Shown: one piece after another, positions 1 to 60,442 of the stretch | Position numbering within the stretch: the stretch's first letter is position 1 | Layout of the letters: each line of letters starts with the position of its first letter | Origin: Deltaproteobacteria bacterium | GTDB taxonomy: Bacteria > Myxococcota_A > UBA796 > JAFGLY01 | Length of the DNA: 60,442 nt | Direction: 5' to 3' | Assembly (NCBI GenBank): GCA_016927815.1 | Contig: JAFGLY010000168.1 | Location: 1 to 60,442 of the forward strand | The notes under the pieces: generated by a model | Told to the model about the DNA's origin: nothing | Databases searched by the model: none | What the model saw: only the letters and a program-made list of their open reading frames with translations | Position numbers and translations under genes: made by a program

Positions 1-2015
1 CCGTAGGACCCGTTCTCCCGCGTGCCGTGGCACGAGGGGGCGCACACGTCCTTCCACGCCTCGAACCCGTAGAGCGCGCCCACGTCCTGGGCGCACACCA
101 GGCCCACCTCGCAGTCCTCGTCCTCGTCGCAGTCGCCCTCGCCCTCGGGGCAGGGGCAGAAGTCGGTGCACCAGAAGTTGTCCCCGAGCGACTGCCGGCC
201 TGGGAAGATCCATGCCGAAGTGTCCCCGCAGTCGCCCTCGCAGGTCGTGTACCCGTCTTCGTCGTCGTCGTCGCAGACCAGCGCGACACGGCCGAGGCCG
301 TAGACGTCGTCCGCTCCGCTGTCGCCGAGGTCCACGGCATTGGCCTGGATGGCCTCCAGCGCCGGACCGGTGTGCCCGGCGAACAGGTCGAGGTAGAGCC
401 CCACGGCGCCCGCCACGAGGGGCGCGGCGGCCGAGGTGCCGCAGAATCCGTCGGTGCCGTACGTGGCCGTGCTGACGCAGTCGGGCGCGACCAGGTCGGG
501 CTTGGCCAGGGCGGTGCCCGTCTCCGGGTCCGGGTGCGCCGGACCCTGGCTCGACCAGTACTCGATCCCGTCCGACAGGTCGGTCGCGCCCACGCAGAGC
601 ACGTCCGCGCCCACGCAGGGCGCGATCACGCTGAGCCCTGGTTCTTGGAATGTCTCGTACAAGGAAGCATATCCGCCGATGAACAGGTCGAAATCCTGGT
701 CGCCGGTGGTGTCCACCTCCTCCACCACCACCCCCAGGTACATGTCGCGGGTCGGAGAAATCGTGCCTGAGATCTGCTCGCGAGGGAAGGCGTCCCCGTC
801 CTGGGCGTCCGTGCTGGATGCGAGGATCGACCAGCTCGATCCGTAGGAGTACACGAGATAGAGATCGTAGTCCTCGCTGGAGGAGGGGGTGTCCGGGTCG
901 GTTCCCCAGTCGTCCCAGACCAGGGACACGTCGAGGTCCCAGGTGTAGCCCCGGTAGAACGGCGTCACGCTTGATCCGTCCGGATCCGACGTGAGGAGCG
1001 CGACGTTGGTGTCCCCGAAGTCGTGGTACGCGGGCGTCGAGTCGTACCCGGCATAGGTCGCCCGGTAGTGGCCCGCGCCGTAGTTCCCGGCAGAAGCGGC
1101 GAACAGGACGTCGTTCTCGTCGTAGGTGGCGCTCGCCGTGCGGGACATGTACCCCCTCCCGTCGAGCGGCTCGATGAGGGAGGACCCGGTGGAGGTGACG
1201 ATGACGGCGGCTCCTTCGGCGAGGGCCCAGGCCACTGCATCGCCGAAGGTCTCCTGGGAGTCGTAGTTCGCCAGCAGGAGCGCGGCGTCCAGAACCATGT
1301 CGTGCACGACCTCTGCGACGGCGGTTCCATGCTCGGTGTAGGCCTCGATGTCTCCGCCGCTCTCGAAGGACTGCGCGGTGACCGAGGCGGGCAGCTCGCT
1401 GCCGAGGAGGGAGGTGTAGCCCGCGAACCCGAGGTCGATGACGGCCACACAGGTCCGGGCGCCCAGGAAGCCCCCCGCGTGGAACGGCTCGGCCCCGACG
1501 AACGCGGGTCCCTCGGAGTCCACGAACGTGCGGGGCCGGATCGGAACGGTGACGGCCCGCACCTGGAAGGCCTCGACCAGGAACGGGAGGTCGGCCAGAC
1601 GGACCCAGCCCTGGACCCTCCGATCCACACCGGACACGACCTCGACGTCCACGCCGCCCCACCGCACGGCTGCGCCTCGCTCCAACCGGGGAGCCTCGGC
1701 CTCGAGGTGCACGACCACGAGCACCCTGTCCCCTTCCAGCCTGAGACCGCGGCGATCGGCCCACAGGGCGAGCTCGCCGCTCGACAGGACGTCGCAGTTC
1801 GCGTCGAACAGGCGATCGAGGCCGCCGGAGAGCTTCTCCATGCCGGATCGGGGACAGCGGGGGGCCCGGTGTCCGCTGTCGAAGACCGGTTCGAAGATCT
1901 CCGACGGCAGGGGTCCGAGATCCTCGCCGGCAACGTCCGTGGCCGGCGCCGCGGGGGGGCCGCTCGCGCAGCCCGAGACGAGGAGCAGAACGACGGGCGC
2001 GAGGGGTCGGCACAT
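1..2015 (-). CDS. Secreted subtilisin-like serine protease (S8), lipoprotein, 3'-truncated
   Basis: The protein begins at an ATG preceded by GGGAGGA and has a lipoprotein signal (hydrophobic core then VSGC), so it is probably exported and lipid-anchored. The S8 catalytic residues are visible: Asp about 194 (VAVIDLG), His about 229 (EHGTAV), oxyanion Asn about 311 (SAGNYG) and Ser about 528 (GTSAAAPLVAG). About 220 residues separate Asn and Ser, against about 65 in subtilisin, and the extra part is a beta-rich, Asp/Tyr-rich stretch resembling a pre-peptidase (PPC-like) domain. After the catalytic domain comes an Asp/Cys-rich motif (CDDDDEDGY, then CEGDC) like the MopE putative metal-binding motif common in Myxococcota, then further Cys-rich sequence. 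The frame runs past the window edge, so the C-terminus is missing. The protease family is clear; the substrate is unknown. Confidence 0.88.
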   Translation of the reverse strand, partial: MCRPLAPVVLLLVSGCASGPPAAPATDVAGEDLGPLPSEIFEPVFDSGHRAPRCPRSGMEKLSGGLDRLFDANCDVLSSGELALWADRRGLRLEGDRVLVVVHLEAEAPRLERGAAVRWGGVDVEVVSGVDRRVQGWVRLADLPFLVEAFQVRAVTVPIRPRTFVDSEGPAFVGAEPFHAGGFLGARTCVAVIDLGFAGYTSLLGSELPASVTAQSFESGGDIEAYTEHGTAVAEVVHDMVLDAALLLANYDSQETFGDAVAWALAEGAAVIVTSTGSSLIEPLDGRGYMSRTASATYDENDVLFAASAGNYGAGHYRATYAGYDSTPAYHDFGDTNVALLTSDPDGSSVTPFYRGYTWDLDVSLVWDDWGTDPDTPSSSEDYDLYLVYSYGSSWSILASSTDAQDGDAFPREQISGTISPTRDMYLGVVVEEVDTTGDQDFDLFIGGYASLYETFQEPGLSVIAPCVGADVLCVGATDLSDGIEYWSSQGPAHPDPETGTALAKPDLVAPDCVSTATYGTDGFCGTSAAAPLVAGAVGLYLDLFAGHTGPALEAIQANAVDLGDSGADDVYGLGRVALVCDDDDEDGYTTCEGDCGDTSAWIFPGRQSLGDNFWCTDFCPCPEGEGDCDEDEDCEVGLVCAQDVGALYGFEAWKDVCAPSCHGTRENGSY

Positions 2016-2201
2016 CGGTGGTCCTCCCGGACACCCGGACGACGGGAGGAAGGATCCGCCACCCGGGGATCGCTGCCAGGTTCGATCCGGGTGTATTCCC
2101 TCCGGGCTCCTCGTGCCGGCGGGGTTGCGGTTTCTCCTTGACGCCGCACGTTCTCTACGTCATGGTCGGGCTTCTGGTCGTCTCCGACTTCCGCTGGCTC
2201 C

Positions 2202-3311
2202 ATGGGCTCTCGCTTCTCCCCGGCCTCCTTCCTGCCGTGCGCCCGGCTCTGGTGCACGGTGCTCCTGGTGGCTGTCCTGGTCTGCCTGGGCGGCGTGTCC
2301 GGCTGCCGTGGGGGGACGGCGAGCCGCATCCGCCTGCCGGATGGCGATCATCTCCTCGTGTACGCGGACATGCCGCACACCCAGCCGCCTCCCGGCAGGG
2401 CCCGGGACGCGCAGCACCGGACGCCCTTCCTCCCGGGTCGCTTCCACCCGTCCGTGCGGTACCTGGTCCGCGAGCCGGACGGCCGGACCTCCCATTTCTT
2501 CCTCGACGCCGGCGTCGACTCGATGGAGTTCCAGCACAACCGTCGGATCGACCTGGCCAGCCTCCGGAGCAAGGACGCCGACCTCAAGCCGGACTTCCTC
2601 ATCATCTCCCACTACCACACCATCTTTCTCCCCTCGGCATTGAAGAAGTTCTTCGAGGAGAACAATCGGTTGTTCCACTCCACCCCGTTCCATCCGCACG
2701 ACGGCGGCGGGATCGCGGTGCTGCTGCAGGAGAATCCGGACCTGGACATCTACGTCCCGGAGTTGAAGAACTTCACCTACGACATGCTCCCGCCGGTCTG
2801 GAGGGAGAACCGCCTGCTCGAACGGGTCATCCAGCTCAAGGACGGCTACGTCCAGATCACCCCCCGGGTGGGTCTCCTGACGCAGCGGTTCCTCGTCGGG
2901 GAGGAACCGTGGCTGGGCTACAACCGGATCCCGGAGAACCTGCTCGTGGTGAAGACCCCCTCGGGGTACCTGGTCCACGCCGTCTGCGCCCACAGGCCGG
3001 CGCGGACGCTCGACGGCCGAACCCCCCACCCGGCCGAGTTCCTCGCGCTGTACATGCCCCATCCCCTGGAGGCACTGCCGGTGCACACGCTCCTGACCGG
3101 CGGTTGCGACTTCCAGGCGATCGCCACCCTGAACGGCTCCTATGGCGCCGAAGGGGCCGGCTTCGTGTACCGCATGATCCGCGAGCGGTTCCCCTCGCTC
3201 GAGACGGTCGTCCCGATCCACTGCGGACTGTTGAACGTGCCGGCCTGCCGGGACACCTTCGGGGACCGCTGCACGCCGGGCCTTCCGGGAACCGCCGTGA
3301 CCATCCGGTGA
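2202..3311 (+). CDS. Metallo-beta-lactamase-fold lipoprotein with an altered metal site
   Basis: This 369-residue protein starts at ATG with no strong ribosome-binding site and has a signal peptide ending in a lipobox (GVSGC), so it should be a lipoprotein. The layout resembles COG1237 metallo-beta-lactamase-fold proteins (dihydropterin-aminobenzene phosphate synthase type): DFLIISHYHTIFL sits where that family has the HxHxDH loop, followed by a strand-rich LVVKTPSGYLVHAVCAH block, LTGGCD and VVPIHCG near the C-terminus. Only part of the HxHxDH signature remains (SHYH, with the DH lost), so metal binding or catalysis may differ. It is divergent from the subtilase upstream and convergent with the next gene. 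The fold assignment is inference from motif spacing. Confidence 0.68.
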   Translation: MGSRFSPASFLPCARLWCTVLLVAVLVCLGGVSGCRGGTASRIRLPDGDHLLVYADMPHTQPPPGRARDAQHRTPFLPGRFHPSVRYLVREPDGRTSHFFLDAGVDSMEFQHNRRIDLASLRSKDADLKPDFLIISHYHTIFLPSALKKFFEENNRLFHSTPFHPHDGGGIAVLLQENPDLDIYVPELKNFTYDMLPPVWRENRLLERVIQLKDGYVQITPRVGLLTQRFLVGEEPWLGYNRIPENLLVVKTPSGYLVHAVCAHRPARTLDGRTPHPAEFLALYMPHPLEALPVHTLLTGGCDFQAIATLNGSYGAEGAGFVYRMIRERFPSLETVVPIHCGLLNVPACRDTFGDRCTPGLPGTAVTIR

Positions 3312-3342
3312 GTCCCCCATCCGGCGCGCATCCTCCCGGGCG

Positions 3343-4275
3343 TCAGCAGTCGTAGGTGCCGTACGCGCCGCAGTCCATCTCGCAGGTCCCGTCGGTGTCG
3401 ATCACCACGCTGCAGACCACCTCGGTCCCCTCGTCCCACCAGGTACAGGTGCCCGTCGCGGACCCGTCGTACGACCACAGGAGCGAGACTTGGGCCTCTA
3501 CGTTCTGAGTCCCGACCTTCAACCGGTCGAAGGTCGAGAGGGTGGAGCCGTCGAAGAAGTACTCGTCCTCGCCCACGTAGTCGGCATCCAGGCCCAGCGG
3601 CGGACCGAGCGCGATCCACCAGCCCACCCCCGTTCCGTCGTACCGCCAGGTCTGGTCGAGCCAGTAGGCCTGCTCGCCGATCTTCACCGTACGGTACTCC
3701 GCCACGTCCGAGGTGAGCGTGCGGTCCACGGTGCAGGACATCTCGCCGACCGACGTCTCCACCGTGCCCTCCATGCGCTCGTGGACCTTGTCGTCGGAGA
3801 CGATCCTCACCGTCCAGTCGTAGGACCGCGCGCCCGTCGGCGGGTCGGCCTCCACGTCCAGCGCCGGATCGAACTCGGTCACGGTGAAGGTGCCATCGCA
3901 CCCGCTGCGCCGGGTGCGGACCCGCGTGGCCTGCACGGCCCCGAGGACATCGGTGGTGGTGTGGCGCGCGATCAGGTCGAGGTCTGCGTCGTCGTAGATC
4001 GTGCCGTAGCCGGTGACCGCGAGGGTCGCGATCCAGTGGCCGTCCGCGTGGTCATCGATCCAGTAGAAATCTCCGTTGTCGTAGTTGTAGGTTCCTTTTC
4101 TGCGTGCTACCGCGTCTCCGACGGGGTCGAAGTCGAAGGCTCCGTCGTACGCGTGGAACATCGTGTAGGTCGGGTTGTCGTACCAGTCGTGGGGATCGGA
4201 TGCACAGGCGAGATCGTGGGATTCGCATCCGACCGCGAGGCCCATCGCCGGCAGGATCGGGAGGCGCACACGCAT
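3343..4275 (-). CDS. Hypothetical exported protein, probable lipoprotein
   Basis: This 310-residue protein has a short N-terminal hydrophobic segment ending LAVGC, which fits a lipoprotein signal. The rest is rich in Asp, Tyr, Trp and Thr with alternating beta-strand-like pattern and several Cys (for example CDGTF, MSCTV, TCTWW, CEMDCGAYGTYDC at the end) that could form disulphides. No catalytic motif is recognised. It converges with the upstream metallo-beta-lactamase-fold gene, with 31 bp between the stops, and diverges from the zinc-ribbon gene. Such Tyr/Asp-rich lipoproteins are frequent in Myxococcota surface proteomes, but the function is unknown. Confidence 0.7.
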   Translation of the reverse strand: MRVRLPILPAMGLAVGCESHDLACASDPHDWYDNPTYTMFHAYDGAFDFDPVGDAVARRKGTYNYDNGDFYWIDDHADGHWIATLAVTGYGTIYDDADLDLIARHTTTDVLGAVQATRVRTRRSGCDGTFTVTEFDPALDVEADPPTGARSYDWTVRIVSDDKVHERMEGTVETSVGEMSCTVDRTLTSDVAEYRTVKIGEQAYWLDQTWRYDGTGVGWWIALGPPLGLDADYVGEDEYFFDGSTLSTFDRLKVGTQNVEAQVSLLWSYDGSATGTCTWWDEGTEVVCSVVIDTDGTCEMDCGAYGTYDC

Positions 4276-4429
4276 GGGGAATCCGCGGACAGGTTCCGCA
4301 AGGAGGCTATCGGTCCACGGAGGAGGTCGCTACGCCGAGGAGCCGGGCTACATTTCCCTGGTGCGCCCAGGGGCGGCTCTCCTCCTGGGCGATCCGGCCG
4401 GGGTCGGCCCCGGCGGGGAACGGCGTCCC

Positions 4430-5275
4430 GTGAAGGTGGTCTGCGAGCACTGCGGTGCGGTCTACCGGATTCCCGAGGAGAAGCTCACCCGGGAGGTCCA
4501 CAAGGCCACCTGCCGCCGATGTGGGCACCGGATGGTGATCCGGAGGCTTGCGGCGACCGAAGCGGTCGCACCCCCCCCACCCCCCTCGGCTGTCCCGCAC
4601 ATGGAACCGGCCCCTCCCGACACGGCCGGAGTGCCCACCAGGGCGCACGATCCCTTCCGCGACCTCCTCATCGTGCTCATCGCATGCGTGACGACCGCGA
4701 CGGGAGCCATGATCCTGGCCATCCGGCCCGCCGGGCCGAGCCCGCTCGCGGTGGCCGGCCTCCTCCTCTCCCTGTGGGGCGCGCTGGCCGCCATCCTGGT
4801 CCTGGGGACCGGGCACATGGGCCGTCGTCCCTCCCGGATGGGCACCTCGGTGGGGGTCGGCCTCCTCCTCGCGGGGATCGTCACCGCCGTCCTTCACGCT
4901 CCCTGGAACCGCTTCCTCGGCGGATCTCACGAGCCGGGAGGCCCGGTCGTGGCCTCGTACGTGCCCGGAACCCTCGGCTCGAGCCCGCCGATGCCCGCCC
5001 ACGGGGTCCCGGCCTCGGTCGTCTCCATTCAGCTGCGCAACGATGTCCACATCAAGAACTGCTTCGTGGAGCACGAGAGAGCCACGGGCGAGCGGCCGAG
5101 CGTGACGCTGCGGTTCACGCTGGACCCGAGCGGCGCGGCGACGGCGGCTTCCTTGCAGGAGCCGGCGTACCGGGGCAGCGCGCTCGAGCGCTGCCTGGTC
5201 GCCTCGGTGGGGACGATCGCGTTCCCCCCCTTCGAGGGCGATCCGGTCCCGGTCAGCCACCCGTTTCGCTTCTAG
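4430..5275 (+). CDS. Zinc-ribbon membrane protein with AgmX/PglI-type C-terminal domain
   Basis: The chosen start is the GTG directly before VVCEHCGAVYRI, because an upstream ATG in the same frame would run deep into the divergent neighbour. The 281 residues show an N-terminal zinc ribbon with two CxxC pairs (Cys 5/8 and 28/31, MJ0042-like), a Pro-rich linker, three hydrophobic segments (about residues 80-145), and a C-terminal domain with Cys-flanked RFTLDPSGAA, ERCLVASVGTIAFPP and a final PFRF. That C-terminal pattern matches the AgmX/PglI domain of myxobacterial motility and adventurous-gliding proteins, a TonB-C-like fold. A periplasmic bridging role is inferred from the family; the partner is unknown. 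Confidence 0.72.
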   Translation: MKVVCEHCGAVYRIPEEKLTREVHKATCRRCGHRMVIRRLAATEAVAPPPPPSAVPHMEPAPPDTAGVPTRAHDPFRDLLIVLIACVTTATGAMILAIRPAGPSPLAVAGLLLSLWGALAAILVLGTGHMGRRPSRMGTSVGVGLLLAGIVTAVLHAPWNRFLGGSHEPGGPVVASYVPGTLGSSPPMPAHGVPASVVSIQLRNDVHIKNCFVEHERATGERPSVTLRFTLDPSGAATAASLQEPAYRGSALERCLVASVGTIAFPPFEGDPVPVSHPFRF

Positions 5276-5387
5276 CCCGCATGTCTCGCCCTTCCCCCGG
5301 GTTCGTGGCCGCCGATCGGCGCGCCTCGGGCGCGCCGTTCTCGCCGCGACGGGCTATCCCGGATTCCCTTTCCCTCGCGGAGACGTG

Positions 5388-6026
5388 ATGTCCCCAAGCC
5401 GCCTGCTGCCGACGAAGACCCGCGTGTTCCTCGGGGTCGCCGCAGTCGTCGTCCTGCTCGACCAGGTCACCAAGACCCTCGTGTACGAGAACCTCCGCCA
5501 GGGCCGGGACCGCATCGAGATCATCCAGGGGTTCCTGGCCATCGTCCATGCCCAGAACCCTGGGGCGGCCATCGGGCTCCTGGGTGACTGGCCCACGCCC
5601 ATCCGTCTCGGCATCTTCTTCGTGTTCACCATCGTGGCGGTGGCCGTCCTCGTCTCGATGGTCTGGCAGCTTCCTCGGGAGGATCGCTTCCAGTCCGCGG
5701 TCCTGGGCCTCATCCTGGCCGGTGCCATCGGCAACGCCATCGATCGGGCGGTTAAGCAGACCGTCACCGACTTCATCCTGGTCTACACCGACTGGGCCCC
5801 GCTCGCGGGCTGGCTCCACAGACACCACCTCCCCAACGAGTATCCAACCTTCAACGTTGCGGACTCGGCGCTCGTGGTGGGCGTGGGCCTCTTCCTCGTG
5901 CGCTACCTCTTCCTCGACGATGCCAAGGACGCGGACGACCCCGACGACGCCGCCTCCCCGGCATCGCCCGGGGAGGATCCTCCCCACGCGCCCTCCCAGG
6001 CGGATCCGCCTGTCGAGGCCTCCTGA
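5388..6026 (+). CDS. lspA: Lipoprotein signal peptidase (signal peptidase II)
   Basis: LspA cleaves the signal peptide of diacylglyceryl-prolipoproteins in the inner membrane. The 212-residue product has four hydrophobic segments and the two conserved aspartate regions: GNAIDR followed by VTDFI, and TFNVADSAL. GTGATG at the 5' end allows a GTG start three bases upstream; the ATG has GGAG at a suitable distance. The last 40 residues form an acidic, Pro-rich tail beyond the usual end of the family (about 160-170 residues). The 3' end overlaps the convergent comEC by 124 bp, and the tail is encoded in that overlap. The many lipoproteins in this window are expected substrates. Confidence 0.95.
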   Translation: MSPSRLLPTKTRVFLGVAAVVVLLDQVTKTLVYENLRQGRDRIEIIQGFLAIVHAQNPGAAIGLLGDWPTPIRLGIFFVFTIVAVAVLVSMVWQLPREDRFQSAVLGLILAGAIGNAIDRAVKQTVTDFILVYTDWAPLAGWLHRHHLPNEYPTFNVADSALVVGVGLFLVRYLFLDDAKDADDPDDAASPASPGEDPPHAPSQADPPVEAS

Positions 6027-8227
6027 TCGGCCCCGGGGCGCGACCCCAGCGCCACCTGCCGCCAGCCCTCGCCAGGCCGCCACGTCCGCACGTCGAGATC
6101 CCGGCCGTCGGTCGATACCTCCACGGTGCCGTCGAGATCGGTCCGCAGGAACAGGGCGCCGCGCCAGGCCGCACGCGCCTCCGGGTGGGGGTGCCCGAAC
6201 CGGTTGCCCTGCCCGCACGGCACCACGACGAGCCGGGGCTGTGCGGCTCGCACCAGGGCCGGCGAGGAGGCGGTGCGGCTGCCGTGGTGGGGCACGACCA
6301 CGAGATCCACGGGGTCCAGCGTGCGGGCATAGACCTGCTCGGCGTCGTGACTCGCGTCGCCCGGCAGGAGGACGGCGCGGCGCCCATACGCGACGCGCAA
6401 CACGAGGCTCCCCTCGTTCGCGTCCTCCACCCTCCTCTCGGGCCCCTCGGGCCAGACCACCGGCAGGCCGGGGTCTCCGGGCAGCCCGATGGGAATCCCG
6501 CGGCCCAGAGCCCGCTTGACGAGATCGCCGAGTGCGGGGTCGCCCGGGCCCGGCAGGTGGGGCAGCCACAGGCGGTCCACGCGGAAGGTCTCGATCACCT
6601 CCGGCAACCCTCCGGTGTGGTCGGGGTGGCCGTGGGAGCAGACCAGCGCCTCCAGTCGCGTGATCCCGCGGCGGCGCAGGTACCGGGCCACCGCGGTCCT
6701 GCCGGGGCCTCCGTCCACCAGCCAGCGTCGGCCATCGGGCCACTCCACGAGCGCCGAGGTGCCCTGTCCCACCGAGAGGACCGTGACCACGAGCCGCCCG
6801 CAGGGGACAATCCGCAGCCACAGGGCCGCCAGGGCGAGCACGGCCGCGGCCCCTGGCCGACGCCGCAGCAGCAAGGCTCCGACGAGGAGCAGCGCACCGG
6901 CCGGGCCCACGGCGGGATGGATCGGGGCCGCGTCCAACAGGGACAACCAGCGCACCGTGGCCTCCATGGCCAGGTCCGCCACGAACAGGGCCACAGGTCC
7001 AAGAGGAGCGGGCAGCACCGCGCCGAGCAGCGCCCCGGGGGTGGCCACGGCGCCCACGAGCGGTACCGCCACGAGGTTGGCCGGCAGACACCCCAGAGCC
7101 AGCTCCTGGAACCACCAGGCCGTGACCGGCAGGGTGCCGCAGGTCGCCGACAGCGTGGCGATCCCGGCTTCTGAGATCCACCGGACCGGACGGGGAAGAT
7201 CGGGGGGCAGACAGCGGGCGATCCGGGGTCCGACGAGGAGGAGGCCCGCGATCGCGCCGAAGGAGAGTTGCCAGCCGGCGGTGGCCATGGAGCCCGGGTC
7301 GAGGCAGGCGAGCACCATGGCGGCACCGGCCAGCAGGTTCCAGGGGTCCCGATCCCGCTCGAGGGCGGTGGCGATCCCCCCGGCGGCCACCATGGCCGCA
7401 GCCCGGGTCGCGGACACCGGCCAGCGGGCCACGCCCCCGTAGGCGATCACGGCCACCGTGGCCGCGAGCGCACCCACCCACGCCGAGTGGCTGCGCCCCC
7501 GCACCAGTGCGAGGAGGCGCGCGATCCGCGCGACCCCGAATCCGACGGGGGCGGCCACCAGCACGAGGTTCATGCCGGAGATGGAGAGCAGGTGGCTGGT
7601 GCCGGTGCGCCGGAACAGGGTGAGCGTGTCCTCGGGGACGGCCGACCGGTCCGCTACGACCAGGGCACGCAGCAGCGCCGCGTGGCGTCGACCCTCGAAG
7701 GTGGGGCCCGGAGGCGGCAGGCGGCCCACGGCCACCCACCGCCGGACGGACACCGTGGTCGCCACGCGCGCCAGCCGGGCTGCCACCACGGGGTCGGGCT
7801 CGCCGGGCAAAGCCTCGCCTCCGGCCGGCAGCGCACTCCCCAGCGCCACGAGCCGAGTTCCGGGAGGAGGCGCGCCCTCGTGGAGGACGGCCTGCACCCG
7901 ACCGCGTGCGGGGCGCCAGGCCCCGGCCTCTTCTGCCACGGCCTCCAGGCTCACCCAAGCCCGCGTGCCGGAGGCCGCCGCCACGGTCCCCCGCAGCCGG
8001 ATCGGCCCCAGGAGCGCGGGGCCGTCGGGCAGGGTTCCGGGCACCGCGACCCCGAGGAGCAGGGCCCCGGCCAGGACCGCCGGTCGGCCCACCCGAGGCG
8101 CCAGGAGGGCCAGGCAGAGGCAGAGGGTGCCTCCCGCGACGGCCTGATCCCAGGGCACCACCAGCCGGGTCCAGGCCAGGGTGCCCGCGAGGAAGGGGAT
8201 CGCAACGAGGAGCAGGGGGCGACGCAT
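5903..8227 (-). CDS. comEC: ComEC/Rec2-family DNA uptake channel protein
   Basis: ComEC translocates single-stranded DNA across the inner membrane during natural transformation. The 774 residues show the three family parts: an N-terminal DUF4131-type region with membrane segments and an OB-like stretch (about 1-180), the multi-spanning Competence domain (about 190-460, with [13 protein letters not shown]), and a C-terminal metallo-beta-lactamase domain (about 475-730) with [19 protein letters not shown] and VVPHHGSRT. The C-terminal tail past the lactamase domain is low-complexity Gly/Ser and lies antisense to the lspA tail. No other competence gene is adjacent; the pilB-type ATPase at 12-13.7 kb could belong to an uptake pilus, which is inference. 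Confidence 0.92.
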
Positions 8228-8266
8228 CTCCCGGATTCTCCAGGCAAGGATCGGGCCAATGTCGTC

Positions 8267-8406
8267 TGTTCCGACATGTTCGTCTTACAAGCACCTTTTT
8301 CGCGAATTCGAGGTGAGACGGATCCCCAGGGTGGGGGTGTCGGAACCGTCGAACTCCGACACCGGGCACCGACACCCCTCCTACGGGTTACCAGAAAGTC
8401 GGAACC
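8267..8406. promoter_or_regulatory. Repeated GTCGGA motifs in the comEC/nfeD divergent promoter region
   Basis: The 193 bp between the divergent starts of comEC and the NfeD gene hold several copies of one motif: TGTTCCGACA at 8267-8276, GGTGTCGGA at 8336-8344, TCCGACACC at 8355-8363, CCGACACC at 8369-8376 and GTCGGAACC at 8398-8406. The second and third copies form a perfect 9-bp inverted repeat with a 10-base spacer. This looks like binding sites for a dimeric regulator, but no regulator is identified. Confidence 0.45.
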
Positions 8407-8420
8407 AGCGAAGGTGGCCC

Positions 8421-9785
8421 GTGATCCTCTTCCTTCTCGCCCTGCTGCTCTCGATCCTCCCCGCCGACGCCGCGAGCATCCGGCGCGTGGTGCTGCAGGG
8501 CTCGGTGGATCCAGGCAGCGCCGCCCACCTCGTGGGGGCGATCGAGGATGCGCGGGCCAATGGGGACGAGGCCGTCCTCGTGGTGCTCGACACGCCTGGC
8601 GGCCTCCTTCAGAGCGCGCGCCAGATGGTGCAGGCCGAGCTGACCTCCGAGGTGCCGATCATCGTCTGGGTGGCGCCCGCCGGCGCCCGGGCGGGCTCTG
8701 CGGGCGTCTTCCTCACGCTGGCCGCGCACGTGGCGGCCATGGCTCCGGGCACCACCATCGGCGCAGCCCATCCCGTGGATCTCCTCGGGCAGGGGCTCCG
8801 CCGGCAGCAGGCACCCGGCGAGCAGGCCGACCCGACGGACGGATCCGCCGGCGCTCCAGAGGCAGGCGATCCATCGGCTGTGATGGAGGCCAAGATCCTC
8901 GAGGATGCCGCCGGGTGGGCACGGTCCATCGCGGATCACCAGGGCCGAAATGCCGTCTGGGCCGAGCAGGCGGTCCGCGAGAGCGTGGTGGCCACCGACC
9001 GGGAGGCCCTCGAGGCGGGGATCGTGGATCTCGTGGCGTCCGACCTGCCGGAGCTGCTCGCGGCGCTGGACGGCCGCACGGTCGAGACCTCCACCGGGCC
9101 GCGCACCCTCTCCACGGCCGACGCCTTCCTGGTGGACGCATCCTGGACCGTGCGGGACCGGGTCGTCCACTTCCTCGGCGACCCCAACGTGGTCTTTCTG
9201 CTCCTCGCGTTGGGCCTCCTGGGCCTTTGGGTGGAGTACCACCACCCGGGCTTCATCTGGCCCGGCGTGCTGGGAGGGGTGAGCCTCGTGGCGGCTGCGG
9301 CCGCCCTCTCGATCCTGCCGTTCAACCTCGCGGGTCTTCTCCTCGTGCTTGCGGGATTCGGCCTCTTTGCGGCGGAGATCTGGGTGCCCTCCTACGGTGC
9401 GCTCACGGTCGGGGGTGTGGCAGCGCTGGTCACGGGTGCTATTCTCCTCTTCGACGTGGAGGGCTTCGACCTGCGCATCTCCCTCGCAACCATCGCCACC
9501 GTCGCCGGTCTCGCCGCCGGAATCGTACTTCTCGTTGCCTTTCTCGTGCTCAAGGCCCACCGCCGCCGGCCTCGGACCGGCGCGGAGGGGCTCGCCGGTG
9601 CGCGGGCGGTCGTCACCCAGGGTGGCACCCGTGGCGGGTGGGTGCGGGCCGAGGGCGAGATCTGGCAGGCCACCTGGAGCGGCACCCTCGAACCCGGCAC
9701 CCTTGTACGCGTCGTGTCGGTGGATCATCTCACCCTGTTCGTCGAACCCGCCGGCCCCCCGCCGGCTCCTGGAGGACCTTCCTGA
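8421..9785 (+). CDS. NfeD-family membrane-bound ClpP-class serine protease
   Basis: Long-form NfeD proteins are membrane serine proteases that pair with stomatin. The GTG start is chosen because it opens a signal/transmembrane segment ([16 protein letters not shown]) with AAGG upstream. The 454 residues contain a ClpP-like protease domain (about 20-235) with the nucleophile at Ser93 (ARAGSAGVF) and the probable general base Lys158 (EAKILEDA), then four hydrophobic segments (about 250-370), and a C-terminal NfeD OB-fold domain (about 385-450). The stop overlaps the start of the SPFH gene (TGATG), which indicates translational coupling and supports a protease-stomatin complex. The Ser-Lys spacing is larger than in the archaeal PH1510 example. 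Confidence 0.88.
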
Positions 9786-10528
9786 TGCAGACCACCTTCA
9801 TCCTCATCGCCCTGGTGGTGCTCCTGCTCTTCTCGGCCGTGAAAGTCATCCGGGAGTACGAGCGGGCCATCGTGTTCCGCCTCGGGCGGGTGCTCGACGC
9901 CAAGGGACCGGGCCTCATCTTCATCATCCCCCTCGTGGACCGCTACATGCGGGTGTCCATGCGGGTGGTCGTGCTCGACGTGGAGAAACAGGACGTCATC
10001 ACGCGGGACAACGTGTCCGTGGCCGTCAACGCCGTGGTCTACTTCCGCGTGGTGGATCCCGTGAAGGCGATCCTCTCCGTAGAGGACTACTTCTTCGCCA
10101 CGACCCAGCTGGCCCAGACCACGCTCCGCTCGGTGGTGGGGCAGGGCGAGCTCGACGAGTTGCTCGCGGCGCGGGACAAGATCAACCTGCAGATCCAGCA
10201 GATCCTCGACCAGCACACCGAGCCCTGGGGCATCAAGGTCACCCAGGTGGAGGTGAAGCACATCGATCTGCCGCAGGAGATGCAGCGGGCCATGGCCAAG
10301 CAGGCCGAGGCGGAGCGCGAGCGCCGCGCCAAGATCATCGCCGCCGACGCCGAGTTCCAGGCATCCGCGAAGCTCGCCGAAGGGGCCAAGGTGCTGGACC
10401 AGACCCCCACGGCGCTCCAGCTCCGCTACCTCCAGACCCTTGCCGAGATCGCGGTGGAGAACAACAGCACCACGATCTTCCCCATCCCCATCGACATCTT
10501 CGCCTCCTTCCACAAGAAGAAGGAGTAG
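9785..10528 (+). CDS. SPFH/band 7 (stomatin/slipin) membrane protein
   Basis: This 247-residue protein has one N-terminal membrane helix (about 3-20) followed by a band-7 domain beginning [16 protein letters not shown] and containing GPGLIFIIP and [20 protein letters not shown] charged, coiled-coil-prone C-terminal part (about 165-215, [20 protein letters not shown]) is typical for oligomerisation into membrane microdomains. It follows the NfeD protease in a TGATG overlap, the classic stomatin operon partner of NfeD. Role inferred from the family: membrane microdomain scaffold and regulator of the protease. Confidence 0.92.
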
Positions 10529-10530
10529 CC

Positions 10531-11439
10531 CTGGGGCGCGTCCTCGGGGCCATCCTCGCCGCGCACCTCGCCGGCTGCGGATTCATCGGCGCTGGGGTCG
10601 ATCCCGTGGTGGAGGCCCACCGGGGGGCTGCCGGGTACTGGCCCCAGAACTCTCGCACCGCTATGCTGGGTTCCATCGAAGCCGGCTACGAGGGCCTCGA
10701 GTTCGACCTCGTGCTCACGGCCGACGACATCCCGGTGCTCTCCCACGACGCTTGGCTGCACGAGACGCTCTGCACCACGGTCGACGGCGCGCCGCCCGAC
10801 GGTCGGATCTTCATCGAGGACCTCACGCTCGAGACGCTGCAGGACGGCTACCTGTGCGGTGGCGTGCCCGATCCGGAGAACCCGGACGCCGAGGTCAAGG
10901 CCGAGACGGTCATGACCTTCGACGAGCTCCTCGAGGCACTCGGGGACGCCGACCCGGACTTGGTCGTGCACATCGACATCAAGTACCAGCCCGGCTCCAC
11001 GCCCGAGCCCGACATCATCGCGCCCGCGGTGCTCGAGCGGTGGTGGAACGCGGACCTGCCCCAACCCTGGTACGCCTCAGCCGACCGGTCCGAGCTGCTG
11101 CTGGCGCTCCGCCGTGTGGCCGAGGCGGCGGACGAGCCCATCGTGACGAGCCTCATCTGGCCCTGCTTCCCGCCGGACGGTTCCGACACCCTGGTCGCCC
11201 TCGGGGCCGAGGCCCTGGTCATGCTGGGCGTGGAGGACCTCGAGGCCCTCGCCGAGGACGCCGAGGCCGACGGGATTGCGATCCCCTGGCAGATCCTGGA
11301 CCGGCGCCAGGTCGAGGCGGCACGGAAACGAGGGCTCATGGTGCAGGCCTGGACCCTCAACGAGGCGGACCTCCTGGCCGCCTACGCCGCCTGGCCCCTG
11401 GACGCACTCATCACCGACTACCCAGAGCGGGCGCCGTGA
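10531..11439 (+). CDS. Glycerophosphodiester phosphodiesterase lipoprotein, probable CTG start
   Basis: GDPD enzymes hydrolyse glycerophosphodiesters to glycerol-3-phosphate and alcohol. The signature residues are present: EAHRG with His about 30, EGLEFDLVLTADDIPVLSHD, HIDIKY and VQAWTLNE. No ATG, GTG or TTG lies in frame between the preceding stop and the signal sequence. A CTG at 10531 is preceded by AAGGAG at ideal distance and would give MGRVLGAILAAHLAGC, a full lipoprotein signal with Cys16. The next in-frame GTG (about 10603) would remove the signal peptide. The gene follows the SPFH gene by 2 bp. Enzyme family is secure; the CTG start is inference. Confidence 0.85.
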   Translation: MGRVLGAILAAHLAGCGFIGAGVDPVVEAHRGAAGYWPQNSRTAMLGSIEAGYEGLEFDLVLTADDIPVLSHDAWLHETLCTTVDGAPPDGRIFIEDLTLETLQDGYLCGGVPDPENPDAEVKAETVMTFDELLEALGDADPDLVVHIDIKYQPGSTPEPDIIAPAVLERWWNADLPQPWYASADRSELLLALRRVAEAADEPIVTSLIWPCFPPDGSDTLVALGAEALVMLGVEDLEALAEDAEADGIAIPWQILDRRQVEAARKRGLMVQAWTLNEADLLAAYAAWPLDALITDYPERAP

Positions 11440-11921
11440 GCGCGCTGCTCTCCCTGCTCCTGCTCGCCGGCCCGGCCCGGACGGCGGCGCTGGTCTTCGA
11501 CCGCGTGGACCTGGTCTCCGAGGACCCTGCCACGTGGCTCAACTACGACGTTCCGATGGTGGGCGTGAACACCACCACGGTCGCCGTACGCTGGATCGAG
11601 CAGGTCAAGGTGTCGTGGCGCCTGCCCGTCCAGGGGCTGTCGATCGGCACCTCGCTCGCCTCCCTGTCGGTCTTCTGGGAGCACCCGGTGTGGAGCACCG
11701 CCGGGATCTCGGCGGGTGCCGGCCTGCAGACCGCCCTCCTCCTCCCCCGCGGTGTCTTCGCGGACGTAGCCTGGCGAAAGGGCCGGTTCCGCGTGGCCGC
11801 CGGGGTGGGTGCCGTGTCCGGTGCCACCTGGGCGGACCTGGACTGGACGGCGTGGAACGTGGTGCCCACGCTCGGGCTGGGCGTAGGACGGTGCATGCCG
11901 CCTCGGCCCGGCGGGGTGTGA
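11436..11921 (+). CDS. Hypothetical small exported envelope protein
   Basis: GTG start overlaps the stop of the phosphodiesterase gene (GTGA), so it is the last gene of that operon. The 161 residues start with a short signal-peptide-like segment (SALLSLLLLAGPARTAA) and continue with alternating aromatic/Gly strands (WRLPVQGLSIGTSL, GAGLQTALLLPRGVFADVAW, VAAGVGAVSGATW), which suggests a small outer-membrane beta-barrel. No family is recognised. It converges on the pilB-type gene with about 34 bp between the stops. Confidence 0.6.
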   Translation: MSALLSLLLLAGPARTAALVFDRVDLVSEDPATWLNYDVPMVGVNTTTVAVRWIEQVKVSWRLPVQGLSIGTSLASLSVFWEHPVWSTAGISAGAGLQTALLLPRGVFADVAWRKGRFRVAAGVGAVSGATWADLDWTAWNVVPTLGLGVGRCMPPRPGGV

Positions 11922-11955
11922 TCCCCTCGCGGACGCCCGGCACCCGGAGATCCGG

Positions 11956-13686
<1,731 letters not shown>

Positions 13687-14043
13687 GGGCCTCTCCGGGG
13701 GACGCCCGCACGTCCGGGAAAGAGGGGCGCCCGGCGAGGGATCCTAACGGTTCGCGTCGCGCTCGCACGCCCCCTGCCCCCGCTGGGCCCACCCCTGCGC
13801 CCCCCCGGTCGGAGCGATGGGGAAAGCCCCCCCGGATCCTGAAAGAAGGGTGAAATGCACGATGAAAAGGCGCAGAAAGGACGAAGAACCCGGGTCCGCC
13901 GAACAGAGTTCTGGACAGGCGAGCGCCGACTTGGTGTATCTTGTGCTCCGTTTCCTCTCGCGGTTACGGAGTCCCCGACCGACGCTGCCCGCGTTCCGTG
14001 AGTTCCTGCACCGCCCGTCTCACCCTCATCCAGAGGAGCATCC
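13687..14043. promoter_or_regulatory. Divergent intergenic region between pilB-type gene and ompA-like gene
   Basis: This gap of 357 bp carries no convincing gene. It should contain the promoters of both divergent genes. A stretch of comparatively A-rich sequence lies at 13845-13890. No promoter with both boxes close to the sigma-70 consensus was found, and a GAGGAGC ribosome-binding site precedes the ompA-like ATG. Confidence 0.35.
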
Positions 14044-15468
14044 ATGCACGCTTCCCATATCCTCGCCCTGGGCGCCCTCGGCCTCGCGGCAGGTCTGTTC
14101 ACGCCCGCCCCCGCCCACGCGGAGTTCCCCGAAGCCACCCTGTATCCAGGGCTGCACGGTGGCGCGAACGGGGTCCTTAGGGAGTGGGACTTCGGCATCA
14201 ACGCCCGAGAGCGTGGGCTCCGGGCCGACACCTCCTTCTACGGGATGGGGGGCCTTCGCCTCGGCTACCAGGTCAACCCGAGACTGGCCGTGGAGTTGGG
14301 AGGCAGCTTCCTCCCCTTCTCCTCCGTCGAGAACGAGGGCGATACGGCCCTCGAGTACGATCTCGACGCCCTCTACCACGTCCTCGAAGGGGACTGGGCC
14401 CCCTACGTGCTGGGTGGCGTCGGTGGCTACCACCTCGTTTCCGGTGATTTGACCGCGGACTTCGATCCAACCGTCCACCTCGCCGTGGGGCTCCGCGGCC
14501 TCGTGCTGCCCTGGATGGCCGTGCGGGTGGAGGTACGCGACGTGATGTCCGACGGCTTCAACCAGGTCTCCAACAACCTCGAGATGCGCGGCGGACTGGA
14601 CTTCTTCCTCGCCGGCAAGCCGGACCGGGACAAGGACGGCTTCTCGGACGAGGAGGATCGGTGTCCGGATCGGCCGGGCGTCGAGAGCGCCCAGGGATGC
14701 CCCGACGCCGATGGCGACGGCGTGGGCGACCTCACGGACGCCTGCCCCGACCTGGCGGGCAACCCGGATCTCGACGGCTGCCCGGACGAGGACAACGACG
14801 GCATTCCCGACAAGGACGACGCCTGCCCGCATCGGCCGGGACCCCAGAAGACCGACGGCTGCCCCGACACGGACGGCGACGGCGTCATCGACAAGAACGA
14901 CGCCTGCCCCGACGTCCCGGGCAAGATCGGCTTGAAGGGCTGCCCGGATCAGGACGACGACGGCATCGCCGACGGCGACGACGCCTGCCCGCAGCGCCCC
15001 GGACCCCAGTGCACCAAGGGCTGTCCCGATCGCGACGGGGACGGGGTGGCGGACGACGAGGACAAGTGCCCTGACGTCACCGGCCTGAAGCAGTTCCAGG
15101 GCTGCGTGCCCGACGCCGTGAAGAAGTTCACCGGCGCCATCAAGGGCATCACCTTCGAGACCGGCAAGGCCAACATCCGGAAGACCTCGTACAACACGCT
15201 CGACAAGGCGGTCGCGGTGATGGCCCAGTTCCCGGAGCTCAAGCTCGCCATCGAGGGTCACACCGACGATCGCGGCGATGACGCCTTCAACATGAAGCTG
15301 AGCGACGACCGGGCCAACGCGGTTCGGGACTACCTGGTCAACAAGGGCGTCGATCCGGCCCGCCTCAAGGCGCAGGGATTCGGCGAGACCAAGCCCACGG
15401 CCGCCAACAAGACCGCCACGGGACGCGCCGAGAACCGTCGGATCGAGTTCACCATCATCGGCGAGTAG
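14044..15468 (+). CDS. OmpA-family outer membrane protein with thrombospondin type 3 repeats
   Basis: The 474 residues have a signal peptide ending near AHAEF, an N-terminal eight-strand-like beta-barrel (about 28-195), six thrombospondin-3-type calcium-binding repeats of about 23 residues (about 197-355; pattern DxDxDGxxDxxDxCPxxPG with Gly-Cys-Pro joints), and a C-terminal OmpA domain (about 365-474) with the peptidoglycan-binding Asp and Arg region (EGHTDDRGDD, SDDRANAVRDYL). The architecture anchors the outer membrane to peptidoglycan through a rigid Ca-loaded rod. GAGGAGC precedes the ATG. A long hairpin directly downstream probably terminates transcription. Confidence 0.93.
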   Translation: MHASHILALGALGLAAGLFTPAPAHAEFPEATLYPGLHGGANGVLREWDFGINARERGLRADTSFYGMGGLRLGYQVNPRLAVELGGSFLPFSSVENEGDTALEYDLDALYHVLEGDWAPYVLGGVGGYHLVSGDLTADFDPTVHLAVGLRGLVLPWMAVRVEVRDVMSDGFNQVSNNLEMRGGLDFFLAGKPDRDKDGFSDEEDRCPDRPGVESAQGCPDADGDGVGDLTDACPDLAGNPDLDGCPDEDNDGIPDKDDACPHRPGPQKTDGCPDTDGDGVIDKNDACPDVPGKIGLKGCPDQDDDGIADGDDACPQRPGPQCTKGCPDRDGDGVADDEDKCPDVTGLKQFQGCVPDAVKKFTGAIKGITFETGKANIRKTSYNTLDKAVAVMAQFPELKLAIEGHTDDRGDDAFNMKLSDDRANAVRDYLVNKGVDPARLKAQGFGETKPTAANKTATGRAENRRIEFTIIGE

Positions 15469-15472
15469 GCTC

Positions 15473-15524
15473 GGGCGCACGGGCCCGCCGGGGCGCGCGC
15501 CCCGGCGGGGTGCCCGTGTGCCGG
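15473..15524. terminator. Long bidirectional hairpin between convergent genes
   Basis: A perfect 26-bp palindrome lies at 15484-15509 (arms CCCGCCGGGGCGC and its complement), and flanking arms (GGCGCACGGG and CCCGTGTGCC, one G-T pair) extend it outward with a 3-base bulge. It sits between the stops of the ompA-like gene (+) and the DUF481-like gene (-), where a bidirectional terminator is expected. There is no U-tract, which is common in GC-rich genomes. Confidence 0.7.
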
Positions 15525-15562
15525 GCCGTCGTCCGACGCCTGCGGTCCCCAGGAGCCGAAGG

Positions 15563-16363
15563 CTACAGCAGCGTCGCCACCAGCGAGAGGAGCGTGGTCT
15601 GGTCCAGCTTGCGGTACTGCTCGACCGGCACGTTGTCGAACGTGAGGGTGTTGCTGATCTTGATGGAGAAGACGTTCGAGAGCCGGGTGGAGAGGGCCAA
15701 CTGGTTGAGCAGCCTCAAGTCCTCTGGGGAGAGGATGTTCTCGTAGACCTCGACCTGCTCGGTCAGCGACAGGCTGTCGCTGAACTGGTGCGCCAGGGCG
15801 GCCATCGCGCGACCGGCCCAGATCGTGTCGGCGTTGGGATCCACGCCCTGCACGTAGTTCTCCTGGGCCACGTCGGCACCGAGTTCGGCCTTGAGCGTGG
15901 TCCGTTTGGAGTCCACCAGGAGGCGGGAGTACCCGATCTGCTCGTGGGTCCGGAGATCGTAGCCGGCGAAGCGATCCGCCAACGCACCGGCCAGCGCGTA
16001 GAGGCTCGCATGCTGGCCTACGAAACGATCGTATCGGAGTTCACTCCAGTACTTTCTCGCGATCTCGACTTGCTCGGCGCTACGCTCGAGGTCGGAGAGC
16101 CGGCCGTCGCCATCGGCGTCGAGCAGCCCGCGTCCCATGTTGATCCCTGTCTCCAGCGTGGCCTTGTTCCGACCTGCGCGGTGGGATCCGTTGAGCTTTC
16201 CGTTCACGGTGTAGTACTCCGCGTTCCCGGTGGCCCAGGCGCCGCCCAGTTCGGTCGACAGGTGGGTTTCGGGTTCTTCGAACTTCTGTCCTGCATCTTC
16301 GGGTTTCACGAACTCGGATTCTTCGCCTCGGGCGAGGGACACGAGCAACAGTGCGTACAGCAT
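15563..16363 (-). CDS. DUF481-like outer membrane protein
   Basis: The ATG before LYALLLVSLARGEE is chosen because GAGGTG lies upstream and it begins a signal peptide; further upstream codons in frame read antisense-like sequence. The 266-residue protein contains ELGGAWATGNAEYYTVNGKLNGSHRAGRNKATLETG, characteristic of DUF481 salt-stress-type porins, with long alternating strands up to the C-terminus. One segment (LDADGDGRLSDLE) resembles an EF-hand calcium loop, unusual for the family. It precedes a gap of 49 bp to the aqpZ stop and likely shares its transcript. Confidence 0.75.
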   Translation of the reverse strand: MLYALLLVSLARGEESEFVKPEDAGQKFEEPETHLSTELGGAWATGNAEYYTVNGKLNGSHRAGRNKATLETGINMGRGLLDADGDGRLSDLERSAEQVEIARKYWSELRYDRFVGQHASLYALAGALADRFAGYDLRTHEQIGYSRLLVDSKRTTLKAELGADVAQENYVQGVDPNADTIWAGRAMAALAHQFSDSLSLTEQVEVYENILSPEDLRLLNQLALSTRLSNVFSIKISNTLTFDNVPVEQYRKLDQTTLLSLVATLL

Positions 16364-16412
16364 GGCCGACACCTCACGATGAGAGGAGGGGGAAGGAAGA
16401 ACCGCGCAGGGA

Positions 16413-17129
16413 TCAGGTCCGCGTGGATCCGATCCAGCGGTAGATCGCCGCGCCGAGGAGGGCACCCACGACGGGAGCCACCCAGAACAGCCAGAGCTGG
16501 CCGAGCGCCCAGCCACCGGCGAAAATCGCCACGCCGGTGCTCCGGGCCGGGTTCACGGAGGTGTTCGTCACGGGGATGCTGATCAGGTGGATGAGTGTGA
16601 GCCCGAGGCCGATCGCGATGGGCGCGAAGCCCGCGGGCGCGCGCTTGTCGGTCGCACCCAGGATGATCAGCAAGAACATCGCCGTCATGACGATTTCGCA
16701 CAGGAGGGCCGCCCCGAGGCCGTATCCGCCCGGCGAGTGGGCGCCGTAGCCGTTGGAGGCGAAGCCGGCATGCACGTCGAAGCCGGCCTGGCCACTGGCG
16801 ATGAGGAAGAGGACGGCACCTGCGAGGATGCCGCCGAGGACCTGGGCCACGATGTAGGGGAGGAGGTCCTTGGCCGGGAACCGGCCGCCGGCCCAGAGTC
16901 CGATGGACACGGCGGGGTTGATGTGGCACCCGCTGATGTGGCCGATCGTGTAGGCCATGGTGAGCAGGGTCAGGCCGAACGCCAGGGCGACGCCGACCAG
17001 GCCGATGCCGAGGTTGAACACCGTGGCGTCCCCGAGCGTGGCGGAGAACTTGGCAGCCAGGACCGCGCTGCCGCACCCTCCGAGAACCAGCCAGAACGTA
17101 CCGAAGAACTCCGCTCCGTACCTCTTCAT
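16413..17129 (-). CDS. aqpZ: Aquaporin Z-type water channel (MIP family)
   Basis: The 238-residue membrane protein has six hydrophobic segments and both NPA boxes of the family: HINPAVS (about residue 65) and SVNPARS (about 190). [23 protein letters not shown] at the N-terminus is closely AqpZ-like. AAGGAGGTCACC before the ATG is a near-perfect ribosome-binding site that fixes the start. It probably moves water across the inner membrane. The DUF481-like gene lies downstream on the same strand, and an osmotic-response link between them is possible but unproven. Confidence 0.94.
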
Positions 17130-17275
17130 GGTGACCTCCTTCAGGGGAATGGCACAGGAGGACTCTACCATGGGTGGCTCGACCCACAAGGCAGCCTGCA
17201 AGCCGGGCGCAAGGCCAGGGGCGCCGAAGGCCCATCAGGGCGCTCTCCCGCTGGCGTCCCTCGAGGCGAGGGGGC

Positions 17276-20200
17276 CTACCCGCCGCGCACGGCCTGCCAC
17301 CGCTCCAGCATGGGACCGAGGCGCGCGCAGTCGAGGCCGCGGGACGCCATGGAGGCCTGGACCTGCTGCTCGACGTGGGCGGCTTCGTCGTGGAACCCCC
17401 GTTCTCGGGCCAGGATCGCCAGGACGGTGCCGAGGAAGGCACCGTCGAGCCCCTCCGCCAGGAGACGGGACAGGGGCACGGCGCGCAGCGCCTCGGCCCG
17501 ACCTCGGCCGAGCAGCGCCCGGGTCGCCTCCAGGGCCGCGACCGCGGGTGCGTACCGCTCCCACCGGGGATCCGCCTCGCGCCGGATGGCCTCCAGGCGA
17601 CCGTCCAGCCCGGGCAGGTCTCCCCTCAGGAGCGCGGAGAGGGCCAGGTTCAAGTCGAAGGCGTAGGTGCGGGCGCGCTGCCCCATGGCCACGGCCCACC
17701 CCCGGCCCTCCCAGTAGAGAACCTCCGCGGCCTCCACGTCGCCCCGGAAGCGGAGGCACTCGGCACGGGCGTTGCGGCACAGCGGGGCGAGGCTCTCGTA
17801 GCCGATGGCGAGCGCGACCCGCTCGGCCTCCTGGGCGGCCTCGATGCCTTCCTCGAATCGCCCTCGCGCACCCTGGATCCGGGCCGAGAGCGCCAGGGCC
17901 TCGGCCTGGGCGGACCGGTACCCTGCGGCCTCCGCACGGCGGCGTGCCTGATCGAGGGTTTCCAACGCCGCGTCGAGGTCGCTGCCCTCCAGGCAGCGGC
18001 CCACGAGGAGGAGCGCATCCACGCGGCTCGGCTCGGCCTCAGCCTCGGCCAGGGCCTCCAGCGCCTCGCGCTCGGCGGGTCCGACCCGGCCGAGGTGGAG
18101 GAGGAGGGACGCTCGGGCCTGGTGGATGCGTGCCCGCGCCCGGGCGGGGGCGTCCACGAGGAGCGGGTCCAGCGCCTCCAGGGCGGGCAGGCCGAGCCGG
18201 GCACGGGCCTCGTACTCCAGGGTTTCTACGTACTCCGCGGCCACCTCCACCGCGAGCTCCGTGGAGAGGCCGGAGGTGAGCAGCGGTTCGAGGCGCTGGA
18301 TGGCCCTTTCCCGCCGGCCTGCCGCGCGATCGGCGACCGCGAGGGCGATGGCCGCGAGGGCGAGCGGCGCCTCGCCGGAGGTGGCCGCCCCGGCGGCGCT
18401 CGCCAGGGCCTCGGCCGCGGACTGGATCTCGGCCACGCTCCCCGCGACCCTGAGCCACTCCACGGCCCGGACGAGCGGAGCCACCGCCTCTTGAGGCCGA
18501 CCCGCGGCCAGGGCATGACGGCCGACCTCGAGGTCGGCGCGGGACGGCGGGCCAATCCGAGCCCAGGCCTCGGCCAGGGCCGCGTGGGCCTCGGCCAGGG
18601 CCCGACCCCGCACCCGTTCCCTCAAGAGGCGCTCGAGGAGGTTGTGATCGAGCGCCGAGGCCCCGGCCTGCTCCCGGACGATCCGGCCCTCCACCAGGGC
18701 GAGGAGGCCAGGACCCGCGGCTGCCTCCAGGACGGGCCACGGCACGCCGGAGCCGGCGATGCCCACGACGTCGAGCGCCCGACCTACCTCCACGGGGTGG
18801 TCGACCCGGCGCAGCAGGGCGGCGAGGCGGGAGGACAGGAGGGTGCGGACGTCCGGCGGCAGGGCCTCGTCGAGGGGTGCGGTGAGGGCAAACCTGGGTC
18901 CTTCTCCCGATTCGTCCTCCTCGAGGCGCAACAGGTGCTCCCCGCTCCACTGCCGGATGAGCTCGCGAGCGAAGAAGGGATTGCCCTCGCTGCGGGCCAC
19001 CACCTCCCGCGCGATCCCTGCCTCGAGCGGGAGGATCTCCTCCACGAGATCGGCCATCTCGGCCGGAGGGAAGCGATCGATCTCCAGGATCTGGGCCCCC
19101 AGGGCCTCCAGCGCGGCGAGCGCCGTGGCGGCCGCCGGGTGAACCTCCACCGGGCTGGAGCGCACCGTGAGCACCACCAGCACCGGAAGTCCCAGCCGCA
19201 GGATCGTGACCGCCAGGCCGGGGCCATCGTCGTCCGTGTCGCACAGGTGGGCGTCCTGCACCACCAACAAGCCCAGGCCCCGCCAGGCGGCGCGCTCCAG
19301 GTGGCCGAGCAGGAACTCGCGCGCCACGCCCGGCGGCACGGGTTCCTCCCCCGGATGGGGCAGGGCCCACCGCTGGAGCAGGGACGCCTCGGATGCGGCC
19401 TCTGCGGGGGAGACGCCTCGATCCCGGGCCAGCCATCGGGCCAGCCGGGCCTTGAGCGTCTCGGGATCGCGCTCGACCAGCCTCAGGACCCGGCGGACCG
19501 CACCGGCGTAGCCGTCCTGCGGCCCGGCCCTCACGCCGAACGTGATCTCCACGGCGATGGCGTGGCCGCTCTCCTCGAGCGGGCGCGTGACGCTCGCCAC
19601 GAGCCGCGTCTTGCCCACGCCGGCCTCGCCGCGCACGATGGCGACCTGAGGCCGCCCGGTGGTCTCGACGCTCCGTGCGAGGTCCCACAGCCGCTGGCGC
19701 TCCACCTCCCGTCCCACCAGCGGCACCTCGCGCAGGGAGAAGAGGGGCAGGCTGGCGCGGGCCCGCGCGCCCCGACCGGGCTCGGGCAGGGCCCGAAACG
19801 GCACCCGGCCGTGGTGGGGCCGGTTCCAGGTCGGGACGATGTCCTGCGGACCGGCGAGCGGGTCGCGACGCGCGGTGTCGGCTTCCGGCGCCCGCACCAG
19901 GACGGTCGGCGGCGCGACGTCCCTTCGCCCGTCCACCCCCGGGTCCGGGCCCTCCGGCTCCTCCGTCTCCACGGGCGGCAGGGCCGCGAGCGCGGTGCGC
20001 AGGTCCGCTGCGAGGTCGAAGCGGGCGCGCGGATCCGGTTGCAGGAGGTGGACGACGATCTCCTCGAGGCCCGCGGGGACGACCAGACCCGGCCGGATCG
20101 GAACGTGGGTGGGAGGCCGGTACCGCATGTCGATCTGGGCGGGGACCGAGCCCGCCTTGAAGGGATTGGTGGCCGACATGAGGCGGTAGATGAGGACCCC

Positions 20201-20824
20201 CATCGCGAAGAGATCCGATGCGGGGCCGATCTCGGAGAACCGCCGCAGGAGCAGCTCTAAGGGCATGTACGAGAGGGTGCCCGCGAGCACGCCCTGGAAG
20301 GCCTCTCGTTCGCCCAGGGCCTTGGCCAGGCCGAGGTCCGACAGCCAGGCCCGGCGCCAGCCCGCCCCGTCCCGGTGCAGGAGCACGTTGGACAGCTTCA
20401 CGTCCAGGTGCAGCAAGCCGCGGGCGTGAAGGCAGGCGAGCGCGGCCAGGGTCTCGTCGAGCAGGCGCCGGAGCAGGGCCCAGGGCGGATTGGTCCGGCG
20501 AAGCTCGAGGAGGCTGCCGGATTCTGCGAGGGCGAGGGCCAGGTACGGGCGGCCGTCGGGCAGCACGCCCAGGTCGTGGAGCGGTACCACGTGCGGGTGT
20601 ACGACCGCCGCCGAGGCCGCCACCTCGCGCTCGAACCGCCCCTTGAACTCAGGCGTGCCCATCACCTCGAACCGCACCACCTTGACCGCGACCTCGTCGC
20701 CCAGGAGGCGGTCCCGGGCGCGGAACACGTCCGCCATGCCGCCGCTGCCCAGGAGCGCCTGCGCGTCGTCCGGCCACGGCTCGTAGCGAGACGGCAGCGG
20801 CGGGCAGGTCACTGGGGACGTCAT
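17276..20824 (-). CDS. PknK-like serine/threonine kinase with AAA ATPase and TPR domains
   Basis: This 1182-residue signalling protein begins with a protein kinase domain (about 15-270): glycine loop GSGGMADVF, catalytic Lys in VAVKVV, HLDVKLSN (Leu replaces the Arg of HRD) and SDLGLAK (variant of DFG). A low-complexity linker follows, then an AAA/STAND-like ATPase (about 370-640) with Walker A RGEAGVGKT and Walker B VVQDAH, then a long alpha-helical TPR-like region to the C-terminus. This order matches PknK-type kinases that integrate signals and control transcription factors. The ATG overlaps the TGA of the upstream RNase Z-like gene (ATGA), so both are co-translated. Target unknown. Confidence 0.85.
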   Translation of the reverse strand: MTSPVTCPPLPSRYEPWPDDAQALLGSGGMADVFRARDRLLGDEVAVKVVRFEVMGTPEFKGRFEREVAASAAVVHPHVVPLHDLGVLPDGRPYLALALAESGSLLELRRTNPPWALLRRLLDETLAALACLHARGLLHLDVKLSNVLLHRDGAGWRRAWLSDLGLAKALGEREAFQGVLAGTLSYMPLELLLRRFSEIGPASDLFAMGVLIYRLMSATNPFKAGSVPAQIDMRYRPPTHVPIRPGLVVPAGLEEIVVHLLQPDPRARFDLAADLRTALAALPPVETEEPEGPDPGVDGRRDVAPPTVLVRAPEADTARRDPLAGPQDIVPTWNRPHHGRVPFRALPEPGRGARARASLPLFSLREVPLVGREVERQRLWDLARSVETTGRPQVAIVRGEAGVGKTRLVASVTRPLEESGHAIAVEITFGVRAGPQDGYAGAVRRVLRLVERDPETLKARLARWLARDRGVSPAEAASEASLLQRWALPHPGEEPVPPGVAREFLLGHLERAAWRGLGLLVVQDAHLCDTDDDGPGLAVTILRLGLPVLVVLTVRSSPVEVHPAAATALAALEALGAQILEIDRFPPAEMADLVEEILPLEAGIAREVVARSEGNPFFARELIRQWSGEHLLRLEEDESGEGPRFALTAPLDEALPPDVRTLLSSRLAALLRRVDHPVEVGRALDVVGIAGSGVPWPVLEAAAGPGLLALVEGRIVREQAGASALDHNLLERLLRERVRGRALAEAHAALAEAWARIGPPSRADLEVGRHALAAGRPQEAVAPLVRAVEWLRVAGSVAEIQSAAEALASAAGAATSGEAPLALAAIALAVADRAAGRRERAIQRLEPLLTSGLSTELAVEVAAEYVETLEYEARARLGLPALEALDPLLVDAPARARARIHQARASLLLHLGRVGPAEREALEALAEAEAEPSRVDALLLVGRCLEGSDLDAALETLDQARRRAEAAGYRSAQAEALALSARIQGARGRFEEGIEAAQEAERVALAIGYESLAPLCRNARAECLRFRGDVEAAEVLYWEGRGWAVAMGQRARTYAFDLNLALSALLRGDLPGLDGRLEAIRREADPRWERYAPAVAALEATRALLGRGRAEALRAVPLSRLLAEGLDGAFLGTVLAILARERGFHDEAAHVEQQVQASMASRGLDCARLGPMLERWQAVRGG

Positions 20825-21651
20825 CTGGCATCCCGTGGCAGGAGAGGGGTGACCCTCCGCCTCAGGTCCCTCGGGAGGCGCTGGTCGAGCAGAGCGCGCA
20901 CCTCGGCGGGCGTGTACCGGGCCGAGAAGTGGGTGAGCAGGATGGCCTGGTTGCGGAAGTCGGAGGCACGGGCGGCGATCTCGTCGAGATGGATGTGTCC
21001 TTTCTCGCGGCACTGAGCCACCGTGACCCGCTCGTCCAGGAACGTGGCCTCCAGGACGAGGAGGCGGGCGTCCAGGAGCGTCGGCTCTTGATCGAGGAGG
21101 TCGATGCGCGTGTCTCCCGGCACCGCGAGATCCGGCGTCCAGACCTCCTCGGCCACCTGGGTGCCCGCGTAGCGGAGGTCCCGGATGGCAGAACCCGGGA
21201 GGCTGCGGTACTCGGGTTTCAGGCGGTGTTTCCGGGACCACAGGGCATAACCGATGCTGGGCACGACGTGGTCGGATCGGTACGCCCGCACCTCCAGGTC
21301 CCGGCCGAGGGAAAGCGTATCTCCTGGTCGGCACGGGACGATCCGGCAGGGCAGGCGCGAACGGTCGAGCCGGCGCCACGTCGCCAGCAAGGCCTCGAGG
21401 TCCGGCACCACCTCGGCGGGTACGAGGTAGAGGGGCGGTTCCAGGCCGGTGAGCGCGCGCGTGGCGGCGTGCATGGCGATGCCACCCAGGTGATCCAGGT
21501 GGGCATGGGTGATGAGCACCCGGCTCCGCTGGACGGCGGACCGGGGACAACGGCCGATGTCGAAGGCGAGGTCGAGACCGGGGAACTGCACGCAGGTCTC
21601 GAGGCCGCCCACGCTCACGGCCTGCACGGCATGACCCGCGAGGACGAGCAT
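20821..21651 (-). CDS. RNase Z-like metallo-beta-lactamase hydrolase
   Basis: The 276-residue protein carries the HxHxDH metal motif (ITHAHLDHLGG, about residues 46-56) and later metal ligands in YRSDHVVPS, LEATF and ILLTHFSARY, an arrangement seen in tRNase Z/ElaC-related enzymes. The LEATF motif has Glu where many RNase Z enzymes have Asp. It might process tRNA 3' ends or act on another substrate. It forms a 4-bp overlap with the downstream kinase gene, which places it in a regulatory operon. A ribosome-binding site AAGG lies before the ATG. Confidence 0.78.
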   Translation of the reverse strand: MLVLAGHAVQAVSVGGLETCVQFPGLDLAFDIGRCPRSAVQRSRVLITHAHLDHLGGIAMHAATRALTGLEPPLYLVPAEVVPDLEALLATWRRLDRSRLPCRIVPCRPGDTLSLGRDLEVRAYRSDHVVPSIGYALWSRKHRLKPEYRSLPGSAIRDLRYAGTQVAEEVWTPDLAVPGDTRIDLLDQEPTLLDARLLVLEATFLDERVTVAQCREKGHIHLDEIAARASDFRNQAILLTHFSARYTPAEVRALLDQRLPRDLRRRVTPLLPRDAR

Positions 21652-21756
21652 GGCGGACCCTTACCTCGCCTGGGTGGGCCGGGCACCGGGGAGAGTGGCG
21701 CGACCGGCCGGCGAGTCGCTATGGGTCCCTGCATCCCCCCTCTCGGCGGAGGTTCC

Positions 21757-22281
21757 ATGCGTCGCGCCCTCCTGTGCCTCTCCGTCCTCGTCCTCCTCGC
21801 CGCACCCAGGGCCGTCCGAGCCGGCATCGGGACCACCTGGGCGTTCAACGGCGGGTCTGCGGCCTCCTACGGAGGCCCCTGGACCGATCTCGGGTACACC
21901 TTCCCGTTCCACAGCCTGCCCTCTCTCGACCTCAAGCTGAAGGAGATGGACCTCCAGTTCCACGTGCTGGAGTTCATCGGCGGGATCGCCAACGATACGA
22001 TCCTGCTCGGCGCCAACGCCCACTTCCAGGGCCTGTGGCGCCCCGCGCCGGGGGGGTTCGGGGGCGTGCTCGAACCCGGCGTGAGCCTCGACATCGTGGC
22101 CGACACCGACTTCGACCCCTTCCACCTCGGCCTCATGGGCCTGGCCCGCCTGGGCATCGAGGCCGAGAAGACGTACGGCTGCGGCGTCTACGTGGTGCCC
22201 GCCCTGGGCGTGGGCCTGATCAGCGAGGACTTCGAGCTCCTCGTCGGCGGATCGCTCCAGTTCAGCGCCTGGCTGCCCTGA
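21757..22281 (+). CDS. Hypothetical exported beta-rich protein
   Basis: The ATG at the start of MRRALLCLSVLVLLAAP has GGCGGAGG upstream and opens a signal peptide cleaved near VRAG. The remaining 150 residues alternate hydrophobic and Gly/Asp residues (LKEMDLQFHVLEFIGG, GLWRPAPGGFGGVLEPGVSLDIVADTDFDPFHLGLMGLARLGIE) and end in strand-like segments, so a small outer-membrane or periplasmic barrel is plausible. No family recognised. It is divergent from the RNase Z-like gene and convergent with trxA, with 8 bp between stops. Confidence 0.68.
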   Translation: MRRALLCLSVLVLLAAPRAVRAGIGTTWAFNGGSAASYGGPWTDLGYTFPFHSLPSLDLKLKEMDLQFHVLEFIGGIANDTILLGANAHFQGLWRPAPGGFGGVLEPGVSLDIVADTDFDPFHLGLMGLARLGIEAEKTYGCGVYVVPALGVGLISEDFELLVGGSLQFSAWLP

Positions 22282-22289
22282 CCCGCGGA

Positions 22290-22649
22290 TCACGCCTGGG
22301 CGGCAGGGGGCTCCTGGCCCGCGCGGGCGAGTTCCTTGAAGAGTTGCTCCAGGTGCGGCCGGCCGCGGAAGCCCACCACCTGCCCGAGCATGCGTCCACC
22401 GAGCAGGACCGCAAGCGTGGGAATGCCCTGGACCTTGAAGACGTTGGCCAGCTCGGGCTCCTCGTCCACGTTGACCTTGGCCACGCGGACCTTGCCCGCG
22501 TAGGTCACAGAGAGATCCTCGAGGATCGGTCCGATAGACTTGCAGGGGCCGCACCACGGGGCCCAGAAGTCCACCACCACCGGCTCGGGGGCCTTCAGGA
22601 CCTCCTGCTCGAAGTTGTCCTTTCCGACCTTCATCGTGTTGCTCGACAT
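22290..22649 (-). CDS. trxA: Thioredoxin
   Basis: Thioredoxin reduces disulphides in cytoplasmic proteins. The 119 residues have the active site WCGPC at about 32-36 within VVVDFWAPWCGPCK, the cis-Pro motif GIPTL, and the usual five-stranded fold length plus a short Ala-rich tail. GGAGG lies six bases before the ATG. There is no signal peptide, so it is cytoplasmic. It is monocistronic here, convergent with the preceding exported-protein gene. Confidence 0.95.
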   Translation of the reverse strand: MSSNTMKVGKDNFEQEVLKAPEPVVVDFWAPWCGPCKSIGPILEDLSVTYAGKVRVAKVNVDEEPELANVFKVQGIPTLAVLLGGRMLGQVVGFRGRPHLEQLFKELARAGQEPPAAQA

Positions 22650-22802
22650 CCGACGCCTCCGTGAGGTCCAGTGCGCATCCCGCCCTCCGGGCGCGCTGTG
22701 CCCTCGGTTCTGCAGGCATGAGGATGCGTCAGGGACCCGTGCTGTTGCGCGGGCTGGGTCTATCCCCCTACGCCCGGGGCCCGCACCTTCGAGTGCGGAG
22801 GA

Positions 22803-23936
22803 TCACGACCGGAAGATCCGAGCCACGACGGGCCGGTGGTCCGAGCACTCCACCTCCAGGACACGGACGTCCCGCACCCCGAGCGGCGGCCGGGTCAGGT
22901 AGACGTAGTCCACCCTCAAAGGGAAGAACCCTCCGATGCGCCGGGTGGCCCCGTACCCGCAGCCGGACAGGGCCCAGGCATCGGTCAGGTGGGCGCGGAG
23001 GGCCGCGTGGATGGCCGCGTCCGGGGGGGCGTTGAAGTCCCCTGCCACCACCGTGGGGTCCCGGAGACGGACGAGTCCCTGCGCGAGGCGGTCCAGGGCC
23101 TGCCCCTGGGTCCGGGCGGTCATCTCGGCCTCCTGGGCCAGCACGGTGAGAGGACGGGTCCGACCCCGAGCCAGTGCCGTGGCGGCGTCCTCCACGTCCC
23201 GGGCTCCGATGTCCCAGGGGGTCAGGTGAACGGCCAGCAGGTTGAGCGTGGCTTCGCCCGAGCGGGCCTCGGCGAAGAGGGAGTGCCAGGGATGGGTGAG
23301 CTCCAGGCTGCGGCTCATGGACAGGGTCCAGGGCGGCCGGGCGCACGCGGCCACCCCGCCCGCGTCGTTCCTCCCGGTGGCGTAGTAGTCGACGAACTCG
23401 CAGGTGAACCCCAGGCGATCCCGGAGACGGTCGAGCCTCACCCGATCCACCTCCTGGAGCACCAGGAGGTCGGTCCCGGTGTCCTCGACGGCTTCGACCA
23501 CGCAGGCCATCGCCTCGGCCAGCGCCGATGCGCGCACCGCGGGCCGGGCGTACCATCCCAGCCGGTGGACGTTCCACGTCATCACGGTCACGACGTCCGT
23601 CCCGCTCCGGTCGCGGACCGGCACCCAGGCAGGTCCGTAGAGCACGGCGGCGCACGTTGCGGTGGCCAGGCCCAGGACCAGCAGAGGCACGCGGCGACAG
23701 ACGAGTGCCGCGAGGATCCCCACCGCGGCGAGTCCGCCCCAGAGCCACGGCAGGACGAGCACCACCGCGGCGAGCGCCGCTGGAGGGGAGAGGTCGATCC
23801 GGGCCGCACCCGTGGCGCACAGGAGGAGGGCCAAAGGACCCAGCGCCATCCCCCAGACGAGGAGCCGACGCGCCCGCCCCGGCCGCGGCGGCGGCCCCCC
23901 GAGGAGCGAGGCGGAACCAAGGGAACGGGTTTCCAT
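22803..23936 (-). CDS. Membrane-anchored endonuclease/exonuclease/phosphatase-fold protein
   Basis: The product (377 residues from the ATG at METRS; a longer ATG start 24 codons upstream is possible) has three or four N-terminal membrane segments (about 25-110) and a C-terminal EEP hydrolase domain. Catalytic motifs are visible: MTWNVHR, VLQEVD, GDFNAPPD, RVDYVYL and CSDHRPV. EEP proteins with N-terminal membrane helices can be phosphodiesterases acting on lipids or nucleic acids outside the membrane. The substrate cannot be told from sequence. A CNNM transporter gene diverges from it about 126 bp away. Confidence 0.85.
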   Translation of the reverse strand: METRSLGSASLLGGPPPRPGRARRLLVWGMALGPLALLLCATGAARIDLSPPAALAAVVLVLPWLWGGLAAVGILAALVCRRVPLLVLGLATATCAAVLYGPAWVPVRDRSGTDVVTVMTWNVHRLGWYARPAVRASALAEAMACVVEAVEDTGTDLLVLQEVDRVRLDRLRDRLGFTCEFVDYYATGRNDAGGVAACARPPWTLSMSRSLELTHPWHSLFAEARSGEATLNLLAVHLTPWDIGARDVEDAATALARGRTRPLTVLAQEAEMTARTQGQALDRLAQGLVRLRDPTVVAGDFNAPPDAAIHAALRAHLTDAWALSGCGYGATRRIGGFFPLRVDYVYLTRPPLGVRDVRVLEVECSDHRPVVARIFRS

Positions 23937-24062
23937 GGCCGCATCCGGGTGAGGCCTGGCGTTCGGCCCTCTGGACAGAGGGCGGCGTAACCCGTCGGAC
24001 GCGCGCACCCGAGGGGCCCGGTTCCCTGCCCCGCGACGGCCAGGGCGCTACATGGGGACTCC

Positions 24063-25394
24063 ATGGACGACCTCACCCCCATCGGCGTGGCCGGACGCCT
24101 GCTGGCCGTCCTCGTCATCGTCCTCGCCAACGCCTACTTCGTCGTCGCCGAGTTCTCCCTCGTCGCCATCCGCCGCAGCCGCGTGACCCAGCTCGTAGCC
24201 GAGGGGCGCCCCCATGCCCGGGCCGTCGAGCGCATGGGGAAGGATCTCAACACCTTCCTGTCGGCCACGCAGCTCGGCATCACCATGACCTCGCTCGCCC
24301 TGGGCTGGATCGGCGAGCCGGCGGTGGCGCGCCTGTTCGTCCCGTTCCTCGGGTTTCTTCCCGATCGCTGGGGGGAGGTGGGCGCGCACGGTCTGGCCAC
24401 GGCCCTGGCCTTCGCGACCGTGACCATGCTCCACATCGTGCTCGGCGAGCTGGCCCCTAAGAACCTCGCGCTGCAGCACACCGAGAAGAGCGCCCTGGCC
24501 GTGGCCCCTCCGCTCGAGATCCTCACCATCCTGTTCCGGCCCGCGATCATCGTCCTCAACGCGACGGCCAACCTGGTTCTCTCCCTGGTCGGCCTGAAGC
24601 GGGCCACGGGCGAGGACCAGATCCACTCCGTGGAGGAGTTGAAGCTCCTGGTGAGCGCGAGCCGTGCGGCCGGCATCCTGGGCGAGGAGGCGGAGGGGAT
24701 CGTGGAGCGGGCCTTCGCCTTCGACGACTTCTCGGCCCGGCAGGTCATGGTGCCCCGGATCGAGATGGCCGCCGTGCCCCTGGAGGCGCACCCCCAGGCC
24801 GCGCTCGACGTGGCGATCCGCGAGCACCACACCCGCCTGCCGGTCTTCCGGGGCGATCTCGACGACATCGTGGGCAGCGTCCACATCGCCGATCTCGTGG
24901 CCGCGTGCCGCCAGGGGGGCGCCTCGGACCTGAGTGGGGTCGTCCGTCCCGCCCTCCTCGTGCCAGAGTCCATCCCCACCGACACCCTCCTCACGCGCAT
25001 GCGCCTGGAGCGGGCCCACATGGCCCTGCTCGTGGACGAGTACGGCGGCACGGCGGGTCTCGTGACCCTGCACGATCTCGTGGAGCGACTGGTCGGACCC
25101 GTGGCCGACGCGGAGGAGGTCGCACGGGACCGGGTCGACGCCCAGCCCGACGGCAGCGTGATCCTCGGGGGCATGGTCCTCGTGCACGACGCCAACGAGC
25201 GGTTCGGTCTCGGCATCGAGGAAGGCGATTTCGACACGTTGGGCGGCTTGGTCCTGGCCAGGCTCGGTCGCCTGCCGCTTCCGGGAGACGAGATCCGCAT
25301 CGCGGGCTGGGTGCTCCGCGTGGAGGCCATCGAGGGCCGGCGCGTGGACCGTATCCGGCTCCTCCGGGCGGAGATCGCTCACAACCGCGGGTGA
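24063..25394 (+). CDS. CNNM/CorC-type transporter with CBS domains (hemolysin family)
   Basis: The 443 residues show the DUF21 membrane domain (about 5-190, with NAYFVVAEFSLVAIRRSR and ATQLGITMTSLALGWIGEP), a paired CBS domain region (about 205-330, with VMVPRIEMAAVPLEA and LLVDEYGGTAGLVTLHDLVERLVG), and a C-terminal CorC/HlyC-type FAD-like domain (about 345-435). The family is implicated in magnesium and other divalent cation efflux. GGGGACTCC before the ATG supports the start. It is followed by an intergenic region of 386 bp before the TolQ operon. Confidence 0.92.
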   Translation: MDDLTPIGVAGRLLAVLVIVLANAYFVVAEFSLVAIRRSRVTQLVAEGRPHARAVERMGKDLNTFLSATQLGITMTSLALGWIGEPAVARLFVPFLGFLPDRWGEVGAHGLATALAFATVTMLHIVLGELAPKNLALQHTEKSALAVAPPLEILTILFRPAIIVLNATANLVLSLVGLKRATGEDQIHSVEELKLLVSASRAAGILGEEAEGIVERAFAFDDFSARQVMVPRIEMAAVPLEAHPQAALDVAIREHHTRLPVFRGDLDDIVGSVHIADLVAACRQGGASDLSGVVRPALLVPESIPTDTLLTRMRLERAHMALLVDEYGGTAGLVTLHDLVERLVGPVADAEEVARDRVDAQPDGSVILGGMVLVHDANERFGLGIEEGDFDTLGGLVLARLGRLPLPGDEIRIAGWVLRVEAIEGRRVDRIRLLRAEIAHNRG

Positions 25395-25780
25395 CGCCGC
25401 CCATCCGGGAGGGACACTCACCATCTTTTTACATGCCCCCGCGCCCTCACCCGTGTCGGGGGTTCCAACATGATCCCCTTGCGACAGCGATTCTCTCGGC
25501 CTCCCGGTCCGGGTCGTCCCACCGGGACCCCTCACGGATCCCGCACGTTCCCTTCGTTGACACCCCCTGGGGTGCATGCTAGTCGGTACGGTGCTTCCCG
25601 GAGGGTCCTTCCTCCGGAGTCCCCTTGGCTTTTCCATCCACTCCGGCGGTCGTCCCGCTCGCGCTCGCCGGTCACCTTCCAGAATCCCCGCTGCGGCCCG
25701 GGCTGTGGGGATGGAGCAGCGGATCCACCTTCAACGGTCCCCCTAGGGACACCTGGGCGAACGACCCGGCAGGAGTTCCC
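25395..25780. promoter_or_regulatory. Intergenic region and leader of the tolQ-tolR operon
   Basis: The 386-bp gap carries no convincing gene. It holds a sigma-70-like promoter at 25557-25585, followed by a leader of about 190 bases before the tolQ-type ATG. The leader has Pro/Ser-poor but GC-rich, hairpin-prone sequence (for example TTCCCGGAGGGTCC... TTCCTCCGGAGT around 25598-25620), so post-transcriptional control is possible, unproven. Confidence 0.4.
25557..25585 (+). promoter_or_regulatory. Candidate sigma-70 promoter upstream of the tolQ-type gene
   Basis: A perfect -35 box TTGACA lies at 25557-25562. A 17-base spacer gives TAGTCG at 25580-25585 as -10, which matches only at the TA. 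The box is 195 bases upstream of the TolQ-type start. The perfect -35 in a GC-rich context makes this the best promoter candidate in the first half of the window. Confidence 0.45.
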
Positions 25781-26458
25781 ATGATCGACGGTATCGTCAA
25801 GGCATTCCACGGCGGCGGCTTCTGGATGTGGCCGATCCTGGCCGTCAACATCACCACGTGGATCATCGGCTTGGAGCGCCTCTACGTGCTCTACTTCAAG
25901 GTCCGCGAGAACAAGGATGCCCTGCTCGGCGGCATGAACAACTTCCTCATGAAGGGAGATCTCCACGGCGCCATCCGGTTCCTGGGCGCCCAGCGGCAGG
26001 GCCCGCTCTCCCGCATCCTCAAGGCCGGCCTGCTCAAGGTCCACCGTCCCGACCTGGAGGTCCAGGCCTCCCTCGACCAGGCCTCGCTCCACGAGGTGCC
26101 CGACATCGAGCAGCGCACCGGCTACCTCGCGGTGTTCTCGAACGTGGCCATGCTCATCGGGCTCTTGGGCACCATCACCGGCCTGATCAAGTGCTTCGCG
26201 GCCGTGGCGTACGTCGACCCCTCCCAGAAGGCCACGATTCTGGCGGCCGGCATCGCCGAGGCCATGAACTGCACCGCGTTCGGTCTGATCACCGCCATTC
26301 CCCCGCTCGTCCTCTTCGCCTTCTTCCAGAGCCGCACCCAGCACCTGGTCGATGGCATCAACGAGGCCGTGGTGACCGAGATGAACCTCGTCCTCGGCAA
26401 CCGCGCCCTGTTCCGCGACCAGGCCAAGAAGCTCGCCGACATGGCCGAGGCCGGGTAG
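25781..26458 (+). CDS. MotA/TolQ/ExbB proton-channel family protein
   Basis: This 225-residue protein is the stator ring subunit of a TolQR/ExbBD-type motor that converts proton flow into force on envelope partners. The start ATG has AGGAG upstream; upstream in-frame codons read as non-coding. One membrane helix near residues 15-35 and two more around 120-150 and 165-195 fit ExbB. The family motif IGLLGTITGLIKCF and the later NCTAFGLITAIPPLVLFAF (polar residue in the pore helix) are present. It is followed after 15 bp by two TolR-type genes, so it is the first gene of a motor operon. Confidence 0.92.
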   Translation: MIDGIVKAFHGGGFWMWPILAVNITTWIIGLERLYVLYFKVRENKDALLGGMNNFLMKGDLHGAIRFLGAQRQGPLSRILKAGLLKVHRPDLEVQASLDQASLHEVPDIEQRTGYLAVFSNVAMLIGLLGTITGLIKCFAAVAYVDPSQKATILAAGIAEAMNCTAFGLITAIPPLVLFAFFQSRTQHLVDGINEAVVTEMNLVLGNRALFRDQAKKLADMAEAG

Positions 26459-26473
26459 CCGAAGGAGTCCCCC

Positions 26474-27013
26474 ATGGGCGTCAGCCTCCCTGGCGGTGGC
26501 GGCGGCGGGCGTGGACGGAACCTCGTCCACAACCTCAACCTGGTACCGTTCATCGATCTGCTCACGGTCTGCATCACGTTCCTCATGGTGACCGCCGTGT
26601 GGACGCAGCTGAGCAGTCTGCAGGTGGACCAGGCCATCAGCGACCCGAACGCCGAGCCGGTCGAACAGGACACCCCTCCGGTGCCTCCGCTCACCGTCCA
26701 CGTCCGCTCCGACGGACTGTGGATGGGCCGGAACATCGAGCAGGGCAAGAACTACACCAAGGTGGGCGAGGAGTACGACTGGGAGACCCTCAAGCAGGAC
26801 TTCGCGGCCGACCGCGAGTCCTACCCCGAGGAGACCCAGGTCGTGATCGTCACCGACGACGGCGTCGACTACCAGTTCATGGTCAAGGCGCTCGACGTCT
26901 CCCGCCAGTACGGGTACGACAAGACCCTGCTCGGCGGAGGCCCGGCCAGCCAGATGTCCGGCATCGAAGGTCCCGGTCCCGGCGCTGGCGCCGGTGCCGG
27001 CGCACCCGGGTAA
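26474..27013 (+). CDS. TolR/ExbD-family protein 1
   Basis: The 179-residue protein has the ExbD pattern: a short basic N-terminus, one membrane helix with the essential Asp (LNLVPFIDLLTVCITFLM, Asp about residue 28), and a periplasmic domain. The periplasmic part has an extended loop (NIEQGKNYTKVGEEYDW) and ends with VVIVTDDGVDYQFMVKALDV, the usual TolR-fold core, followed by a Gly/Ala-rich tail. GAAGGAG lies before the ATG. It sits between the TolQ-type and second TolR-type genes. Confidence 0.9.
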   Translation: MGVSLPGGGGGGRGRNLVHNLNLVPFIDLLTVCITFLMVTAVWTQLSSLQVDQAISDPNAEPVEQDTPPVPPLTVHVRSDGLWMGRNIEQGKNYTKVGEEYDWETLKQDFAADRESYPEETQVVIVTDDGVDYQFMVKALDVSRQYGYDKTLLGGGPASQMSGIEGPGPGAGAGAGAPG

Positions 27014-27025
27014 CGGGAGGAAGCC

Positions 27026-27601
27026 ATGCCAGTCTCCGTCCCCAAGCGTCGGCCGGCGTTCCCGCCCATCGGGCGGCTGCGCTCAGGCCCCTTCGGCGGT
27101 GGGAAGAAGGCGGTCTTCGCAGACCTCAACCTCACCCCGATGATCGACACCTTCACCGTCATCGTCATCTTCCTCCTGATGTCGTTCTCCGCGTCCGGCG
27201 AGCTCATGTTCATCCAGAAGGACTTGAAGCTCCCCGATGCCGAGAAGGCCGCGCTGCTCTCGGAACGCGGTCCGGTCGTCACGCTGCTGTTGAACCAGGT
27301 CCTCTTCGAGGGCAAGGTCATCACCACGGCCGACGACATGGACGCGGACGAGCCCGGCATCCCCCCGTTGGCCGAGAAGCTCACGGGCGTCCGGGAGCGC
27401 GAGCAGAAGATGTACCGGCTGGACCCGAACGAGCCCTACCGCGGCAACGTGCTGATCCAGGCCGACCGGAAGACCGACTTCATGCTTGTCCGGAAGGCGA
27501 TCTTCGCCGTCAACGAAGCGGGCTGGACCCACATCCAGTTCGCCGTGACGGACCTCGTGACCGCCACTGAGAGCGCCGCGGAAACAGCGCCGCCGGAGTA
27601 G
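27026..27601 (+). CDS. TolR/ExbD-family protein 2
   Basis: The 191-residue protein has a basic N-terminal segment, a membrane helix with the conserved Asp (LNLTPMIDTFTVIVIFLLM) and a periplasmic domain with VLIQADRKTDFMLVRKAIFAVNEAG, the TolR/ExbD core. It differs from the first copy in length and in the region after the helix. GGGAGG precedes the ATG 12 bp after the previous stop. Two different TolR-type subunits next to one TolQ-type subunit match the AglR-AglQ-AglS type motor of myxobacteria better than a minimal ExbB-ExbD pair. Confidence 0.9.
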   Translation: MPVSVPKRRPAFPPIGRLRSGPFGGGKKAVFADLNLTPMIDTFTVIVIFLLMSFSASGELMFIQKDLKLPDAEKAALLSERGPVVTLLLNQVLFEGKVITTADDMDADEPGIPPLAEKLTGVREREQKMYRLDPNEPYRGNVLIQADRKTDFMLVRKAIFAVNEAGWTHIQFAVTDLVTATESAAETAPPE

Positions 27602-27653
27602 TCGAACCGTCGTACACAGGGCCCTCGAGGCCCACCCCGGCAAGGAGGTTCCG

Positions 27654-28694
27654 ATGAGGTTCCTGGTCCTGTCCCTGCTGATCTCCCTGCTGGCCGGGTG
27701 TGGAGGACGAACCCAGGCGCCGCCCCCGACCGATGAGGCGGCGTCTGAGTGTGGGTTGACCCTGGACAACCTGGCCGGGCGAACCTTCATCCACCTGAAC
27801 AAGGACGCCCCTGGCAAGTTCAGCGATGATCCACTGGCCCGGGCGTACTTCTTCTCGGAGGGGGGCAAGACCAAGGTCCGGTACAACACCCGCCACCCGA
27901 CCGATTTCTACACCTACACCTGCGAGAAGATGGAGGGTCAGGAGAAGCTCCTCTGCAAAGAGGACAATCCCAAACCCGTAGCCTACTGCAAGTCGCTGTG
28001 GGCCAACGACCTGGGCTGCGATCCGCAGCGGTTGGTCGAGCTCACGGGCTGCACGCTCGAGGAGGCCCAGAAGGCCCGGGAGGAGGTCGACGAGGAGATC
28101 ACGCGCCTGAAGAAGAACAAGAAGCTCCAGAAGGAGCTCGACGACATGAAGATGGTGTTCAACCATCCCAACAACCAGCTCCGTGGCCTCGTCTACGTGA
28201 AGATCCGCCATCGGGAGTGCCAGCTCCTCCTCCAGGACCGCTACGAGACCATCAACCTCGGGCAGGTGCGCGAGCTGGAGAACGTGCTCGGCACCGCCTA
28301 CTTCGGTGAGACCAAGAAAGAGTACATCCTCGAGCACTGCACGGACGACAAGAACCTCATCGCGGTCGACAAGCCCGATGCGTGGTTCAACCCCGGGGAT
28401 ACCCGCTATCGCTGGCGCACCGGGGACACCGTCTACTTCCGGTACGTCGGCCCCGAGGACCAGACGCCCAAGCCTGGGTGTACCTACACCATGGACCTGT
28501 GGGCGGACTGGGAGCCCACGGCGAAGGGCCAGGCCGTACCGGTCAAGGACGGCAAGCTCCAGTGGGTGTTCAACAAGCGCTACGACCAGCCGGGCCGCCT
28601 GCCCTACTTCGTCCACATGACGCGTTACCGGGCCTGCGGCGCCGAATCCCCCCAGCGTATCTCGTTCTCCTGCCAGGGTGTGATCATCGAGTAG
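27654..28694 (+). CDS. Lipoprotein of the TolQR-type operon, unknown function
   Basis: AAGGAGG before the ATG gives a strong start. The N-terminus (FLVLSLLISLLAGCGGR) is a lipoprotein signal with lipobox LAGC. The 346 residues contain several Cys and a central acidic-basic coiled-coil-like stretch (EEAQKAREEVDEEITRLKKN, about 115-160), then a mixed domain rich in Tyr and Asp. No family is recognised. Position directly behind TolQ-TolR-TolR suggests an outer-membrane or periplasmic partner driven by the motor. Its 3' end overlaps the stop of the convergent sigma-factor gene by 11 bp. Confidence 0.75.
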   Translation: MRFLVLSLLISLLAGCGGRTQAPPPTDEAASECGLTLDNLAGRTFIHLNKDAPGKFSDDPLARAYFFSEGGKTKVRYNTRHPTDFYTYTCEKMEGQEKLLCKEDNPKPVAYCKSLWANDLGCDPQRLVELTGCTLEEAQKAREEVDEEITRLKKNKKLQKELDDMKMVFNHPNNQLRGLVYVKIRHRECQLLLQDRYETINLGQVRELENVLGTAYFGETKKEYILEHCTDDKNLIAVDKPDAWFNPGDTRYRWRTGDTVYFRYVGPEDQTPKPGCTYTMDLWADWEPTAKGQAVPVKDGKLQWVFNKRYDQPGRLPYFVHMTRYRACGAESPQRISFSCQGVIIE

Positions 28695-29274
28695 CGAGCG
28701 ACTCCAACACCGATCCGGAGGGGCGGTGGAGGGCTCGGAGTTCCTCCCGGAGCCGACTGCGCATGCGGGTCAGGCGCGTGCGGACGGCCCCGGGGGACAG
28801 GCCCATGCGTTCGGCGATCTCCGGGCCCGTCCAGCCCTCTCCCTCGGCCAGGAGCAGGATGGCACGGTCCATGGGCGGGAGCGTGAGCAGGGCGTGGCCG
28901 AGCGCCGTGGCCGTCTCGGCTCGGGCGGACAGCTGCTCGGGGTCCTCCTCGTGGGCTTGGACTTCGAGGTCCGTGCGGTGCAGGGAGGGATCGTTCTTGC
29001 GCCCCCGCCGCATGCGAAAGCAGGCGTTCTGGACCATCCGGCCGAGCCAGCCCTCCACGGAGCCCTCTCCTCGGAAGGACGTCAGGTGGATGCCGGCGGA
29101 CAGGAGGGCATCCTGGACCGCATCCTGGGCTTCCTCCTCGTCCCGGCAGGTGCGGCGACCGATGGCGAGGAGGCGATCCCCGAAGCAACGCGTGATGACG
29201 TCCAGGGCCTGGATGTCGCCGCGCTTCACCAGCTGGACGATCTCGTCTCCACAGGAGTGCTTGGACATCGACAC
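28684..29274 (-). CDS. ECF-type RNA polymerase sigma factor
   Basis: The product (196 residues from GTG, which has GGAGG at better spacing than the ATG two codons on) shows sigma region 2 (GDRLLAIGRRTCRDEEEAQDAVQDALLSA, with SVEGWLGRMVQNACFRMRRGR) and region 4 helix-turn-helix (WTGPEIAERMGLSPGAVRTRLTRMRSRLREEL). Region 3 is missing, as in group 4 sigma factors. It is the last gene of a leftward transcription unit with the acidic protein gene 35 bp upstream. No anti-sigma factor with the usual membrane helix is adjacent. Confidence 0.88.
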   Translation of the reverse strand: MSMSKHSCGDEIVQLVKRGDIQALDVITRCFGDRLLAIGRRTCRDEEEAQDAVQDALLSAGIHLTSFRGEGSVEGWLGRMVQNACFRMRRGRKNDPSLHRTDLEVQAHEEDPEQLSARAETATALGHALLTLPPMDRAILLLAEGEGWTGPEIAERMGLSPGAVRTRLTRMRSRLREELRALHRPSGSVLESLATR

Positions 29275-29309
29275 GGGTGCGCCCTCCTGGACCCGTCCAG
29301 CAGACGGGT

Positions 29310-29711
29310 TCAGTACTCTTCCTCCATGTCCTCGATGGCCTCGCCGTCGAAGTCGAGCTCGTCGTCCAGCTCCTCGACCCCGTAGGTGCCGGCATCCTCG
29401 TCGGACCACTCGATCTCGCAGACCTTCTCGACCATCGCGACGAGATCCTCGCCCGTGAGGTCCTCGAGATCCTCCTGCTCCAACTGCTCGGTGAGCAGCT
29501 CCATCAGCGAGGCGTCGAGATCTCCGGACGTCTCGAGCGCAGCCACGATGTCCTCCACGGCTTCGACCTCGCAGTCTTCGCCGACCCCCTGGATGCGGTC
29601 CACGATCTCCTGAGCCAGGCTCTCGGGCTCGAGAGACCCCGCTGCGCCCTCGATGTACTCGTCCAACTGCTCGACGAGGAGATCGCGCATCTCCTGCGGC
29701 AGGTCGATCAT
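29310..29711 (-). CDS. Highly acidic small protein, partner of ECF sigma gene
   Basis: The 133-residue product starts at an ATG with CGGAGGATGCC upstream. About 48 of 133 residues are Asp or Glu and only three are Arg or Lys, and the sequence is predicted largely helical (LLVEQLDEYIEG, LMELLTEQLEQED) with an acidic tail ending EDMEEEY. It has two Cys. No family is recognised. It sits 35 bp upstream of the ECF sigma factor on the same strand, so both are likely co-transcribed. An acidic DNA-mimic or sigma-binding role is conceivable but is speculation. Confidence 0.7.
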   Translation of the reverse strand: MIDLPQEMRDLLVEQLDEYIEGAAGSLEPESLAQEIVDRIQGVGEDCEVEAVEDIVAALETSGDLDASLMELLTEQLEQEDLEDLTGEDLVAMVEKVCEIEWSDEDAGTYGVEELDDELDFDGEAIEDMEEEY

Positions 29712-29802
29712 GGCATCCTCCGGAGCTCGGTCGGTCGGACGTATAGCGAACCTGCCCGGGGGGATCAAGCCCTCCACGACGAGGTCCGTACGAGCACCCT
29801 GT

Positions 29803-31296
29803 CTACCCGTCTCCCGGGCGTACCAGACGGGACAGGAGTCGCCGGAGGGGATGGGCCTCCGGGCTGGAGGCCCGGCCGTGACGGATTCGTTCCATCTCGC
29901 GCAGCGCCTCCCGGTTCTGTGGGTTGACCTTGAGGGCCCGTGTCCAGGCTTCGCTGGCCGCGTCCTCGTCTCCCTCCTCCCGGCAGACACGGCCCAGCAG
30001 GACGAATCCGTCGTCGCGTCCCCAACGCGGAAGCGCGTCTTCCAGCATGCGTCGGCCGCGGGCGGCCTCCGTGGGGTCCTGCCTCCGCTTGAGCTTCCAG
30101 AGCGTGTATCCGAGGTAGACCCGGAACTCCGCCTGCTCGGGGACCTTGCGGGCCGCCTCCTCGAAGCAGGGGAAGGCCTTGACCACCTGGCCGGCGTGAA
30201 AAAACGTCATGCCCCTACGGAAAAGAGCTTCCATCGAGAGGATCTCCTGGACCCTCTCCGTCGCCAGCTCGTCCTCGCTCTTCCTCCCATGGACCACCCG
30301 ATCGAGGTAGGCCTGGCGGCAGGGCTCGTCACGGAAACACTCCCATGCCTCCCGAGCCCGGTCGAAGGCCGTCGAGGCACGGGCCACGAGGTCCGCATCC
30401 GACGCCGTCATCCGGTCCGGGTGCAGGATGCGGGCAATGGAGAAGTAGGCCTTCTGGAAGTCGTCCTCTGTACTGTCCCAGGCAAGGCCGAGCACCTCGT
30501 GATGGGTCTCGGCCTGCTCGATGCGATGGATCTCCGAGCGGATGGCGGCCTCGGCCGGGTCCATGGCAGGTGGCTGGGTGGCCCGGGAGATGCCGCTGGC
30601 GATGAGCCGCGCCAGGCGTTCGTCCACCTCGTCCCTGGACTCGGTGGCGCCGTCCGGGACGCGCTCGGCCCGGACCTCGCCGCTCGAGGGCCGGGGAAAC
30701 GCCACGAGCCCGAGGAGCGTGGCGAGGTACAGCGTGCGCAGACCGATCGCCACGTCGGGAGGCCCGAACTCGAGGGCCTCGGACAGCGGGCGGCGGCCGT
30801 CCAGCGTCTGGATCCAGGCCCGGAGCTCCAGGGGAACGGGGAGGTCCTCCTCCGTCGGCACCGTTTCGCTCACGGCCCGAGGGTCCCCCGTGCCTCCGAG
30901 CGTGAGGAGCCGCTGGGCCGTGGTGGCGTCGTCGAGCCCCCGCGCGAGGCCTTCGAACAGGGCCTGGAGGAGATCCACGGGTTGCTCGCGACCGGGCGCG
31001 CGCCCTTCCTCCCACGTCACCCGAGGGGCGACGGCGGCCAGGGCGCCGGCCAGGCGCGCGCCGGCCTGCTCCTGGGGAAGCGCGTGGCGCGAGGGTGCAG
31101 GCATCCGCCCGGCCACGGCCATGGCCCCTTCCTTCTTCAGGTTCGAGGCCGTCTGCACGAGCCGCCCGTCTCGCAGGAAGAAGGTCCGGATCCTCTGGCC
31201 GTCCCGTACGGTCAGCGCCCCGGTGGCTCGCTCCTCTCGGAGGGCGACGAGTCGCGCCTCCACGGTCGGGAGCCAGGGCCCCTCGGCTGGGGGCAT
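29803..31296 (-). CDS. DUF4388 (PATAN)-DnaJ-TPR protein
   Basis: This 497-residue cytoplasmic protein combines three parts. The N-terminal DUF4388/PATAN-like domain (about 8-90) includes ATGALTVRDGQRIRTFFLRDGRLVQ. A J-domain (about 260-330) has EVLGLAWDSTEDDFQKAYFS and the HPD tripeptide in ARILHPDRM. The C-terminus (about 345-480) is TPR-like with AWTRALKVNPQNREAL. DUF4388-DnaJ fusions are typical of Deltaproteobacteria. AGGAGG before the ATG fixes the start. The J-domain suggests DnaK co-chaperone activity on a specific client. The gene ends 91 bp from the acidic-protein gene. Confidence 0.85.
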   Translation of the reverse strand: MPPAEGPWLPTVEARLVALREERATGALTVRDGQRIRTFFLRDGRLVQTASNLKKEGAMAVAGRMPAPSRHALPQEQAGARLAGALAAVAPRVTWEEGRAPGREQPVDLLQALFEGLARGLDDATTAQRLLTLGGTGDPRAVSETVPTEEDLPVPLELRAWIQTLDGRRPLSEALEFGPPDVAIGLRTLYLATLLGLVAFPRPSSGEVRAERVPDGATESRDEVDERLARLIASGISRATQPPAMDPAEAAIRSEIHRIEQAETHHEVLGLAWDSTEDDFQKAYFSIARILHPDRMTASDADLVARASTAFDRAREAWECFRDEPCRQAYLDRVVHGRKSEDELATERVQEILSMEALFRRGMTFFHAGQVVKAFPCFEEAARKVPEQAEFRVYLGYTLWKLKRRQDPTEAARGRRMLEDALPRWGRDDGFVLLGRVCREEGDEDAASEAWTRALKVNPQNREALREMERIRHGRASSPEAHPLRRLLSRLVRPGDG

Positions 31297-31473
31297 GCGG
31301 CCTCCTGTGGCGTGTGGGGAGGGTTTCCATGCTTCCCCGGCGGCCCTCCGTCAAGGGCCGGGGGCAGAGACCACCGGCCCGCTTCCCTCCTCTCGGCCTC
31401 GCGGCGAGGTCCGGGTGAGACATGCGGGCCGGGCGAGCGTACGCTAATCCGGAGATCCTGGAGACCTTCCGCC

Positions 31474-32241
31474 ATGATGCGCGTGGATCCGCAGAACCCT
31501 CGTGCCGTGGACCTCGCCCGCCGGCTCGAGCGCCTGCTGGACCCCACCTCGCTTCCCCAGGATCTCTGCCTGGTCCTCGGGGGGGACGGCATGATGCTGA
31601 GAACCCTCCGGGACCTGGACCCCCGGTTGGTGTTCCTGGGGCTCAACTGCGGCCGTGTCGGCTTCCTCATGAACGACGTGACCACGGTGGAGGACGTGGC
31701 CGTGCGGCTGACCGGGGGCCTGTGGGACGTCCACACGCTGCCTCGGCTGCGCCTGTCGGCACTGCTCTTGGAGGAGGACGCACAGGGGGAGCCCCGCAGG
31801 GTCCAGGCCACGGCCCTGAACGACGTCTACGTGGAGCGCACCACCAGCCAGACCTGCCACCTCCGCCTGTGGATCGACGGCATCGCCGTCGTGGAACGCC
31901 TCGTGTGCGACGGCATCGTCGTCGCGACGGCCCTGGGAAGCACCGCCTACTCCATGTCCGCGGGCGGGCCGGCCTGCCACGCAGGGGTGCCGAGCCTGCA
32001 CGTGACCCCGATCTGCGCCTTCAGCCCCCGCCTGCCCCCCATGTCGCTGCCCCTGTCCACGCGGGTGAGGATCGAGCCCCTCCACCCTCGGCGACGGCGT
32101 GTCCGGGCGGTGGCCGACGGTCTCGGCACGCCCCCGGTGGTGGACATCGAGGTGGAAGACGCGGCGAGCGATGCCCGCATCGCGTTCTTCACGGGCCACG
32201 ACTTCACCGCAACGCTCTTCCGCAAGGTGCTCCGGGCCTGA
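31474..32241 (+). CDS. nadK: NAD kinase (NADP biosynthesis)
   Basis: NAD kinase phosphorylates NAD to NADP. The product (255 residues; a second ATG one codon later is possible) contains GGDG in VLGGDGMMLRTL (about residue 36), LGLNCGRVGFLMND, DGIVVATALGSTAYSMSAGGP (STAYS substrate motif) and a beta-rich C-terminal domain. It is shorter than many bacterial NAD kinases because the N-terminal Rossmann part before GGDG is reduced. GGAGA lies upstream of the ATG. It is divergent from the DUF4388-DnaJ gene and convergent with the TrmA-like gene, 2 bp between stops. Confidence 0.88.
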   Translation: MMRVDPQNPRAVDLARRLERLLDPTSLPQDLCLVLGGDGMMLRTLRDLDPRLVFLGLNCGRVGFLMNDVTTVEDVAVRLTGGLWDVHTLPRLRLSALLLEEDAQGEPRRVQATALNDVYVERTTSQTCHLRLWIDGIAVVERLVCDGIVVATALGSTAYSMSAGGPACHAGVPSLHVTPICAFSPRLPPMSLPLSTRVRIEPLHPRRRRVRAVADGLGTPPVVDIEVEDAASDARIAFFTGHDFTATLFRKVLRA

Positions 32242-32243
32242 AT

Positions 32244-33659
32244 TCAGGGGGGGGCACCGACCCGCCGCCGTCGGGGTGCCGGGCGCGGAATCCCGGTCAC
32301 CGGTCCGTCCAGGACCGCGACGACCTCCACGTGGGCCCGGTGGGGAAGCATGTCGTAGGGGACCAGCGAGACGGGACGGAACCCCGAGGCGACGAAGGAC
32401 GCCAGGTTCCGGGACAGGGCGGTGAGGCTGCTGGACACGAACAGGAGGCGACCCGGCTCCAGCGCCCGGATGGCCTCCTCCACACCAGGATCCAGGCCCC
32501 TCCTCCCGAGGTGGACCACCACGCTGGGCGCGGTGCCTCCGAGGCGCCGGGCCACCCCGGGCACCGCCTCGCCTACCCGTCCTCCCATGAACTCGGCCTG
32601 GAGGCCGTTCAGGGAGGCCGCCGCCCGTGCGTGGAGGATCGCGTGCTCGTGCTCCTCCACGCCCAGGGCCCAGCCGGTCCGGCGGGCGGCCACGAGCGTG
32701 ATCCCTCCCAGGCCACAGTCGAGGTCCAGGACCGGCCGATCCGGAGGGAGCAGGGCCTCCACGTCACGGACCAACCGGTCGGCCAGCGACGGGTTGGGCG
32801 CGAAGGCGTCCAGCGGGCCCACGAGGAGGCGCAGGCCCGCGACCTGCTCTTCTGTCGTGTCCCTCCCGAGGAGGTGGCGGGTGAGCCCTTCGGACGCACC
32901 GTCGAGCGCCGTGCTCCCTGGATCGTCGTCGAGGTGCAGGTGCACGCCGGCGAGATCGGCCAGTTCCATGGCTACGGCCTCGGCCAGCGCGCCGAGCACG
33001 GGTGCGCGGTGGGCAGCCACGAGGGTGGCCAGGATCTCCCCCGTGGCCCGGCTCTGCCGCAGGATGACGGACCGGAGGAGGCCGTCGCGTCGGCTGGGCG
33101 ACCAGGGTCTGACGTCCAACGCGATCACGTGGTGCGCGAAGCCCTTCATGGCCTGCTTGAGACCCGGGGTGACCACCAGGCATCCGGGGATCGGGATCAC
33201 GTCCCTCCCGTTCCGGCCTACGACCCCCAGCCGGATCCGATCCCGGTCCGACCGGCCGGCCACCAGGGCGATATGGTGCCGGAAGGCCTGGTCCCCGTCC
33301 GGGGACGCGACCATCGGAGCCGGCTCCCAGGCCTGGAGATCCACCGCCTCGAGCGCACGCCGGATCAGGTAGCGGCGCACCCGGGCCTGCCCGCCTGCGT
33401 CGAGGTGCATGATCGGGCAGCCGCCGCAGGTGCTGTACCGGTCGCAGGGCGGGTCGACCCGGCAGGGGTGCGGCGTGTCCACGGAACGCTCCCAGCGACC
33501 CAGGTCCTGGTGGGTCCCTCGGCGGAACACGTGGATCCTCGATCGCTCCCCCGGGATGCCCTGCCAGATCGCCAGGGGCTTCTCGCGGTTCGCCCTGGCC
33601 ACCGCCTCGCCGTGAGGCAGCCAGTCGTCCGGGGTCACCACCTCGTCCCGCTTCCACAT
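32244..33659 (-). CDS. TrmA/RlmD-family RNA methyltransferase homologue lacking the catalytic Cys
   Basis: The 471 residues resemble RNA (uracil-5)-methyltransferases. An N-terminal iron-sulphur cluster region has CDRYSTCGGC (C-x5-C-x2-C) with a further Cys in IPGC, and the Rossmann core has LDLDCGLGG as the AdoMet loop. The family's nucleophile motif VSCNP followed by TLxRDL is replaced here by FVSSSLTALSRNL, with Ser at the Cys position, and the DPPR loop reads LGRRG. The protein may therefore be non-catalytic or a different enzyme. The ATG at MWKRDE is chosen as start; longer in-frame extensions read as non-family sequence. It converges with nadK. Confidence 0.8.
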   Translation of the reverse strand: MWKRDEVVTPDDWLPHGEAVARANREKPLAIWQGIPGERSRIHVFRRGTHQDLGRWERSVDTPHPCRVDPPCDRYSTCGGCPIMHLDAGGQARVRRYLIRRALEAVDLQAWEPAPMVASPDGDQAFRHHIALVAGRSDRDRIRLGVVGRNGRDVIPIPGCLVVTPGLKQAMKGFAHHVIALDVRPWSPSRRDGLLRSVILRQSRATGEILATLVAAHRAPVLGALAEAVAMELADLAGVHLHLDDDPGSTALDGASEGLTRHLLGRDTTEEQVAGLRLLVGPLDAFAPNPSLADRLVRDVEALLPPDRPVLDLDCGLGGITLVAARRTGWALGVEEHEHAILHARAAASLNGLQAEFMGGRVGEAVPGVARRLGGTAPSVVVHLGRRGLDPGVEEAIRALEPGRLLFVSSSLTALSRNLASFVASGFRPVSLVPYDMLPHRAHVEVVAVLDGPVTGIPRPAPRRRRVGAPP

Positions 33660-33858
33660 GGGGTGCCGCGTCTCCAGGGGGGGGGAGAGAGCGTAGCCCG
33701 CAACCCCCCCCGGGGGCAGGAGGGCGGACGGGATGCGAACAGGGTCGGAATTTTTTTTCAGGTGTAGCTCTTGACGAAACAAGACATGGTAGATTGGACG
33801 TCGCCCGCCCCAGTCCATTCCAAGGCTTCCTCGCTCTCCAGCCAGCCCCGGACACGCC

Positions 33859-34695
33859 ATGCTTTCCCTCTCCATGGCCGAGACGCGGTCCCCTGATCCC
33901 CCTACCGGCGTCCTGGACCGGATCTCCCGCGTCCTGGACGGCGCAGGCCTCGACGTGAACCACGCCCTGTACGACGAGGCGGTGGATCTGGCCCGCCAGG
34001 GCCTGCTGGGCCCGGCGCACGATCGCATCCGCATGCTCCTCTGCCTCGACCCGGACGACGGATCGGCCCGCCTGATGCTCGCCAAGATCCTCGTGGCCCA
34101 GTGCCGGTGGTCCGAGGCCCTGGCGGCTCTGGATGCGGCGCGAGAGGCGGGTGCCCATGTCCCGCCGTCCCTCCAGGCCGAGGTGGAGACGAACCTCGAC
34201 CGGGCGGATCCGGGCGGCCCGGTGCGCGTCCCCACCCGGGACCCCTCTGAGATGCGGAGCATGCGGGACGAGACCCGGCGCCTGCGTACCGAGAACACGC
34301 GCCTGTTGCGCGATCGGAGCCGTCTCAAGAGTCGCGTGGGCGTCTGGTCCACCGCCACCGCGATCCTGGCGGGCGTGTGCATCGTACTGCTCGCCTGCCT
34401 CTGGGCCGGAGCGGGCAGCGAGACGCCCGAGGCCGCGCCCGCCCTCACGGCGGCCGACGAGACGCCGTCCACCCGTGCAGCCCCGCTTCCCGAGGCCCCA
34501 CGCGCGGTGGGCGATCTCGAGCCCGCGCCTGCCCCTGTGCGGCGGCACGTCGTGCAGGAGGGGGACACCCTCTACGCGCTCGCTGCCCGGTACTACGGAA
34601 ACCCGTCGAAGTGGGAGCAGATCCGAGCCGCCAACCGGGACAAGGTGCGCCGGGGTGCCGGTCTGAGGCTCGGAGACGATCTGGTGATTCCGTAG
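33859..34695 (+). CDS. LysM-domain protein with TPR-like N-terminus and membrane helix
   Basis: The 278-residue protein has an N-terminal TPR-like helical region (about 25-115, ALYDEAVDLARQGLLGPAHDRIR), a short coiled coil (about 130-160), one membrane helix (about 165-190), a Pro/Ala-rich periplasmic linker and a C-terminal LysM domain (about 228-277, HVVQEGDTLYALAARYYGNPSKWEQI) that binds peptidoglycan. It is thus a bitopic inner-membrane protein tying a cytoplasmic TPR domain to the cell wall. No ribosome-binding site is strong; a second ATG six residues in is an alternative start. Function unknown. Confidence 0.8.
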   Translation: MLSLSMAETRSPDPPTGVLDRISRVLDGAGLDVNHALYDEAVDLARQGLLGPAHDRIRMLLCLDPDDGSARLMLAKILVAQCRWSEALAALDAAREAGAHVPPSLQAEVETNLDRADPGGPVRVPTRDPSEMRSMRDETRRLRTENTRLLRDRSRLKSRVGVWSTATAILAGVCIVLLACLWAGAGSETPEAAPALTAADETPSTRAAPLPEAPRAVGDLEPAPAPVRRHVVQEGDTLYALAARYYGNPSKWEQIRAANRDKVRRGAGLRLGDDLVIP

Positions 34696-34705
34696 TGCGT
34701 CGGCG

Positions 34706-35986
34706 TCAGAAAGAGATTTTCCCCTCCTTGCGCAGCTTCTCCATGGCCTCCAGGCGCCGCTTGGCGCTCTTCTGCTTGGCGACGTCGTACGACTGCTGGA
34801 ACAGGGCGTAGGCCTTGGCGTAGTCCTTCTTCCGGTACCAGTACCCGCCCTGCCGGTAGAGCGCCTGACCCCGGTAGGTGGGCATGAGGTCGAACGACAG
34901 GTACCGGTCCATCTCCGCGATGGCCTCGTCGAGCCGCCGGGTTCGGCTGTAGACCGACGAGAGGTAGAAGTGCGACCGCTCGTTGGTGGGGGCGTCCTCC
35001 AGGATCTCCTTCAGGACCTCCTCGGCCTTGTCGTAGTGCCTCATGTAGGTGTAGATCCGGGCGGTCACGAGGTTGTTGATGACGTTGTCCGGGTAGGCTC
35101 TCCGCGACTGGAGGGCGCTCCCAAGGGCCCTTTTCAGGTCCCGCTCCTCGATGAAGGTGAAGGTGAGCGCGAGGGTGGTGGGCGGCCCCACGAAGATGCT
35201 CTCGACCTCGGCCTTCTGCATCTGGGCGATGCCCTCGGCCCTCTTGTCCCCGAAGTCCGGCAGGAGGCTCGAGTTGAGCGTGACCACGCTGCGCCAGTAG
35301 CTGTAGAGCCCGTCGCCGAGCAGCAGGTCCGGAAAGTCGGGGGCGGCGTCCCTGGTCTTGCCCAGCGTGCGCAACGCCTCGTACCCCCGGGTCAAGGCGG
35401 GGACGAAGTCCCCCTTGCGCGTGGCGTGGATCGCCTCGATGCCCAGCACTCCGCCCAGCAGGAAGTACTCCCACGCCTCTTCGCCCGGGACGTCGAGGGC
35501 CGCGTCCAGTCGGTCCTTGGCGAGCTTGAAGCTGGTCTGCCACTGCGCCTCGTACTTGAAGTCGAAGTTCTCCAGCATCAGGGCCTGCCAGAGGAGCCCG
35601 TTTCCCACCGGCCCGACCGCCTGGGTCGGGTACTGGGTGGTCATCCTGTCGAAATGCTCCTTGGCCGCTTTGTAGTTGCGTTGGTAGATGAGCTCCAGAC
35701 CCTGGCGGGCGTCGTCCACGAAGGCAGGCTCGAGCCCGAGCATCCCAGCCCCGATGTAGGTGAGGTTCTTGTAGGGACGCTCCGCCATGGCCGCAACCTC
35801 CTGCTCGCCCACCACGGAGACCCCGGGCGTGGTGAGCGGCGGTGGTCGCTTACCGGTGACGCTGTCTTCGTCCACGTCCTCGGACTCGACATCCCCGCGA
35901 CGGGACGTCTTCTTCTCGAGGGCCGCCGCGTTGTGCGGGACGGCCGCGAGGAGGCCAAGGAGAGCCAGGATCGATGCGCGGTTCAT
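34706..35986 (-). CDS. Exported TPR-repeat protein
   Basis: GGAGGG before the ATG supports this start. The first about 22 residues form a signal peptide (RASILALLGLLAAVPHNAAA). The mature protein (to 426 residues) is mostly helical with repeated TPR-like hairpins (for example YKAAKEHFDRMTTQYPTQ, YDKAEEVLKEILEDAPTNERSHFYLSS, RRLDEAIAEMDRYL) and a basic C-terminus (KSAKRRLEAMEKLRKEGK). It is probably a periplasmic scaffold. Its ATG overlaps the stop of the gshB-like gene (ATGA), so the two are in one operon. Confidence 0.8.
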   Translation of the reverse strand: MNRASILALLGLLAAVPHNAAALEKKTSRRGDVESEDVDEDSVTGKRPPPLTTPGVSVVGEQEVAAMAERPYKNLTYIGAGMLGLEPAFVDDARQGLELIYQRNYKAAKEHFDRMTTQYPTQAVGPVGNGLLWQALMLENFDFKYEAQWQTSFKLAKDRLDAALDVPGEEAWEYFLLGGVLGIEAIHATRKGDFVPALTRGYEALRTLGKTRDAAPDFPDLLLGDGLYSYWRSVVTLNSSLLPDFGDKRAEGIAQMQKAEVESIFVGPPTTLALTFTFIEERDLKRALGSALQSRRAYPDNVINNLVTARIYTYMRHYDKAEEVLKEILEDAPTNERSHFYLSSVYSRTRRLDEAIAEMDRYLSFDLMPTYRGQALYRQGGYWYRKKDYAKAYALFQQSYDVAKQKSAKRRLEAMEKLRKEGKISF

Positions 35987-36957
35987 GGGGTCCCTCCAGG
36001 CAGGATCCGTGCCCTCCGGGCCACGGCGTCGAGGATGTCGTCCTCTACGCGCACGTCCAGGAATCGATCGGCCTCCTGGACGCCCGTAGGGCTGGTGACG
36101 TTGATCTCTGTGAGCATGCCATCGATGATGTCGAGCCCGACGAACACGAAACCGGCTTCCTTCATGGCCGGCCCGACCGCGGCGCAGATGGCCCGGTCGC
36201 GTTCGTCGAGGTCGCACGGCACCGCACGCCCGCCCACGTGCAGGTTGGCCCGGTGATCCCCCGGCACGGGGACACGGAGGAACCACCCCTTCGGATCGCC
36301 TTCCACCAGGAGGACGCGCTTGTCCCCCCGTCCCGCACCGGACAACTGGCGCTGGACGAGGACGTGGCGGCAGCCCTGGTCCGTGAGGATCTCCAGGAGG
36401 GCGGGCAGGTTGGGATCCTGGGACGAGGTGAGGAGGACGCCTTGCCCGCCACACCCGTTCCACGGCTTGAGAACGGCTTTCTCGAAGTCCTCCACCACGG
36501 CTCTGATCCACCGGGGGTCCGCGGCCACCACCGTATCCACGGCGAGGTGCGGCCACCTGAGCGCGAGGAGTTTCTCATTGCCGAGCGCCACCTGGGCGGG
36601 GTCGTTCACCACGAGGGTGTGGGGCCGCGCCCGGTCGAGGAGGAGGAGGGCGAACAGGTAACCCTCGTCGAAGGGAGGATCCTTCCGCATCCACGCCACG
36701 TCCCAGTCCGACAGCGCTCGGTCCGAGGCCGGGCCGGGTACCAGGTGGGGGGGTGCATCCGACAGGGCGATGGACCGGGCCGTGGCCTCCAGCCCCCGTC
36801 CGGTGAGCCTCAAGTCGGTCGGTTCGCAGGCGTCCACAGACCATCCGCGAGCCTGGCAGGCTCGCATGAGCATCCACGTCGTGTCGGTACGCACGTCGAT
36901 GCGGTCGAGCGGATCCATGACGAACAGGGAGCGCATGGAGAATCCCGGTGCCTCCAT
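35983..36957 (-). CDS. gshB: Glutathione synthetase-like ATP-grasp enzyme
   Basis: GshB joins gamma-glutamylcysteine and glycine. The 324-residue sequence shows the prokaryotic GshB N-terminal pattern FVMDPLDRIDVRTDTTWMLM, the ATP-grasp core with VLKPWNGCGGQGV, VQRQLSG and KRVLLVEGDPKG, and the closing INVTSPTGVQE. By family alignment the natural start could be the ATG at 36936 (MRSLFVMDP), because the first seven residues here are extra. No gshA (glutamate-cysteine ligase) is adjacent. It lies immediately upstream of the TPR gene, with an ATGA overlap. Confidence 0.85.
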   Translation of the reverse strand: MEAPGFSMRSLFVMDPLDRIDVRTDTTWMLMRACQARGWSVDACEPTDLRLTGRGLEATARSIALSDAPPHLVPGPASDRALSDWDVAWMRKDPPFDEGYLFALLLLDRARPHTLVVNDPAQVALGNEKLLALRWPHLAVDTVVAADPRWIRAVVEDFEKAVLKPWNGCGGQGVLLTSSQDPNLPALLEILTDQGCRHVLVQRQLSGAGRGDKRVLLVEGDPKGWFLRVPVPGDHRANLHVGGRAVPCDLDERDRAICAAVGPAMKEAGFVFVGLDIIDGMLTEINVTSPTGVQEADRFLDVRVEDDILDAVARRARILPGGTP

Positions 36958-36986
36958 CCGCTATCCGAGCGCGAGGCTCGGTGTTC

Positions 36987-38315
36987 CTACTTCCCGATGC
37001 AGAACCGCGCGAACAGGGTGTCGAGGACGTCCTCGCGGACGTTCCGGCCGTCGACCGCTCCCAGGTGATCCAGAGCCTCCAGCACCTCCTCGGCGGCCAC
37101 CGCGGGGCCGGCGTCCCCATTCCACGCCGCCAGGGCGGCTTCGAGATTGCGGGCGACCGCGGACAGCAGCGCCTGCTGCCGGGCGCTCGCAAGCCACGGG
37201 CCGGCCGGATCCTCCCCCACGAGTGCATCTTGGAGCGCGGCCTTCAAAGCGTCGATCCCCCGGCCGTCGAGCGCGCAGGTGGGCAGCAGGTCGAGGCCCG
37301 ACAGGCTGAACCTCGCACCGGCACGATCCGCGTGGTTGCCCACCAGGATCCTCGGCCGCCCCTCGCTGTGCGCCAGGGATGCGGCCACCTCGGGCCGATC
37401 GAGGCGGTGAGCCGGCAGGACCACCACGAGGAGATCCGCGTCTTCGAGGGCTTCGTCCCTCAGCGCCTGCCCTCGGGCCTCCAGGGGGCTGCCCGCCCTG
37501 CCCTGCCCTGCGGTGTCGAGGAGCGTGACCTCCACGCCGGCGACGTCCAGGGTGGCCTCCAGCACGTCCCGGGTGGTCCCGGGGGCCGGATCCACGAGCG
37601 CCCGGGTCCTCCCGAGCAGGGCATTGAAGAGGCTGGACTTGCCCGCGTTCACGGGCCCGACCAGGCCCACGCGCGCCCCGTGCACCGAGGCCTGCCCCGT
37701 CCGCGTGGTCTCGGCAGTGGCCCGGATCTCGCGAGCCAGCGCGGCCAGCGCCTCGCCCACGGACCCGGGTGTGGCCTCCTCGGGGAAGTCCAGCGAGGCC
37801 TCGATCTCGGCACCCAGATCCAGGATGCGGCGGCGTACCGCCTCGATCCAGTCCGCCACCTCGCCTGAGAGCCCCCGGATCGCCAGCGCCGCGCCTCGGG
37901 GCGTGCGCGCCTCGATGGCCTGGAGCACGGCCTCGGCGCGGGTGAGGTCCAGGCGCCCGTGGAGGAACGCCCGTCGGGTGAACTCCCCGGGCTCGGCGAG
38001 ACGGGCTCCGGCATCGGTGCAGGCCGACACGAGCCGGCGCACGATCACGGGGTTGCCGTGGCAGGAGACCTCCGCCATGTCCTCCCCGGTGTAGGTGTGC
38101 GGACCGGGCAGCCACAGGACGATTCCCTCGTCGAAGGGTCCGGCGGCATCCTGGAGCCGGACGTGGACGGCCCTGCGGTCCGCCGGCTGCCGCCCGCACA
38201 GCCGCTGTACGATGTCCGCACTCCCAGGCCCCGAAACACGGATCCAGGCCACAGCCGACCGCCCCCGCGGCGTGGCGGGGGCGACGATGGTGTCGTCCCG
38301 AGGCGGCGCGGTCAG
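36987..38315 (-). CDS. mnmE: tRNA modification GTPase MnmE, probable CTG start
   Basis: MnmE with MnmG modifies U34 of certain tRNAs. The conserved N-terminus reads DDTIVAPATPRGRSAVAWIRVSG, which is upstream of the first standard start (GTG at 38252), so translation must begin earlier. The only suitable codon is CTG at 38315, whose CTGA overlaps the jag stop and which has GAGGGGA upstream. With this start the G1 motif GPVNAGKSSL lies at about residue 222, where E. coli MnmE has it. Further motifs are DTAGQ (switch II), the NHAD region and the C-terminal FCIGK. Length 442 fits the family. Confidence 0.93.
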   Translation of the reverse strand: MTAPPRDDTIVAPATPRGRSAVAWIRVSGPGSADIVQRLCGRQPADRRAVHVRLQDAAGPFDEGIVLWLPGPHTYTGEDMAEVSCHGNPVIVRRLVSACTDAGARLAEPGEFTRRAFLHGRLDLTRAEAVLQAIEARTPRGAALAIRGLSGEVADWIEAVRRRILDLGAEIEASLDFPEEATPGSVGEALAALAREIRATAETTRTGQASVHGARVGLVGPVNAGKSSLFNALLGRTRALVDPAPGTTRDVLEATLDVAGVEVTLLDTAGQGRAGSPLEARGQALRDEALEDADLLVVVLPAHRLDRPEVAASLAHSEGRPRILVGNHADRAGARFSLSGLDLLPTCALDGRGIDALKAALQDALVGEDPAGPWLASARQQALLSAVARNLEAALAAWNGDAGPAVAAEEVLEALDHLGAVDGRNVREDVLDTLFARFCIGK

Positions 38316-39202
38316 GCGTCCGTCCCCTCGGGCGTCGCGGTGGGCTTGCGCAGGATCCGGACCTGCTTGTAGCTGCCCTCGCCGACGGATTCCGTGCCGA
38401 GTCCTTCGTAAGTGGCCACGGCGACGTGCACGATGCGTCGCTCGAAGGAGTTGAGCTCCTTGCGGATCAGTTCGGCATCGCCGCTCTCGAGGACCTTGCG
38501 GGCGAGCTTGTGGGCGAGGTGCTCGATCTCCTTCTGCTTCCGGGTGCGATCGAGGGTCTCCTCACCCCCCATGGAGTGCCCGTGGCGTTCCGGGTCGTCC
38601 TGCCTGCGGCGATCCCCCTCGCGGCGATCGGACCGCCCGCGGCCCCCCATGGAGCGCCCGCGGCGTTCCGGGTCGTCCTGCCTGCGGCGATCCCCCTCGC
38701 GGCGATCGGACCGCCCGCGGCCGGACCGGGGTTCGTCGCGATCCCTGCGTTCGCGCTCGTCCACCACGTCCAGGCGGAACCGGAAGCCGGGGTGCGCCGA
38801 CCCGAGCGTGGCCTCGAGCAGCGTGCGCACCGCGTCCAGGGTGGCACCGGCGCGTCCCACCAGCCGTGCGGCCTGGTCCGTGCGGATCCGGCCCACCACC
38901 TCTCCATCGGACACGCGCGTCTCCACCGAGCCTCCGAACCCCATTTCGGACAGGAGGGTCTCGATCCACGTGCGGGCGTCCTGGGAGGCCTGGACGAGGC
39001 CCTTCTCCTTGGGCCACACCCAGACCTTCACGCTGTCCACCCCGATGCTGCGACCGTCTGCGCTGCGGAAGTGCTGGAGATCGATGCGGTGATCCACCTC
39101 GGCTTCGTGCAGCCCGATCCGGGTCGCAGCCGCGGCGATGGCGGCCGCCAGGTTGGGTCCGACCCCGGCTACGGCGTCCTTGCGAGGCTTCTGTTCGGTC
39201 AT
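38312..39202 (-). CDS. jag: Jag/KhpB RNA-binding protein
   Basis: Jag is a cytoplasmic RNA-binding protein conserved next to yidC. The 296 residues contain a Jag_N-like start, a KH domain (about 85-145, with GRIRTDQAARLVGRAGATLDAV), an arginine-rich insert and an R3H domain (about 225-285, with KEIEHLAHKLARKVLESGDAEL). The insert holds a 26-residue perfect-frame tandem repeat (two copies, pattern RSDRREGDRRRQDDPER). GGGAGTC lies before the ATG. It is in the mnmE-jag-yidC-yidD-rnpA-rpmH cluster, and its stop overlaps the CTG start of mnmE. Confidence 0.92.
   Translation of the reverse strand: MTEQKPRKDAVAGVGPNLAAAIAAAATRIGLHEAEVDHRIDLQHFRSADGRSIGVDSVKVWVWPKEKGLVQASQDARTWIETLLSEMGFGGSVETRVSDGEVVGRIRTDQAARLVGRAGATLDAVRTLLEATLGSAHPGFRFRLDVVDERERRDRDEPRSGRGRSDRREGDRRRQDDPERRGRSMGGRGRSDRREGDRRRQDDPERHGHSMGGEETLDRTRKQKEIEHLAHKLARKVLESGDAELIRKELNSFERRIVHVAVATYEGLGTESVGEGSYKQVRILRKPTATPEGTDA
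38565..38722. repeat. 78-bp tandem repeat in jag
   Basis: Two nearly identical 78-bp copies lie head to tail in the jag insert; the second copy starts 78 bases after the first (compare CATGGAG at 38570 and 38648). They encode a 26-residue arginine/aspartate-rich repeat. Only a few bases differ, which indicates a recent duplication. The unit length is divisible by three, so the frame is preserved. Confidence 0.85.
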
Positions 39203-39226
39203 GCTTTGACTCCCTTCGCAGCTCTG

Positions 39227-40918
39227 TCAGGCTGGCTTCGGTGCCGGGCGTCCGCCCCGGTTGATGAACCACTGTTGGAGGATGGAGAGCACGCTGTTCA
39301 CGACGATGTAGATGCCGAGTCCCGAGGGGAACCCGAACATGAAGAAGACGAAGATGAGGGGCATCCAGCGCATCATCTTGGCCTGGGTGGGGTCCATGCC
39401 GGTCATGGGCGTCATCTTCTGCTGGAGGAACATCAGGACGCCCACGAGGATGGGCAGGACGGCGTAGGGATCCGAGGTCGTCAGATCGCGCCAGACCAGG
39501 AACCGTGAGTGGTAGAGGTCCACGCTGTAGAGCAGGACGTTGTAGAGCGCGATCCAGACCGGAAGCTGGATGAGCATCGGCAGGCATCCACCGAGCGGGT
39601 TGACCTTGTGCTCCTTGAAGAGCTTCATGGTCTCCTGGGTCTGCAGGTCCCGGTCGTCCTTGTACTTCTCCTTGATCGCGGTGAGGAGCGGCTGGATGCG
39701 CTGCATCGTGCGAGACGATCGCATCGACGACTGGGTGAGAGGGTAGAAGGCCAGCTTCACGAAGACCGTCAGGGCGATGATGGACAGGCCCCAGTTCTTC
39801 AGGACCGTCTGGAAGGCCTGCATGAGCCACAACAGGATGCGGGCGAAGAAGCCGAACCAGCCGAACTGGACCGAACGATCGAGGTCGTGCCCGATCTTCG
39901 CGAGGAGCTTGTGGCTCTTGGGGCCACAGTACACGTCGAACGCGATCTCCCTGGCCTGTCCGGGCGCCAGGGTCACGTCCTGGGCCACGAGGTACACGCC
40001 CGCGTGGTCCTCGGACTGTGCGTACGCCGTGAGCGTGCCCCACGCAGGATCTTCGGGGATCAGCGCAGCCAGGAAGTACCGGCTGCCGCTCCCGATCCAG
40101 GACACGGGGCCTGGACGGATCACGGGAGTACCCAGGATGTCCTTGATCTTGTCCTCGGTCTCGAGGGACCCGTCCACCACGGAGGCCGGTCGGGACACGT
40201 TCGCGTAGCGGGACGCGGTCCCCTCGACGTGGTCGGCCACGCCCACCCAGAGGGGCCCGGTCAGAGGGGACGTGGCGGTGTTCTCGAAGCGCACCACGAG
40301 CCGTCCGAGATAGGGCTCGGTGGAGGGGTTCCAGGTCTTGACGATTCTGAGCCCGACCGGTGTGACGCGCTGGAAGACGGCCTGGTTCTCTCCGGTCTCG
40401 CTCGCCACGTAGTCGCCGTCCCGGAATCCGGTTTCCATGCCGCCGGCCAGTCCCATGGCCCCCGCGGCGCTCAACGCCCGTGCGGGTTCCGCGGACTGCT
40501 CGTAGGGATGCCAGGCCTCAGTTGTGCGTCCGCGGATCCGGTCCCAGATCCACCCATAGAGGGTGTGGACCTCGGTGGAGGACGGGTAGTCGGGCAGTTC
40601 GAGTCCGCGGATCACCCCGCCCCGCGTGGTCCACTCACCGTTCCATCCTTGGGCCTGGAAGGCCCCCTTCTCTTCCGGCAGCACAGGGGTGGGCGCTTCG
40701 GCGACGGCCGGTTCGGCGACGGCCGGTTCGGTGAGGCCCTCGCTCGGAGGCGTGAGGGGTCCCTCGGGAGCCTCGGCGCTGGCCTCGGGCGAGGGTTCGG
40801 GTGTCGGAGCGGGCGGCTTGGGGGCGAGCCAGGACGACCAGATCCAGAACACCGCCAGGCTCAAGAGGATGGCGACGATCGCCCGCGTCTCGTTGCCGGT
40901 ACTGCCGGTTTCGTTCAC
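39227..40918 (-). CDS. yidC: Membrane protein insertase YidC
   Basis: YidC inserts and folds inner-membrane proteins. The 563 residues have an N-terminal membrane anchor (about 12-32), a Pro/Ala/Glu-rich linker with a short EPAVA repeat, a large periplasmic beta-sandwich (about 75-330), and five C-terminal membrane segments with KNWGLSIIALTVFVKLAFYPLT (conserved Arg-containing region nearby: SSMRSSRTMQRI) and the conserved NPLGGCLPMLIQLPVWIALYN. GTG start has GAGAGG upstream and overlaps the stop of yidD (GTGA). Confidence 0.96.
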   Translation of the reverse strand: MNETGSTGNETRAIVAILLSLAVFWIWSSWLAPKPPAPTPEPSPEASAEAPEGPLTPPSEGLTEPAVAEPAVAEAPTPVLPEEKGAFQAQGWNGEWTTRGGVIRGLELPDYPSSTEVHTLYGWIWDRIRGRTTEAWHPYEQSAEPARALSAAGAMGLAGGMETGFRDGDYVASETGENQAVFQRVTPVGLRIVKTWNPSTEPYLGRLVVRFENTATSPLTGPLWVGVADHVEGTASRYANVSRPASVVDGSLETEDKIKDILGTPVIRPGPVSWIGSGSRYFLAALIPEDPAWGTLTAYAQSEDHAGVYLVAQDVTLAPGQAREIAFDVYCGPKSHKLLAKIGHDLDRSVQFGWFGFFARILLWLMQAFQTVLKNWGLSIIALTVFVKLAFYPLTQSSMRSSRTMQRIQPLLTAIKEKYKDDRDLQTQETMKLFKEHKVNPLGGCLPMLIQLPVWIALYNVLLYSVDLYHSRFLVWRDLTTSDPYAVLPILVGVLMFLQQKMTPMTGMDPTQAKMMRWMPLIFVFFMFGFPSGLGIYIVVNSVLSILQQWFINRGGRPAPKPA

Positions 40919-41166
40919 GGGGCACCTCTCGGGGGTTCAGGGGCGGCCAGGATCTGGCGGGGAGGTACCGGGTCGAAGCCTCCAGGGTGGAAGGGATGAC
41001 ATCTGAGAACGCGGCGGATGGCCAGCCAGAGTCCTCGGATCGGTCCGTGCACCTGGAGGGCCTCCACGGCGTAGCGAGAGCAGGTCGGGTAGAACCGGCA
41101 CACGGGCGGCATCCAGCAGGACACCGCCTGCCAGGCGCGGATCAGGGCCACGAGAAGGCGGGTCAC
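40915..41166 (-). CDS. yidD: Membrane protein insertion efficiency factor YidD
   Basis: YidD assists membrane insertion. The start is the GTG at 41166, preceded by GGGGAGG, giving 83 residues, the family's usual length; longer upstream frames read antisense to rnpA. The sequence includes RAWQAVSCWMPPVCRFYPTCSRYAVEAL (CRFxPTCSxYA signature) and CHPFHPGGFDPVP. It overlaps rnpA by GTGA and yidC by GTGA, so the three genes form a translationally coupled chain. Confidence 0.94.
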   Translation of the reverse strand: MTRLLVALIRAWQAVSCWMPPVCRFYPTCSRYAVEALQVHGPIRGLWLAIRRVLRCHPFHPGGFDPVPPRQILAAPEPPRGAP

Positions 41167-41483
41167 GATCCTGCCTCCCCGATACGCGCAAACCCTCGTC
41201 GGATCGTGTCCGCGATCCCCTGCGCGCCGGCCTCTAAAGCGCGGGGCGAGGCGATGACCACCACGTCCCACGTCCCGGCGAGTCCGGAAAGATCCCGGCG
41301 CACGGCCTCGCGGATCCAGCGTTTCACTCGGTTCCTCTCCACCGCGCCACCCACGGCGCGCCCGACGGACAGGCCCACACGGCTCGAGGCCGCCGCACCC
41401 GGTGCGGCCACCAGGGTGAGGCAGCCGGTTCGGAAGCGCCGTCCATGGTCGTGGACCCTGTGGAAGTCGGTGGAGGCCCTCAA
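41163..41483 (-). CDS. rnpA: Ribonuclease P protein component, start codon uncertain
   Basis: RnpA binds the RNase P RNA that matures tRNA 5' ends. The 3' end is firm: the RNP motif VERNRVKRWIREAVRRDL and the final ARIG fit the family. The listed start is a TTG giving 106 residues without a visible ribosome-binding site. The conserved PRSARLR segment continues upstream of this TTG, where there is no ATG, GTG, TTG or CTG before the rpmH stop. The next in-frame start is an ATG at 41633, inside rpmH, and another is at 41783. An extended protein encoded across rpmH, as in Thermus, is possible. Confidence 0.85.
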   Translation of the reverse strand: MRASTDFHRVHDHGRRFRTGCLTLVAAPGAAASSRVGLSVGRAVGGAVERNRVKRWIREAVRRDLSGLAGTWDVVVIASPRALEAGAQGIADTIRRGFARIGEAGS

Positions 41484-41518
41484 CCGGGCAGAGCGCGGGT
41501 AGGCCGCGCCGACCCGGC

Positions 41519-41674
41519 CTACCTCTCCTTGCTGGGGATGGTGGGCACGAGGCGCTTGCGGCCCTTGGCCCGCCTCCGAGAGAGGATCTTCCGCCCGCCG
41601 ACCGTGCTCATCCTGGCACGAAAGCCGTGGCATCGCTTCCGCTTCAACTTGCTGGGCTGGTAGGTGCGCTTCAC
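41519..41674 (-). CDS. rpmH: 50S ribosomal protein L34
   Basis: The 51-residue product [18 protein letters not shown] matches L34 closely, with GTG start preceded by GAGGAGGATCCC. Residues [14 protein letters not shown] and [16 protein letters not shown] are typical. It is the first gene of the leftward operon that includes rnpA, yidD and yidC. It lies next to dnaA as in most bacteria, which marks the origin neighbourhood. Confidence 0.98.
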
Positions 41675-42074
41675 GGGATCCTCCTCGGGGTGCGCGCCGT
41701 CCGGGAGGGGACGGCGCGACGCCGCCCCGGAAGGAATGGAAGGGGAAGGAGGGTACCGAACCGGTACCGGCTCCGTCCCGCACGAGGAGGCGCCTCTATC
41801 GCCCCGTTGGACTGCGGTCAAGTCCCGTCCCTCCCGCGTACCCGCCTCCCGCACCGTGCCTGCCCGCTCACCCCCGGGCCGTTCGGGACTCCGGCCGATC
41901 GAGACGATCGAGATAGGATGCTTCCAAGTATCTCCTTCCTGAAAACACCCGGGATCCCCCTTGTCGGATCGGAAGGGCCCGGGTAGCGTGGCAGCCTGCG
42001 ACGGACTCCCCTGGATCCCGATCCGCCTGGCCCCCTGGCCGGACGGGGGGAGGCGTGTCGCCGGTCAGGCAGGC
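41675..42074. promoter_or_regulatory. Divergent rpmH/dnaA intergenic region
   Basis: This 400-bp region separates divergent rpmH and dnaA and carries no gene. It contains the rpmH promoter candidate at 41793-41821, an inverted repeat GGTACCG/CGGTACC at 41752-41768 in the rpmH leader, and a tandem direct repeat CGATCGAGA at 41896-41913. Few DnaA-box-like sequences are seen here, unlike the dnaA-dnaN gap. Confidence 0.5.
41793..41821 (-). promoter_or_regulatory. Candidate sigma-70 promoter of the rpmH operon
   Basis: On the minus strand, TTGACC (41821-41816) lies 17 bases from TAGAGG (41798-41793). The -35 box matches five of six consensus bases and the -10 box matches three. It is about 120 bases upstream of rpmH, a usual location for this operon. 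A GGTACC-arm inverted repeat lies between it and the gene. Confidence 0.5.
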
Positions 42075-43430
42075 ATGCAGGACACCTCTTCCGCCATCTG
42101 GAGCCAGGTCAAGACCCTCCTGTCCGAGGAGATCAGCCCCTCGAACCTGGACATCTGGCTCGGTGAGGTCGCCTTGAAGGCCGTGCGCGACGGCGAGGCT
42201 CTCCTCGAGGTCCCGAACCGGTACTACGGAGACTGGATCCTCGACAACTACCAGGCGCCCCTGGCCCGGGCCTTCGGACGCATCCTCGGGCGGGTGGTCA
42301 CCGTCCGAGTCGTGGAGAACGATGGCCGGAAGGCCTCCGCCGAGACCGAGGAGGGCAGCGTCCCCAGCCGCAAGGGGGGAGCGGACACCACGCACACGTT
42401 CGGCTGGAAGGGTCGCCCGAACCCAGAGAAGCGCTTCGACAACTTCGTCGTCGGGCCCTGCAACGACTTCGCCCACGGGGCGGCGCAGGCCGTCTCGGAC
42501 TTCCCGGGCGGGGTCTACAACCCGCTCTTCATGTTCGGCGGATCCGGCCTCGGGAAAACCCACCTCCTGCATGCCGTGGGCAACGCCATCCTCCGCTCCA
42601 CGCCCGGCGCGCGCGTGGTCTACGTGACGGCCGAGCAGTTCATGACGGACATGGTCTCGGCTTTGCGCTTCAACCGCATGCCGGAGTTCCGGGAGCGCTA
42701 CCGCAACCAGGCCGACATCCTGCTCGTGGACGACGTGCAGTTCCTCGGGGGCAAGCGCGGCACCCAGGACGAGTTCTTCCACACGTTCGAGTCGTTGCTC
42801 AACTCCGGGCGACAGATCGTGATGACCGCGGACATGCTGCCCCGGGACATCGAGGGGCTCGAGGATCGGCTGAAGACCCGCTTCGCGAGTGGCTTGAACG
42901 CGGACCTCATGCCCCCGGACCTCGAGACCATGCTCGCGATCCTGCACAAGAAATCCGAGGAACTCGGCCTCAAGGTGCCGCACGACGCAGCGCTCTACAT
43001 CGCCACCGGCGTCGGACAGAACATCCGGGAACTCGAGGGAGCGCTCAAGCTGCTCTCTGCGCTCATGGCGATGTACAACGAGCCCCTCACGCACGAGACG
43101 GTGGTCCGTCGCCTCCCTCACCTCAAGGCCCCCGAGCGTCCCGTGGTGACCCCGGACCTGGTCTTGCGGACCGTGGCACGCATCCACAACGTCAAGGTGG
43201 AGGATCTGAAGGGGCCCTCCCACCAGAAGAGCCTGGTGAGGCCCCGCCACCTGGCCATCTTCCTCATCCGAGAGCACACGGAGTTGTCGTTTCCGGACAT
43301 CGGACGCTTCATGGGCGGTCGGGACTCCTCCACCGTCCAGTACGCCTGCCGAAAGATGGCCGAGATGCGGAGGAAGGATCCGGACGTGGCCGCCATCCTC
43401 GATCTGCTGGAGAAGAATCTCAAGTCGTAG
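42075..43430 (+). CDS. dnaA: Chromosomal replication initiator protein DnaA
   Basis: DnaA unwinds the replication origin. The start is set at the ATG of MQDTSSAIWSQVKTLL, since the longer upstream frame lacks family similarity. The 451 residues have the N-terminal DnaB-interaction domain (about 1-80), a linker, AAA+ domain with Walker A GGSGLGKT (about 155-162) and Walker B LLVDDVQF (about 216-223), and the C-terminal DNA-binding domain with SFPDIGRFMGGRDSSTVQYA (about 405-425, usual GGRDHSTV form with Ser for His). It heads a rightward dnaA-dnaN-recF-gyrB cluster. Confidence 0.97.
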   Translation: MQDTSSAIWSQVKTLLSEEISPSNLDIWLGEVALKAVRDGEALLEVPNRYYGDWILDNYQAPLARAFGRILGRVVTVRVVENDGRKASAETEEGSVPSRKGGADTTHTFGWKGRPNPEKRFDNFVVGPCNDFAHGAAQAVSDFPGGVYNPLFMFGGSGLGKTHLLHAVGNAILRSTPGARVVYVTAEQFMTDMVSALRFNRMPEFRERYRNQADILLVDDVQFLGGKRGTQDEFFHTFESLLNSGRQIVMTADMLPRDIEGLEDRLKTRFASGLNADLMPPDLETMLAILHKKSEELGLKVPHDAALYIATGVGQNIRELEGALKLLSALMAMYNEPLTHETVVRRLPHLKAPERPVVTPDLVLRTVARIHNVKVEDLKGPSHQKSLVRPRHLAIFLIREHTELSFPDIGRFMGGRDSSTVQYACRKMAEMRRKDPDVAAILDLLEKNLKS

Positions 43431-43787
43431 CCCGGCACCGTCAACCCCTCCTGCGGAGGATCCGGTGGAAGAGACGGTGCAGGCCAGGTGGACGTCCAGT
43501 GGACGTCCGATGGGGATCCGGCCCCTGGGTGTGTCCGCTCTCGTATTCCATCGGGTCTCCACCGTCCTCCCCCGTGTTCCTCCACAGGCTCGTCTCTGGT
43601 CATCTGGCCTTCCACCTGTGTCTTCGGGTTTTCCCCCGTCTTCCTCTCCCCTGGATCCACCACGGTGTGGATCCATCTTGGAATCCTCCAGGTGGATCCA
43701 GGCGCACACGTCCCCCCTTCCACCTTCTTGAGCCCTCCCGCAGGGGCCTCGCCCCGGCTATTGGAGGACGTCTCCGAGGAGTCGAAC
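43431..43787. other. Putative oriC: dnaA-dnaN intergenic region with DnaA-box-like cluster
   Basis: The 357-bp gap has no gene. It holds ten GTGGA/TCCAC cores, at 43465, 43488, 43499, 43558, 43581, 43611, 43656, 43667, 43692 and 43719, on both strands. The best resemblance to the consensus DnaA box (TTATCCACA) is TGTGGATCC at 43666-43674 and TCCTCCACA at 43578-43586, both seven of nine. An 8-bp inverted repeat GGATCCAC/GTGGATCC lies at 43653-43674. No obvious AT-rich unwinding element is seen; TTTT-containing GGTTTTCC at 43627 is the least GC-rich part. Confidence 0.55.
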
Positions 43788-44903
43788 ATGGATCTCCACA
43801 TCACCCAGGATGAGTTCGTCCGGGCCATGGCCTCGGTGCAGGGCGTCGTGGAACGGCGAAGCACGCACCAGGTCCTGTCCAATGCCCTGCTCACGGCGGC
43901 GGCCGGGGAGCTCCAGGTCATGGCGACCGACTCAGAGCTCACGCTGGTGTCTCGCCACGTGGCCCAGGTGTCCCGGGAGGGCATGGCTTCCATCCACGCG
44001 GCGCACCTCTTCCAGGTCGCCCGGAACCTTCCCACCGGACCGGTCCATCTCGTCCTGGAGAACCAGCATCTCGTGGTGGACGCTCCTCCTGCCCACTACC
44101 GGATCCTGGGGCTCCCGCCCGAGGACTACCCGGCATTCCCGGCCATCGAGGCGGTCTCGAAGCTCGAGGTGGGATCGGAGGGCCTGAAGCGCCTGGTGGA
44201 CGAGACCGTGTTCGCCATCCCCCTGGACGACCAGCGCTACGGGCTGAACGGCGGCCATCTCGAGAGCGTGGAGAGCCCGGACGGCGAGAGCCGGGTACGC
44301 CTCGTGACCACCGACGGAAGCAGGCTCTGCTACTCGGAGACGCCCTACAGCGGGACCTTCGGGATGGGACGGCACATGCTCCTGCCCCGCAAGGCCCTCG
44401 TGGAACTCCGCAAGATGCTCGATCGACCTGAGGAGAAGGTGGAGATCGCCTTCGGGGAGCGAGCCGCCACCTTCACGATGGGCACGGCCATCCTCCACAC
44501 GCGCCTCGTGGACGGGGAGTTCCCCGCCTACCGGAGCGTCCTGCCCAAGACCCACCTGAGGAGACTGGAGGTCGACAGGATCGCCCTCTTGGAGGCGTTC
44601 CGGCGCGTGTCCTTGGAGGCGGTGGACCAGTCCAACACGGTGCGGATCCAGGTCCAGCCCGAACAACTCCTGATCTCCGCGCGCTCGGTGGACCACGGAG
44701 AGGCCAACCACCCGGTGCCCATCACGCTCGAGGGCGAGCCCATCCTCATGGGCTTCAACGTACGCTTCTTCCTGGACGTAGTCTCCTGCATGACCGACGA
44801 GGCCCTGGTCGCCGAGCTGGGAGAAGCCCTCTCCCCCTGCGTGGTCCGTCCACGGGACCGGGACGACGCGCTCTTCATCGTGATGCCCATCCGTCTCGAG
44901 TAG
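43788..44903 (+). CDS. dnaN: DNA polymerase III beta subunit (sliding clamp)
   Basis: The clamp tethers DNA polymerase III to DNA. The ATG at MDLHITQDEFVRAM is preceded by GAGGAG at good spacing. The 371 residues fit the three-domain clamp, with VLSNALLTAAAGELQVMATDSELTL in domain 1, YSGTFGMGRHMLLPRKAL in domain 2, and the C-terminal VVRPRDRDDALFIVMPIRL (MP.RL end is diagnostic). It follows dnaA and the putative origin, and precedes recF by 12 bp. Confidence 0.97.
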   Translation: MDLHITQDEFVRAMASVQGVVERRSTHQVLSNALLTAAAGELQVMATDSELTLVSRHVAQVSREGMASIHAAHLFQVARNLPTGPVHLVLENQHLVVDAPPAHYRILGLPPEDYPAFPAIEAVSKLEVGSEGLKRLVDETVFAIPLDDQRYGLNGGHLESVESPDGESRVRLVTTDGSRLCYSETPYSGTFGMGRHMLLPRKALVELRKMLDRPEEKVEIAFGERAATFTMGTAILHTRLVDGEFPAYRSVLPKTHLRRLEVDRIALLEAFRRVSLEAVDQSNTVRIQVQPEQLLISARSVDHGEANHPVPITLEGEPILMGFNVRFFLDVVSCMTDEALVAELGEALSPCVVRPRDRDDALFIVMPIRLE

Positions 44904-44915
44904 CTTCGTTTCGAC

Positions 44916-46058
44916 GTGCGCCTCCAGCGCCTCGCGATCTCGGGCTGGCGGAACCTCGCGCCGGCAGAGGTTCGACTGTCGCCCGGGCTCGTGGTGCTGT
45001 GGGGTGAGAACGGCGCGGGAAAGACCAACCTGCTGGAGGCCGCGGCGGTCCTGTGCACGCTGCGTTCGTTTCGATCCAATGCGTGGAACGAAGTCGTGTC
45101 CTGGGAGAGGATGGAGGCCTCGGTGGCTGGGAGCGTCGAAGGTCCGTCGGAGGAGCTCCGGGTGCGCGTGGAGGCGGGCCGTCGCACCGGTCCAACCGCC
45201 CTGGCCCGTTCGGCCGCCATGCGACACGTCCTCCTGGGCGGACGGGAGATCCACGATCTGGAACGCTGGTTCCGGATCTTGAGGGCCGTGGTGTTCACCC
45301 CCGACGACACGGGGATGGTCCGGGGAGGACCGGAACGCCGCAGGCAGTTTCTGGATCGCGCCGCGTTCAACGCCCACCCCAGCCACCTGGACCACGTTCG
45401 GGCCTGGCGACGCGCCCAGGCCCAGAAGTCGGCCCTGCTTAGGACCGGGACACCGGATCGACGCCTGCTCGAAACCTGGAACGAGGCCCTGGTGCGGACC
45501 GGCGTACCGGTGGCGCGGGGTCGGGCGCGGGCGGCCCGGGATCTCGCGGCTCCGCTGTCCTCGGTCCACGAGGATCTCGCCCAGGGGACCCCGGCCACCG
45601 TGCACTACCGGTGCGCCCTGGGAAATGGCCCGGACCTGGAGGGATCCTACCATCGGCTCCTGGAGGAGGTCCGGGAAGAGGAGATCCGACGCGGGATCCC
45701 CCTCGCGGGAATCCAGCGGGACGATCTCGACATCCGCATCGGCGTCTCGGGATCCATGCGGTCCGCGCGCACCTGGGGCTCCCAGGGCCAGGTCCGGACG
45801 CTGGCCCTGGCCCTGCGCCTGGCGGAGCTCGCGGTCGCAGGGATCGGTGGCGACCCGCCCCTCCTGCTCCTCGACGACCTGTCCAGCGAGGTGGACGATG
45901 GACGCCTGGCGCGCCTCGTCGCCCTCCTCGACCGGCTCTCGGGACAGGTGATCGTCACCACCACGGATCCCGGGCCCCTGATCCGCCACGCCCGAGGGAG
46001 CGTGCAGGACCTCAAGGTGCAGGCGGGAACGGTGGACCCGGACGGTGCGACAGGTTAG
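44916..46058 (+). CDS. recF: DNA replication and repair protein RecF
   Basis: RecF loads RecA at gaps. The GTG-started 380-residue protein has a Walker A GENGAGKTNLLEAA (about 30-43), the RecF signature SQGQVRTLALALRLAE (about 285-300), and Walker B LLLLDDLSSEVDDGR. The N-terminal RLQRLAISGWRNLAP is typical (LxxFRNY pattern, here GWRNL). It lies between dnaN and gyrB on the same strand. Confidence 0.95.
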   Translation: MRLQRLAISGWRNLAPAEVRLSPGLVVLWGENGAGKTNLLEAAAVLCTLRSFRSNAWNEVVSWERMEASVAGSVEGPSEELRVRVEAGRRTGPTALARSAAMRHVLLGGREIHDLERWFRILRAVVFTPDDTGMVRGGPERRRQFLDRAAFNAHPSHLDHVRAWRRAQAQKSALLRTGTPDRRLLETWNEALVRTGVPVARGRARAARDLAAPLSSVHEDLAQGTPATVHYRCALGNGPDLEGSYHRLLEEVREEEIRRGIPLAGIQRDDLDIRIGVSGSMRSARTWGSQGQVRTLALALRLAELAVAGIGGDPPLLLLDDLSSEVDDGRLARLVALLDRLSGQVIVTTTDPGPLIRHARGSVQDLKVQAGTVDPDGATG

Positions 46059-46104
46059 AAAATCCGGACCGATCGGCAGCATTCCGCCGTCCGATGTGGG
46101 TTGA

Positions 46105-48525
<2,421 letters not shown>

Positions 48526-48526
48526 C

Positions 48527-49450
48527 GTGCGTGTCCGAGACGTCCTGGACGCCCGCCTCCTGTTCGTGACCGGCAAGGGAGGCACGGGAAAGACCACGGT
48601 GGCGCTGGCGCTGGCGCGTCTGGCCGCCTCCGAGGGCCGACGGGTGGTCCTCGTGGAGGTGGACAGCCACCGGCCTACCCTCGCGTCCTGGCTGGACCTC
48701 GAGACCGCCTACGGTCCGGTCCCCGCCGGTCCGGGCCTGGACGTGGCCAACGTCACCTGGTTGGACGCCCTGGTGGACTGGCTGACCGGGATCGTCCCGG
48801 TCCAACGCATCGTCCGCCTCATCCTCACGAACCGCATGGTCCACCTCTTCCTGGACGTGACACCCGGCTCCCGGGAGGTGGTGCTGCTCGCGCGCATCGA
48901 GGCCCTGCTCGGGTCCTACGACCAGGTCGTGGTGGATCTCCCGGCGGCGGGTCACGCGGTCTCCTTCCTCAAGGTGCCCCAGCAGTCCGCGAGCCTCTTC
49001 CCCTCGGGTCCCTTGAGGCGCACGCTCGACGGCCTCGTCCTGCTCCTCTCCCGTCCGGACACCCAGGTCGTGCTCACCGCGCTTCCGGAGGAAATGGTGG
49101 TCAACGAGACGGTGGAGACCTGGGTCCGGCTCACCGGGTTCCGCCCCTCTCTGGCACTGCCGCTGGTGGTGCTCAACAAGGCCCTTCCCCCCGACCCGGA
49201 CCCCCAGTGGCGGGCGGACGTGCGGCGGGTGGCCGCACGGCACAAAGCGAGCCATCCCGCGGGCGCGGTCCTGCAGGCGGGTTTGTGGGAGGCGGAACGC
49301 GAGGAGTTGACGGCAGACGCGCTCGACCGCCTCTCTCGAGAGATCCGGGCCCGGGTGGTGCTCGTGCCGCTGGTCGACGAACTCCCCGGCCCGCTGGAGC
49401 GCGTCGGGCACGTGGAGGCGGTCCTCGGCGCCGCCCTGTCGGATCCATGA
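48527..49450 (+). CDS. ArsA/Get3-like ATPase, first of a tandem pair
   Basis: The GTG start lies 2 bp behind the gyrB stop. The 307 residues begin with a deviant Walker A FVTGKGGTGKTTVALALA (about 14-31) and continue with VVLVEVDSHRPTLASWL, VVVDLPAAGHAVSFLK (a DxxPxGH-type motif) and a long helical part. This is the ArsA/MinD/Get3 superfamily. In actinobacteria a similar adjacent pair forms a heterodimer. No arsB or arsR neighbour is present, so arsenic export is unlikely. Its stop overlaps the second ATPase gene (ATGA). Confidence 0.8.
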   Translation: MRVRDVLDARLLFVTGKGGTGKTTVALALARLAASEGRRVVLVEVDSHRPTLASWLDLETAYGPVPAGPGLDVANVTWLDALVDWLTGIVPVQRIVRLILTNRMVHLFLDVTPGSREVVLLARIEALLGSYDQVVVDLPAAGHAVSFLKVPQQSASLFPSGPLRRTLDGLVLLLSRPDTQVVLTALPEEMVVNETVETWVRLTGFRPSLALPLVVLNKALPPDPDPQWRADVRRVAARHKASHPAGAVLQAGLWEAEREELTADALDRLSREIRARVVLVPLVDELPGPLERVGHVEAVLGAALSDP

Positions 49451-50583
49451 CCGCGTCCGGCCTGGCCGATCTCCTCCTGGAGCGCCGCGTGATCGTGTGC
49501 GTCGGCTCCGGAGGGGTCGGCAAGACCACGCTCGCCGCCTCCCTCGGGATCGAGGCCGCCCGGCTGGGGCGCAGGGTCCTGGTCCTGACCATCGATCCGG
49601 CCCGCCGGCTCGCGGATGCGCTGGGCCTGCCCTCCTTCGGCAACGAGGTGCGCCGGGTCGACGTCCGCGGCGCCCTGCCCGAGGGGCACCTGGATGCGAT
49701 GATGCTGGACACCAGAGCCACGTTCGACGATCTCATCCGCCGGCTGGCGCCCGACGAGGTCCGACGGCGCGAGATCCTCGAGAACCAGGTCTACCGGCTC
49801 GTGTCCGACTCGTTCGGGTCCAGCCAGGAGTACATGGCCACCGAGAAGCTGTACGACGTGGTCGCGACGGGTCGGTACGACCTGGTCGTGCTCGACACCC
49901 CACCGGTCAAGAACGCCCTCGAGTTCCTGGACGCCCCGGGCCGACTGGCGCGGTTCCTGGACCGGCGGATCGTGAAGTGGTTCCTGACCCCCTACGACGA
50001 GAACCGGGTGTTCGGGCGCGTCCTGATCGGGACCTCCGGCGTGGTCTTCCGGCTTTTGGGCGTCATCTTCGGGCGGGAGTTCCTCGGCGAGCTGTCTCGT
50101 TTCTTCATCGCGTTCCGGGACATGTACGATGGCTTTCGCGAGCGCCACGAGGCCGTGACCCGGATCTTCGAAGACCAGGCCACCGCGTTCCTGGTCGTCA
50201 GCGCTCCCACCGAGGCCTCGGTGGACGTGGCGACCTTCTTCCGCGAGGAGCTCCTGGCACGCCGCCTGGTCCTGGGAGGCTTTCTGGTCAACCAGGTCCA
50301 CGGCTGGGGCCCGGAGGTCGAGGACCCAGCCGACATCCTGGAGCCTCTCCTCACGAACCTGCCCGAGGACCGCGCCCGGAGGGTCCGCTCCCGATGCGCG
50401 GTCGCCTACGGCCGCACGAAGGCCGTGGCCGCCCGGGAGGGCCCCTTGAGGGAGCGGATCCGGCGCTATGCCCATCCCGATCGGGTCTACGCCGAGATCC
50501 CTCTCCTCCCGGAGCCCGTGCGGGACCTGGAGGGCCTGGACGCCGTCATCCGGCACCTGTTCCCCGCGCATCCGGACCCGTGA
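49447..50583 (+). CDS. ArsA/Get3-like ATPase, second of a tandem pair
   Basis: The 378-residue protein has Walker A GSGGVGKTTLAASLGIEAA (about 20-38), TIDPARRLADALG and the diagnostic LDTPPVKNALEFLDAPG of this ATPase subgroup. It contains a long amphipathic helical part around 170-230 (LLGVIFGREFLGELSRFFIAFRDMYDGF) that may be the hydrophobic client groove of Get3-like proteins. The start overlaps the previous stop by ATGA. The tandem arrangement implies a heterodimer; the client (perhaps a tail-anchored or envelope protein) is unknown. Confidence 0.8.
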   Translation: MTASGLADLLLERRVIVCVGSGGVGKTTLAASLGIEAARLGRRVLVLTIDPARRLADALGLPSFGNEVRRVDVRGALPEGHLDAMMLDTRATFDDLIRRLAPDEVRRREILENQVYRLVSDSFGSSQEYMATEKLYDVVATGRYDLVVLDTPPVKNALEFLDAPGRLARFLDRRIVKWFLTPYDENRVFGRVLIGTSGVVFRLLGVIFGREFLGELSRFFIAFRDMYDGFRERHEAVTRIFEDQATAFLVVSAPTEASVDVATFFREELLARRLVLGGFLVNQVHGWGPEVEDPADILEPLLTNLPEDRARRVRSRCAVAYGRTKAVAAREGPLRERIRRYAHPDRVYAEIPLLPEPVRDLEGLDAVIRHLFPAHPDP

Positions 50584-50636
50584 GGCGCTATCCTTACGCC
50601 CGGGTGGCCCCACGACTGCCCGCGATGGAGACTGCC

Positions 50637-51245
50637 ATGGCCCGCCTGCACCGCCTCCTGGTTCCCGCCCTGGCTGCACTCCTGGTCCCGCGCCACGCCA
50701 CCGCGCAGAGCATGGCCATGGAGCCCATGAACCGCCTCCACGCCGGAGGCGTGGTGATGCAGGGACCTGCGGGCATGGGGCTGTCTCTCGGCTTCGACTC
50801 CCGCCTCACCCGTCTCATCTTCGTGGATGCGGGCGGGTTCGTCTCGCCCGTCTCCCTGCCGGCCGAGGCTTGGGACGGCCAGGGGGACGCGGTGGACGCC
50901 CTCCGCCTCCGACACGGCATCACGCTGTCGCCGGGACTGCGCGTTCCACACGCGCAGCCGGCGGCCTTCAGCTACGACGTGGTGATCCGGATGGGTGCGG
51001 CCGCGGCCTGGGTGTCGGACCTGTCGGATCCGGTGGACGACGTCGGACCTCCCTACACCACCACGGCCCTGGCGGCTGGGTTCGCGGGGGCCGATCTGAG
51101 CGTGCTCCGCGGCCCGATCGGTCTGCGCCTGGGATACCGGCAGTTCCTGTTCGTGCCCTTCGTCCTGGAGGAACTCTCGGACGTGATGGCCACGCGCCCC
51201 ATGGGGCATCTCGAGGTCGTCTGGCAGTTCGGCGGAGCCCGGTGA
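50637..51245 (+). CDS. Hypothetical exported outer-membrane-like protein
   Basis: The ATG of MARLHRLLVPALAALLVPRHATAQ has GGAG upstream and begins a signal peptide cleaved near ATAQ. The mature part (total 202 residues) consists of alternating strands with Gly and aromatic residues and ends MGHLEVVWQFGGAR, resembling the last strand of an outer-membrane barrel although not a canonical terminal Phe. No family is recognised. It may belong to the transcript of the ATPase pair, 53 bp downstream. Confidence 0.62.
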   Translation: MARLHRLLVPALAALLVPRHATAQSMAMEPMNRLHAGGVVMQGPAGMGLSLGFDSRLTRLIFVDAGGFVSPVSLPAEAWDGQGDAVDALRLRHGITLSPGLRVPHAQPAAFSYDVVIRMGAAAAWVSDLSDPVDDVGPPYTTTALAAGFAGADLSVLRGPIGLRLGYRQFLFVPFVLEELSDVMATRPMGHLEVVWQFGGAR

Positions 51246-51283
51246 CCGGGGTCGGGGCAGCCGCACGCGGTTCCCGGCGAGGA

Positions 51284-52189
51284 TCAGAGAGCGGCTCCGG
51301 GTGAGCAGACCAGGACGATCACGGTCGTCACCGCGTAGAGGACCACGGTGAACAGGATGGGGCGGTCCCGGTAGAGGATCTCGTCCGGAGCGGCGCCTTC
51401 TCCCCGATCCACGAGCCAGACGTACCGGAACACGCCGTACAGCACCAGGGGCAGCGTCACGAGGAGCCACTCGGTGGGGGATCCGAGCACCGTGTACAGG
51501 GCGTAGGAGAGGATGGTGCCGTTGGTCGTGATCGACTGGAAGTCCCGCAGGACCTCCGGGTTGTAGTCCGCCAGGTTGCGGCGGTGCTCCACGGCTTCGT
51601 CGCCCAGGGCGGCGATCTCGCCCCGACGCTTGTTGAAGCCCAGGAACAGCGCCCCGAAGGAGGCGCAGAGGAGCAGCCAGGGCGAGATGTACACCCCGAT
51701 GGCCACGGCCCCGGCCACGGCCCGCCAGAAGAAGCCCGCCGTGAGGAACATCACGTCCAGGATCACGACGTGCTTGAAGACCATCGAGTAGGACAGGGTC
51801 GTGGCCACGTACAGGATGGCCACGAGCAGAAAGCTGGTCCCCAGCGCTGCGGAGAGGCCGAACCCGAGCGCCGCCAGCACGATCGCCTCCGCGGCGGCGG
51901 CCGGCACGGGCAGGTCCCCGCTGGCCACGGGTCGGAGGTGCTTGGTGGGGTGCTGCCGGTCCGCCTCTTGATCCCGGATGTCGTTCACCAGGTAGCCGGC
52001 GCTCGACAGGAAGCAGAAGGCCGCGAACGCGAGGAGCGACTCGGCCCAGCCCGCCAGCTCCTCGAACCGGTAGGAAAACAGGAGTGCGGGGAAGATCAGG
52101 ATGTTCTTGGACCACTGGCGCGTCCGGAGCGCCCGCACCATGGACGCGAACCGACTCGGACGACGGGATTCGGGCGCAGAAGAACGCAT
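51284..52189 (-). CDS. UbiA-family decaprenyl-phosphate phosphoribosyltransferase-like protein
   Basis: The 301-residue membrane protein has about eight hydrophobic segments and the UbiA motif YLVNDIRDQEADRQHPTKHLRPVASG (first Asp-rich motif) followed by YSMVFKHVVILDVMFL (second region). This Asn-Asp-x2-Asp-x3-Asp with HPxKxxRP is characteristic of decaprenylphosphoryl-phosphoribose synthase-type enzymes, which transfer phosphoribose to a polyprenyl phosphate for cell-envelope arabinose-type sugars. Partner enzymes (DprE-like) are not in the window, so the actual product is unknown. It converges with the preceding outer-membrane-like gene. Confidence 0.82.
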   Translation of the reverse strand: MRSSAPESRRPSRFASMVRALRTRQWSKNILIFPALLFSYRFEELAGWAESLLAFAAFCFLSSAGYLVNDIRDQEADRQHPTKHLRPVASGDLPVPAAAAEAIVLAALGFGLSAALGTSFLLVAILYVATTLSYSMVFKHVVILDVMFLTAGFFWRAVAGAVAIGVYISPWLLLCASFGALFLGFNKRRGEIAALGDEAVEHRRNLADYNPEVLRDFQSITTNGTILSYALYTVLGSPTEWLLVTLPLVLYGVFRYVWLVDRGEGAAPDEILYRDRPILFTVVLYAVTTVIVLVCSPGAAL

Positions 52190-52263
52190 GGGTGCATCGG
52201 CTCCTTGTCGGACGTCTCGACACGCGCTCGGAGCACGCGATCCTACCCCACCCCCGGCGCCGA

Positions 52264-52297
52264 GTCCTGCACGCGGGGCACCGGTGCGGTGCAGGAC
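52264..52297. promoter_or_regulatory. Inverted repeat upstream of the Tad/Flp locus
   Basis: Perfect 9-bp arms GTCCTGCAC (52264-52272) and GTGCAGGAC (52289-52297) flank a 16-base centre that contains the palindrome CACCGGTG. It lies 46 bases upstream of the Flp-like pilin gene, within the divergent region between the UbiA-like and pilin genes. It could be an operator or a hairpin. Confidence 0.4.
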
Positions 52298-52343
52298 GTA
52301 GGGCAGCCGGCTAACCTCCGACGTACGCTACCCAGGGAGGCGC

Positions 52344-52505
52344 ATGGCTCCCCGTCGGACCCGCACGGGCCAGTCTACGGTCGAGTACCTGCTCGCGGTG
52401 GCGGTGCTCGTCACGGCCGTCGCCCTGGGGTTCGTCGCCTTCGGCGAGGCGGCGAGGGGGATCTACCGGAACGCCCGGACCACCGCCCAGCTCCCCTACC
52501 CGTGA
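52344..52505 (+). CDS. Flp-like type IVb prepilin (short)
   Basis: The 53-codon frame has GGGAGGCGC directly before the ATG. It contains a basic leader, Gly-Gln at 9-10, then STVEYLLAVAVLVTAVALGFVAF, which resembles the class III prepilin cleavage site followed by Glu-Tyr and a hydrophobic helix, as in Flp pilins. The prepilin peptidase gene follows after 7 bp, which supports substrate-enzyme pairing. The mature part is very short (about 44 residues). No other pilin gene is seen in the window. Confidence 0.8.
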   Translation: MAPRRTRTGQSTVEYLLAVAVLVTAVALGFVAFGEAARGIYRNARTTAQLPYP

Positions 52506-52512
52506 GGATCGC

Positions 52513-53013
52513 GTGTCCCAGGTCACCGTCACCGACGTGTTTTTGGCCCTCCTGCTCGCAGTGGCCGTGTTCACGGACGTACGCTCCAGCCGCATCCCCA
52601 ACGCGCTGACCTTCACGGGGATGGCGGTGGGCGTGGCCTACCAGGCCCTGCAGGGGGCGTACTTCGCGGGGGTCCTCGGGATCCTGGCGGCCTTCGTCCC
52701 CGGGTTCCTGTTCTGGCGCCTGGGCCGCGCGTGGGGCGCGGGCGACGTCAAGCTCCTCATGGCCGCCGGTGCCCTGCTCGGGCCGTGGGAGGCGCTGCGC
52801 CTCGTGGTGTTCGTGATCCTCGTGTCCATCCCGTTCAGCCTCTGGAAGCTCTGGCGCATGGGCCGCCTGCGCTCCTTCTTCACCGTGGTCCGGTCGGGCA
52901 TCCGGAAGGACACCGAGGGGCCGGCGCCCGTGTCCACGCCCTTCGCGGTGGCGATCGCGCTGGCGTGGATCGCCTTCCGACTCCTCCCCGACTGGTTCCA
53001 CATGGGGCCCTGA
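52513..53013 (+). CDS. cpaA: Prepilin peptidase (A24, CpaA/TadV type)
   Basis: This inner-membrane aspartic protease cleaves prepilin leaders. The GTG-started 166 residues include both catalytic Asp motifs: FTDVRSSRIPN (about 20-30) and GAGDVKLLMAAGALLG (about 75-90), within about five hydrophobic segments. The absence of the N-terminal methylase domain matches the short CpaA/TadV class. It follows the Flp-like gene and is separated by 1 bp from the next small gene. Confidence 0.9.
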   Translation: MSQVTVTDVFLALLLAVAVFTDVRSSRIPNALTFTGMAVGVAYQALQGAYFAGVLGILAAFVPGFLFWRLGRAWGAGDVKLLMAAGALLGPWEALRLVVFVILVSIPFSLWKLWRMGRLRSFFTVVRSGIRKDTEGPAPVSTPFAVAIALAWIAFRLLPDWFHMGP

Positions 53014-53014
53014 C

Positions 53015-53209
53015 ATGGACGAGCGCACCCTCCTGTTGCTCCTGGCCCCGCTGGTCCTGCTCGACCTGGGCGGCAAGGTCTGGGCCCTGGTGGCGCTCTC
53101 CCGGGCTCCGCGGGTGCGGGGTCCGAAGATCGCCTGGGTGCTCGTCATCCTCTTCGTGAACCTGTTCGGCTGGGTGGCCTTCCTGCTCGCGGGCCGGGAC
53201 GAGGGATGA
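53015..53209 (+). CDS. Small membrane protein, PLDc_N type
   Basis: The 64-residue protein has two membrane helices (LLLLAPLVLLDLGGKVWALVAL and KIAWVLVILFVNLFGWVAFLL) and the pattern of the phospholipase D nuclease N-terminal domain (PLDc_N) family. It begins 1 bp after cpaA, and its stop overlaps the ABC ATPase start (ATGA), so it is translated with the transporter. The function of stand-alone PLDc_N proteins is unknown; here it may be an accessory of the ABC transporter. Confidence 0.75.
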   Translation: MDERTLLLLLAPLVLLDLGGKVWALVALSRAPRVRGPKIAWVLVILFVNLFGWVAFLLAGRDEG

Positions 53210-54159
53210 CGGCCGCCCCGGCCATCCACCTCGCCGGGCTGGTGCACCGATACGGCACCCTCGAGGTGCTTCGCGGGGTGGACCTCGAGATCCGGGGACC
53301 GGGCTGCTTCGGCTTCCTGGGCGTCAACGGCGCCGGGAAGACCACCACGTTGCGGATCCTCGTCGGCTTCCTCGAGCCCGTCGCGGGATCCGTGCGGGTG
53401 CTCGGCGAACCGGTGGACCCCGGGATGCCCGGCCTGCGGGCCCGCATGGGCTACCTCCCTCAGGAGCCGGCCTTCCACCCGTGGATGACCGGCGAGGAGG
53501 TCCTGATGCTGACCGGGGCCCTGCACGGGTTCGCCCGGCGCGAGGCCCGGCGGCGCGTGGGCGAGCTCCTCGAGCGCCTCGACCTCGCGGCGGCTGCCCG
53601 CCGTCGGGTGGGCGGGTGGTCTTCCGGCATGCGGCAGCGCCTGGGGATCGCCGGGGCGCTCTTCGCCTCGCCCGATCTCCTCCTGTTGGACGAGCCCGTG
53701 GCCGCCCTGGATCCACTCGGGCGGACCGCGGTGCTCGCGCTCTTGAAGGATCTGGGCCGCTGCTCGACGGTGTTCCTCTCCAGCCACGTCCTGGCCGATC
53801 TCGAGCGGACCTGCGACCACGTCACCATCCTCCACCAGGGTCGGATCCTGGCGAGCGAGCCGCTCGCGTCTCTGGAAGGACGCTTCTTCCAGCCGGTCTT
53901 CGAGGTCGAGGCCGGAGGGGACCCGGAAGCCCTCCGGGCCGGGCTCGCGGCCCTGCCCTCGGTGGATCTCGTGGAGGATGCCGGACCAGGGGCAACGGGG
54001 ACCGAACGGGTGCGCATCTGGGCCAGAAACCGGGACGCCGCGGGCCAGGAGGTGCCCGCCCTGGTGGCCCGTCTCGGCGTCCCCTTGAGGCGCTTCGCGG
54101 CCGTGGAGCCCACGCTGGAGGAGGTGTTCGTGCGCATGGTGGACGGAGGGACCCCATGA
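53206..54159 (+). CDS. ABC transporter ATP-binding protein
   Basis: The 317-residue protein has Walker A GVNGAGKTTTL (about 39-49), Q-loop YLPQEPAF, signature WSSGMRQRLGIAGALF, Walker B LLLLDEPVAALDPLG and H-loop SSHVLADLERT. A C-terminal extension of about 90 residues follows, common for ABC-2 exporters of the NosF/CcmA type. The start overlaps the small membrane protein and the stop overlaps the permease gene (ATGA). It likely exports a lipid or copper-type substrate; unknown. Confidence 0.93.
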   Translation: MTAAPAIHLAGLVHRYGTLEVLRGVDLEIRGPGCFGFLGVNGAGKTTTLRILVGFLEPVAGSVRVLGEPVDPGMPGLRARMGYLPQEPAFHPWMTGEEVLMLTGALHGFARREARRRVGELLERLDLAAAARRRVGGWSSGMRQRLGIAGALFASPDLLLLDEPVAALDPLGRTAVLALLKDLGRCSTVFLSSHVLADLERTCDHVTILHQGRILASEPLASLEGRFFQPVFEVEAGGDPEALRAGLAALPSVDLVEDAGPGATGTERVRIWARNRDAAGQEVPALVARLGVPLRRFAAVEPTLEEVFVRMVDGGTP

Positions 54160-54941
54160 AGGGCGCACGCCTGGGGGGACTGGGCCCCATGCTGGGCAAG
54201 GAGGTCCGCGAGGTCGTGCGCACGGGCCGGCTGGCCGTGGCGCTGGTCGCCTACCTGCTCGTCGGGCTCGGATCTCCCCTGTCGGCCAAGGCCCTGCCCT
54301 TGATCCTCGACCTCGTCCCCCCCGAGCAGATGGGCGGCATGGAGATCCTGCTCACCCAGGACCCCACCGCCACCGACGCTCTGGTCCAGTACGCCAAGAA
54401 CTTCCAGGTGTTGCCCGTGCTGGCCGTGCTGCTGGTCATGGGCACCGTGTCGGGCGAACGGGCCCGGAACATCACGCCCATGCTGCTGTCCCGGCCCCTG
54501 TCCCGCCACGCCTACCTCGTGGCCAAGATCCTCGTGGCGGGAGCGCTCCACACCAGCGGCACGCTCCTCGCCGCGGCCGGATGCGCACTGTACACGGGGA
54601 TCCTCTTCCATCCCGTGGACCCGGCCGGCTTCCTCGCACTGAACGGCCTCCTCCTCCTCTTCCTCGGCTCGACGGTCGCCGTGACGATCCTCGGCAGCAC
54701 GGCCCTGCGGAGCACCGGCGCCGCGGCCGGGCTGGGGTTCGTCTACTACGCAGCGTGCGTCGCGCTCGCGGCGCTTCCCTCTCTCGGCCGCTGGTCTCCC
54801 GCCGGCCTGCTGGCCACGGCATCGGACCTGGTGGCCGGCCGGGTGCCGGAAGCGCCGATCGCGGGGGTGGCGATCGCGTCGGGGGTGGCCCTGGCCGCCC
54901 TGGCCCTGGCGGACCGGATCCTCGCCCGTCGCGAGGTCTGA
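54156..54941 (+). CDS. ABC-2 type transporter permease (NosY-like)
   Basis: The 261-residue protein has six hydrophobic segments (about 28-50, 85-110, 135-160, 170-190, 195-220, 235-255) and the typical N-terminal cytoplasmic start LGKEVREVVRTGRLAVAL. MGTVSGERARNITPMLLSRPLSRHAYLVAKI resembles the NosY/gliding-motility GldF coupling region. ATGA overlap with the ATPase gene confirms pairing. GldF-like ABC-2 permeases are known in gliding bacteria, but no direct link is shown here. Confidence 0.85.
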   Translation: MKGARLGGLGPMLGKEVREVVRTGRLAVALVAYLLVGLGSPLSAKALPLILDLVPPEQMGGMEILLTQDPTATDALVQYAKNFQVLPVLAVLLVMGTVSGERARNITPMLLSRPLSRHAYLVAKILVAGALHTSGTLLAAAGCALYTGILFHPVDPAGFLALNGLLLLFLGSTVAVTILGSTALRSTGAAAGLGFVYYAACVALAALPSLGRWSPAGLLATASDLVAGRVPEAPIAGVAIASGVALAALALADRILARREV

Positions 54942-54942
54942 C

Positions 54943-56592
54943 GTGCGGCCGAGTGCCCTCGCCCTCCTGCTCGCTGTGGGCTGCCGGCCGGATCCGTTCG
55001 TCGCGGTCGGTCCCGAGGAAGCCTGGCACGTGGTGGATCCCGAGGGGGCTCCCATCGGCGAGGCTGGGATCGCTCCTGGCGAGAACGGTGGCTGGGTGGC
55101 CTGGACCCGGGCCCACGAACGCGCGGCGCTCGTGTGGGTCCAGGCCGCGCCCGGGACCTGCGCCCGGCGCGAGCAGGTCGGGCGGACGGTCTGGGAAGCC
55201 TCGGTCGATGCGGATGCCTGGAGCTGGCGACGGGGCCTCGAACGGCGAGGCGTATCGCTGGGGGAGCCGCCCGCCGCCTGCCTGGCCGAGTTCGGCTTCC
55301 ATGAGGGGGCCGGCTGGCGCACGGACCTGCTGCCCTGGCGCACGCTCCTTCCCGAACTTCCCATCGAACCAGGCGATCGGCGCACGTACCGCGTCGTGGA
55401 CCTCGCCACCGGCCGCCTGCTCGACCTGTGGGTGGAGGCCCGTGAGCATCTCGACGTGATCGTCGATGGCGCACCGGTGCCCTCAGTCCGGGCCTTCGCG
55501 CACACCGCGGCCGAGGGACGGGTGCTCTGGTACACGGCGGATCGCGTCCGACTGCTGGCCGTGGAGACGCCGCTCGAGCGCGCCCGGCTCGAGCGGGAGG
55601 GCGTGGTCCTGCCGCCCGAGCCGGTGCCCGAGCCGCCGGCCGGGGTGGAGGAGATCCTCTGGGTGGTGGAGACCCCGACCCAGCGGCTGGCGGGCACCCT
55701 CGCCCGACCCCAGGACGCAAAGCGCCCGCTGCCCGTGGTCGTCCTGATCGCCGGATCCGGCGCGGTGGACCGGGACGGCGACGCAGGCGGCCTTGCCACG
55801 GGGATCCAGCGCACCCTGGCCTGGCACCTGGCCGGCCGGGGCCTGGCCGTCCTGCGGTACGACAAGCGGGGGGTGGGCGGCAGCGTGTCGTTGGGCCAGG
55901 AGCGCTCCTCGACGCTCCAGGACCTGGCCGCCGACGTCCGGACCTGGATGGACAACCTGGTGGCCCTCCCTGGACTCGATCCGCGCTGTGTCCTGCTCGT
56001 GGGGCACAGCGAGGGCGGGTACCTGGCGCCGCTCGTGGCCGGAGAGGATCCACGGGTCCGGGCCGTGGTCCTCCTGGCCGGACCGGCGAGCCGGCTCGAC
56101 GAGATCATGCGGGCCCAGCTCAGGCTGCTGCTGGAGGCCCACGGAGCGGACGAGGCCACGATCGAGCGGGCCGCACGGCGCCAGGAGGCGACCCTCGCGG
56201 TGGTAGCCTCGGGTCGGGACCGGGAGATCCTCCTCCCGGGGTGGGGCTCCGAGGCTGCGGACTGGCTCTACAGCCACCTCGCGCACGATCCGGAAACCAC
56301 GCTCGAGGCGGTCCGGGTCCCGCTCCTCGCCCTCTTCGGCCGCCAGGACCTGCAGGTCCCCGTGGAGGAGGCCACCCGCATGGAGGCGATCCTGGCCGGA
56401 AGCCCCGAGAGCCGGGTGGTGGTGCTGGACGGGCTCGACCACCTGCTCATGCCCGTGACGGGGTCGCCCGGGATGGGTGCGTACGCCGACCCGGATCGGA
56501 CCGTGGATCCTCGGGTCCTGGACCTCGTGGCGGAGTTCCTGACCCGCGCGGGGATCCACCCACCCGAAGCGGGCGGCGTCCCAACCGGCTGA
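54943..56592 (+). CDS. Alpha/beta hydrolase lipoprotein with N-terminal extension
   Basis: GTG start 1 bp after the permease stop. The N-terminus PSALALLLAVGCRPD is a lipoprotein signal. The first about 230 residues are of unknown fold. The C-terminal alpha/beta hydrolase (about 245-540) has the oxyanion region GSGAVDRDGD, LRYDKRGVGGS, nucleophile GHSEGGYLAP, Asp in GRQDLQVP and His in GLDHLLMP. It is transcribed with the ABC transporter and sits between cpaA and cpaB, so it is an insertion in the Tad locus. Substrate unknown. Confidence 0.85.
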   Translation: MRPSALALLLAVGCRPDPFVAVGPEEAWHVVDPEGAPIGEAGIAPGENGGWVAWTRAHERAALVWVQAAPGTCARREQVGRTVWEASVDADAWSWRRGLERRGVSLGEPPAACLAEFGFHEGAGWRTDLLPWRTLLPELPIEPGDRRTYRVVDLATGRLLDLWVEAREHLDVIVDGAPVPSVRAFAHTAAEGRVLWYTADRVRLLAVETPLERARLEREGVVLPPEPVPEPPAGVEEILWVVETPTQRLAGTLARPQDAKRPLPVVVLIAGSGAVDRDGDAGGLATGIQRTLAWHLAGRGLAVLRYDKRGVGGSVSLGQERSSTLQDLAADVRTWMDNLVALPGLDPRCVLLVGHSEGGYLAPLVAGEDPRVRAVVLLAGPASRLDEIMRAQLRLLLEAHGADEATIERAARRQEATLAVVASGRDREILLPGWGSEAADWLYSHLAHDPETTLEAVRVPLLALFGRQDLQVPVEEATRMEAILAGSPESRVVVLDGLDHLLMPVTGSPGMGAYADPDRTVDPRVLDLVAEFLTRAGIHPPEAGGVPTG

Positions 56593-56650
56593 ACCGTCGC
56601 GGGCGTTGCCTGGATACGTTTCGTTCCTCACGCCTGCCTCGGGAGACGCA

Positions 56651-57499
56651 ATGAAGAACCCCCGCGCGCTCCTCTTCGCCCTGGCGGTGGCGGTGGTCGC
56701 GGGCATCGCCCAGTGGCGCTACGTGGCCGGCCGCGAGCGAGCGCTGCTCTGGCAGTCGGCGCCGATGGCCACGCTCGTGGCGCTCCAGGACGTCCCGGCC
56801 CACTTCCGGCTCGACGAGACCCTGGTGGAGGTCGTAGACGTGCCCCAGAGGTGGCGCCAGCCACGTGCGCTCGCCTCGGTGGAGGACATCCTCGGCCAGA
56901 TCACCGCGGCCCCGATCCTCCAGGGAGAGCAGGTGGTGAGCACCAAGCTGGTCCGGGCCGACGACGCGGGCCTCGCCTACTTCGTCCAGAAGAAGCACCG
57001 GGCCGTGACCCTGGCGGCGGACGACCTCTCCACGCTCGGAGGCCACCTCAAGCCCGGCAATGCCGTGGACGTGGTGGGCACCTTCGACTTCGGACAGGGA
57101 GAGACATCGGACATGCGCACCGTGACGCTCTTCCAGAACGTCCGGGTGCTCGCGGTGGGCAGCGACGTCGGTCGGCCCACTCCGGCCACGATCCGGACGA
57201 GCGCCGATCTGGCGGACCCGGGGTCCGGCTCGGACCTCTTCGGCGCCGAGCGCCACGCCGAGGCCCACCACGCCGAGCCTTCCCGCTCGGTCACCCTGGA
57301 GCTCACGCCCAGCGAGGCCCAGAAGCTCCTCCTCGCCCAGGAGTTGGGCCAGCTCTCCCTGACCCTGCGATCCCTGTGGGAGGCCGAACGGTTCGTGGAC
57401 TTGGACCACGCCACGATCCACACCGCCCTCGGCGTACCGCAGCAGGTGCGCTACCAGGCCCGCCCCCGCTACCGGCTGATCCAGTCGGGGGGGTTCTGA
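56651..57499 (+). CDS. cpaB: Flp pilus assembly protein CpaB (SAF domain)
   Basis: CpaB is a periplasmic Tad pilus component needed for the secretin. The ATG at MKNPRALLFALAVAVVAG has GGGAG upstream and gives an N-terminal membrane helix. The 282 residues include a SAF-like beta-clip (about 40-100, APMATLVALQDVPAHFRLD), the CpaB/RcpC region with GNAVDVVGTFDF and VRVLAVG, and a C-terminal VTLELTPSEAQKLLLAQELGQLSLTLRS. It precedes the secretin gene by 1 bp. Confidence 0.93.
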   Translation: MKNPRALLFALAVAVVAGIAQWRYVAGRERALLWQSAPMATLVALQDVPAHFRLDETLVEVVDVPQRWRQPRALASVEDILGQITAAPILQGEQVVSTKLVRADDAGLAYFVQKKHRAVTLAADDLSTLGGHLKPGNAVDVVGTFDFGQGETSDMRTVTLFQNVRVLAVGSDVGRPTPATIRTSADLADPGSGSDLFGAERHAEAHHAEPSRSVTLELTPSEAQKLLLAQELGQLSLTLRSLWEAERFVDLDHATIHTALGVPQQVRYQARPRYRLIQSGGF

Positions 57500-57500
57500 G

Positions 57501-58916
57501 ATGGGCCCGGCCGTCCTCTGGATCCCAGGCCTCCTCCTCGCGGCCCACCCGGCCGGGGCCGACGAGGATCACATCCCCGACCAGGTCGTGGTGGTCCACG
57601 CCCAGGCAGCGGTGGACGTCCCCTACCCGTACGGCGACGTCTCGGTCGGTTCGTCGGAGATCCTCCGCGTCGTCCCGCTCCGGGACTCCCGGCAGCTGCT
57701 CGTGGCCGGCCGCCGGGTCGGCAGCTCCAACGTGATCGTCTACGACCAGAGGGGCGCGCGCAAGGACACCTTCGAGGTGGTGGTGATTCCCGCCAACCTC
57801 TCGCGCGTGATGCAGACCGTGCAGGACCTGCTCCAGGACGTGGAGGGGCTGTCCTTCCGGATCATCGACGATCGGATCTACGTCCAGGGCGAGGTGGGCC
57901 TCGACGAGGATCTGAAGCGAGTGAACGCCCTGGCCGAACGAGAGCCCCTCGTGGAGGCCATGGTCACCCTCTCGCCCGTCTCCCGACGGCTGCTCGCGGA
58001 TCTCGTCACCCGGGAGATCGACGATCCGGACATCCGGGTGCGCCTCATCGGCAGCCAGATCCTCCTGGAGGGCGTGGTCCGCTCGGAAGCCGCGTCCCGG
58101 CGAGCCGAGGCCATCGCGCGTGCCCACTACGAGCCGGTCGTGAACGTACTCGAGATCAGGTCCGGCGAGCGGGTCACGGGTCGTGCCGAGACCGTGGGGA
58201 TCGTCGTCCACTTCGTGGAGCTCACCAAGAGCGCGGTGGACTCCTGGGGCCTCGAGTGGAGCCCCCTGGCCTCGGACAGGGGCGTGGAGGCCTGGTTCGA
58301 GAGCCCCTACGCCTCGACCCGTGGGTTCGGGGACATCACGGGCTACGCCCAGGCCTCGCTCCATGCGCTCCTGCCCCGCCTGAACCGCGCACGCACCTCC
58401 GGATCGGCCCGCGTGCTCGAGAACCCGTCGGTATCGGTCAAGAGCGGGGACACCGCGACCATCTTCTCCGGAGACCGGGTCCCCTTCGCGGTCCAGGGCC
58501 CCGACGGACAGCTCACCGTCCAGTACGAGCAGGTGGGCATCCAGCTCGACGTCACGCCCTTTGCCCAGGGAGAGGACGTGGATCTCGACATCCACGTCGA
58601 GGTGTCGTCGCTGGGCGAGACCGCACCCTCCGGGTACCCGCTCATCGGGACCTCCATCCTCAGCACCAGCGGGTACTGCCGGTCCGGGGAGAGCGTCGTC
58701 ATCGGCGGCCTGCAACGCACCACCGACCGCGTCGAGTACGACCGCGTGCCGGACGCGGAGGGCACCGGCGCCCTGTTCACGCTCTACAAGTCCAAGGACT
58801 ACCGCAAGTCCAAGAGCCAGTTCCTGGTCTTCATCACGCCCGAGGTTCACGCCTCCCCGACCGAGGCCAACCGAGAGCTCAAGGAGACCTTCCAACTCAT
58901 CGACGTCCGGCCATGA
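57501..58916 (+). CDS. cpaC: Flp/Tad pilus outer membrane secretin (CpaC/RcpA)
   Basis: The secretin forms the outer-membrane channel of the Tad pilus. The 471-residue protein has a signal peptide (ALLWIPGLLLAAHPAG-type), a pilus N-terminal domain with LLVAGRRVGSSNVIVYDQRG (about 60-90), a BON-like domain around 95-180, and the secretin core with VQYEQVGIQLDVTPFAQ, SGESVVIGGLQRT and QFLVFITPEVHA (about 330-455). It starts 1 bp after cpaB, and its stop overlaps the CpaE-CpaF fusion start (ATGA). Confidence 0.93.
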   Translation: MGPAVLWIPGLLLAAHPAGADEDHIPDQVVVVHAQAAVDVPYPYGDVSVGSSEILRVVPLRDSRQLLVAGRRVGSSNVIVYDQRGARKDTFEVVVIPANLSRVMQTVQDLLQDVEGLSFRIIDDRIYVQGEVGLDEDLKRVNALAEREPLVEAMVTLSPVSRRLLADLVTREIDDPDIRVRLIGSQILLEGVVRSEAASRRAEAIARAHYEPVVNVLEIRSGERVTGRAETVGIVVHFVELTKSAVDSWGLEWSPLASDRGVEAWFESPYASTRGFGDITGYAQASLHALLPRLNRARTSGSARVLENPSVSVKSGDTATIFSGDRVPFAVQGPDGQLTVQYEQVGIQLDVTPFAQGEDVDLDIHVEVSSLGETAPSGYPLIGTSILSTSGYCRSGESVVIGGLQRTTDRVEYDRVPDAEGTGALFTLYKSKDYRKSKSQFLVFITPEVHASPTEANRELKETFQLIDVRP

Positions 58917-60442
58917 CGGATCGGCCTGCCGCCCGCGTGGTCGCCGTGGGGGGCGCCCGGGACGGGTTGGGCAAGACCGTGTTCGCGGTCAACGCCGCCT
59001 TGTGCATCCTCAAGGAGACCCGCTCGCGGGTGCTCCTGCTCGATCTGGACATGGACGGGTGCGGCGACGCGGCGGCGGTACTCGGCATGGAGCCGCCCCG
59101 CACCGTGGCCCAGTTGCTGCCCTACCTGCCGGGCCTCACCACCGAGGCCATGAGCCGACAGGTGGGCGTCCACGCCTCGGGCCTCGGCTTCCTGCCGCTC
59201 GGCAACGACCCGGACACGGCCCGGACCGTGGACGGGCCCACCCTCGACCGGGTGCTCGACCTCGTGCTCCCCCTGTGCGACTACGTGGTGGCGGACTGCG
59301 GCGCGGACGTGAGCCCGGTCGCCATACGCTGCATGGAGCGTGCAGCGGGTCTCCTTTTCGTGGCCACGCCCGAGGTGCTGGTGCTCCGGCACACCCGGCG
59401 CCTGGTGGATCGCCTCCTGGCCCTCCAGTTCCCGACCCGCCTCGTCCAGATCGTCCTCAACCGGACGGACGTTCCCTCAGCCATCCCGCTGGAGATCGTC
59501 ACCCGGACCCTCCAGCGCCCGGTGCTCGTCTCGCTGCCTTGCGAGGACGCCGAGGTCCAGCCCAGCGTCCAGCAGGGACGGCCCTTCGCCATCGAGCAGC
59601 CGCGCGCCCGGATCACGCGGGCCTACGACGCGTTCGTCCGCCGGCTCGTAGAGAGCGGGCTCCTCGACACCTCCGAGGAGGACACCCGTCCCAGGGGCCT
59701 CGAGGTCGCGCCCGGTCGCGTCCGCGGCCACGCGCCCCAACCCCCTCGGGTCCGGCGCTCGCGGGCACACCCCCAGAGGAGCCGGAGGCGGGATCGACCG
59801 GACAGCGACCCGCGGACAACGCTCAAGAAGGCCCTCCACGCGCGCCTCGTGGAACGGCTCGACTTGAAGGGGCTCCAACGGGACCCCACCGAGGAACAGG
59901 AGGAGGCCCTCCGGCGCCAGGTCCGAGACGCGGTGGTCCGGCTCATGGACGAGGAGGGCAGCGGCGTCACGGACCGCCACGAGCGGGAGCGGATCGTCCA
60001 GGAGGTCCTGGACGAGGCCCTCGGACTCGGACCCCTCGAGGATCTACTCGCCGACGACGAGATCACCGAGATCATGGTCAACGGCAGAGACCAGGTCTAC
60101 GTGGAGATCAAGGGCAGGATCGTCCCTGCCAAGGCCAGGTTCACGGATGATGCCCAGCTCCTTGCCGTCATCGAGCGCATCGTCCAGCCCATCGGGCGAC
60201 GCATCGACGAGAAGTCCCCCATGGTGGACGCGCGCCTGCCCGACGGCAGCCGCGTGAACGCCGTGATTCCGCCGCTGGCGATCGATGGCCCGAGCCTGAC
60301 CATCCGGAAGTTCTCCCGCGATCCCCTCGAGGTGGAAGACCTCGTCCGGTTCGGCAGCCTGACCTCCGAGATGGCCGACCTCTTGAGGGCGTGCGTGGAG
60401 GCCCGCCTCAACATCGTCATCTCGGGCGGCACCGGGTCGGGC
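58913..60442 (+). CDS. CpaE/MinD-like ATPase fused to CpaF/TadA ATPase, 3'-truncated
   Basis: One uninterrupted frame of 510 codons runs from the ATGA overlap with cpaC to the window edge. Residues about 1-255 are a MinD/CpaE (TadZ)-type ATPase with deviant Walker A GGARDGLGKTVF, LLLDLDMDG, and VVADCGADVSP. A basic linker (about 257-300) follows, then the CpaF/TadA secretion ATPase: LGPLEDLLADDEITEIMVNG (about 372), IVQPIGRRIDEKSPMVDARL and RKFSRDPLE, ending at Walker A SGGTGSG at the window edge. These are normally separate genes. The fused protein would place pilus localisation and polymerisation ATPase in one chain. The Walker B, His box and end are outside the window. Confidence 0.88.
   Translation, partial: MTDRPAARVVAVGGARDGLGKTVFAVNAALCILKETRSRVLLLDLDMDGCGDAAAVLGMEPPRTVAQLLPYLPGLTTEAMSRQVGVHASGLGFLPLGNDPDTARTVDGPTLDRVLDLVLPLCDYVVADCGADVSPVAIRCMERAAGLLFVATPEVLVLRHTRRLVDRLLALQFPTRLVQIVLNRTDVPSAIPLEIVTRTLQRPVLVSLPCEDAEVQPSVQQGRPFAIEQPRARITRAYDAFVRRLVESGLLDTSEEDTRPRGLEVAPGRVRGHAPQPPRVRRSRAHPQRSRRRDRPDSDPRTTLKKALHARLVERLDLKGLQRDPTEEQEEALRRQVRDAVVRLMDEEGSGVTDRHERERIVQEVLDEALGLGPLEDLLADDEITEIMVNGRDQVYVEIKGRIVPAKARFTDDAQLLAVIERIVQPIGRRIDEKSPMVDARLPDGSRVNAVIPPLAIDGPSLTIRKFSRDPLEVEDLVRFGSLTSEMADLLRACVEARLNIVISGGTGSG

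Follow-up and report, generated by a model that had tools for sequence, protein, structure and literature searches.

The window, a 60,442-nucleotide stretch of DNA from an uncultured Myxococcota genome (a MAG), encodes a 471-residue protein, P0001, of the RlmC/RlmD/TrmA kind that has lost its nucleophilic cysteine together with a set of other catalytic and substrate-contacting residues, while every cysteine ligand of the iron-sulphur (Fe-S) cluster is kept, and the same nucleophile has been lost repeatedly among its orthologues. A sequence-only reading of this DNA had reported that the nucleophile motif reads VSSSL, with Ser at the Cys position; it was right about the lost nucleophile, but this change understates the case, being one of a whole residue set.

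Fold and family of P0001

The gene lies where that reading had placed it, on the minus strand, with its ATG at 33659, its coding part at 32247-33659, its stop codon at 32244-32246 and no internal stop over the 471 codons (Table 1). A Pfam search of P0001 gave nothing above the cut-offs and weak generic methyltransferase matches only, whilst the NCBIfam rumA profile (RlmD, TIGR00479) matched with 154.8 bits (3e-45), below the curated cut-off of 183.55; the Cys-bearing orthologue L006 scored 246.2 bits against the same profile. A sequence search of solved structures matched an archaeal m5U enzyme, RlmCD and RumA. The AlphaFold model of P0001 (mean pLDDT 89.8) had RlmCD (TM 0.84-0.87), RumA (TM 0.76-0.78), archaeal m5U enzymes and TrmA as its top PDB matches. 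The profile match, the structure matches and the confident model together indicate a full TRAM/Fe-S/central/methyltransferase protein, with the overall fold of COG2265 ((TRAM), Fe-S/central and class-I methyltransferase domains).

P0001 thus shares the three-domain fold, the TRAM domain, AdoMet motif I and the Glu base with E. coli RlmD (RumA) and RlmC and with S. pneumoniae RlmCD, and the Fe-S ligands with RumA. Unlike P0001, those enzymes possess the nucleophile Cys, Phe263, Gln265, Asp363 and the CNP motif; P0001 in turn differs from them in scoring below the NCBIfam cut-offs and in an extra basic C-terminal tail, of which P462 and R464 are conserved whether or not a member has the nucleophile and are absent from E. 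coli RlmD.

Table 1. Positions of P0001, its motifs, its neighbours and a paralogue in the same genome (window coordinates unless a contig is given)
Feature	Position	Strand	Basis or remark
P0001, nucleophile-less RlmC/RlmD/TrmA-fold protein, 471 aa	32244..33659	-	Intact ORF, NCBIfam, AlphaFold, PDB matches
TRAM (RNA-binding) domain, residues 7-60	33480..33641	-	W13, G17, G34, I35, G37, E38 common to 31 canonical orthologues
Fe-S ligands C72, C78, C81 (C-x5-C-x2-C)	33417..33446	-	Aligned with RlmD C81/C87/C90
Fourth Fe-S ligand C160 (IPIPGC)	33180..33182	-	Aligned with RlmD C162; kept in 26/26 nucleophile-less orthologues
Lost uracil/AdoMet-contact motif, GDFFQTNP to LDAFAPNP (F263A, Q265A)	32787..32813	-	
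AdoMet motif I LDLDCGLGG, kept; Y to D at 314	32703..32729	-	Residues 311-319
Lost (D/N)PxR motif, VHLGRRG (D363H, P364L)	32496..32522	-	
Lost nucleophile loop, VSSSLTALSRN vs family xSCNPxxLARD	32400..32447	-	Ser410 codon 32430-32432
Retained general-base Glu445 (= RlmD E424)	32325..32327	-	
Basic C-terminal tail RPAPRRRRV	32256..32288	-	Whole orthologous group
NAD kinase gene (start approximate), convergent neighbour, synteny marker	31474..32241	+	61% identical in syntenic L071
LysM-type protein, divergent neighbour, synteny marker	33859..34695	+	
C173-type paralogue of the window genome (L002/L222)	G000:C173:47332-48363		

Residues lost and residues kept

P0001 was aligned with RlmD, RlmC and TrmA from the E. 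coli K-12 genome, and catalytic residues are numbered here after E. coli RlmD. The nucleophile C389, which in COG2265 sits in an (S/A)CxP loop, aligns with Ser410 of P0001 (codon AGC), and the uracil-recognition residues Phe263, Gln265 and Asp363 correspond to Ala285, Ala287 and His383, the first two being present in all 36 Cys-bearing orthologues. Further changes are N390S, P391L, D397N and R132A, and the DPPR loop, which the sequence-only reading had found unconserved, reads HLGR. The six cysteines of P0001 are at 66, 72, 78, 81, 160 and 315, five of them in or beside the Fe-S region and C315 within the AdoMet loop, at a place where Cys is common in the family; we looked by alignment for a replacement at the nucleophile site, as the earlier reading had advised, and none of the six aligns there, so another Cys as nucleophile is rejected.

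The losses are concentrated in the pocket. Of the 103 columns that 31 canonical orthologues conserve, 30 lie in catalytic motifs and 73 elsewhere; P0001 is changed at 12 of the 30 pocket columns versus 6 of the 73 others (Fisher p=0.0003). A sequencing error or frameshift is rejected, as the ORF is intact and 12 pocket positions are changed. The same contrast bears on whether P0001 was inactivated recently and is now, with selection relaxed, turning into a pseudogene, which we regard as quite unlikely. P0001 is known from a single genome without a close relative, many pocket residues have gone together, its terminal branch is a little longer than its sister's (0.71 vs 0.55) and two other Cys-bearing genes of the family could cover for it; however, the 471-codon frame is intact, 67 of the 73 conserved non-pocket positions are kept, which argues that the rest of the protein stayed constrained after catalysis was lost, and the same Cys-less state is stable in family f2 (see below). 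For P0001 itself this points to continued constraint indirectly, with the pocket-versus-rest contrast as its one basis.

The retained features are those of an RlmD-type protein. The C-x5-C-x2-C ligands recognised from sequence were confirmed by the RlmD alignment, which adds a fourth, C160, to make the complete set of Fe-S cysteines (C72, C78, C81 and C160). The AdoMet loop had also been correctly identified; D312, G316, G318 and E335 are kept, so that motif I and a putative ribose-binding acid (E335; E315 in RlmD numbering) would both be present, and the general base Glu424 is kept as Glu445.

Recurrent loss of the nucleophile in the order

A search of 71 genomes of the class (E <= 1e-40) found an orthologue in 59, all in one order, and the orthologue set comprises 62 sequences, including four deeper-branching second copies. 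The nearest relative of P0001 is L006, in the same-family genome G001, which is 49% identical, canonical (SCNP, FFQTNP, NPARRG) and found in the same gene order of NAD kinase, orthologue, LysM, TPR, GshB-like and MnmE genes. As this syntenic, same-family orthologue is canonical, the ancestor of P0001 was an ordinary enzyme. Several f2 genomes carry an extra, deeper-branching canonical copy (SCDP, SCNP or SCHP) beside the Cys-less protein (G034, G057, G054 and g8 genomes; L048, L051, L069, L191-L195). An f2-type Myxococcota gene is also carried by CAMAWH010000035.1 (L095), from a MAG titled Klebsiella pneumoniae, a title that looks wrong.

The Cys is absent from 26 of the 62 orthologues (about two fifths). 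Family f2 accounts for 21 of them; the others are P0001 itself, those of two g17 species (SSNP, SSNS) and those of a single species each of g34 (SGNP) and g25 (AHNP). The four Fe-S cysteines are present in every one of the 26. Within the whole set their loss is confined to L034 (G027:C447:633-2027), which has G/S/S/S in their place and keeps SCNP and FFQVNP. In f2 the loop is mostly GSNP, the Gln265 position is Pro in 21 of 21 members and the Cys position is filled by S (14), T (2), N (2), A (2) or V (1), so no substitute nucleophile is conserved in this family, which argues against a Ser nucleophile; with S, G, H, A, T, N and V found at this position across the losses, Ser as a new nucleophile is unlikely in general.

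With the catalytic columns left out of the tree, parsimony gives five losses of the Cys. A single ancient dead paralogue, with all Cys-less members in one clade, is rejected (p-AU 0.00016). Topologies joining P0001 to the f2 clade (p 0.40) or uniting the four f3 members (p 0.06) are compatible with the sequences; synteny and family membership favour a loss in the P0001 line independent of that in f2. Close f2 pairs have dN/dS values of 0.08-0.32, methyltransferase domain included (0.20-0.25 in the canonical pairs listed), and invariant f2 positions are concentrated in the TRAM region, the Fe-S region and the basic tail. At these values the Cys-less f2 genes are not pseudogenes but a long-lived, constrained lineage. 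The sequence-only reading was blind to this recurrence.

We also considered a lost rRNA target as the cause. Three genomes with a Cys-less orthologue retain U at both 747 and 1939, so the enzyme's loss there cannot be put down to a vanished target base at these sites, and this cause is rejected for these genomes; a search of the window genome for a 23S gene found none, none being assembled. One g17 genome with a Cys-less orthologue has an A-to-G change in its 23S sequence (GCCGTAACTATGACGG; L214, G022:C7:54959-55000) upstream of U1939, in an otherwise invariant stretch.

A check of the host genome for a second canonical paralogue, which the earlier reading had proposed, found two further family genes with the Cys, on contigs C215 and C173. 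The Cys is kept in 20 of 20 paralogues examined in the phylum and in 51 of 51 sampled members, mostly from other phyla, a sample partly found by canonical motifs and so biased. In families f1 and f2, and also in several f4/f5 genomes, the C173-type paralogues have lost their Fe-S ligands; the Cys is kept in 48 of 48 sequences of this type. This Fe-S loss is repeated among the relatives of that type (L223, L233, L236, L238, L240, L242 and others). Within the same genomes, two sister groups of genes therefore degenerate in opposite ways, the P0001 group losing the Cys and the C173 type losing the Fe-S ligands. As the C173 type of the window genome and of f2 has the Cys without Fe-S, the reverse of P0001, the two might act together: P0001 would be a pseudo-subunit that offers a catalytically dead platform for RNA to a Cys-bearing paralogue, for example the C173 protein without Fe-S, much as in Trm6/Trm61. 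However, the Fe-S motifs are intact in the C173-type proteins of two Cys-less lineages, g17 and g25, which leaves strict pairing unsupported, several genomes with a Cys-bearing orthologue, including the sister G001, have the Fe-S-less C173 type, and one clade dominates the overall correlation; we consider such a partnership highly improbable.

Proposed function and significance

Mutants of S. pneumoniae RlmCD indicate what the P0001 changes would do. Q283A leaves ~8% of the activity at U747 and ~50% at U1939, D381A ~2% and ~4%, and RNA binding is not severely affected in either (PMC6235398); F281A and D381A retain their affinity for AdoMet, and a glycine in the Fe-S loop of RumA touches the RNA (PMC5614603). 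Because P0001 is changed at the equivalents of F281, Q283 and D381 as well as at the nucleophile, it is expected to bind RNA, and possibly AdoMet, and to be unable to make m5U. The pattern of residues, the fold and the orthologues thus all bear out the earlier proposal that P0001 should not be a normal uracil-5-methyltransferase.

We think it rather probable that P0001 binds RNA without being able to methylate it and is retained for a part in RNA folding or assembly, and of the three options that the sequence-only reading had offered, binding RNA without methylating is the best supported. Its ancestor was a working AdoMet-dependent RNA uracil-5-methyltransferase of the RlmC/RlmD type, whose line would have lost the chemistry and retained the TRAM domain, the central domain, the AdoMet fold, the basic tail and, probably, the [4Fe-4S] cluster, the pocket presumably decaying over time whilst the remainder was held. 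P0001 probably binds a structured loop of rRNA or tRNA, as in the family, and once bound would serve in folding, assembly or occupancy, in the way that dead TrmA, RlmB and METTL15 still do. Against this reading, a pure RNA binder would have no evident use for the Glu424 base and the AdoMet glycines that P0001 retains, and K131 (RlmD R132) is lost in P0001.

These retained residues would also suit methylation by another route, which had been suggested from sequence: P0001 could be rewired to bind AdoMet and methylate another atom or base without a covalent Cys adduct, via the retained Glu. AdoMet glycines, D312, E335 and E445 are all kept in P0001; within f2 the D363 position is acid or amide (D/N) in 21 of 21 members and the E424 position is Glu or Asp in 16 of 21, motif I of several f2 members has become a generic class-I loop (e.g. 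VIDVGAGVG), and TrmFO-like proteins with a Cys to Tyr change have been discussed in like terms (PMC7226160). However, F263, Q265 and D363 are gone from P0001 too, the losses share no new conserved residue at the nucleophile position and the AdoMet ribose acid is Gly in g8 members, and we hold a rewired methyltransferase to be rather unlikely.

Precedents exist for a folding or assembly role. TrmA is a tRNA chaperone independently of catalysis and dead Trm2 still works in yeast, and according to the same review a bovine mitochondrial Trm2 homologue is without a key catalytic residue (PMC11301382). These proteins belong to the same enzyme family as P0001, and in TrmA/Trm2 function outlives the loss of catalysis; TrmA itself, unlike P0001, has kept catalysis and has no Fe-S or TRAM parts, whereas in the P0001 group the genes themselves encode the loss, which recurs and has become fixed throughout one bacterial family. 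RlmB and RlmKL have a methylation-independent role in 50S assembly (dead RlmB(E198A), RlmL(N309A); PMC11194073), as a METTL15 mutant shows for ribosome assembly (PMC11197891), these being laboratory mutants of other families, unlike the naturally dead P0001. The Mollicutes TrmFO-like proteins, m5U-enzyme paralogues with the catalytic Cys changed to Tyr (PMC7226160), belong to an unrelated flavin/folate enzyme family and are a parallel to P0001, not homologues. The fold, the family and the non-catalytic functions of TrmA are therefore known; in an incomplete search of the open literature we found no match for a natural, recurrent, constrained nucleophile-less branch of Fe-S m5U enzymes.

The question of whether the methyl mark or the protein's action on the bound RNA is what preserves rRNA and tRNA methyltransferases has been addressed so far mainly with laboratory mutants. 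The proteins described here are natural mutants in which catalytic residues were lost several times and every Fe-S ligand was kept, and the order supplies matched pairs of living and dead orthologues, with the opposite contrast in the C173 paralogue; the P0001 group isolates the role of the [4Fe-4S] cluster in this family. Automated annotation may call such proteins m5U methyltransferases. We put at about even the chances of the broader reading, that an RNA m5U-methyltransferase has repeatedly become either a pseudoenzyme that binds RNA and carries Fe-S or an enzyme of different chemistry, with selection keeping RNA handling or a new reaction rather than m5U, and with the Fe-S cluster indispensable. 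That the nucleophile is missing from so large a share of the orthologues suggests that bacteria keep such enzymes for a purpose other than methylation.
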